A DNA stretch of 32,864 bases from NCBI GenBank assembly GCA_018063125.1, contig JAGOQY010000005.1, forward strand, positions 1-32,864, given 5' to 3'. Position numbers and translations under genes: made by a program. Each line of letters begins with the position of its first letter. The stretch's first letter is position 1. This document shows positions 1 through 32,864 of this stretch, in pieces. Below the pieces are notes generated by a model. The model made no database searches. It saw only the letters and a list, made by a program, of their open reading frames with translations, and was not told the origin of the DNA. Origin of the DNA: Patescibacteria group bacterium (GTDB lineage: Bacteria > Patescibacteriota > Patescibacteriia > 2-12-FULL-60-25).

Positions 1-620
1 CGTTCGATATCGTCGGTTCGCTTTTTCTTCTTCTCATCACTTCCCCGCTCACGCTCCTCGCCGCTCTCGCACTGGCGATTGAAGATGGTATCCCTGTGAT
101 CTTTCAAAACGAACGCGTTGGTGAACGCGGCGAACTGTTCCGGCTGTATAAACTGCGAACGATGTGGCGAAAGTTTTCCATTGGCCCGCAGTTCAAGCAG
201 AATGATAAAGCGAACCTTGAGCTGGAGCGGAAGCTCATCAAGGAGAAAAGCATTAAACATGGGCCGGTCTACAAAATCGAAGGCGATCCACGCGTCACCG
301 GAATTGGAAACTTTCTTCGCCGCTGGTCCATCGATGAACTTCCGCAATTCATGAATGTTTTGAAAGGTGACATGTCGCTTGTGGGCCCGCGTCCTCATCA
401 ACCTCGCGAAGTCGAAAAATACGAGCCTCACCACCGTCGCGTTCTCGCGATCCGTCCCGGCATTACCGGCATGGCGCAAATCTCTGGCCGAAGCGATCTC
501 ACCTTTGATGACGAAGCTCGTCTCGACACCTGGTATATCGACAACTGGTCCAGTCTTCTGGATGTCTACATCCTCCTCAAAACCCCGTTTGCGGTCCTGA
601 ATCGAAAAGGTGCCTACTAG
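1..620 (+). CDS. Bacterial sugar transferase (undecaprenyl-phosphate glycosyl-1-phosphate transferase type), 5'-truncated by window edge
   Basis: C-terminal part of a polyprenyl-phosphate sugar-phosphate transferase (PF02397, WbaP/ExoY-like). This family starts surface polysaccharide synthesis by moving a sugar-1-phosphate from a nucleotide sugar to the lipid carrier at the inner membrane. The frame is open from base 3, and the first codons encode a hydrophobic membrane helix (FDIVGSLFLLLITSPLTLL), as is usual just before the catalytic domain. The family core follows: FQNERVG, FRLYKLRTM, RRWSIDELPQ, MSLVGPRPH and IRPGITGMAQISGR. The GTG at 96 lies inside the conserved core and is not the start. 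Two GT4 glycosyltransferases follow, so this is probably one glycan assembly operon. The sugar substrate cannot be told from the sequence. Confidence 0.93.
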   Translation, partial: FDIVGSLFLLLITSPLTLLAALALAIEDGIPVIFQNERVGERGELFRLYKLRTMWRKFSIGPQFKQNDKANLELERKLIKEKSIKHGPVYKIEGDPRVTGIGNFLRRWSIDELPQFMNVLKGDMSLVGPRPHQPREVEKYEPHHRRVLAIRPGITGMAQISGRSDLTFDDEARLDTWYIDNWSSLLDVYILLKTPFAVLNRKGAY

Positions 621-674
621 GGTTGACGTTTCCCTACCGACAGTCTGTTTCTCTCCACGTAAGATAGGCCCGAC

Positions 675-1766
675 ATGGAGGAACGTCGCGTTGCGCTCGT
701 ACACGATTATCTCGTTCAGGACGGTGGGGCTGAACGCGTGCTTGCGGCCCTCCAAGAATTGTATCCAGAAGCGCCGACTTTCACGCTGATCTATCGGCCA
801 ACACATTCGCAGGCCAAAGGTCGGACCGTCATCCCCTCGTTTCTTCAGCGACTCCCGTTCTCAGCACAGCTCTATCAGCTCTACATGCCGCTCATGCCGA
901 CAGCGGTGGAATCGTTGGATCTTTCCGGATACGACCTCGTCATCTCAACAACGAGTCTCTTTGCGAAAGGCGTCATCGCGTCGTCAGATGCGGTTCATGT
1001 CTGTTATTGCCACACACCGACGCGCTTTCTGTGGCAGGAACGGTTCGGCTATTTGAGCGACCTCCCCTACGCCAGAATCTTTCGACTCTTTGCCCCCTTC
1101 TTTTTTCATCGATTACGCTCGTGGGATCAGCTCGCCGCTGGTCGACCGGATCATCTTTTGACGAACAGCCAAACGAGCCGTGAACGCATCATGCGGTGCT
1201 ATCGACGCGATGCGGAAATTATTTCGCCGCCGGTCGACACCGATAAGATCCAACTCTCGACGAACGCCGGAACCTATTGGCTCGCTGGAGGACGACTCGT
1301 GAAATATAAACGGTTTGAAGCGATCGTCCGCGCGTTTAATGATCTCAACATTCCTCTGAAGATTTTTGGAACAGGTCCTGAAGAACGAAAAATTCGAAGA
1401 CTCGCCAACGCAAATATCGAATGCCTTGGATATGTTCCGGAAGGCGAAAAAGTTCAGCTCTATCACAACGCCATCGGATACATCTCTCCGCAAATTGAAG
1501 ACTTTGGAATTACGACCGTCGAAGCGATGTCCGCCGGACGACCGGTGATCACGGCACGTAAAGGCGGTGGTGCAGAGACCGTCATCGACGGCGTTACCGG
1601 CATGCATATTGATGTCGATAAATGGGAAGACATTCGTGATGCCGTTCTTCGTTTTGAACAGGCGCGGTTCGATCCCGTGAAAATCCGAGCACACGCAGAG
1701 CAATATTCGCGTGACATGTTCAAGGAGAAGATGAAGAGCTATATCGAACGTATTGCCCGCGTATGA
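675..1766 (+). CDS. Glycosyltransferase family 4 (group 1)
   Basis: A 363-residue GT-B fold enzyme that probably adds a sugar during surface glycan synthesis. The N-terminus (VALVHDYLVQDGGAERVL) is the typical glycine-rich acceptor-side motif of GT4 enzymes. The C-terminal nucleotide-sugar half contains the E-x7-E signature in EDFGITTVEAMSAGRP at about residues 278-293. The next gene overlaps its stop by 4 nt (ATGA), which suggests translational coupling. The ATG at 675 lies 9 nt after a possible -10 (TAAGAT at 660-665) and has no Shine-Dalgarno sequence, so the mRNA may be nearly leaderless. The specific sugar is not predictable. Confidence 0.92.
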   Translation: MEERRVALVHDYLVQDGGAERVLAALQELYPEAPTFTLIYRPTHSQAKGRTVIPSFLQRLPFSAQLYQLYMPLMPTAVESLDLSGYDLVISTTSLFAKGVIASSDAVHVCYCHTPTRFLWQERFGYLSDLPYARIFRLFAPFFFHRLRSWDQLAAGRPDHLLTNSQTSRERIMRCYRRDAEIISPPVDTDKIQLSTNAGTYWLAGGRLVKYKRFEAIVRAFNDLNIPLKIFGTGPEERKIRRLANANIECLGYVPEGEKVQLYHNAIGYISPQIEDFGITTVEAMSAGRPVITARKGGGAETVIDGVTGMHIDVDKWEDIRDAVLRFEQARFDPVKIRAHAEQYSRDMFKEKMKSYIERIARV

Positions 1767-2782
1767 AACTTCTCATCGACGCACGCCCGCTCACAGATAT
1801 CGCCAGCGGCGGCGTCGCACGACTTTCTCGACACCTTGTTTCCGCATACGCTCAGGTTTTCCCGGATGATGAATTAATCTTGGCGACAACGGGAAGCGTG
1901 AAGCCCGATCTTCCGGAAACACTTCAACGTCCAAACGTTCGTCATCTTCATCTTTCCGTTCCCAACAAGCTCTGGAGTGCGTCTTCTGCGATTGGAGCCG
2001 TGTCTTTCACGAAAGAATTTGAAAAGCGGGCTGGAAAAGTAGATGCGACATTTCTTCCAAACCTTGGTTTCGTTGGAACACTCAAAAAACCGACGTCTCT
2101 TCTTCTTCATGATCTTTCGTTTTTAATCGAACCGCGGTGGTTCAATTGGAAACAACGCGCATGGCATCGCGCCGTACGCGCAAAGAAACTTATCAAAAAC
2201 GTTGATCAATTGTTCGCCGTCTCGAAACGAACGAAACAAGATGCGATCAACATTCTTGGAATCCCAGAAGAGCGAATCACGGTGATCCCCATCGGTCCGA
2301 CACTCAGTGTCATTCCTGAGGAGGCGGGGATCCAGCATCAAGGTCGTTACGTTCTTGCGCTTGGATGGAACGACAGACGAAAGAACGCCCGAACGGCAGA
2401 ACTCGCGGTCGAGATTCTTCGCCGCGATCCCGCGTTCGCAGATCTCAACATCATCATCGTTGGACGCGACGTGATTCGGCCCAACGACGCTCAGCTCTCT
2501 TCCCTCTTCGCAAATGCCTCCGCGTTCCTCTACCCCTCTTGGTACGAAGGCTATGGATTTCCGCTTTGGGAAGCCGCGCAATTTGGCACACCACGAGTCG
2601 CATCGACTTCCGGCTCACTTCCCGAAACCGCCCCGGCGGGGACGTTTTTTGCACATCCAGCGAAGCCTCATCAATGGGTTGAAGCGCTTCGCAATGCTCT
2701 GATTCAGGAACGAAAACCCGTAATCACGGACTCCACATGGGAATCAGCCGCCAGAACCCTTCGTCGTTCGATTGCACGATAA
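1763..2782 (+). CDS. Glycosyltransferase family 4 (group 1)
   Basis: A 339-residue GT4 glycosyltransferase, second in the pair. The N-terminus has IDARPLTDIASGGVARLSR, a common start in mannosyl- and rhamnosyl-type GT4 enzymes. FAVSKRTKQDAINILGI is the usual linker before the donor domain, and ALGWNDRRKN opens that domain. YPSWYEGYGFPLWEAAQFG carries the E-x7-E motif. It overlaps the upstream gene by 4 nt and has no ribosome-binding site, so it is probably translated by coupling. The operon ends here: the next gene has its own strong promoter. No hairpin terminator is seen in the short gap. Confidence 0.92.
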   Translation: MKLLIDARPLTDIASGGVARLSRHLVSAYAQVFPDDELILATTGSVKPDLPETLQRPNVRHLHLSVPNKLWSASSAIGAVSFTKEFEKRAGKVDATFLPNLGFVGTLKKPTSLLLHDLSFLIEPRWFNWKQRAWHRAVRAKKLIKNVDQLFAVSKRTKQDAINILGIPEERITVIPIGPTLSVIPEEAGIQHQGRYVLALGWNDRRKNARTAELAVEILRRDPAFADLNIIIVGRDVIRPNDAQLSSLFANASAFLYPSWYEGYGFPLWEAAQFGTPRVASTSGSLPETAPAGTFFAHPAKPHQWVEALRNALIQERKPVITDSTWESAARTLRRSIAR

Positions 2783-2804
2783 AGACACTTTTCTCTGTCA
2801 TCGA

Positions 2805-2833
2805 TTGACATTTTGGCCGTTTTTTGGTATAGC
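2805..2833 (+). promoter_or_regulatory. Sigma-70 type promoter of the Ig-repeat surface protein gene
   Basis: The -35 TTGACA (2805-2810) is consensus, followed by a 17-nt spacer and TATAGC (2828-2833). The ATG is 9 nt after the -10, so transcription should start only 2-4 nt before the start codon. This predicts an essentially leaderless mRNA. Confidence 0.75.
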
Positions 2834-2842
2834 ACACCTATT

Positions 2843-5713
2843 ATGAACACCCTTTCAAAGCGCTTCGCGGCCGCGTTTCTCCTTGCCGCAACGGTCTTGG
2901 CAGGAGCTCCGTCGCTGACTCAGGCGGCGACCAGCCCATGGTCTTGGACCGATGTTTCGAATCAGCTTACGGTTCGCAATAATCGCCCCGTTTGGGCCAT
3001 GGCCTACGGAAACGGCAATTGGTTCTACACCGATGGCCTCGACCTCTGGAATGGTGGTCAGGTCTACCGCTTTGATGGATACACTCAGGTCAACATCACG
3101 ACCGAAGTTCGCAACGCCGGATTGAACCGCGTTGATGAAATCGTGACCGACGGAACGAACATCATTTTTTTCAAGGACATCTTCCGCGTCGACAACGCCG
3201 TTGAAGCGATTCGCTATCGCGATGGTTCGTATTCGAACATCACGGGATTGATCCGCGCTGGACTCGACTCGAACGAAGGCATCAGCTCCATCGTTGGTCG
3301 CAACGGTACGTGGATGATGGTTTCGACGCGCGCCCGTTTGGTTCGCTTCAATGAGAATTTCTCGTCTTACAGCCGCCTTTCCGTTCCGACGGAGATCAAG
3401 CAATTCTCCTCGAGCAATTCTGACCTTCTCTACAGCGCGCATCATCGCATGGACCGCAATGGAGGCATTCTTCTTGCTCCAGTGGGAAACAAGTTCCTCC
3501 TCTTGGTCGACTTCACCATGCATTCCTCGACCCCGAATCGCGACATCGTGGGATATCTCTATGATGGAACGTCTTTCGTAAAGACCTCGCTCCCTTCCGG
3601 GATCCATTCATTCAGCGGTATTGCTTCGAATGATTCTCGCGCGTTGGTCTTTGGATATACCCTCGGTGGTCATGGAGCCTGGGGACAGCTTCTCGAATTT
3701 GATGGAACGACCTGGAAAAACCTGGACGGATTTTCTTCCGGTGGATACGGCGGTGATTACAGCTACTTTAAAGATAGCTCGAACTTCCTCGCGACATGGA
3801 CCGGATCGGAATGGATGATCATTTCCGGAAAAGAACAGTACCGCGTCGTAAACAATTCGATTGAACTCGTAGACACGCTCCGTGACTACTTCATCACTGA
3901 TGCTTCGAACAACTCCGGAACAGTTCTTCTCGGAGGCGCAGAATCCGACACCTTCGCGAACGGTCCGATCTTCCCGCTTCAGGCGAAGCTCGCGAAACTC
4001 ACGAACGGCGGAACTTCGAACAACGGTTCGACCTCCAACGGTACGTTCGGTGGTGGTCAGACGGGAACGTCTTCGTTTGGTCCGACGCTTCGCTCGATGG
4101 GTAATCCCTCGAACTTCCGCGTGGGCAACAATGGCACGTTCATCTATCGCCTCACGGCTTCTGACGCGAATGGCGTGGATCGCATCGACCTCTACGCAAA
4201 CGGCGCTCGTCTCAAGACGTGCTATTCCGACGTGTGTGAATTCGAATCTACGTATTTCACAAATGGTGCTTCGTACCGCACGGTTCCGTTTACGGGCCGC
4301 GCGACCGACAAACTCGGGTACTCGACCGATCTTCCGACCAACGACATCCTGACGATCGACCAGTCGACCGCCACAGCCGGAACGAACAACAATAACAACA
4401 ACTCGAACACGCAGACTTCAAATGGAGTCTCTGCCTGGTCCTGGGTTGAACCGAACCAGTCCTTCCTCCGCCGCGATCAGAACGTGATCTTCGGTGCGGG
4501 CTCCTGGTCCGACGCGGGCATCAAGCGTATCGAAATCGTGGTGAACGGTTCAACGCGCAACACGTGCCACTTTGCGAACGCCATGGGCAACCAGCAGTGC
4601 ACCTACTCCATCTGGGGTGGTGAATTCGCTCTCGGCACGAACGTCGCCGTGAACGCAAAAATCACGAATGGAAACGACCAGACACTCTGGACGGATCTCA
4701 AAAACTTGAACGTGACGGATGCGAACGGTTCCTCGAACAACAACAACAACAACAACACGAATTCGAACACGAACGTGTGGACCTGGTCTGAACCGGAAAC
4801 GTCTCAGATCAAGACCAACGAATCCGCGAAGTTCTTCGTGGGCGCCTCCGATCAGGACGGCATCCAGAAGATCGAGCTCTTCGTGAACGGTTCTAGCTGG
4901 AATACCTGCAACCTCGGAAACGCCTACGGCAACCAGTCCTGTTCTGTGACGGTTTCCGGTAGCTCGTTTGCCGCTGGTTCCGATGTCTACGTGAACGCGA
5001 AGATTACGGATTCCCAGGGCAACACCGCCTGGTCCGCTTCTCGCACGTATCGCATCGTCGCCTCGAATGGCACGACAACCCCGACGCCGTCTGGCACGAA
5101 TCCGACCTCCTCGTGGATTTGGTCCGCTCCGGAAAAGACTCAGCTCGCCAAGGATGAAACGGCAACCTGGAACGTCGGCGCGTATGATAACGACGGATTG
5201 AACCGCATCGATATCTGGGTGAACGGTGTCGTGAAGCAAACCTGTAATCTCGGCAACGCCGTTGGCAACCGCGAATGCAACTACGCAATCCGCGCGAACG
5301 ACTATGCCGCTGGAACGAACGTGTTCGTGAATGCCGCGATCATTGATTCGAAGGGTGAAACAACCTGGTCGGATTCTCGCTCATACGCGATCACGACCTC
5401 GAACGGCAATGGTTCTTCGAACGAAACACCGAACAACCTTCCGGGTTCCGTTCAGGTGACTTCGAACCGTGACAACGGCTTCTCGAAGAACGACACGATC
5501 ACCGTGACCGCGAACGCGCAGGATCAGAACGGTCTCAAGCGCATCGACCTTCTCGTGAACGGCACGCTCTACAAGACCTGCACGAACGTCGGTTCCTGCT
5601 CCGTCACGGTCGGTCCGTTCCCGCAGAACCAGACCATCTCGTATGGCGCGACCGTCGTCGACAACGCCGGCTTCGCCATCTGGACGGGATACAAGACGAT
5701 CAACAAAAAATAA
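2843..5713 (+). CDS. Large secreted protein: signal peptide, propeller-like N-terminal region and five Ig-like repeats joined by Asn/Ser/Thr-rich linkers
   Basis: A 956-residue exported protein. The N-terminus has a Sec signal peptide (K6, R7, then a hydrophobic core; likely cleavage near Ala28). Residues of about 30-390 contain repeated W/Y/G-rich strands, suggestive of a beta-propeller or sensor-like fold, although no family is recognised. Five related domains of about 85-95 residues follow, each with the pattern DxxGhxRIDhhVNG...C...C...W. Domains 2-4 begin WSW/WTW/WIW and have a C-x10-C pair; domain 1 has C-x4-C and domain 5 C-x5-C, so one disulfide per domain is likely. The linkers are poly-Asn. 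No sortase motif or C-terminal anchor is visible. Adhesion or surface-layer display is inferred, not shown. The in-frame TTG at 2813 was rejected as start because the promoter -10 lies between it and the ATG, and because the signal peptide begins at 2843. Confidence 0.9.
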   Translation: MNTLSKRFAAAFLLAATVLAGAPSLTQAATSPWSWTDVSNQLTVRNNRPVWAMAYGNGNWFYTDGLDLWNGGQVYRFDGYTQVNITTEVRNAGLNRVDEIVTDGTNIIFFKDIFRVDNAVEAIRYRDGSYSNITGLIRAGLDSNEGISSIVGRNGTWMMVSTRARLVRFNENFSSYSRLSVPTEIKQFSSSNSDLLYSAHHRMDRNGGILLAPVGNKFLLLVDFTMHSSTPNRDIVGYLYDGTSFVKTSLPSGIHSFSGIASNDSRALVFGYTLGGHGAWGQLLEFDGTTWKNLDGFSSGGYGGDYSYFKDSSNFLATWTGSEWMIISGKEQYRVVNNSIELVDTLRDYFITDASNNSGTVLLGGAESDTFANGPIFPLQAKLAKLTNGGTSNNGSTSNGTFGGGQTGTSSFGPTLRSMGNPSNFRVGNNGTFIYRLTASDANGVDRIDLYANGARLKTCYSDVCEFESTYFTNGASYRTVPFTGRATDKLGYSTDLPTNDILTIDQSTATAGTNNNNNNSNTQTSNGVSAWSWVEPNQSFLRRDQNVIFGAGSWSDAGIKRIEIVVNGSTRNTCHFANAMGNQQCTYSIWGGEFALGTNVAVNAKITNGNDQTLWTDLKNLNVTDANGSSNNNNNNNTNSNTNVWTWSEPETSQIKTNESAKFFVGASDQDGIQKIELFVNGSSWNTCNLGNAYGNQSCSVTVSGSSFAAGSDVYVNAKITDSQGNTAWSASRTYRIVASNGTTTPTPSGTNPTSSWIWSAPEKTQLAKDETATWNVGAYDNDGLNRIDIWVNGVVKQTCNLGNAVGNRECNYAIRANDYAAGTNVFVNAAIIDSKGETTWSDSRSYAITTSNGNGSSNETPNNLPGSVQVTSNRDNGFSKNDTITVTANAQDQNGLKRIDLLVNGTLYKTCTNVGSCSVTVGPFPQNQTISYGATVVDNAGFAIWTGYKTINKK
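4080..5713 (+). repeat. Five tandem Ig-like domain repeats within the surface protein gene
   Basis: Approximate units: 4080-4350, 4427-4723, 4772-5075, 5110-5400 and 5444-5713. Units 2-4 are the most alike. They share the block NGxxxxTCxxxNAxGNxxC and its DNA, as well as a WS/WT ending. This suggests recent internal duplication, with units 1 and 5 older or more diverged. Confidence 0.75.
4736..4756 (+). repeat. AAC triplet microsatellite (seven Asn codons); a sister tract lies at 4385-4402
   Basis: Seven perfect AAC codons encode a poly-Asn linker between Ig-like domains 2 and 3. The earlier tract between domains 1 and 2 has six Asn codons (one AAT). Slippage in units of three would change linker length without a frameshift. 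Confidence 0.85.
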
Positions 5714-5732
5714 TACAGACGAAATAAAAAAA

Positions 5733-5760
5733 TCCCCCGAGATGATCGGGGGATTTTTTT
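5733..5760. terminator. Bidirectional intrinsic terminator between convergent genes
   Basis: TCCCCCGA (5733-5740) pairs perfectly with TCGGGGGA (5746-5753) around a 5-nt loop. There is a T tract on the right and an A tract on the left, so it works on either strand. The minus-strand gene's stop codon (5759-5761) lies in the tail. Confidence 0.9.
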
Positions 5761-6439
5761 ATCCGTCGACAGGACTGAGCTCTTTTTGTTCGACGTAGTA
5801 CTCCAACTCTTTATCTAGAATTTCGAACGGGACGGCTTCGCCCTCGAACCACACACGATCCTCAAATCGTGCGAGCTTGGAGAGAAGCTCTCCTTGCATG
5901 GACTCTGAAAAACCCACGGCAAGTTCGCGCATTCGTTCAAGCCGATCGTTGTATCCCGTTCGAAGTGTCTGACCCTCCTTCACAAAAATGGCGAGATTCT
6001 TGGCGTGCTCTCGAAAATAATCCTCACGAAGATGACGACGCACGCCCTCAACCTCCATGCGACCTTCATCACCGAGCGCCATATCTGCATCGCTATCTTT
6101 TAACGCTTCATCAATAGAGATGTCGCCAAGCGAACTGTGAAGCCGTTTCAAGAGATGCGCGGTGGACGGTCGAAGGGATTCCGTCAGTCGCTTCCACTCC
6201 GTCTCTCGACCTTCTTCCGAGAAGAATCGATGGATGGCATAACGCGCTGGCCAGGTCGCTTCGGCGAGCTCTCGGGCAGACTTGGACATGCTCTTCATGG
6301 GGATCCCTTTTCCATCTTCATAGGCCGTGATCAGCTTTTCGGCGGCTGCCTGATCCATCTTGGAGGCATACGGGGCGGCGGACACCAAAAAATCAACCAC
6401 ACGTGACGGGCTTTGGAGATCCAGAAAAAGGTCAGACAT
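5759..6439 (-). CDS. Hypothetical cytoplasmic protein, mostly alpha-helical
   Basis: A 226-residue acidic protein with no signal peptide or membrane segment. It is rich in Glu, Ala, Leu and Arg and looks all-helical. The N-terminal half contains MDQAAAEKLITAYEDGKGIP, which resembles a helical repeat or death-like bundle, but no family is recognised. The start is supported by TATACT (6446-6451, read on the minus strand), 6 nt before the ATG, which predicts a leaderless mRNA. No SD is present. It converges on the surface protein gene and shares its terminator. It is divergent from rpsA, and the two promoters lie close together. Function unknown. Confidence 0.8.
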   Translation of the reverse strand: MSDLFLDLQSPSRVVDFLVSAAPYASKMDQAAAEKLITAYEDGKGIPMKSMSKSARELAEATWPARYAIHRFFSEEGRETEWKRLTESLRPSTAHLLKRLHSSLGDISIDEALKDSDADMALGDEGRMEVEGVRRHLREDYFREHAKNLAIFVKEGQTLRTGYNDRLERMRELAVGFSESMQGELLSKLARFEDRVWFEGEAVPFEILDKELEYYVEQKELSPVDG

Positions 6440-6478
6440 GGTCCTAGTATACCGCAGAATAAAGCCTCACTGCGGGGC

Positions 6479-6507
6479 TTGCCAAAATCCCCGCTTTCGT
6501 CTATATT
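6479..6507 (+). promoter_or_regulatory. rpsA promoter
   Basis: TTGCCA (6479-6484), a 17-nt spacer and TATATT (6502-6507). Transcription would start near 6514, giving a leader of about 90 nt before the S1 start codon. This is unlike the leaderless pattern of most neighbours. Confidence 0.65.
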
Positions 6508-6513
6508 TGGCGC

Positions 6514-6602
6514 ACCTTAAATTACTTAGCCTGAAGACGAGATCCTGCCATTTCATCGTCCTCTGGCGCTCCCCGAACCTCGGGGGGATAACCGTTACAT
6601 CT
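6514..6602 (+). promoter_or_regulatory. rpsA 5' leader with a small G/C hairpin
   Basis: The leader holds CCCCGA (6571-6576) pairing with TCGGGG (6580-6585), followed by more G residues 15-16 nt before the ATG. There is no SD at the usual spacing. S1 of other bacteria represses its own translation through its leader. A similar role here is only an inference. Confidence 0.35.
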
Positions 6603-7706
6603 ATGGCAACATCAACTAAAACCCCGGAAGCTCAGACCGAGTTTGAGAAGCTTCTCGTCGATGAAAATTACACCAAGTATCCGCAGATCGGAGAAACGGT
6701 GAAAGGCGCCGTCGTGGCCGTTGGTCGAAATGAAGTCCGCATTGATATCGGTGGATACACCATCGGAATCGTCCGCGGTCCGGAACTCGATCCGAGCCTT
6801 CACCTCACGCCTGGTGACGAAGTCGAAGCGTCCGTCATCGGATCGGACAACGAATTCGGCGAACTTGAACTCTCATTGAAGGGTGCCGATCGCAAGAAGT
6901 CATGGGAGAAGCTTCGTGAAATCTTCACGAGCAATGCCGTCCTCCCGGTCAAGGTTCTCGACGCCAACAAGGGCGGTCTCATTGTCCGCGTGGAAGGTGT
7001 CGCCGGATTTCTTCCGGTCTCTCAGCTCTCGCCGGAAAATTACCCGCGCGTGGCTGGTGGAGAAAAGACCCGCATTCTTGAAAAGCTGAAGAGCCTCGTC
7101 GGAACCTCGCTCGATGTGAAGATCATCGACGTGAACGAAGAAGGCGACAAGCTCATCGTTTCTGAAAAGGCTGTTTGGGAAACCAAACAGGAAAGTGTGA
7201 TTGCGAAGTACAAGATCGGTGACCACGTCGAAGGTGACGTGACCGCCGTGACCGACTTCGGAGCATTTGTCCGCTTTGATCAGAACCTCGAAGGTCTCGT
7301 CCACATCTCTGAAATCGCTTGGCAGCGCATCGATCACCCACGTGACGTTCTCTCCGTCGGTGACCATGTCCGTGCTGAGATCATCAACCTTGAAGGTTCG
7401 AAGATCTTCCTCTCCATGAAGAAGCTTATTGCCGACCCATGGAAGAGCGTCAGCGACCGATTCCAGGTGGGTCAGAACGTGAAGGGTCGCGTGCTCAAGA
7501 TCAATCCGTTCGGTCTCTTCGTGGAGCTCGACCCAGATATCCACGGTCTCGCGCACATCAGCGAACTCTCTGCGAAGCCAGTGAAGGACGTGAACGAAGT
7601 CGCACGCGTCGGTGACGAATTCGACTTCCGCATCGTCTCGATCGATCCGGAAAACCATCGCCTCGGACTCTCGCTCCGCAAGGCAAAGGAAGAAGCCGCG
7701 GCATAA
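6603..7706 (+). CDS. rpsA: 30S ribosomal protein S1 (four S1 domains)
   Basis: A 367-residue RNA-binding protein with four S1/OB-fold domains at about residues 28-97, 105-185, 200-270 and 285-360. Domains 3 and 4 are the most canonical (DFGAFVRF...EGLVHISEI and PFGLFVELDPDIHGLAHISEL). Escherichia coli S1 has six domains and 557 residues, whereas short versions like this occur in many Gram-positive and CPR bacteria. S1 helps the 30S subunit bind and unfold mRNA leaders. The ATG at 6603 is chosen because residues upstream in the open frame run through the promoter and look non-coding. A strong terminator follows, so the gene is probably monocistronic. Confidence 0.93.
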   Translation: MATSTKTPEAQTEFEKLLVDENYTKYPQIGETVKGAVVAVGRNEVRIDIGGYTIGIVRGPELDPSLHLTPGDEVEASVIGSDNEFGELELSLKGADRKKSWEKLREIFTSNAVLPVKVLDANKGGLIVRVEGVAGFLPVSQLSPENYPRVAGGEKTRILEKLKSLVGTSLDVKIIDVNEEGDKLIVSEKAVWETKQESVIAKYKIGDHVEGDVTAVTDFGAFVRFDQNLEGLVHISEIAWQRIDHPRDVLSVGDHVRAEIINLEGSKIFLSMKKLIADPWKSVSDRFQVGQNVKGRVLKINPFGLFVELDPDIHGLAHISELSAKPVKDVNEVARVGDEFDFRIVSIDPENHRLGLSLRKAKEEAAA

Positions 7707-7723
7707 ACAGCCTCGCAATCGTC

Positions 7724-7748
7724 AAAACGGCCCCATCGGGGTCGTTTT
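7724..7748 (+). terminator. Intrinsic terminator after rpsA
   Basis: AAAACGGCCCC (7724-7734) pairs with GGGGTCGTTTT (7738-7748) across a 3-nt ATC loop, with one G-T pair. The T run is part of the right arm. Confidence 0.85.
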
Positions 7749-7761
7749 GCGTTTCACACCC

Positions 7762-7800
7762 TCGACACCCCTCGCGTTTTCACGTAGGGTTCCGTAGAAT
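7762..7800 (+). promoter_or_regulatory. Probable ftsH promoter
   Basis: TCGACA (7762-7767), 17 nt, TAGGGT (7785-7790). An alternative -10 is TAGAAT (7795-7800). Either gives a short leader of about 10-20 nt with no SD. Confidence 0.4.
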
Positions 7801-7817
7801 TGAACGACTGCATTTCT

Positions 7818-9659
7818 ATGAATCCTACCCTCAAAAACGGCCTCATCTTTCTCCTCGCGCTTGTCGTGGTTGGCACGGCATTTGCGTTTGTGAACGTTGG
7901 GGAAGAAAACGAACGAACCGACATCGCAACCATTGCCCGCGAGATCCAGGCCGAGAACGTGGCTTCGATCGTCGTGCGTGGCGCAAAAGTTGAAGTGACG
8001 TTAAAAGATGGAAAGAAGATTGAGACGACGAAAGAAGCTGGCGAAGGACTCTCCTCGACGCTGGCGAACTACGGTGTGGATCCGGAAAAAGCTCGAACCG
8101 TTCCGACGGATATTCAGGATCCCTCCGGCGCCGCGTATTGGGCGAGCATCATCCTTCCGAACGTCCTCCCCTTCCTCCTCATCTTCGGGTTGATGTGGTT
8201 CTTCTTCAAACAGGTTCAGGGACAGAACAATCGCGCCATGACATTTGGCCAGACCAACGCACGTGAGATTCCGAAGGACGCAAAAGATAAGATCACGTTT
8301 GAACATGTAGCAGGCGTCAAAGAAGCGAAAGAAGAGCTGACCGAGATCGTCGAGTTCCTGAAGAGTCCGGACAAGTTCATCGCGCTTGGCGCCAAGATCC
8401 CGAAAGGCGTTCTTCTCATGGGTTCTCCAGGAACCGGAAAAACGCTTCTCGCCCGCGCCGTGGCCGGTGAAGCGAACGTGCCGTTCTTCCACATGAGCGG
8501 TTCCGAGTTTGTGGAAATGTTTGTCGGTGTTGGCGCATCCCGTGTTCGCGATCTCTTTGCGAAAGCACAGAAGAGCGCGCCATCCATCATCTTTATCGAT
8601 GAAATTGATGCCGTCGGTCGCCAGCGTGGATCTGGTCTTGGTGGATCGCATGACGAACGCGAACAAACACTCAACCAAATTCTGGTGGAGATGGATGGTT
8701 TTGAACCGAACTCCGGCGTGATTGTCATGGCCGCAACGAACCGTCCGGATGTCCTCGATCCAGCACTTCTCCGCCCGGGTCGCTTTGACCGCCGTGTCGT
8801 GCTTGATCCGCCGGACCTGAAGGATCGCGAAGCGATTTTGAACATCTACACCTCGAAGAAGCCCATGGCAAAAGACGTGAACATTAAACGTCTCGCCGAA
8901 CGAACGCCGGGCTTTTCCGGAGCAGATCTTCAGAATCTCATGAACGAAGGTGCGATTCTCGCCGCACGTCGCGGACAGACCGAGATCACGATGAATGATC
9001 TCATTGAATCCATCGAGAAAGTTCTCCTTGGACCGGAGCGCAAAAGTCACATCATGAACGAAGAGGAGCGAAAGGTGACCGCATTTCATGAAGCCGGTCA
9101 CGCGCTTGTCGCCCATCTTCTTCCGCATGCAGATCCCGTCCAGAAAGTCTCGATCATCTCTCGAGGCCGTGCCGCCGGATACACACTCAAGATGCCGACT
9201 GAGGATCGTACCATGCGCCGACGTGCCGAATACGTGGAAGATATCGCCGTCTCCATGGGCGGATATGCCGCTGAAGAAATCTTCTTTGGAGAAGTCACGA
9301 CCGGAGCTTCGAACGACATGAAGAATGCGACGCGACTTGCTCGCAACATGGTCACCCAGTGGGGCATGAGCGAAAAACTCGGACCGCGCGTGTACGGCGC
9401 ACAGGAAGATATGATTTTCTTGGGTCGCGAAATCCACGAAAATCGCGACTACGCAGAAACCAAAGCCGTGACCATCGATGATGAAATTGACGTCCTCATC
9501 AAAAACGGATTGGAGACGGCAAAGAAGCTCATCACCTCCAACAAAGACGCCATGGAGCGCATCGCAAATGAACTTCTCGAGAAGGAAACGATCGAACGAG
9601 ATCGCTTCGCAGAAGTAATTGGGATCACCGCCGCCAATCCAAAAAACATTCCCGCATAA
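7818..9659 (+). CDS. ftsH: ATP-dependent zinc metalloprotease FtsH
   Basis: A 613-residue membrane-anchored AAA+ protease that degrades misfolded or short-lived membrane and cytosolic proteins as a hexamer. The layout is standard: TM1 at about residues 5-24, a small extracytoplasmic domain, TM2 at about 108-130, and the AAA module with Walker A GSPGTGKT (202-209, Ser in place of the usual first Pro), Walker B IIFIDEID and second region of homology [18 protein letters not shown]. The peptidase domain has the zinc motif HEAGH (424-428) and third ligand Asp500 in SNDMKNAT. The length is typical (about 610-650). The in-frame TTG at 7800 overlaps a possible -10 and was rejected. The gene is monocistronic, closed by the terminator at 9675-9708. 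Confidence 0.97.
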
Positions 9660-9674
9660 AATCTCACAGAAATC

Positions 9675-9708
9675 ACAAAACCCGTCCGCCTCAGGCGACG
9701 GGTTTTGT
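9675..9708 (+). terminator. Intrinsic terminator after ftsH
   Basis: ACAAAACCCGTC (9675-9686) pairs with GACGGGTTTTGT (9697-9708), with further pairing of CGCC/GGC inside. The right arm ends in the TG of the next gene's extended -10, so terminator and promoter touch. Confidence 0.85.
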
Positions 9709-9716
9709 GGTATCAT
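9708..9716 (+). promoter_or_regulatory. Extended -10 promoter of the membrane-protein/ATPase operon
   Basis: TG-G-TATCAT (TG at 9708-9709, -10 at 9711-9716). The ATG is 9 nt further, so the mRNA should be nearly leaderless. No convincing -35 is seen, which fits an extended -10. Confidence 0.55.
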
Positions 9717-9725
9717 GGGGCAAAT

Positions 9726-10742
9726 ATGCCGCGCGTCTTTCAACGCCGTTCACACGGCCCCGTGTATCGTGAAGTGCTCTCTCAGGCGTTCCGCAATGCG
9801 TGGACGCACAAGCAGTATTGGCCGCTCGCCTTCTTTGCATCCCTGCTTCTTTCTGCGGGAGCCTACGACGTCGTGCTCACGGCGGTTCGCTCAATCGGAG
9901 ATCAAAGTTCAAATCTCATCGAAGGCCCGCGCGTCGCCATGGTTGGTCCGGCCATAGCCGCGGCCTGGAACCAGATCCCACTCATCGATCTTTTGAGCGG
10001 GCTCCAAGCCGTCATTGCGGTCGCCCTCTTTTTAATCGCGTTCGCCGCGATGTCCTGCGTCTCTCAAGGTGGACTCGTATTTGCCATTGGCATGGGACAT
10101 GATGAAAAGCCGACCTGGAAACAGGCTCTGGGCGTTGGAGGACGCGCATTCTGGCCGATCGCCGCATTGAATGCACTCTCGCTGGGGCTTCTCTGGGTTC
10201 TTCGCTTTCTCGTGGCGTTCCCTCTCTACCTTGTCCTCTCCGAAGAAACCACGCTCGCTCGCGTTCTCTACATTCTTTCTTTCCTCTTCTTCGTGGCACT
10301 GTCGTTCGTCATCACCATAGTGCATATCTTTGCGTTGAACGCGATGGTGCTTCAAGGCGCTCGAATCTCTGATGCCGTCCTTCGTGGATATCAGCTTTTC
10401 AAGAAACACTGGCTCGTGACCATCGAAACGGCCGCTCTGCTCTGCGTTCTGGCCCTGGGCATTGGCGCTCTCTGGCTTGGACTCTATCTCATCGCCATGA
10501 TCCCGTTGTTTGCCGCAGTAGTTTCTGCGGCCGTGGTTCAGTCCATGGGACTACTCTATGGCACGATGGGTGTTGCGCTCGGCCTGTTCGCGGTCGCCAT
10601 CTTCACGGCGACGTCATTCGTGACTCATGTGCAGTATGCGACGTGGACGCTCCTCTTCCGCCGACTTGGCGAAGGTGGTGTGATTCCAAAAATCCACCGA
10701 TTGACCCGTGAGATTTTTCATCTGACGGAAGTTCCTCGGTAG
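9726..10742 (+). CDS. Polytopic membrane protein of unknown function
   Basis: A 338-residue integral membrane protein with about six to eight hydrophobic segments, near residues 28-50, 85-120, 142-165, 180-210, 235-275 and 280-310. The cytoplasmic-looking ends are basic (RRSHGPVYREVL at the start; RLTREIFHLTEVPR at the end). The short NAWTHKQYWPLAFF motif leads into the first helix. No recognised family and no catalytic motif. It is followed after 6 nt by a PilB/GspE-type ATPase and is probably co-transcribed with it. It is not a PilC/GspF protein, whose duplicated cytoplasmic domain is absent. Its link with the type IV pilus or secretion machinery is inferred only from position. Confidence 0.82.
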   Translation: MPRVFQRRSHGPVYREVLSQAFRNAWTHKQYWPLAFFASLLLSAGAYDVVLTAVRSIGDQSSNLIEGPRVAMVGPAIAAAWNQIPLIDLLSGLQAVIAVALFLIAFAAMSCVSQGGLVFAIGMGHDEKPTWKQALGVGGRAFWPIAALNALSLGLLWVLRFLVAFPLYLVLSEETTLARVLYILSFLFFVALSFVITIVHIFALNAMVLQGARISDAVLRGYQLFKKHWLVTIETAALLCVLALGIGALWLGLYLIAMIPLFAAVVSAAVVQSMGLLYGTMGVALGLFAVAIFTATSFVTHVQYATWTLLFRRLGEGGVIPKIHRLTREIFHLTEVPR

Positions 10743-10748
10743 TTTTCT

Positions 10749-12605
10749 ATGCCTTCCCAAGCCCAGCCACCAAAGCCTCAATCCATTGAGGACCTCTTTA
10801 AGAAATCGACCGCTCCGGCGCCCACCGGGGCTTCTCCGACACCGGTTAAAAAGGTGAAAGCGACTCCGATCAAGCCACGTTCCGAAATGAGCGTGGAGGA
10901 GAAGCTTCAGGAGCGCATGTCGTCGATCAAGCTCGGCGAGATCGAAAAAGAAGCACAGGAAGAAGCCGCCAAGCAGAATCTTCCCTACATCAACCTCAAA
11001 GGATTTCCGATTGCGGCAGAGGCACTCGCGATGCTCCCCCGAGAAGAAGCGACCGCTTCTTCGAGCGTGGTCTTTTTTTCCAATGGAGAACAGATTCGCC
11101 TGGGGACTTCGAAACCCGGCGCCGCAACAGATGCACTCGCGGCCAAAATCAAGAAAGAAGAGAACGCGACCGAAGTTCTCATCTACTACATTTCTGAAGA
11201 GAGCCTCCGTTCCGCCATCAAGCTCTACGATGCTCTTCCGGAGGTAAAGGAGATTATTTACGGCGTTCGAATCGACGAAGCTTCTTTGCAGAAGTACGCC
11301 AGCGAAATCACAGATCTCAAGAAGCTTCGTGAAACCATCACGAAAGTTTCAACGACAGATATCGTCACGCTGTTCATTGGAGGTGCGCTCAACACAGACG
11401 CCTCAGATATTCACGTGGAAGCAGAGGAGGCAGACGTGAAGATTCGCTATCGCATTGATGGAGATTTGCATGATGCGGCGACACTCCCGAAAGATGCGTG
11501 GAAGCAGATCATCTCACGTCTCAAACTTTACGCCGGTGTCAAAATCAACATTGAGGATACGCCACAGGACGGACGTATCACCATCTATCTTTCAAACGAA
11601 AAGATCGACATTCGTGTTTCGTTTCTGCCAACCGCGTTTGGTGAATCTGTCGTCATGCGTCTGTTGAGACCGAAATCAATTGCGCTGGAATTCGAACAGT
11701 TGGGTATCCGCGGCAAAGCCTGGGAAGCACTGAAGCGTGAAATTGAGCGACCAAACGGCATGATCGTCACGACCGGTCCGACGGGTTCCGGTAAAACGAC
11801 GACGCTGTACGCCATGTTGAAGCGTTTGAATACCGAGGACGTGAAGATCATCACGCTCGAAGATCCGATCGAATATAAGCTTCAGGGAATCAACCAAAGC
11901 CAGATCGACTATTCAAAAGATTATACGTTCGCGAAAGGCCTCCGCTCGATCCTCCGTCAGGATCCGGACGTGGTCATGGTCGGTGAAATCCGTGACTTGG
12001 ATACGGCGGAAATCGCGATTCAAGCCGCTCTCACGGGTCACTTGGTGGTTTCAACCATTCATACCAACAGTGCCGCGGGTGCCATCCCCCGCTTTCTTTC
12101 CATGGGTGTGAAGCCATTTCTTCTCGCGCCAGCCATCAACTGTATTATCGGTCAGCGCCTCGTGAAGCGCATCAACCCAGATGCAAAAGTTCCCGTTGAA
12201 TTGGAGCCAAGCGTTCTGGCACAGGTGAGAGCCGAGCTCGAAAAGATTCCGGCGGAAACGCTCAAAGAGCTGAAGATTGATACCTCCAAACTTCAATTCT
12301 ACGGACCAAAAGAAGGCGCAGAACTCCCCTACAAAGGCCGCGTCGGGATCTACGAAATCTTCTCGATGACGAAGGAGATCGAAAAGCTCATCCTAAGTGG
12401 TCATGTCTCAGAATACGACATGCTTGAAATCGCGCAGAAGTCCGGGATGCTCACAATGGCACAAGATGGGATTCTCAAAGCTCTTGATGGTCTTACCTCC
12501 ATCGATGAAGTTCTCCGAGCCGCGGAACTTCAAGCGCTCTCGGATGAACCCGAAGACGTTCCGCCGCCACCAACGCCTCCCGCAAAAACCGAAACATCCG
12601 CCTAA
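10749..12605 (+). CDS. pilB: Type II/IV secretion system ATPase, PilB/GspE family, lacking the zinc-binding Cys tetrad
   Basis: A 618-residue hexameric assembly ATPase that should power type IV pilus extension or a related secretion system at the membrane. The N-terminus is Pro/Ala/Lys-rich and probably disordered (to about residue 50), followed by an N-terminal domain. The C-terminal core has Walker A (TGPTGSGKTTTLYAML), an Asp box (ITLEDPIEYKLQGINQ), Walker B (DPDVVMVGEIRDLDTAEIA) and a His box (TGHLVVSTIHTNSA). Family members usually carry two CxxC pairs after QRLVRR. Here the same stretches read KRINPDAKVPVE and YGPKEGAELPYKGRVGIYE, without any Cys. No SD is present. The stop codon lies in the loop of a bidirectional hairpin. 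Pilus extension is the most likely role, but no pilin or PilC gene is in the window. Confidence 0.92.
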   Translation: MPSQAQPPKPQSIEDLFKKSTAPAPTGASPTPVKKVKATPIKPRSEMSVEEKLQERMSSIKLGEIEKEAQEEAAKQNLPYINLKGFPIAAEALAMLPREEATASSSVVFFSNGEQIRLGTSKPGAATDALAAKIKKEENATEVLIYYISEESLRSAIKLYDALPEVKEIIYGVRIDEASLQKYASEITDLKKLRETITKVSTTDIVTLFIGGALNTDASDIHVEAEEADVKIRYRIDGDLHDAATLPKDAWKQIISRLKLYAGVKINIEDTPQDGRITIYLSNEKIDIRVSFLPTAFGESVVMRLLRPKSIALEFEQLGIRGKAWEALKREIERPNGMIVTTGPTGSGKTTTLYAMLKRLNTEDVKIITLEDPIEYKLQGINQSQIDYSKDYTFAKGLRSILRQDPDVVMVGEIRDLDTAEIAIQAALTGHLVVSTIHTNSAAGAIPRFLSMGVKPFLLAPAINCIIGQRLVKRINPDAKVPVELEPSVLAQVRAELEKIPAETLKELKIDTSKLQFYGPKEGAELPYKGRVGIYEIFSMTKEIEKLILSGHVSEYDMLEIAQKSGMLTMAQDGILKALDGLTSIDEVLRAAELQALSDEPEDVPPPPTPPAKTETSA

Positions 12606-12617
12606 TGGCGGATGTTT
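12592..12617. terminator. Bidirectional hairpin containing both convergent stop codons
   Basis: AAACATCCGCC (12592-12602) pairs perfectly with GGCGGATGTTT (12607-12617) around the loop TAAT. The plus-strand stop TAA (12603-12605) and the minus-strand stop TAG (12604-12602) overlap in the loop. There is no long T tract, so termination strength is uncertain. Confidence 0.75.
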
Positions 12618-13609
12618 GATATTGAAGCGACTCGTTTTTCTTTTGCGTCTGTCCGTAACGGAGGACGTTCCTGGATTGCTTCAGGCAAGAGCTGTTCACG
12701 CTGGCTCACCAGCCCGCCCAACTCATCAACGGCATTCCACACGATCGGAAGAACTCCCACTAATAATCGTTTGGCAGATTCAAATCCCGCAGGATGCTCA
12801 CCGCTCATGGGCGCTTCCAACATGGTAAGCAGTCCTTTTTGAGACAATCGACGCGCTTCCCGCGGGTTCAGGCCCAACAATCGCATGGCCTGCGCTTCGA
12901 GTTCTGCTTGCATCTGACGTCGAACGAACGGACCCAACTTCGCCATCAACTGATCCGCTTCTTCATTCGAAACGTTTGGATTCATGAACTTGTTCACGGC
13001 TTCTTTCGGGATGTACACGGAAAGATTTAGCGCCTCCATCTTTCCTTCCGGGTTATCAAAATATTCTCCTTTTCCAGCAGCCGTCTCGGCCCAGTAGATT
13101 TTAGAAAGTCCGCGACCACGGATGCGATTCAGATCCATGCTGAACTTCTTGTCATACCCCATACGATTTGTCGTGATATCCACGGCAACCGGATGCGCGA
13201 GGCGTTCGTTCTCTTCATCGATAAACATGAGCACCGCATCCGTCCCCCGCAACACGTCATCATGCGGATGTGACGGATAGGCCACGACCGTATGAGACAA
13301 CCAGGAATAGGGCTGGTTTCGTCCCTCTTTGGTCATCCCGCCCGTGTCGATCCCTTCTAAAAACACTTCTTCAGCTAACCCCGGCGCTTCACTAGACTTC
13401 ATCATCTGATGACGTTCGCGCTGCTTGGAATATTCTTCGATGTCACCCAGATCCAATTTTATTCCTCGTTCTTGAAGCACCTCCGTCGTGATCTTTCGTT
13501 TATTCCAACGCGGACCGAGATTCATCCGGTTCTGATATTCTTTCTCTTCGATTTTCGATCGTTCCGGTTTCCGCGCCTCTGGAACCCGAAACGGATTCTC
13601 CAAGTTCAT
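12602..13609 (-). CDS. Hypothetical protein in the tsaD-tsaE operon
   Basis: A 335-residue soluble protein with no signal peptide or membrane helix. The N-terminal 100 residues are rich in Lys, Arg and Glu. The middle contains HPHDDVLRGTDAVLMFIDEE followed by HPVAVDITTNRMGYDKKF. This spacing of Asp, a hydrophobic strand, D-I-T-T and Lys recalls PD-(D/E)xK-type nuclease cores, but the match is loose and not diagnostic. The C-terminal third is helical. It begins 3 nt after tsaE and has no SD, so it is probably the last gene of the tsaD-tsaE transcript. Its stop overlaps that of pilB on the other strand. Function unknown. Confidence 0.8.
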   Translation of the reverse strand: MNLENPFRVPEARKPERSKIEEKEYQNRMNLGPRWNKRKITTEVLQERGIKLDLGDIEEYSKQRERHQMMKSSEAPGLAEEVFLEGIDTGGMTKEGRNQPYSWLSHTVVAYPSHPHDDVLRGTDAVLMFIDEENERLAHPVAVDITTNRMGYDKKFSMDLNRIRGRGLSKIYWAETAAGKGEYFDNPEGKMEALNLSVYIPKEAVNKFMNPNVSNEEADQLMAKLGPFVRRQMQAELEAQAMRLLGLNPREARRLSQKGLLTMLEAPMSGEHPAGFESAKRLLVGVLPIVWNAVDELGGLVSQREQLLPEAIQERPPLRTDAKEKRVASISNIRH

Positions 13610-13612
13610 TGA

Positions 13613-14047
13613 TTAAGAAATAGTAAGCGTCATTCGATCCGTGAATGCACGAATGAATGACGGCACCTTCTCTGGCCATTCTAGCACGAGAAGCGTCGAT
13701 CCATCGGAGAGCTCTTCGGGAAGATCCATCGGGAGAATCTCGTTCTCGTTTTCGATCCGATACGCGTCGACATGAACGACGCGTTTGATCTTCTGAACGG
13801 CTTTTGGAAGCGCGTACGATCGCATCAATGCGAATGTCGGCGAAGGCGGTGTTTTCTTAATCCCAAAACCTTTGGCGAGCGCCTGCGTAAACGTCGTTTT
13901 CCCCGCACCCAACGGACCAGAAAGCGCGATCAACATTCTGGGATGCAGATTGGGCAGGATTTTTTCAACGACAAGATTCCAAGATTCCGCCGAAGGCACA
14001 TCTATCTTCTCTTTTTTCTTTCCGACTTCGATCGTGACGTGGCGCAT
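13613..14047 (-). CDS. tsaE: tRNA threonylcarbamoyladenosine biosynthesis ATPase TsaE
   Basis: A 144-residue P-loop ATPase that drives the TsaB-TsaD complex in forming t6A at position 37 of ANN-decoding tRNAs. Visible motifs are Walker A GPLGAGKTTFTQALAKGFGI, the switch-like SPTFALMRSY, HVDAYRI and LEWPEKV, all typical of TsaE. The length is normal for the family. The start at 14047 (MRHVTIEVG) lies 1 nt after the tsaD stop. The longer open frame to 14125 would overlap tsaD and add unlike sequence. No SD is present. It is coupled with tsaD upstream. tsaB and tsaC are not in this window. Confidence 0.94.
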   Translation of the reverse strand: MRHVTIEVGKKKEKIDVPSAESWNLVVEKILPNLHPRMLIALSGPLGAGKTTFTQALAKGFGIKKTPPSPTFALMRSYALPKAVQKIKRVVHVDAYRIENENEILPMDLPEELSDGSTLLVLEWPEKVPSFIRAFTDRMTLTIS

Positions 14048-14048
14048 A

Positions 14049-15080
14049 TTAAAAATCCAATTCTGGATCCGCTGAAAGCGTCTTCCAGTTGTCACCTTTT
14101 GGCTTTGCAGTGAGTCGCCAGGCACCCGCGGCCGCGATCATCGCCGCGTTGTCCGTATGAAATCCGTGAGACGGAGCGAGCATTCGCACGTTCGGCAGTT
14201 CTCGCGCAACCGCCTTCGACATCTCTTGTTGCAAATGCTGATTTGCCGAAACGCCGCCCACAATCGCGAGCGCAACCGGCTTGGACTTCTTGGCCGCTGT
14301 CAGTGCTTTCTTCACAAGAACGTCCACGATCGCCGTTTGAATCGATGCGGAAAGATCGGCGACTTTTTCTTTGCGTTTGGACTTTGGAAGATTCTGCCAC
14401 TCACGAAGAACAGCGGTTTTAAGACCGGAAAAACTCATGTCGAGCGAAGGGTCATTCAACATGGGACGTGGCAAATCAAACGAGGTGGGATCACCTTTCA
14501 GCGCAAGTTTCGCCAGTGCTGGACCGCCTGGATATCCGAGCCCCATCAACTTTCCCATCTTATCAAATGCCTCCCCCGCCGCGTCATCTCGTGTACGGCC
14601 GAGAACTTTGTACCTGTTGAAATCACGCATCAGAATCAATTCTGAGTGACCACCGGAAACCAGGAGAAAGAGAATCGGAAATTTCCATCCTTTTCGATTT
14701 TCGGGAACAAGCCACGTTGATGCGAGATGACCTTCCAGATGGTTCACACCAACGATCGGGACGTTCCGAACCGCCGCGATTGTTCGCCCGGCTTCAAGAC
14801 CGACACGAAGAGCCGTTGCGAGTCCCGGACCGCGCGTGACCGCGACCGCATCGAACCGCGGCTTTGGTCCGAAGGCTTTTGCGCGTTCTAGAAGAGAAAC
14901 AAGTTCCGCAACATGCGTACGCGCCGCGACTTCGGGAACAACCCCGCCGTATCGTGCGTGAATCGGAATCTGTGTTGCGGTCTCATGATGGACTAGCCGG
15001 ACACTCTTTCCGACCTCAAGAATCGCGACGGATGTCTCGTCACAGCTGGTTTCGATTCCCAAGACGCGCAAACGTTTCAT
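14049..15080 (-). CDS. tsaD: tRNA N6-adenosine threonylcarbamoyltransferase TsaD
   Basis: A 343-residue catalytic subunit of t6A synthesis that transfers the threonylcarbamoyl group to A37. Conserved motifs are all present: GIETSCDETS (8-17), metal ligands His114 and His118 in NHLEGHLAS, VSGGHSE (141-147), DDAAGEAFDK (165-174), SFSGLKTA, GGVSANQHL, and Asp310 in HTDNAAMIA. Full length. The ATG at 15080 sits 6 nt after a -10 box, predicting a leaderless transcript. First gene of a tsaD-tsaE-hypothetical operon. Universally conserved and not a sign of transfer. Confidence 0.97.
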   Translation of the reverse strand: MKRLRVLGIETSCDETSVAILEVGKSVRLVHHETATQIPIHARYGGVVPEVAARTHVAELVSLLERAKAFGPKPRFDAVAVTRGPGLATALRVGLEAGRTIAAVRNVPIVGVNHLEGHLASTWLVPENRKGWKFPILFLLVSGGHSELILMRDFNRYKVLGRTRDDAAGEAFDKMGKLMGLGYPGGPALAKLALKGDPTSFDLPRPMLNDPSLDMSFSGLKTAVLREWQNLPKSKRKEKVADLSASIQTAIVDVLVKKALTAAKKSKPVALAIVGGVSANQHLQQEMSKAVARELPNVRMLAPSHGFHTDNAAMIAAAGAWRLTAKPKGDNWKTLSADPELDF

Positions 15081-15086
15081 GCAAGG

Positions 15087-15115
15087 AAATTAGCGGAAAA
15101 TAGCGAGATTGTCTA
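15087..15115 (-). promoter_or_regulatory. tsaD operon promoter
   Basis: On the minus strand: TAGACA (15115-15110), 17 nt, TAATTT (15092-15087), then 6 nt to the ATG. The predicted transcription start falls on the start codon itself. Confidence 0.65.
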
Positions 15116-15124
15116 CGGATCAGG

Positions 15125-15175
15125 ATAAAAAGAAAGGCCCGGCACCAGTCGAAATGAATCGACCGATACCGGACC
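15125..15175 (-). terminator. Strong intrinsic terminator after the lectin-like gene
   Basis: A long imperfect stem pairs 15136-15152 with 15159-15175 around a short loop. On the minus strand a T-rich tail follows (15135-15125). It begins only 5 nt after the stop codon. Confidence 0.85.
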
Positions 15176-15180
15176 AGAGA

Positions 15181-15975
15181 CTACAGAACTGCCAGGACGC
15201 GGAAACCGACGCCATCACCGGAACCGCCATGCCAGCTGTCGTACACACCCGCGAGACCGCCGTAAGAAGAGCAACCAACGACGAGAAGGTACCCGGACTC
15301 GCAGGCGTTTTCACACCATTCAAACGCATTCGTGTAGCCGAGATCGGGGAGGGGCATGTCACGGTGCTCACTGAGCCAGTTAAAAAGATTGCCGACGAAG
15401 TTCCACTCCTCTGCCGTCGGGAGACGGGTACCCTTCTTGGGGAATCCCGTCACCTTGGCGATGTCGGAGAGAATCCCTCCCGCGAGATCCTCGTAGCTCG
15501 TATTGAAGCGCAGGGAGGGATATTTCACCATCGCCACGAGCCGATCGTCCGGATAGCCGTCTTTGTCGTCCCAGTTGGGCTTTGCAATCGTCTCGATCGC
15601 GATCCACTGACCTTCGAGAGACTTCCGTTCGATCTTCGAGAAGAGGCGTGAGAGATGCTCGTTCCACGCGAGCTTCACGAAGTGTTCGGGATACTGCTTC
15701 TCCGTGATGGCAGGGATATAGATGAGCAGGAAGTTGAACTTTGCGATCGACTTCACCTGCTTCTCCGTGAGCTTGGGCACGACCGGAACCCTGGCTTCGA
15801 TCCCAAGCTCGTCATACACCCCCTGCCAGAAAGCCTGAGCGTTCTCTGGCAAAAGCAATGCTTCCGCGTCACGCCAGAGCGTCGGATTTTTCAGGAAGGC
15901 ATCGAGATCGCTCTCGAGGATCCGTCCAGCTTCGTGTCGCTCGATGAGTTGCTTAATCATTCCGCTGATCGCCAT
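15181..15975 (-). CDS. Protein with C-type-lectin/FGE-sulfatase-like C-terminus; candidate DGR target
   Basis: A 264-residue protein with no clear signal peptide. The first 170 residues are soluble and mixed alpha/beta (LPENAQAFWQGVYDELGIEA; KFNFLLIYIPAITEKQYP) and match no family I recognise. The last 80 residues read as a formylglycine-generating-enzyme/C-type-lectin fold: TRLPTAEEWNFVG, then NAFEWCENA, CSSYGGLAG, SWHGGS and the terminal GFRVLAVL. Variable proteins of diversity-generating retroelements (DGRs) use this fold, and CPR genomes are rich in them. The start at 15975 is fixed by an SD (GAGGAGA, 15989-15983) 7 nt before the ATG; the open frame runs on to 16053 without support. It is a single-gene unit with its own terminator. 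No reverse transcriptase is in the window, so DGR membership is unproven. Confidence 0.75.
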   Translation of the reverse strand: MAISGMIKQLIERHEAGRILESDLDAFLKNPTLWRDAEALLLPENAQAFWQGVYDELGIEARVPVVPKLTEKQVKSIAKFNFLLIYIPAITEKQYPEHFVKLAWNEHLSRLFSKIERKSLEGQWIAIETIAKPNWDDKDGYPDDRLVAMVKYPSLRFNTSYEDLAGGILSDIAKVTGFPKKGTRLPTAEEWNFVGNLFNWLSEHRDMPLPDLGYTNAFEWCENACESGYLLVVGCSSYGGLAGVYDSWHGGSGDGVGFRVLAVL

Positions 15976-16104
15976 GATCGACTCTCCTCGCGCCACCACC
16001 TTCGGCATTGCAATCGTCAAAACGATCGCGTTGCGTCCTCTATGGTTTTGCAATGAGCTTTTCCGTAGTCCGTACGGAGCGGTTCGTCTCTTTCAGACAA
16101 ACGA

Positions 16105-16128
16105 AAAATCGCATAAAAATGCGATTTT
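16105..16128 (-). terminator. Intrinsic terminator after trxB
   Basis: AAAATCGCAT (16105-16114) pairs perfectly with ATGCGATTTT (16119-16128) around a 4-nt loop. On the minus strand the stem ends in TTTT followed by TCGTTT. Confidence 0.85.
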
Positions 16129-16149
16129 GTCAAGTGTTCTAGGTTGTTT

Positions 16150-17079
16150 TTACGCGTGTTCTGACAAGAATCTCTCCGCATCCAACGCCGCCATACATCC
16201 ACTTCCAGCGGCTGTGACCGCCTGACGATAGTGCGGATCCTGAACATCTCCAGAAGCGAAGACTCCGGCGACGTTCGTCTTGGCAGTTCCTGGAACTGTT
16301 TTGATATATCCCTTTTCGTCGAGGTCGAGAACGCCTTTGAAGAGCTGGGTGTTCGGTTCATGACCAATCGCGGCAAACACGCCGTCGATTGGCATCTCGC
16401 GAAGTTCACCCGTCACTGTGTCTTTGAGTTTCACGCCTTGAACCTGTCCGGCTTCGACACCCAGGATCTCTGCGACCTCTGCGTTCCAGATCACTTCGAT
16501 TTTCGGATTCGCGAGAGCGCGTTCCTGCATGATCTTTGACGCCTTGAATGCGTCGCGGCGATGAACGATCGTGACTTTCTCGGCGAAGCGCGTGAGAAAG
16601 TTTGCTTCTTCCATGGCGCTATCTCCTCCACCGACGACGATCACCTTTTTTCCTTTAAAGAAAAATCCATCACAGGTCGCACACGCGGAAACACCTTTTC
16701 CGTAGAGCGCTTTTTCAGATTCCAATCCGATACGGCGAGCGGTTGCGCCCGTTGAAATGATGATGGAATTGGCTTCGTAGATCTTTTCACCGACCGTGAC
16801 CTTGAACGGACGAGCTGAGAAATCGACGGCAGAGACACGTTCCTGAATCACTTCGGTTCCGAAGCGGACGGCCTGCTTCTTGAAATGATCCATGAGATCT
16901 GGACCCAAAATCCCCTCGGGAAATCCCGGGAAGTTTTCGACATCCGTCGTGGTCATGAGCTGTCCGCCGGGTTCAGGACCTTCAAACAGGAGCGGCGACA
17001 AATTCGCACGCGCGGCATATACCGCCGCCGTCCAACCGGCCGGACCTGAGCCAATGATAATGACGTTTCGAACATCCAT
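16150..17079 (-). CDS. trxB: Thioredoxin-disulfide reductase
   Basis: A 309-residue FAD/NADPH enzyme that reduces thioredoxin. It has an N-terminal FAD Rossmann motif ([19 protein letters not shown], Gly10/Gly12/Gly15), redox-active CATC (Cys133 and Cys136), the NADPH-binding motif [20 protein letters not shown], and the C-terminal FAD motif [10 protein letters not shown]. Length is typical (310-320). The ATG at 17079 follows the trxA stop by 1 nt, giving a compact trxA-trxB operon. The longer frame to 17166 overlaps trxA and is not used. No SD is present. Together with TrxA it keeps cytosolic thiols reduced. Confidence 0.96.
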
Positions 17080-17080
17080 A

Positions 17081-17404
17081 TCAGGCGAAATACTTTGCGA
17101 GCTTGGACTTGAATTCTTCCTTGGACATCGCGCCCGAGAATTGATCCACCACTTTTCCACCTTCAAAGACGATAAATGTCGGGATGGACATGACGCGATA
17201 GGTCATCGCGGTCTGGCCGCTGTCATCGACGTTGAGTTTGCCGATTTTGAGCTTGGCCGGATCTACCTCGTTCGCCAACTCTTCGATAATCGGAGAGGTC
17301 AGGCGGCACGGTGGGCACCAAGTCGCCCAAAAATCCACGAGAACCGGAGTGGTGGCTTCGAGGACGTCAGATTGAAAATTTTGGTCGGTAAAGGTGTGTT
17401 CCAT
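17081..17404 (-). CDS. trxA: Thioredoxin with WCPPC active site
   Basis: A 107-residue thioredoxin-fold protein without a signal peptide. The active site is FWATWCPPC (Cys30, Cys33), with Pro where classical thioredoxins have Gly (WCGPC). The cis-Pro loop is MSIPTF, followed by [13 protein letters not shown]. Normal thioredoxin length, and the tight link to trxB supports a true thioredoxin partner role, although WCPPC is more common in TlpA/ResA-like reductases. The ATG at 17404 is preferred over the in-frame GTG at 17428. TAAAAT (17417-17412) lies 7 nt before the ATG, fitting the leaderless pattern. An alternative promoter (TTGCCT, 17 nt, TAGTGT at 17453-17425) would give a leader of some 15 nt. 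Confidence 0.93.
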
Positions 17405-17411
17405 ATCGTTG

Positions 17412-17453
17412 ATTTTACGATCCCACACTACGCCAGCGTGTACGCTGAGGCAA
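17412..17453 (-). promoter_or_regulatory. trxA-trxB promoter region
   Basis: Two overlapping options on the minus strand: TTGCCT (17453-17448), 17 nt, TAGTGT (17430-17425), or the downstream -10 TAAAAT (17417-17412) 7 nt before the ATG. Confidence 0.45.
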
Positions 17454-17518
17454 GCGTTTGACGGGTTTCCGCCGAGACTCCATGCTGGAAATAGAACCTT
17501 TCACTGAAGGAGACACCC

Positions 17519-17860
17519 ATGGCTGCCACCAGTCCGTTTGATGGTCGGCCGTCCGACCCGCCTGAAGTTGACGGCGCGAGACTCAGCTTCGTCCGCTCTG
17601 TTCCGCCTTCCGTTCCGCCGGCTCCCATCTGGATCCTACGGATTATCGCCAGATGCTGGCGCTTCATGAAGCGCCTCGCAGTCGCCATGATCAGCGGTGG
17701 ATTTGGGATCTTGTTCTACATGTTCCTCATCCCCAACGAGAGTCGTCACTTTCAGCCAGATCCCACCCTGTGGGGCTCTGAGGCCCCCTTCATCATCGGG
17801 ATGTTCTTCCTCTTCGCGATCGGCGCGCTCGTCCTCTCGCGGAGCTGGAAACGCTCCTGA
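17519..17860 (+). CDS. Small membrane protein of unknown function
   Basis: A 113-residue protein with a Pro/Ser-rich N-terminal tail (about residues 1-38), an amphipathic basic stretch (IIARCWRFMKRL), and two membrane helices (about residues 53-70 and 90-107) separated by a polar loop (PNESRHFQPDPTLWG). The C-terminus is basic (SRSWKRS), which suggests both ends face the cytoplasm. No family recognised. The start is fixed by a good SD, AAGGAG at 17507-17512, 6 nt before the ATG. It is a single-gene unit divergent from trxA and closed by a strong terminator shared with infB. Function unknown. Confidence 0.75.
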   Translation: MAATSPFDGRPSDPPEVDGARLSFVRSVPPSVPPAPIWILRIIARCWRFMKRLAVAMISGGFGILFYMFLIPNESRHFQPDPTLWGSEAPFIIGMFFLFAIGALVLSRSWKRS

Positions 17861-17861
17861 C

Positions 17862-17902
17862 AAAAACCCCGCCCAAATACTTGGACGGGGCTTTTTCTTT
17901 TT
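17862..17902. terminator. Terminator between convergent genes (17519+ and infB-)
   Basis: CCCCGCCCAA (17867-17876) pairs with TTGGACGGGG (17881-17890) around the loop ATAC. CTTTTTC follows on the plus strand and CAAAAAC precedes it, so both strands are served. Confidence 0.88.
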
Positions 17903-17908
17903 CTGCGA

Positions 17909-19948
17909 TTATCGACCGATGGCGATCTTTCGTTCCTTCACTTCTTCGCTGAAGACCTCGAGACGATCGAGCGCCTGAAGTTTCGTCTTTCCTTTGAACG
18001 AGATTCCGCATTCCTGACCGGCGTGTGTTTCTTTGACGGTCTGTTTGCCACTTTGGAGCGATTCGATCTGGCCCATGCCGATCGGCTCTTCGATTCCTTC
18101 TTCGTTTTTGCGCCAGACACGAATTTTTGCACCAGAAAGAAGCTTTCCTTCTGTCACCTTTCCACCCACGACCATGCGACCAGCTTCCGTGCGGAAGATT
18201 GCCACCGTTTCGAAGCTTCCGAGTGGAGTGATGATGACTTCCGGCGGAACGAGTTCGTTTAATCGGCGAATCACGTCATCGAAGAGTTCGTAAATAATCT
18301 TGTATTCCTTAATCTCAACGTTTTTGTCACGCGCGCGGGAAGACGCCTGTGCCATCGGAACCACGCTAAAGGCGTACACAACGGACGGCTGAGCATTCTC
18401 GGCACGGATCACGTCGGCTTCGGTCACGTTTCCAAGACCCTTTTGAATGACTTCGACAGACACGTCATCCTTCGGAATCTTTTCGAACATGCCGAGAAGC
18501 GCTTCAAGCGAACCGAGTGCGTCACACTTCAAAATAACGTTCAACACTTTGCGGGTCGATTCCTCCCCCTCTTCGGACGTCTTCACCGGCATGGTCTTGG
18601 TGGCCGAAAGCTGGGTCGCGACCTGATGCGCGGTCTTCATCTTCTTCACTTCGAGCGTCTTTGGATCCTTTGGAATTTCGAGAATATCTCCGATCGCCGG
18701 AGCGACTTTAAATCCAAGAACCTTCACCGGCGTTCCTGGCGGAGCCTCATCCAACATTTTTCCCGTCCAATCGCGCATCGCACGAACGCGGCCATAGGCG
18801 GCGCCGGCGATCCCGAGTGCGTCGTTCTTTTTGAGCGTTCCCGTCTGCACGAGCACGGTCGCAACCGGCCCTTCGTTCTTGTCGACGTGGGATTCGATAA
18901 TCGTTCCCACAGCGAGACGATCTGGATTCGCGCGAACGCGATCCGCGTTCAAATCTGCGACGAGGAGGACGATATCGAGAAGCTCATCGATCCCCTGACC
19001 GGTCTTGGCAGAGATTTTCGCAAGCGGAATCGTTCCACCCCAAGCTTCGGTCGTGACACCGGCTTCACCGAGTTCGGCGAGAACGCGATCCACGTCTGCG
19101 TCTGGTTTATCAATCTTGTTGAGCGCAACGATAAACGGAAGTTTCGCGGCCTGGATGATGTTGATCGCTTCCTTGGTCTGCGGTTTCACACCGTCGTCGG
19201 CAGCCACAACGAGAATCGCAACGTCAGCGACCTTCGCACCGCGCGAACGCATGACCGTAAACGCTTCGTGACCTGGCGTGTCGATAAACGTGACTTTGCG
19301 ATCTTTCTTTTCAACCTGATACGCACCGATGTGCTGAGTAATTCCTCCGGCTTCCTTCTCCATCACGTTCGTCGAACGAATCGCGTCGAGTGTCTTGGTT
19401 TTTCCGTGGTCAACGTGACCCATGACCACAACAATCGGCGGACGGGCCACGAGATTTTCTTCCGCCTCGCTTTCAAGGACTTCCTTCATGCGATCAACGG
19501 CGTTCAAGGTCTCCATTCCGTCTTCCTTTTTCTCGGCTTCTGGGCGAGCGGCAAATCCCAGCTCTTCCGCGATGATGGCGGCCGTCTCAAAATCGAGACG
19601 TTCGTTCTGCGACGCCAAAATGCCGGCGCGCATCAATTCCTGAATCACTTTGACGACCGGAAGATTCAAGCGACCCGCCAAATCGCGAACCACGATCTGG
19701 GTCGGGAGTTCGACGTCCTTCTTCGCAACGGGCGCTCCGTTCGCGTCCGTGGCTTTTGGCGCAGAGAGCAAGGAGTCACGCAGACGTTCGCGGCGTTCGT
19801 TCTCCGTCCACTTGCGGAAGATCTTTTCGGCCATCACATCGTCGAGCTTGATGGCTTTGCGACCCACGTCGAATCCGAGCTTCGGAAGTTTGTCCAAAAG
19901 CTCATTCGGTGTGATGCGCAAACGGCGTGCGAGGTCTGAGACGTTCAT
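17909..19948 (-). CDS. infB: Translation initiation factor IF-2
   Basis: A 679-residue GTPase that brings initiator tRNA to the 30S subunit and promotes subunit joining. It has two short IF2_N helical domains (about residues 1-50 and 85-140). The G domain follows: G1 GHVDHGKT (177-184), GGITQHIGAY, DTPGHEAF, NKID and SAKTGQG. Then come beta-barrel domain II, the IF-2 core domain III and the fMet-tRNA-binding C-terminal domain. The long charged N-terminal extension of Enterobacteria is absent, as in compact genomes. The ATG at 19948 is chosen because it starts MNVSDLARRLRITPNELL, a standard IF2_N start, 7 nt after a -10. The open frame upstream to 20206 lies over the divergent gene and is rejected. 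Confidence 0.96.
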   Translation of the reverse strand: MNVSDLARRLRITPNELLDKLPKLGFDVGRKAIKLDDVMAEKIFRKWTENERRERLRDSLLSAPKATDANGAPVAKKDVELPTQIVVRDLAGRLNLPVVKVIQELMRAGILASQNERLDFETAAIIAEELGFAARPEAEKKEDGMETLNAVDRMKEVLESEAEENLVARPPIVVVMGHVDHGKTKTLDAIRSTNVMEKEAGGITQHIGAYQVEKKDRKVTFIDTPGHEAFTVMRSRGAKVADVAILVVAADDGVKPQTKEAINIIQAAKLPFIVALNKIDKPDADVDRVLAELGEAGVTTEAWGGTIPLAKISAKTGQGIDELLDIVLLVADLNADRVRANPDRLAVGTIIESHVDKNEGPVATVLVQTGTLKKNDALGIAGAAYGRVRAMRDWTGKMLDEAPPGTPVKVLGFKVAPAIGDILEIPKDPKTLEVKKMKTAHQVATQLSATKTMPVKTSEEGEESTRKVLNVILKCDALGSLEALLGMFEKIPKDDVSVEVIQKGLGNVTEADVIRAENAQPSVVYAFSVVPMAQASSRARDKNVEIKEYKIIYELFDDVIRRLNELVPPEVIITPLGSFETVAIFRTEAGRMVVGGKVTEGKLLSGAKIRVWRKNEEGIEEPIGMGQIESLQSGKQTVKETHAGQECGISFKGKTKLQALDRLEVFSEEVKERKIAIGR

Positions 19949-19955
19949 GGCCCGA

Positions 19956-19984
19956 ACGGTACGGGATTTCGGCCTTTTCGTCAA
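19956..19984 (-). promoter_or_regulatory. infB promoter
   Basis: On the minus strand: TTGACG (19984-19979), 17 nt, TACCGT (19961-19956), then 7 nt to the ATG. Transcription should start at the A of the start codon. Confidence 0.65.
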
Positions 19985-20020
19985 TTCTGACAGGGTGGTC
20001 CCGGGACCCCCTCGGAGGGC

Positions 20021-20048
20021 TTGCAAAGCTGGAAAAAGAGCGTAGTAT
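20021..20048 (+). promoter_or_regulatory. Promoter of the 20066 gene
   Basis: TTGCAA (20021-20026), 16 nt, TAGTAT (20043-20048). A short leader with SD GGAGG (20056-20060) follows. Divergent from the infB promoter. Confidence 0.55.
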
Positions 20049-20065
20049 CGTCGCCGGAGGAAAAC

Positions 20066-20608
20066 ATGTTCTTTCCCGCGGAAAAAGTCCTCGAAGCGGT
20101 CCGCCAGCGAATCGGCGTCACCGAAGCCGGGCGAGACCTCTTTCGAGAGCTCTTCCCTCCCGGAAGCTGTGTGTACGTAGCACAGCGGCGAGACGACATC
20201 GATCACGCGATCAAGTTCATCCTGTCACTCCCCTCTGCCATCGAGCAGGAGAAGATCTTCGCGAAGCTCCGTGAGGTTTCCACGAAGAAGAACGCCGCAA
20301 TCAGCGACTTTCGATGGTGGAACATCGACCATCGCGAACGCCGCATCTTCGCCACCCTCGAACGCGACGGTCAGACGATCTCGATCTCGTTTCTCTGGAA
20401 CAACGTCCAGAAGAACCGACTCAGCGCCATCGCCCCCAGCTGGGCCGGCGGAAGATGGATCACGGACAAGGAAGCGCCCAAAGGCTACCGATTCGAGTTC
20501 CAGCACGAGGAGTATCACCACACGGTGGCCATGTACGAAAAATGGCTCGCCGAACCCATCCCGCTGACTCCGACGGAAGTCGCCGAGCCGAAGGCCTCCA
20601 CCGGCTGA
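20066..20608 (+). CDS. Hypothetical soluble protein
   Basis: A 180-residue protein with no signal peptide or membrane helix. It is aromatic- and charge-rich (FRWWNIDHRERRIFATLERDG, then FEFQHEEYHHTVAMYEKWL), with a Pro/Thr-rich tail. No family recognised. The start is fixed by SD GGAGG 5 nt before the ATG at 20066. An in-frame start at 20021 would overlap the promoter. By eye, Lys codons favour AAG (8 of 11). It is a single-gene unit with its own promoter and terminator, lying between infB and truB. Function unknown. Confidence 0.75.
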   Translation: MFFPAEKVLEAVRQRIGVTEAGRDLFRELFPPGSCVYVAQRRDDIDHAIKFILSLPSAIEQEKIFAKLREVSTKKNAAISDFRWWNIDHRERRIFATLERDGQTISISFLWNNVQKNRLSAIAPSWAGGRWITDKEAPKGYRFEFQHEEYHHTVAMYEKWLAEPIPLTPTEVAEPKASTG

Positions 20609-20622
20609 CACCTCCCCTCTCC

Positions 20623-20661
20623 ACACCCGATCTCCTCAAGATCGGGTGTTTTCTTTTTTTC
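20623..20661 (+). terminator. Intrinsic terminator before truB
   Basis: ACACCCGATCT (20623-20633) pairs perfectly with AGATCGGGTGT (20639-20649) around CCTCA. TTTCTTTTTTT follows. The truB -10 begins right after the T tract. Confidence 0.92.
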
Positions 20662-20670
20662 TGCTAGGAT
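20662..20670 (+). promoter_or_regulatory. truB extended -10 promoter
   Basis: TG-C-TAGGAT (TG at 20662-20663, -10 at 20665-20670), then 6 nt to the ATG. Predicts a leaderless mRNA. The -35 region lies in the upstream terminator tail. Confidence 0.6.
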
Positions 20671-20676
20671 TCCCCC

Positions 20677-21327
20677 ATGACCGACCGACTTCTCCTGATC
20701 GACAAACCCGTAGGCTGGACCTCGCATGACGTGGTCGCGAAGCTTCGCGGGATTTTGAAGATGAAACGCATTGGACACGCGGGAACGCTCGACCCGTTTG
20801 CGACCGGCCTTCTCGTCATCGGCGTTGGACCCGGGACAAAAGATCTCACCGCGCTCGTGGGCGTTGATAAGACGTACATCGCCACCGCCAGACTTGGCGC
20901 AACGAGTACGACCGAAGATCCGGAAGGCGAAATCACCGAAACCGGAGCCGCGGAAGTTTCTCGGACAGATCTCGAATCCGTTCTCAACACGTTTGTTGGA
21001 ACCTATGAGCAGACTGCTTCCCTCTACAGCGCCAAAAAAGTCGGCGGAAAAAAGCTCTACGATCTGGCGAGGCAGGGACTCGGCGATACGGTGGAACGAC
21101 CCAAAAAGATGGTCACCATTTCGGAGCTGAAGCTCCTCGAATACGCCTGGCCGAATCTGACATTTGAGGTCTCATGTTCTTCAGGAACCTATGTTCGAGC
21201 GCTTGCTCGCGACATCGGAGAAAAGCTGGGAGTCGGCGCGTATCTGACCGCGCTTCGCCGAACACGAATCGGCGATTTTCGAATTGAGGATGCGAAGAAG
21301 CTGGAAGACGTCCGACCTCTAGACTGA
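20677..21327 (+). CDS. truB: tRNA pseudouridine(55) synthase TruB
   Basis: A 216-residue enzyme that makes pseudouridine 55 in the T loop of tRNAs. It begins with [15 protein letters not shown], and the catalytic Asp39 lies in [35 protein letters not shown] and [19 protein letters not shown] are further family motifs. The protein ends soon after the catalytic domain ([13 protein letters not shown]), so the C-terminal PUA domain of E. coli TruB (314 residues) is missing. Such short forms are known in other bacteria. Start by -10 spacing and family alignment. Confidence 0.95.
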
Positions 21328-21520
21328 GGCCCCAAGCCCTGATACCCTCGAAGTACCGACCTCTTATTCCGTTCCGGACCGCGACAGGTGCTCATACAGG
21401 TCGGATCTCTCTCGTTTTTTATCTGGTTTTTGGCCGATTCGACACTCAAAAGAACAGAAGGAGATCCTCCCGACACACGTCGGGAACACCGTCGTAGGTA
21501 TTCCGGGCGAACACTCAAAT
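21328..21520 (+). promoter_or_regulatory. Intergenic region / long leader upstream of rny
   Basis: A gap of 193 nt without a gene. CCGACCT occurs twice (21312-21318, inside the truB end, and 21356-21362) and either copy can pair with AGGTCGG (21398-21404). A T-run follows at 21415-21420, so the second pairing plus the T-run could act as a weak terminator with a long loop. Nearer rny there are GGAGATCCTCC (21460-21470) and CCCGAC/GTCGGG (about 21469-21483). No promoter stands out, no known riboswitch is recognised, and no SD precedes rny. Confidence 0.3.
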
Positions 21521-23056
21521 ATGTTGTACGCCGTCATCGGCATTTTAGCAGGAGGATTTGGAGGATTTTTTGCCGCCCGTTTCATCGCTTCGCAGAAAGC
21601 ACAGAAGATTCAGCAGATCGTGGCCGACGCCGAAGAAAAGGCGAAGCGGCTGGTTTTGGATGCGCAGTCCAAAGAGCAGGACGTTCTTCTGAAGGCCAAG
21701 GATAAAGCCATCAAGATCATCGAAGAAGCTCGCGTCGAAGAGAAGCGCACGAACGAAGAATTGAAGACTCAGCGCGCAGAGCTCAACGCTCGCGAAAACG
21801 AATTCGGGAAGAAGTTGCTTGAGGTGGATGATTCCAAAAAACGCGCCGACGAACTCGTCGTGAAGCTGGAGGAAGACCGAAAGTCGGTTGAAGTTTTGAA
21901 GATGGAGGAATCGAAGAAGCTCGAAGAAGTCGCCAAGCTCACCACCGAACAGGCACTTGGCCGCATGATGAATCTCATCGAGGAACAGCATCAGGAAGTT
22001 CTCATGTCTCGCGTCCGCAAGCTTGAACAGATGGAATCCGAAGAGATCGAACGCAAGGCAAAAAACATCATTGCCGTCGCTATCCAGCGACTTGCCTCGT
22101 CGACGGTTGCGGAGACCACCACAACGCACGTGGAACTTCCGAATGATGAGATGAAGGGACGCATCATCGGTCGTGAGGGACGCAACATCAAAGCCATCGA
22201 GTGGCTCACGGGCTGTGAACTGGTCGTGGATGACACGCCGGGCATGATTACGATTTCGGGGTTCTCCCCCATCCGTCGTCAGGTCACGCGCCGTGCGCTG
22301 GAGAAGTTGATTTCTGATGGTCGTATCCACCCGGGACGCATCGAAGAAACGATTGAAGAAGCCAAACGCGATCTCGCCATTGATATTAAGAAAGCCGGTG
22401 AAGATGCGCTCTATCAGCTCGGGATTTCCATGGCCGGGATTGATCCGAAGCTGATTCAGATCTTGGGCCGCCTCAAGTTCCGCACGTCATACGGACAGAA
22501 CGCACTCATGCACTCCATGGAAGTCGCGAATCTTTCGGCGCTCATGGCCGAAGAACTCAAAGCCGACGTCACGGTCTGCAAAAAGGGCGGATTGTTTCAC
22601 GATGTGGGCAAGGCGGTGGACCACGATATGCAGGGCGGACATCCAGAACTTGGCTATCAGATCATGAAGAAGTTCGGATTCCCAGAAGAGATTTGCTACC
22701 AGTCCATCGGACACCACGAAGACAAACCGAAGACGCTCGAAGCCGTGATCGTGAAGGCGGCAGACGCGATTTCTGGCGCACGTCCGGGAGCACGCAAGGA
22801 CTCGCTGGAGTTCTATGTGAAGCGTTTGGAAGAACTCGAAAAAACAGCGTCCTCATTTGAAGGCGTGGAGAAAGTCTATGCCATTCAGGCTGGTCGTGAA
22901 ATCCGCGTGTTCGTGAATCCGAAAGTCATGGACGACTTTGGCGCGACGAAACTTGCTCGCGACATCGCCAACAAGATTGAAGCGGATCTGAAGTATCCGG
23001 GAGAAGTCCGCGTGACCCTCGTTCGAGAGACGCGCGTTGTGGAATACGCTCGCTAA
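21521..23056 (+). CDS. rny: Ribonuclease Y
   Basis: A 511-residue membrane-anchored endoribonuclease that starts mRNA decay. An N-terminal helix (LYAVIGILAGGFGGFFAARF) is followed by a long Glu/Lys-rich coiled coil (about residues 25-190). The KH domain has GRIIGREGRNIKAIE (213-227). The HD domain has its metal motif at His360-Asp361 (GGLFHDVGKAVDHDM) and SIGHHED. The conserved C-terminal RNase Y domain ends in VRVTLVRETRVVEYAR. Length is typical (about 510-520). The next gene starts on the last base of its stop codon (TAATG), so rny and ymdB are coupled. Confidence 0.97.
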   Translation: MLYAVIGILAGGFGGFFAARFIASQKAQKIQQIVADAEEKAKRLVLDAQSKEQDVLLKAKDKAIKIIEEARVEEKRTNEELKTQRAELNARENEFGKKLLEVDDSKKRADELVVKLEEDRKSVEVLKMEESKKLEEVAKLTTEQALGRMMNLIEEQHQEVLMSRVRKLEQMESEEIERKAKNIIAVAIQRLASSTVAETTTTHVELPNDEMKGRIIGREGRNIKAIEWLTGCELVVDDTPGMITISGFSPIRRQVTRRALEKLISDGRIHPGRIEETIEEAKRDLAIDIKKAGEDALYQLGISMAGIDPKLIQILGRLKFRTSYGQNALMHSMEVANLSALMAEELKADVTVCKKGGLFHDVGKAVDHDMQGGHPELGYQIMKKFGFPEEICYQSIGHHEDKPKTLEAVIVKAADAISGARPGARKDSLEFYVKRLEELEKTASSFEGVEKVYAIQAGREIRVFVNPKVMDDFGATKLARDIANKIEADLKYPGEVRVTLVRETRVVEYAR

Positions 23057-23859
23057 TGTTTACGGTTCTCTTTTTTGGAGATGTCATCGGAGGGTTAGGT
23101 CGCAACGCTCTTGCGATCGCTCTTCCTGATCTCAAAAAAGAACTCTCCCCGGATTTCATCCTCGCCAACGTCGAAAATCTTTCGCATGGTCGTGGGATCT
23201 CCGCAAAAAGCTTGGGAGAGATGGATGCGCTGGGGATCGATGGATACACTTCGGGAAACCACGTCTGGAACAACATCCAAGGACTCACCTGTTTTGAAGA
23301 TCCTCGCTGGAAAGATCGCATTGTTCGCCCCGCAAACGTTCCGCCGACACGTGCTGGCCGTGGAGTCATGACGCTTGAAAAGAACGGGAAGAAACTTGTC
23401 GTCACTAATTTTCTCGGGCGACTGTTCATGCATGAATCGGATGAAGCTTCGAGTCCGTTCCTCGCGTTTGATCGCATCGCCGCAGAATATGCAGACCTCC
23501 CGATCCTTGTAGACCTGCACACGGAGACGACTTCGGAGAAAGAAGCTTTTGGCCATCATGCAGACGGACGAGCGGCCGCGGTTTTTGGCACACATACCCA
23601 CGTTCCAACCGCAGATGAAAAAATTCTCCCCGGCGGAACGGCGTATATCACCGACGTCGGTCGAAATGGGGCCTTGGATTCTGTGGTGGGATTTGAAAAA
23701 ATCTCTGCCCTGGGTCGATTCTTGGATCCAAATACCAAGACCTACGAAATCCCGAAATCGGGAACCGCAGAGATCAATGCCGTCCTCGTGACGATCGACG
23801 AAACGACCCGCCGCGCAACGGCCCTTGACCGAATCCGGAGGTTTGTTGCGGTTTCCTAG
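23056..23859 (+). CDS. ymdB: YmdB-type metallophosphoesterase (2',3'-cyclic nucleotide phosphodiesterase family)
   Basis: A 267-residue calcineurin-like dinuclear metal phosphoesterase of the TIGR00282/YmdB family. Metal ligand motifs are GDVIG (Asp9), NVEN (38-41), GNH (67-69), DLHTE and FGTHTHV. Bacillus YmdB is described as cleaving 2',3'-cAMP, a product of RNA breakdown, which fits its coupling to RNase Y here. The start codon overlaps the rny stop by one base, with no SD. Length is standard for the family. The same gene order occurs in Firmicutes, so the arrangement is conserved rather than new. Confidence 0.93.
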   Translation: MFTVLFFGDVIGGLGRNALAIALPDLKKELSPDFILANVENLSHGRGISAKSLGEMDALGIDGYTSGNHVWNNIQGLTCFEDPRWKDRIVRPANVPPTRAGRGVMTLEKNGKKLVVTNFLGRLFMHESDEASSPFLAFDRIAAEYADLPILVDLHTETTSEKEAFGHHADGRAAAVFGTHTHVPTADEKILPGGTAYITDVGRNGALDSVVGFEKISALGRFLDPNTKTYEIPKSGTAEINAVLVTIDETTRRATALDRIRRFVAVS

Positions 23860-23893
23860 GGGTCCGGAGTATCCTAGAGGCAGACTTAACCCC

Positions 23894-23899
23894 TATTTT
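23894..23899 (+). promoter_or_regulatory. Possible -10 of the HU gene
   Basis: TATTTT ends 7 nt before the ATG at 23907, matching the leaderless pattern. An alternative is TTGCGG (23845-23850), 18 nt, TATCCT (23869-23874), which gives a short leader. Confidence 0.35.
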
Positions 23900-23906
23900 C
23901 CGGCAT

Positions 23907-24269
23907 ATGAATAAAGCCGAATTGATTTCGCACCTTGCCGACACCGTGGGAATTACGAAAAAGCAGGCCGAAGACTCGGTCGAAGCGTTCGTCAACGCGG
24001 TTGTCGATACATTGAAGCGCGGAGGCGAGGTGAATATCGCCGGATTCGGCGCGTTCTCCGCCAAGACCCGCAAAGGTCGCACCGGCGTGAACCCACGCAA
24101 CCCCTCTGAAGCCATTGAGATCCCCTCCATGGTCGTTCCGAAGTTCAAGGCTGGCCGTGGGCTCAAAGAAGCGCTCAAGGTTCTTCCACCGTCCACAAAT
24201 GGCGCAACGCCTGCTCCAACACCGGTGCCCTCGGCTCCGACGGCTCCAGATTCGACGCCAGTCGCATAA
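23907..24269 (+). CDS. hup: HU/IHF family DNA-binding protein with Pro/Ala/Thr tail
   Basis: A 120-residue nucleoid protein. Residues 1-90 are a full HU fold: MNKAELISHLADTVGITKKQ, then FVNAVVDTLKRGGEVNIAGFGAF, the DNA-wrapping arm with GVNPRNPSEAIEIPS, and VVPKFKAGRGLKEAL. The intercalating Pro (RNP) is present. The last 30 residues are a low-complexity Pro/Thr/Ala tail not found in standard 90-residue HU. It has its own strong terminator. It probably compacts and bends the chromosome. HU and IHF cannot be distinguished here, but a single homodimeric HU is most likely. Confidence 0.94.
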   Translation: MNKAELISHLADTVGITKKQAEDSVEAFVNAVVDTLKRGGEVNIAGFGAFSAKTRKGRTGVNPRNPSEAIEIPSMVVPKFKAGRGLKEALKVLPPSTNGATPAPTPVPSAPTAPDSTPVA

Positions 24270-24292
24270 CCTCACAATTTTCTGCACACAAA

Positions 24293-24322
24293 AAACCCTC
24301 CGATTCCCTCGGAGGGTTTGTT
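24293..24322 (+). terminator. Intrinsic terminator after the HU gene
   Basis: AAACCCTCCGA (24293-24303) pairs perfectly with TCGGAGGGTTT (24309-24319) around TTCCC, followed by GTTCTT. Confidence 0.9.
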
Positions 24323-24351
24323 CTTGACGCCGCACGCCCAATCCTGTTCGC

Positions 24352-24376
24352 TATAGCCTTCCCTGTTCGTAGGAGG
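24352..24376 (+). promoter_or_regulatory. Probable -10 and SD of the 24381 gene
   Basis: TATAGC (24352-24357) is a likely -10, with no clear -35. AGGAGG (24371-24376), a perfect SD, lies 4 nt before the ATG. Confidence 0.55.
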
Positions 24377-24380
24377 TCCG

Positions 24381-24920
24381 ATGCTGGGAATAAATGACCG
24401 CTTTGTCTTTGCGAACGGGTCCTGCTCTTTTCAAGGCCCCCGTGGCCAAAGGATCACCATCAACGAACGCGTTTCATGGTCGAGGCCGGCGGCGATCGTC
24501 AGCCTCATGATCTGCGACTTGCTCGCGGAATACCTTCAGGCACAGCTTGCCTGCCGCATCGAAGTCCAACACGATCAACGAGGTTTTACGTTCATTTTTC
24601 GAGAGCCACCGAACCTCTCGATCAAACGAGAACCTTCGCGATTCGTCATCACGCAGGCGCAGATCGACATGATCTCGATGCGGGCGGACATCGCGATCTC
24701 GCCCATCAGCACGCTCCTCAATCGAGATGGATCCGAGGCGATCATCTGGTGCCTCGAGACGCTCTTCGCAACGAAGTTCGCCTATCGGGCAGACGAGACC
24801 GAGCTCTCCTGGAATCCGCCGATCCCAAAAGCTCGGGAAAGCGCGGGCGAGCAACCACCGGTCAATCCGCAAGACCTCGCGCTCGCGAAACTCGTGAGCG
24901 GATTCGGTCGCAAGAAGTAA
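24381..24920 (+). CDS. Hypothetical soluble protein
   Basis: A 179-residue protein with no signal peptide or clear membrane helix. The N-terminal part is beta-rich (RFVFANGSCSFQGPRGQRIT), followed by a hydrophobic helix (PAAIVSLMICDLLAEYLQAQ), a beta pair (RIEVQHDQRGFTFIFREPPN), and a helical section (ISPISTLLNRDGSEAIIWCL). The C-terminus is polar. No family recognised. The start has one of the two strongest SD sites in the window (AGGAGG, 4 nt spacing). It is a single-gene unit between the HU terminator and the terminator shared with proS. Confidence 0.75.
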   Translation: MLGINDRFVFANGSCSFQGPRGQRITINERVSWSRPAAIVSLMICDLLAEYLQAQLACRIEVQHDQRGFTFIFREPPNLSIKREPSRFVITQAQIDMISMRADIAISPISTLLNRDGSEAIIWCLETLFATKFAYRADETELSWNPPIPKARESAGEQPPVNPQDLALAKLVSGFGRKK

Positions 24921-24929
24921 CCCCTCCAA

Positions 24930-24966
24930 GTCCCCGCCATCTCTTCAACGGCGGGGACATTTTTTA
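24930..24966. terminator. Terminator between convergent genes (24381+ and proS-)
   Basis: GTCCCCGCC (24930-24938) pairs with GGCGGGGAC (24950-24958) around an 11-nt loop, followed by ATTTTTTA. The proS stop codon (24966-24964) lies in the T tract. Confidence 0.85.
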
Positions 24967-26229
24967 TTCTAGAAAACCTTTCACTTCGTCAACGACGTTC
25001 TCGACCGCCACGAGCTTCGCCTCTGCGGCGGCTCGGATTTTCCATTCGATACTTTCGTCCTTGAGCGTTTTTTCTGAGACGAGGAGGCGAAGCGGCATCC
25101 CAAGAAGATCCGCATCCGCGAGCTTGGCGCCCGGAGAAGCTTCACGATCATCCCAAAGCACGTCGATTCCGGCGGCCGTCAGTGCATCGTAGAGATCCGC
25201 GGATTCTTCCTGAATCCGATCCTGCATTTCTGAATCTTTGGAGGACAGCGAGACGAGATGAACCTGAAACGGCGCCACGGACTTTGGCCAGATGATTCCA
25301 CGATCATCGTGCGAGGCTTCGACGATCGTTCCAACGAGACGCGTGACGCCGATCCCGTAGCATCCCATGAGAACTGTCTGACGATTTCCATCTTCATCGG
25401 TAAATCCAACCTTAAACGCGTCTGAAAACTTGGATCCAAGATCAAAGATGTTCCCGGCTTCGACGCCTTTCACAGTTCCGAGCAATGCTCCGCACTGCGG
25501 ACATGCGTCTCCATCTTTCAATGTTGCGATTTCGCTGTTCTGCGCAAATGAACATGCCGGACACGCGAGGATCACATCCTCACCGGCATCCGTCACGATC
25601 TGAAACTCGTGCGAGAACTTCTTCGTAAATGCCCCGCCAGATGCTTCGACGACTTTTGCGTTCATCCCACAGCGAGTGAACACCCGGAGGTACGCATCGA
25701 GAGCTGTTTGATAGAACTTTTCCAAATCCTCCTGCGTCGCGTGGAAGGAATACAAATCTTTCATCCCAAACTCTCGACCACGAAGCACACCGGACTTCGC
25801 GCGAAGCTCGTCACGAAACTTTGTCTGAATCTGATAGACGGCGAGTGGGAGATCTTTGTACGACTGGATGAACGACCCCACGAGCGGCGTCACGATCTCT
25901 TCGTGCGTCGGCCCAAGTGCGTATTCTTTCTTCGTCTGGCTCGGCACTTTGAACAGCACATCGACCGCGTTCCAACGTCCGGTTGTTTCCCAGTTCTCTT
26001 TTGGCTGAAGGCCAGACATCAGAACCTCTTGCGCACCGAGCCCATTCATTTCCTCACGAATAATCGCTTCCACCTTTCGCATGACACGAAGGCCAAGTGG
26101 GAGCCAGGAGTACACGCCCGCCATCTCCTGATGCACAAACCCACCCTGTAGGAGGAATTTCGCATTCGCGGTCTCTGCATCTGCTGGAGCTGACTTCGAG
26201 GTCTTCGTGAAAAGTTGGGACATCCGCAT
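24964..26229 (-). CDS. proS: Prolyl-tRNA synthetase, bacterial type with reduced insertion domain
   Basis: A 421-residue class II synthetase that charges tRNA-Pro. Motif 1 (MAGVYSWLPLGLRVMRKVEAI), TGR and the TXE-like GPTHEE, motif 2 (QTKFRDELRAKSGVLRGREF), motif 3 (GCYGIGVTRLVGTIVEAS) and the anticodon-binding domain (WDDREASPGAKLADADLLGM) are all present. Standard bacterial ProRS is about 570 residues with a 180-residue editing insertion between motifs 2 and 3. Here that region is only about 60-70 residues and carries CPAC...CPQC, which looks like a small zinc knuckle. Editing of Ala-tRNA-Pro in cis is therefore probably lost. The first ATG (26229) lies 9 nt after the -10. The second, at 26223, is possible. 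Confidence 0.95.
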   Translation of the reverse strand: MRMSQLFTKTSKSAPADAETANAKFLLQGGFVHQEMAGVYSWLPLGLRVMRKVEAIIREEMNGLGAQEVLMSGLQPKENWETTGRWNAVDVLFKVPSQTKKEYALGPTHEEIVTPLVGSFIQSYKDLPLAVYQIQTKFRDELRAKSGVLRGREFGMKDLYSFHATQEDLEKFYQTALDAYLRVFTRCGMNAKVVEASGGAFTKKFSHEFQIVTDAGEDVILACPACSFAQNSEIATLKDGDACPQCGALLGTVKGVEAGNIFDLGSKFSDAFKVGFTDEDGNRQTVLMGCYGIGVTRLVGTIVEASHDDRGIIWPKSVAPFQVHLVSLSSKDSEMQDRIQEESADLYDALTAAGIDVLWDDREASPGAKLADADLLGMPLRLLVSEKTLKDESIEWKIRAAAEAKLVAVENVVDEVKGFLE

Positions 26230-26238
26230 ATGCCGGAA

Positions 26239-26267
26239 AGCGTAGCCTCTGGCCAGAAATGAAACAA
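26239..26267 (-). promoter_or_regulatory. proS promoter
   Basis: On the minus strand: TTGTTT (26267-26262), 17 nt, TACGCT (26244-26239), then 9 nt to the first ATG. Predicts a leader of 2-3 nt. Confidence 0.6.
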
Positions 26268-26293
26268 CCCCGCCGAGAATGGCAGGGTTGAGG
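26260..26293 (-). terminator. Terminator after the small Pro-rich gene
   Basis: On the minus strand CAACCCTGCC (26290-26281) pairs with GGCGGGGTTG (26274-26265), with one mismatch, around a 6-nt loop. TTTCATTTC follows and overlaps the proS -35. Confidence 0.7.
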
Positions 26294-26304
26294 ATGGAGG
26301 CGGA

Positions 26305-26526
26305 TCACTTGGGATCGATCTTGCGTCGGGAACGGACGCGCTTGGGCGTCTCGACGGGCGGCGGAGGCGGGGCGGCTTCAGGCTCCTTCGGCGGTGTTGA
26401 GGCCGGAGGCGGCATCTCGGACTCGAGAAACTTGCCCGATCGGACAAACGGGCCCAGATCGGTTTTCTGCGTGGCCGACTTCTTGCGGTCAGCTCGCTTT
26501 GACGGAGGATCTTTCGAATCAGGCAT
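26305..26526 (-). CDS. Small basic, proline-rich hypothetical protein
   Basis: A 73-residue, probably disordered protein. The N-terminal part is Lys/Arg-rich (PSKRADRKKSATQKTDLG), the middle is Pro/Ala/Glu-rich with a run of Pro, and the end is very basic (PKRVRSRRKIDPK). No family, signal peptide or membrane helix. The start at 26526 is set by an SD (GAGGTGG, 26536-26530) 3-4 nt before the ATG. The open frame up to 26598 lacks such support. A nucleic-acid or surface-charge role would be guesswork. Confidence 0.65.
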   Translation of the reverse strand: MPDSKDPPSKRADRKKSATQKTDLGPFVRSGKFLESEMPPPASTPPKEPEAAPPPPPVETPKRVRSRRKIDPK

Positions 26527-26608
26527 GAACCACCTCGGGGAAAAGGACGATGATTTCGTTACCTTGCCGCATGAATCCTGAACCGTCCATAGAAACAAAG
26601 ACTCCCTA

Positions 26609-26926
26609 TTATAAAATCAACAGAAGGGAGAACGGAAAAATAACGGCGACAACATCCGTCCCGACATACATCACTTGAGCCGTTGTGCCTCCGATGTCCT
26701 TCACGGGGATTGTCCGCTGAACCATCACGCAGGAAGGCGGCGACGATCTTCCTCCGCGGGCATAGGTTCGAAACGTCAGTTCGTGCATCTTGGCATACGA
26801 CTCGCACATGGGCGTGAAGTACCATTTTTGAACTCCAAGCTCGATTCCGATCACCCAGAGTGGGTACACCACGCAAACGATGACCAGTGCCCGTATCACC
26901 TTTCGATTTCGTAAACGGATATCCAT
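26609..26926 (-). CDS. Small two-helix membrane protein of unknown function
   Basis: A 105-residue protein. It has a short basic N-terminus (MDIRLRNRKVIR), a first membrane helix (about residues 10-32, ending VIGIELGVQKW), an extracytoplasmic loop of about 55 residues with two Cys, and a second hydrophobic segment at the C-terminus (VGTDVVAVIFPFSLLLIL). No family recognised. The ATG at 26926 lies 9 nt after TATGAT (26941-26936), predicting a leaderless mRNA. There is no SD. The open frame to 26992 would run into the tRNA terminator and is rejected. No hairpin is seen after its stop. Confidence 0.7.
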   Translation of the reverse strand: MDIRLRNRKVIRALVIVCVVYPLWVIGIELGVQKWYFTPMCESYAKMHELTFRTYARGGRSSPPSCVMVQRTIPVKDIGGTTAQVMYVGTDVVAVIFPFSLLLIL

Positions 26927-26935
26927 ATCACGGAC

Positions 26936-26941
26936 ATCATA
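26936..26941 (-). promoter_or_regulatory. -10 box of the small membrane-protein gene
   Basis: TATGAT on the minus strand, 9 nt before the ATG. The -35 is poor (TTTGCC at 17 nt). Confidence 0.5.
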
Positions 26942-26965
26942 CCCCTTGGTGGAGAAAGGCAAACA

Positions 26966-26989
26966 AAAAACTCCCGTTAGGGAGTTTTT
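26966..26989 (-). terminator. Terminator after tRNA-Lys
   Basis: AAAAACTCCC (26966-26975) pairs perfectly with GGGAGTTTTT (26980-26989) around a 4-nt loop. On the minus strand it lies just after the tRNA CCA end and continues into a T tract. Confidence 0.88.
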
Positions 26990-26993
26990 CATT

Positions 26994-27069
26994 TGGTGCG
27001 ACGGCTGGGGATCGAACCCAGGACCTTGGGCTTAAGAGGCCCCTGCTCTACCAGCTGAGCTACCGTCGC
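26994..27069 (-). tRNA. tRNA-Lys (anticodon CTT), CCA encoded
   Basis: A full cloverleaf of 76 nt: acceptor GCGACGG/CCGTCGC (7 bp), D arm GCTC...GAGC, anticodon loop CTCTTAA with CTT at 34-36 (reads AAG), T arm CTGGG-TTCGATC-CCCAG, and CCA in the gene. The anticodon stem has a G27-A43 mismatch at its base, where a G-U or Watson-Crick pair is usual. The other four pairs are G/C-strong. Confidence 0.95.
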
Positions 27070-27091
27070 AAAAGTTCAACAGAATGACGGG

Positions 27092-27120
27092 ATCATACGG
27101 AAATACATCGCCTCCGTCAA
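27092..27120 (-). promoter_or_regulatory. tRNA-Lys promoter
   Basis: On the minus strand: TTGACG (27120-27115), 17 nt, TATGAT (27097-27092). The tRNA begins about 15 nt after the expected start site. Confidence 0.8.
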
Positions 27121-27134
27121 GATAACCCGCCAGC

Positions 27135-27163
27135 TTGTCAGTGGGGTCGTTTCCCGTTACGAT
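27135..27163 (+). promoter_or_regulatory. tRNA-Arg promoter
   Basis: TTGTCA (27135-27140), 17 nt, TACGAT (27158-27163). The expected start site is about 5 nt before the mature tRNA 5' end. Confidence 0.75.
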
Positions 27164-27174
27164 CGCCACGCTCT

Positions 27175-27251
27175 GCGCCCCTAGCTCAGCTGGATAGAGT
27201 GCTTCCCTCCGAAGGAAGAGGTCAGTCGTTCGAATCGACTGGGGCGCACCA
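27175..27251 (+). tRNA. tRNA-Arg (anticodon CCG), CCA encoded
   Basis: A complete 77-nt cloverleaf: acceptor GCGCCCC/GGGGCGC, D arm GCTC...GAGT, anticodon arm CTTCC-CTCCGAA-GGAAG with CCG at 34-36 (reads CGG), T arm with GTTCGAATC, and CCA in the gene. Divergent from tRNA-Lys, with its own promoter and terminator. Confidence 0.95.
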
Positions 27252-27254
27252 TCG

Positions 27255-27290
27255 AAGACGTCTCTGAAAAGAGACGTCTTTTTATTTTTA
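27255..27290 (+). terminator. Terminator after tRNA-Arg
   Basis: AAGACGTCTC (27255-27264) pairs perfectly with GAGACGTCTT (27271-27280) around TGAAAA, followed by TTTATTTTTA. Confidence 0.92.
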
Positions 27291-27292
27291 GC

Positions 27293-27325
27293 AAAAAAAT
27301 GGCCCCGACGAGAATCGTCAGGGCC
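27293..27325 (-). terminator. Terminator after the beta-helix lipoprotein gene
   Basis: GGCCCCGACGA (27301-27311) pairs with TCGTCAGGGCC (27315-27325) with one C-A mismatch. On the minus strand ATTTTTTT follows. It lies back to back with the tRNA-Arg terminator. Confidence 0.85.
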
Positions 27326-27349
27326 CGTGATGGGTCTCTCAGCCCAAGG

Positions 27350-29800
27350 TCAGGGCTGGAGGTCGAATTGAAGGTCGAACGGACCCTTCGCATAGTGACC
27401 GGCGTTGATGCCGTCCACGATGAGGAAGACGGGGGTCGAAGCAGTCACGGAGATGACCAGCTCCTCGCCGCCGTACGTGTCGTTCTCGCACGCGATCTCG
27501 GATCCGGCGCTGTCGCAGTCGGTACGAGCCGAGAGGACCGCGTCCCAGCAGAGATCCGTACAGGTGTCGGAGTCGCAGATGAGCGCATCGTTCGCGTCGT
27601 AGCCGATGCGGACGGTCAAGGTGCCCGTGATGGCCGGAGTGATCGCGAGGACGTAGTCCTGGCCACCGTTTCCGCCGCCACACGACGCCGTGAGGTTGTC
27701 CGCGTAGTTGACCGTCGTCAGGTCGTCCGCCGAAGCGGTGAGCGCGCTCTCGCCCGACGGGATGTTGTAGCCCTTTCCGGGGCAGTCCTCCGCGTCCGGA
27801 TCGGGCGCTTCGGATTCGCACGAGCTGTTGCAGAACGGCGTCGGCGGTTCGCACTCCTCGTTCGAGGCGACGAAGCCGTCTCCGCACACCGAGGTGTCGT
27901 AGTCGACCGTCAGATTGAAGCTTCCGCTTCCCTCGACGATGACGTAGTAGGTGGACTCCGAAGCCTGGAAGGTCAGATCGGTGTCGCACTGTTCACCGAC
28001 CGCACTCCCGCAGGTCGTGCGGACGCCGAGAGTGCCGTTGTCGGTCGAGAGGTGGAGGATGCCACCCGTCGCCGAGAGATTGAGGCGGTAGATACGATCG
28101 CCGGTCCCGGTGGTCCCGCACGCCGATTCGTCGTCCGCGCTCGTCGTGAGGTTCCCGGACAGAACGGTCGGGCTCGCGCCCATGGTGATCGTGTGCGGTT
28201 GACCCGGACAGGCCTCGTAGTCGAGCGTCGCAGACTTGGAAGCCTCCGCCGTGTTGCCTTCGAAGCCCATGTTGATGCGGCTTCCGTTCGGAGCGGGTTC
28301 GTTCGTGAACGCGCTCGCGGGGTCGCCCGCATCGATCGCCGGACTCGTCGTCGCGTCGGTCACCCAGCCGCCGGAGGTCCAGTGACCCGCCGTCGACTTG
28401 AGATGGTAGTCGTTCCCGGCCGAATCCACGAACTGCGGATTCGACGTGATGTTGCCGGTCCCGGAGAGGCTCGTGACCGAGTAGGTCGCCGACCAGCTCG
28501 TCCCGGATTGGCCGCCGATGTCACCCCCCGAGTTGCCCCAGAGGATGGAGTTCTTCAGCGTGACCGTCGACTGACGTTCCAGGAAGATCGCCGGCCCGGA
28601 GCACGAGTGGTCCGCGACCGTGATGTTGGTCGCCGTGAGCGTGGAGCCCGGGCCACTCGACCCGGCGCCATCCACGTAGATCGCGTGACCGTTGTTCGTG
28701 CACTGGTTCTTGTAGAAGAGGTCTCCCTCCATCGTCGCGACGGCTTGCTCATCGAGAAAGAAACCGGACCCGATGAGCGGGGTGTCGTTGTTGGTCCACA
28801 CGTTCCGCTTCAGAGCGACACTGCCTCCGCTGAAGACTCCGCCGCCACCCCAGCCGTAGCCAGCGAGGATGCCGGTCACGTTGGATTTGACGAGGTTGTC
28901 CTCGAAGGTGCCGCCGCTCACAGCGAACCAGAAGCCGCCGCCGTGATCGTTCTGCCCGAGGTTGCCCTCGATGCGGTTGCGGAGAATGTCCAGGTTGCCC
29001 TGGCCGCCGATCCCAGCGCCCCATCCACCCTTGTTGTTGTAGATGTGGGAATCTTGGACCTTGATGCGCCCCGTCGAGGCTCCGTTCGCGTTCGTGGTGA
29101 GGTAGATGCCGCCACCGATCTGCGAGTTCGCCGCGATCGAGTTGGTCTGGGAGTCGTACACCTCGAGGTGCGACAGGGTCAGAACGCCGGAACCCGTCCA
29201 CTGAGCGTAGACCCCGCCACCATGGCCGTAGCCGTTCTGCCAATTGGTCCCGAGGCCCTTGCCTCGACGAATCGCCAGACCGTCCACGGTCATGTTGTTC
29301 GCTCCGGCTCCGACATGGAGACGAAGACCGGAATTGGCCAGGTTGTTGTCGAGCAGGGTCCGGTACGTCCCCTGGTTCCGAACGCTGAAGCTCGAACCGC
29401 TCTGAAAGCCGCCCAAGATGTTGAGCCGCTTCGAGCTGAAGTTGCCGTAGCTTCCGATGACCGGATTCTCGGCGTACGTCCCCTGAGCGATCTGGATCGT
29501 GTCGCCGGCCTTCGCCGCGGTGATCGCTTGAGAGATGGTTCGGTACGGGCTTGCCGCGGTTCCGGGGCCCGAGTTGTTGCCGAGGGCCGTGTCGACACAC
29601 ACGACCGCCGGATTGGACGCATGCGTCCCCGTGCAGGCCGAGATCTGACCGTTGTCAGTACCGATCGGCCCCACCAGGTAGTCCGTCGCCTCTGCGACGG
29701 GCTCTTCATCCCCCGGTGGATTCCTATCCTCCGGCGAATCTTCCGACGACGAGCACGCGATGAGCCCGAGAGCCATCACAACCAACCAGAACATTTTCAC
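27350..29800 (-). CDS. Large lipoprotein with parallel beta-helix domain and myxobacteria-type Cys motif
   Basis: An 816-residue predicted lipoprotein. The signal peptide MKMFWLVVMALGLIAC ends in lipobox LIAC (Cys16), followed by an acidic/Pro linker. Residues of about 45-510 are a right-handed beta-helix of the pectate-lyase/DUF1565 type: ASPYRTISQAITAAKAGDTI, then many Gly/Asn rungs such as GGGIYLTTNANG and LKNSILWGN. Two beta-sandwich regions follow, and between them is CGDGFVASNEECEPPTPFC, very like the Cys-rich repeats of Myxococcota surface proteins. The last 100 residues have six paired Cys. The DNA is visibly more G+C-rich than the flanking genes (one sampled line 41 of 60 bases, against 31 of 60 in ftsH). 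The GTG start fits an SD (AAGGAG) at 7 nt; the ATG at 29794 is 13 nt away. Glycan binding or cleavage at the surface is possible, but no catalytic residues were identified. Confidence 0.85.
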   Translation of the reverse strand: MKMFWLVVMALGLIACSSSEDSPEDRNPPGDEEPVAEATDYLVGPIGTDNGQISACTGTHASNPAVVCVDTALGNNSGPGTAASPYRTISQAITAAKAGDTIQIAQGTYAENPVIGSYGNFSSKRLNILGGFQSGSSFSVRNQGTYRTLLDNNLANSGLRLHVGAGANNMTVDGLAIRRGKGLGTNWQNGYGHGGGVYAQWTGSGVLTLSHLEVYDSQTNSIAANSQIGGGIYLTTNANGASTGRIKVQDSHIYNNKGGWGAGIGGQGNLDILRNRIEGNLGQNDHGGGFWFAVSGGTFEDNLVKSNVTGILAGYGWGGGGVFSGGSVALKRNVWTNNDTPLIGSGFFLDEQAVATMEGDLFYKNQCTNNGHAIYVDGAGSSGPGSTLTATNITVADHSCSGPAIFLERQSTVTLKNSILWGNSGGDIGGQSGTSWSATYSVTSLSGTGNITSNPQFVDSAGNDYHLKSTAGHWTSGGWVTDATTSPAIDAGDPASAFTNEPAPNGSRINMGFEGNTAEASKSATLDYEACPGQPHTITMGASPTVLSGNLTTSADDESACGTTGTGDRIYRLNLSATGGILHLSTDNGTLGVRTTCGSAVGEQCDTDLTFQASESTYYVIVEGSGSFNLTVDYDTSVCGDGFVASNEECEPPTPFCNSSCESEAPDPDAEDCPGKGYNIPSGESALTASADDLTTVNYADNLTASCGGGNGGQDYVLAITPAITGTLTVRIGYDANDALICDSDTCTDLCWDAVLSARTDCDSAGSEIACENDTYGGEELVISVTASTPVFLIVDGINAGHYAKGPFDLQFDLQP

Positions 29801-29804
29801 GACT

Positions 29805-29821
29805 CTTCTCCTTTGGAGAAG
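29805..29821 (-). promoter_or_regulatory. Hairpin enclosing the Shine-Dalgarno of the lipoprotein gene
   Basis: On the minus strand CTTCTCC-AAA-GGAGAAG forms a perfect 7-bp stem with a 3-nt loop. The 3' arm contains the SD GGAG, 7 nt before the GTG start. The fold would hide the ribosome site. Confidence 0.6.
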
Positions 29822-30059
29822 CCTGCAAGGCCCCCCAGTTTTGTTCCAACCCCTGTGGGTTCAAAACGGTTCACCATCCTGATTGACAGAAACTTTACGC
29901 TTCCGCGTTCAGATCCCCATACCAGAACGACTACACCGCCGCGAATATATCGGAAATAGGCGCCGGTGTCCAGCCTTTCCCCATTCTCACGTCCGTCGTC
30001 GCTCCATTCGATTGACCGCCCGTCCCACAGATGAAATCCTGAAGCGGTTCTTTCCACGA
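29822..30059. other. Divergent intergenic region without an evident gene
   Basis: About 270 nt between the lipoprotein start (29800) and the next plus-strand start (30073). It contains TTGACA (29882-29887) and TTGACC (about 30013-30018) on the plus strand, but no good -10 at the usual distance for either. No ORF with coding character, no repeat and no recognisable RNA. Promoters for both flanking genes must lie here. Confidence 0.4.
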
Positions 30060-30072
30060 GAGGAGCGTACGG

Positions 30073-30660
30073 ATGAGTCGTGACTCGAAACGAACGACGC
30101 GTCTCGCTTCCCTGGAAGCGAGGATGGTAAAACTCGCGAGCGAGTTTCTCGATCTGAGCTCTGAAGCGCAGGATGCGCTTCATGCGCTGTTTCGCACCCA
30201 GGCGCAGACGCACGGACCCGTTGTTGTCACACAGATGATGGCGGCGCTCCTCGAGCGATGCGGGCTGGGTGTGAACTACACCGAGTTTCCCGATGGAGCC
30301 GTTCCCCAAGATCGATTCCGGCAGTTCTTCGCAGAACAGCCGAACGATGTTCGGACAGCGGCGGTGTTCCAAGCCTCCTGCATCCTTCTACGCGACATGT
30401 CGGAGATCCTTCTCCAGATTTCGCAAGAATGCGCTCCGGCGGAAACCGAAGCGGCGCTCGTCAATCTCATGCGACGCATTCGCCCGAAGACGGCAAAGTC
30501 CAGCGGGACGTACCGCATCCGCAAGTCGAAGCTTCCCTCGGGCTTTGCGGCACAAAATGCCGCGGATGAACTCAAAGCTCGATTCTCAACGCTCCCCCCA
30601 GCGACACAAACTCAGACGCTTGAAGAACTCCTCGAGGAGTACAAGAAAGCGGCGGGTTGA
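30073..30660 (+). CDS. Hypothetical helical protein
   Basis: A 195-residue soluble protein, mostly alpha-helical, with a basic middle-to-C-terminal region (MRRIRPKTAKSSGTYRIRKSKLP) that could contact nucleic acid. It opens with Arg/Lys-rich residues (MSRDSKRTTRLASLEARMVK) and ends in a short Glu/Leu helix (TLEELLEEYKKAAG). No family, signal peptide or membrane segment. The start is fixed by an SD (GAGAGGAG ending at 30065) 7 nt before the ATG. It is a single-gene unit closed by a strong terminator. Function unknown. Confidence 0.72.
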   Translation: MSRDSKRTTRLASLEARMVKLASEFLDLSSEAQDALHALFRTQAQTHGPVVVTQMMAALLERCGLGVNYTEFPDGAVPQDRFRQFFAEQPNDVRTAAVFQASCILLRDMSEILLQISQECAPAETEAALVNLMRRIRPKTAKSSGTYRIRKSKLPSGFAAQNAADELKARFSTLPPATQTQTLEELLEEYKKAAG

Positions 30661-30673
30661 ATCCTTCTCTCGC

Positions 30674-30704
30674 GACCCCGACAGGATGTCGGGGTCTCTT
30701 TTTA
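30674..30704 (+). terminator. Intrinsic terminator after the 30073 gene
   Basis: GACCCCGACA (30674-30683) pairs perfectly with TGTCGGGGTC (30687-30696) around GGA, followed by TCTTTTTAT. Confidence 0.92.
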
Positions 30705-30712
30705 TTCAAAAG

Positions 30713-30739
30713 AAAAACGCTCCACTCGAACGTGGAGCG
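30713..30739 (-). terminator. Intrinsic terminator after the DUF378 gene
   Basis: CGCTCCAC (30718-30725) pairs with GTGGAGCG (30732-30739) around a 6-nt loop. On the minus strand TTTTTCTTTT follows. Confidence 0.85.
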
Positions 30740-30757
30740 CATTTCAAAAAAAGGCGG

Positions 30758-30988
30758 TTAGGCCTTCTTCTCCATACTGCACTGTTTGCACCCGCCACAG
30801 AAAAACATGGCGACGGCGGAAAGACCAACGAGCGCATAGACGACGCGCACGACCATCGGCCAACTTCCGAGGATCTTCATGACGAGATCGATCTGGAAGA
30901 TCCCAACGAGACCCCAGTTCAACGCTCCCACCATGACCAAGACCCACGCAATCTTATGTAACGCACACATGCGATTCATGCTCATCAT
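30758..30988 (-). CDS. DUF378 family small membrane protein (YuzA-like)
   Basis: A 76-residue protein with two membrane helices and the family hallmark GALNWGLVGIF (about residues 21-31), followed by a second helix (VVYALVGLSAVAMFF). The C-terminus adds CGGCKQC, a Cys-rich motif that could bind metal; many DUF378 proteins end near this point without it. Function of the family is unknown. The start is uncertain: four Met codons lie in the first seven residues, and TATGAT overlaps the first two ATGs. A separate -10 (TATACT, 31026-31021) would give a 26-nt leader to the first ATG. Convergent with the 30073 gene, each with its own terminator. Confidence 0.85.
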   Translation of the reverse strand: MMSMNRMCALHKIAWVLVMVGALNWGLVGIFQIDLVMKILGSWPMVVRVVYALVGLSAVAMFFCGGCKQCSMEKKA

Positions 30989-31046
30989 ACAAAAAGATGA
31001 AAAGAATAAAATGCCTTTTCAGTATACCCCGGCTTTGCACGCTTCC

Positions 31047-32075
31047 CTAATGACGAAAAATCTTCTTGGGAAATGCGGCGATGTACTTCCAATGCGAGAG
31101 CGGTAAATCCCACGTCCCCTGCATGTTCACGAGCCGTGTCCCGAACCCTTTTTTGAACCGCGTAATTCCTTCCCATGACGGTTTGTAGTCGGGCATGGCT
31201 TTTGATTGTGGGTTTGATCCCCAAAAATCGTAGAGTCGAAAACCCAGCGTCTTTGCTTCACGAATCGCATTCCATTGAAGCGCAAATGGGGCCATCACGT
31301 TTCGATGTTCCGAGGAGGACGCACCGTAGAGATACGTCGTTGTATCGCCATAACTCACCTCGAGGTTGGCGGCGAGAATCTTGTCATCCAATTTTGCGAT
31401 CCGAACACGTCCCATGCGATGCGAGGACAAAAACTCGGCTGTGGATTTGAGATACGCGCGATCATGCTGAACAAATCCATCACGCGACGCCGTCTCGTCC
31501 ATGAGATCAAGAAAAGCATTCAATTCTGATTCGGTTTGTGCGACAGAAACGACGACGCCATGACGCTCGGCAAGACGGATGTTGTAGCGCGTCTTCTCGT
31601 GCATCCCTTTCAACAGATCTTCTTCGGGAGATTCTAGATCAAGCACCATGGTCGACGCGGGATTCAACGCCGCGTTCCACCAAAAAGAAAGTGGAAGGAG
31701 GCCTTCCGGTTTGGATCGTTCAAGCGCTGGTTCCACGCGCCAAAAAAGCGATTGTTTTTTGAGCTCGGAAATTTTCAAAAGCTCGCTTGTGAGTTCCATC
31801 ATCACGGAACGCGCTTGATCATCGGAAAGATCTTCCCGAAAGATGGGGCCGCGCGGAGCGAACCAATAGCCCATCCCAAAACGTCGCGCACGATATTCCA
31901 TCTGGATCGCGGCAATGGGAGATTGATCTGATCCGAGTAAAAAATACCGATGGACCGTTGCGCCACAGGATGCGCGAAACTCTCCCCAATCAAATGACTG
32001 AGGAAACTGGGCGAACCGACGGGCGGACACGAATGCCTCCCACTCGGAACGATCGGAAATCGGTTTCAACATCAT
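31047..32075 (-). CDS. FemAB/FemX family peptidyltransferase (peptidoglycan bridge formation)
   Basis: A 342-residue enzyme of two GNAT-like subdomains. FemX/FemAB proteins add amino acids from aminoacyl-tRNA to lipid II or to the peptidoglycan stem peptide. Family features are FPQSFDWGEF near the start, PRGPIF, the central EKTRYNIRLAERHGVVV, LYGASSSEHRNVMAPFALQW, and the ending LYDFWGSNP...GITRFKKGFG. Length matches the family (about 340-420), without the coiled-coil arm of FemA. It overlaps the ruvA stop (ATGA), so it is coupled to ruvA; a second ATG at 32072 is also possible. No SD is present. The amino acid added is not predictable. Confidence 0.92.
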   Translation of the reverse strand: MMLKPISDRSEWEAFVSARRFAQFPQSFDWGEFRASCGATVHRYFLLGSDQSPIAAIQMEYRARRFGMGYWFAPRGPIFREDLSDDQARSVMMELTSELLKISELKKQSLFWRVEPALERSKPEGLLPLSFWWNAALNPASTMVLDLESPEEDLLKGMHEKTRYNIRLAERHGVVVSVAQTESELNAFLDLMDETASRDGFVQHDRAYLKSTAEFLSSHRMGRVRIAKLDDKILAANLEVSYGDTTTYLYGASSSEHRNVMAPFALQWNAIREAKTLGFRLYDFWGSNPQSKAMPDYKPSWEGITRFKKGFGTRLVNMQGTWDLPLSHWKYIAAFPKKIFRH

Positions 32076-32626
32076 GTCGCAAGTTGACGAAGCGCCTCAC
32101 GAACGCGCGTTGAGACATCTCCGTCTGGAGAGATGCGCTTGAGCGCTTCGCGGGCTTCAGAAGATCCGTATCCCAATGATTGAAGGGCGTCGAGAACTTC
32201 CACATCCGCCGGGAGCACGTCGGCAGATTCCACCAACTTCCCTTTGAGCTCGAGGATGATTTTCTGTGCCGTCTTTTTTCCCACACCCGGAACAGAGGTC
32301 ATGAACTCCAAGTCTCCACGGATAATCGCGTCATGAACGGCGTTCACTTCTCCCGCCGAAAGAAGCGTAAGTGCGACTTTTGGACCCACGCCAGAAACGC
32401 CGAGCAGACGCTCAAAAAGATCCAGCTCGGTTCGATTCAAAAATCCAAAAAGATCGTGTGCATCTTCCCGAAGATGGTCGTGGATATACACGAATCCTGT
32501 TTCGCCCGTGACGAGCTCTGTGAGCGTTGGGATGGATGCGCGAATCTGGTAGCCCACGCCGGCGACCTCCAAGAGAAAAAATGAGGCATGAACCTCGAGC
32601 ACCGTTCCACGAAGCGATCCGATCAT
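32072..32626 (-). CDS. ruvA: Holliday junction branch migration protein RuvA
   Basis: A 184-residue DNA-binding subunit of the RuvAB complex. The N-terminal OB fold (MIGSLRGTVLEVHASFFLLE, then VGYQIRAS) is followed by two helix-hairpin-helix motifs (LLGVSGVGPKVALTLLS and MTSVPGVGKKTAQKIILELK) and the RuvB-contacting domain III (VLDALQSLGYGSSEAREAL). Length is slightly short of the usual 190-205. The ATG at 32626 starts the canonical MIGSLRG; the open frame upstream to 32758 runs through a terminator and promoter. It is co-transcribed with femX. ruvB and ruvC are not in the window. Confidence 0.96.
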   Translation of the reverse strand: MIGSLRGTVLEVHASFFLLEVAGVGYQIRASIPTLTELVTGETGFVYIHDHLREDAHDLFGFLNRTELDLFERLLGVSGVGPKVALTLLSAGEVNAVHDAIIRGDLEFMTSVPGVGKKTAQKIILELKGKLVESADVLPADVEVLDALQSLGYGSSEAREALKRISPDGDVSTRVREALRQLAT

Positions 32627-32636
32627 AATCGCGGTC

Positions 32637-32665
32637 AGCGTATCGCGGAGGCAGGGGTTTGCCAA
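32637..32665 (-). promoter_or_regulatory. ruvA-femX promoter
   Basis: On the minus strand: TTGGCA (32665-32660), 17 nt, TACGCT (32642-32637), then 10 nt to the ATG. The leader would be about 3 nt. The -10 is the same hexamer as that of proS. Confidence 0.65.
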
Positions 32666-32666
32666 C

Positions 32667-32701
32667 AAAAAAGACGCCGGCCTGCAAAGCAGACCGGCGT
32701 C
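32667..32701 (-). terminator. Intrinsic terminator of the gene at the window end
   Basis: GACGCCGGCCTGC (32673-32685) pairs with GCAGACCGGCGTC (32689-32701), with one mismatch, around AAA. On the minus strand TTTTTT follows directly, abutting the ruvA -35. Confidence 0.93.
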
Positions 32702-32717
32702 GATGGAAGAAAGAACG

Positions 32718-32864
32718 TTACGGGACGAGAGGCAGAAGTTCCGCCGGAAGCGGATCAACCCCCTCGAATGAAAGGTACGAGGCGACGTTCTCTCGTGCCC
32801 GCTCTCTCTCGCCTTTTCGCAGAGCGCATTGAGCGAGAGTGAGATAGGGCTTGGGATAGGCGGG
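32718..32864 (-). CDS. C-terminal fragment of a TPR-like protein, 5' end outside window
   Basis: The last 48 codons of a minus-strand gene, open to the window edge and ending at TAA (32720-32718). The fragment begins PAYPKPYLTLAQCALRKGE and continues RERARENVASYLSFEGVD. This is the pattern of one tetratricopeptide helix pair (P-x-Y-L-x-L-A-x-C-x-x-x-x-G-x-x-x-x-A), followed by a Pro/Leu-rich tail. TPR repeats mediate protein-protein contacts. A strong terminator follows 16 nt downstream, which supports a real gene end. Its full architecture cannot be seen. Confidence 0.7.
   Translation of the reverse strand, partial: PAYPKPYLTLAQCALRKGERERARENVASYLSFEGVDPLPAELLPLVP

Follow-up and report, generated by a model that had tools for sequence, protein, structure and literature searches.

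Partial DGRs have already been described, with precedents in Nanoarchaeota and in Thiohalocapsa. Those of Nanoarchaeota consist of a target gene, a variable region (VR) and cis elements without a reverse transcriptase (RT), and the authors proposed that they are either fossils or remote targets (Paul et al. 2015, PMC4372165), a question which has remained open for RT-less DGR targets since 2015. At the degenerate DGR loci of Thiohalocapsa PB-PSB1 the machinery is missing or pseudogenised (PNAS 2024, PMC10907252). The locus described here lies in a window of 32,864 nucleotides (the whole stretch of DNA that was analysed), which constitutes an entire contig (C42) of a 906-kb patescibacterial assembly with 77 contigs and 82% completeness. 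The window contains a gene which is, most likely, a DGR target that has lost its retroelement and has been kept as an ordinary gene, i.e., a relic (Table 1).

Table 1. Features of the target locus and its neighbours in the window
Feature	Position	Strand	Remarks
tsaD, downstream neighbour	14049..15080	(-)	Empty site in relative G120, where tsaD adjoins trxB directly
Rest of spacer up to tsaD; expected place of template-repeat (TR) leader, TR and RT	15081..15125	(-)	No RT scar, no TR
T-run of the terminator (TTTCTTTTTA)	15126..15135	(-)	
Hairpin, 17 bp, loop TTCATT; best read as intrinsic terminator of the target gene	15136..15175	(-)	An orthologous hairpin follows the target of G383
Variable-region equivalent	15181..15309	(-)	Gapless alignment to G383 VR and TR, -126 to +3 relative to stop; 18/20 A-site codons NNY
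Target (variable-protein) gene, 264 aa	15181..15975	(-)	ORF; homologues of 35-61% identity in Patescibacteria; no known domain
Hairpin with T-run after trxB, separating the target gene from trxB	16105..16128	(-)	
trxB-like reductase, upstream neighbour	16150..17166	(-)	

The target gene has an ATG start and a TAG stop, and its product terminates in GLAGVYDSWHGGSGDGVGFRVLAVL, which agrees with the C-terminal GFRVLAVL that had been recorded at this position in the initial annotation. The 100 nt between its stop codon and tsaD are fully assembled and hold only the terminator, while the direct trxB-tsaD junction of G120 implies that the target gene is accessory at this place. Elsewhere in the window, the large proteins encoded at positions 2813-5713 and 27350-29800 show matches to the bacterial Ig domain Big_7 and to disaggregatase-related/DUF1565, and are probably surface proteins.

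Searches with the target protein against Pfam, NCBIfam, PHROGs and PADLOC returned no family match, PDB profile searches returned chance hits only, and no relatives of the target were detected in the viral contigs searched. The lectin- or FGE-like fold originally attributed to the tail was not confirmed, as no FGE-sulfatase profile of Pfam or NCBIfam matched the protein, the AlphaFold model exhibits pLDDT values below 50 over residues 225-254, and a Foldseek search with this model, of low confidence over the tail, returned no match. By analogy with other DGR targets, the product is presumably a binding protein with its tail facing the ligand.

A class-wide search of 381 genomes identified relatives of the target in 22 others. 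The closest relative, from a genome of the same family (G383, JAHJFW010000090.1, L081/L106), is 61% identical to the target, and its tail is partly repeated just downstream by a TR, which differs from the VR by 11 mismatches at template A and by two others over 129 nt. This TR is followed by an RT of the DGR type that is divided between two frames, although the split could be a sequencing error. Five more distant homologues are also paired with a TR (A-mismatches/others: G378, 17/1; G212, 17/2; G370, 16/0; G190, 9/1; G363, 13/1), and RTs of relatives carry the DGR motif LGNLTSQ. No gaps are needed to align the last 43 codons of the window gene with the G383 template. Because G383 and the five other homologues are paired with templates which differ almost only at A, homology identifies the tail of the window gene as a DGR variable region, and its codons retain the corresponding footprint. 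The earlier suggestion of a C-terminus of the DGR variable-protein kind is supported by homologues with A-only TRs and DGR RTs of their own.

The abundance of NNY codons which had been noticed in the tail is also borne out, since 29 of the 34 codons before FR are of this type, compared to a proportion of 0.54 in the gene body. When A-sites are defined as the 20 codons with A at position 1 or 2 in the G383 or G378 template, 18 of these are NNY in the window gene, an excess (p = 5e-4) over the proportion of 0.53 for the gene body, and all 11 AAN-type sites are NNY. Once conditioned on amino acids, the excess at A-sites has a p value of 0.012, and this modest footprint counts against the view of the gene as a relic. 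Ordinary evolution mostly changes the third codon position, whereas DGR writing leaves that position intact. Between the window gene and that of G383, differences at codon positions 1, 2 and 3 number 9, 10 and 6 at A-sites, as opposed to 3, 4 and 11 at other sites (Fisher p = 0.016).

The long hairpin reported behind the gene is indeed present, beginning 5 nt past the target stop, with a 6-nt loop, and TTTCTTTTTA comes directly after it. Its predicted folding energy is -32.6 kcal/mol (z -9.1), and no shuffled sequence was equally stable. All 17 pairs are kept between the window and G383 hairpins, with five pairs changed on both sides (compensatory) and three on one side, and T-runs are found behind both. 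In G383, the hairpin is located between the VR and the template, where it would end the target transcript. Hairpins with a GRNA tetraloop after the VR are typical of DGR targets, though not universal. Of the two roles that had been considered for the window hairpin, that of a cruciform was rejected on account of the TTCATT loop, which is not a GRNA tetraloop, and of the T-run behind it, while that of a terminator is favoured by the same two features and by the position of the G383 hairpin. The most plausible reading is therefore that of a terminator which the gene brought with it by inheritance.

The initial annotation had found neither an RT nor a TR in the window, and searches of the assembled contigs extend this result to the whole 906-kb assembly. 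No match to RVT_1 or to a profile of the relatives' DGR RTs was obtained in the assembly, at 82% completeness, nor did the window, including the region downstream of the target gene, yield any RT remnants. A 123-nt IUPAC pattern for an A-only template, allowing up to three mismatches, recovered the VR alone, in agreement with a DNA (BLAST) search, and no second copy of the C-terminus was found in the assembly with a profile that does detect the TRs of G383 and G378. Of the components of a complete DGR, the RT and the A-only template repeat are accordingly both missing from the assembled contigs.

Eleven targets from nine genomes of the clade, the window gene included, lack a template. The other ten, for which no template was found anywhere in their assemblies, belong to G276, G353, G339, G169, G053, G006 (two genes), G346 and G151 (two genes); five of these genomes possess RTs elsewhere, while G006, which is 99% complete in two contigs, has no DGR RT. 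In G151, one of the targets is followed, at a distance of 56 nt, by what is left of a DGR RT, namely its C-terminal tail, which is 67-70% identical to that of G378, a genome of the same genus whose cassette is intact. In G346, an RT C-tail lies 144 nt past the target stop and is preceded by the start of the conserved TR leader. These remnants are read as deletions of the template and the RT core. The target of G339 is shortened to 97 aa. In G276 and G339 (L082, L084), the orphan target was seen by eye to share a position just before an hpf-like gene (ribosome hibernation factor).

Phylogenetic analysis placed the window gene with those of G383 and G276 (93/92), and that of G378 with the scar-bearing G151 gene (100/100); the deeper forks of the tree are unresolved. 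The target family is represented in an intact state (G378), with a broken RT (G383), in a deleted state with a scar (G151 and G346) and as clean orphans (the window, G006, G053, G276, G353 and G169). Two of the observations count against a relic: the window locus itself carries no scar, and most other target-bearing genomes of the family hold some RT.

Several further features were observed among the relatives. A conserved leader with strong predicted folding separates the target stop from the template in L081, L019, L024, L026 and L040 (GATAGAATTTT, GGCTNNTG...CGCC, GAAACGACTTGT...); it had no match in Rfam when searched from L106 and L019, and possibly forms a structured portion of the template RNA. 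Behind the stop of TR-bearing targets, and of some others, there are tandem (T/C)TTGGNN(N) repeats with a period of ~8, which the window lacks. Repeats of this TTGG type are found just past the target stop in L081/L106, L019, L026, L027, L089, L090 and L092, and nearly all of their genome hits in G300, G151 and G346 are at variable regions. Many are located elsewhere in G378 and G383, and a strictly DGR-specific role was not upheld; a cis element and a general intergenic repeat are both possible. In G300, a genome of the same family in which no DGR RT was detected, nine target tails exhibit DGR-type variation (L092 on C26, and contigs C16, C18, C21 and C37); several are arranged in tandem on a single contig, and the differences among four copies compared are mostly at codon positions 1 and 2. 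In G363, one target is located on C39 (L029) without an adjacent TR, the TR being on C26 (L060), and this single template (13 A-mismatches, one other) matches both a nearby VR and the VR on the other contig. The C39 target is, on this sequence match, likely a trans target, and trans action may thus exist in the wider family, which counts against the relic interpretation.

The proposed history of the window gene draws on its homology to template-paired targets, its codon footprint, the absence of TR and RT both in cis and from the assembled genome, and the deletion scars of its relatives. In the ancestor, a DGR RT would have copied the template repeat with errors at A, and the error-bearing copies would have been written into the last ~125 nt of the target gene. 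Template and RT would later have been lost, either by being deleted in place or through a move of the gene and its terminator alone to the site between trxB and tsaD, and the last variant would have persisted as a normal protein gene that has a terminator of its own. We infer that the window copy was active in the past, is inactive at present and continues to function, the intact frame being the one feature that speaks for the last of these. For the clade, we tentatively propose that several lineages lost the DGR by deletion but kept the target frame, which turned a hypervariable binding protein into a fixed gene, i.e., a domestication of the DGR product, although the chances of this are put at slightly below even.

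It had initially been suggested that the retroelement acts from elsewhere, in which case the window gene would be diversified in trans by a DGR located in the 18% of the genome that is missing from the assembly. The incompleteness of the assembly leaves room for such a DGR, and the G363 target with its TR on another contig, the trans action inferred in Thiohalocapsa (PMC10907252) and the lack of erosion at the AAN-type sites all point in the same direction. Both the RT and the TR would, however, need to fall outside the assembly, and the other ten template-less targets of the clade also lack a TR in their own assemblies, even though five of those genomes hold RTs; active diversification from a remote site is therefore considered unlikely, and no support for it was obtained from the assembled genome.

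An intact cassette might also be present in some cells of the species, with the assembled genome representing the deleted form, as structural variants with intact machinery are found at two degenerate Thiohalocapsa DGR loci (PMC10907252). The assembly shows no sign of this, the locus being contiguous with tsaD at 100 nt, and such a polymorphism is regarded as highly improbable. Finally, the window gene might be related to DGR targets without ever having been diversified itself, given that most clade genes lack a TR, so that G383 and G378 might have acquired the DGR late. This is very unlikely in view of the NNY footprint and the inverted codon-position divergence of the window gene, and the RT scars beside two other orphans indicate loss as opposed to late gain.

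A retroelement that was lost, leaving its target behind, thus remains the preferred explanation. Its significance is that the occurrence of a single family in intact, broken-RT, scarred and clean-orphan states renders both the loss of the retroelement and the later fate of the protein directly testable, and that genes diversified in the past are overlooked when DGRs are counted by their RTs. Among known systems, the G383 cassette shares with the window an orthologous target and terminator hairpin, but retains a TR and a broken RT, both of which are lacking in the window. The targets of CPR DGR clade 2 are, like that of the window, patescibacterial, with a C-terminal variable region and no recognisable domain; they are RT-linked by way of their discovery (Nat Commun 2021, PMC8144416), while the window target has no RT. 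The Thiohalocapsa PB-PSB1 loci are similar in that their machinery is missing or pseudogenised, yet that genome retains intact DGRs able to act in trans, while no intact DGR was found in the window genome. As in the partial DGRs of Nanoarchaeota, the target of the window bears signs of A-directed mutagenesis with no RT beside it. It differs from these in its Uhrbacteria-like host and in an assembly in which no template was found, and the deletion scars of its relatives favour the fossil reading of the two that were proposed for the nanoarchaeal loci.
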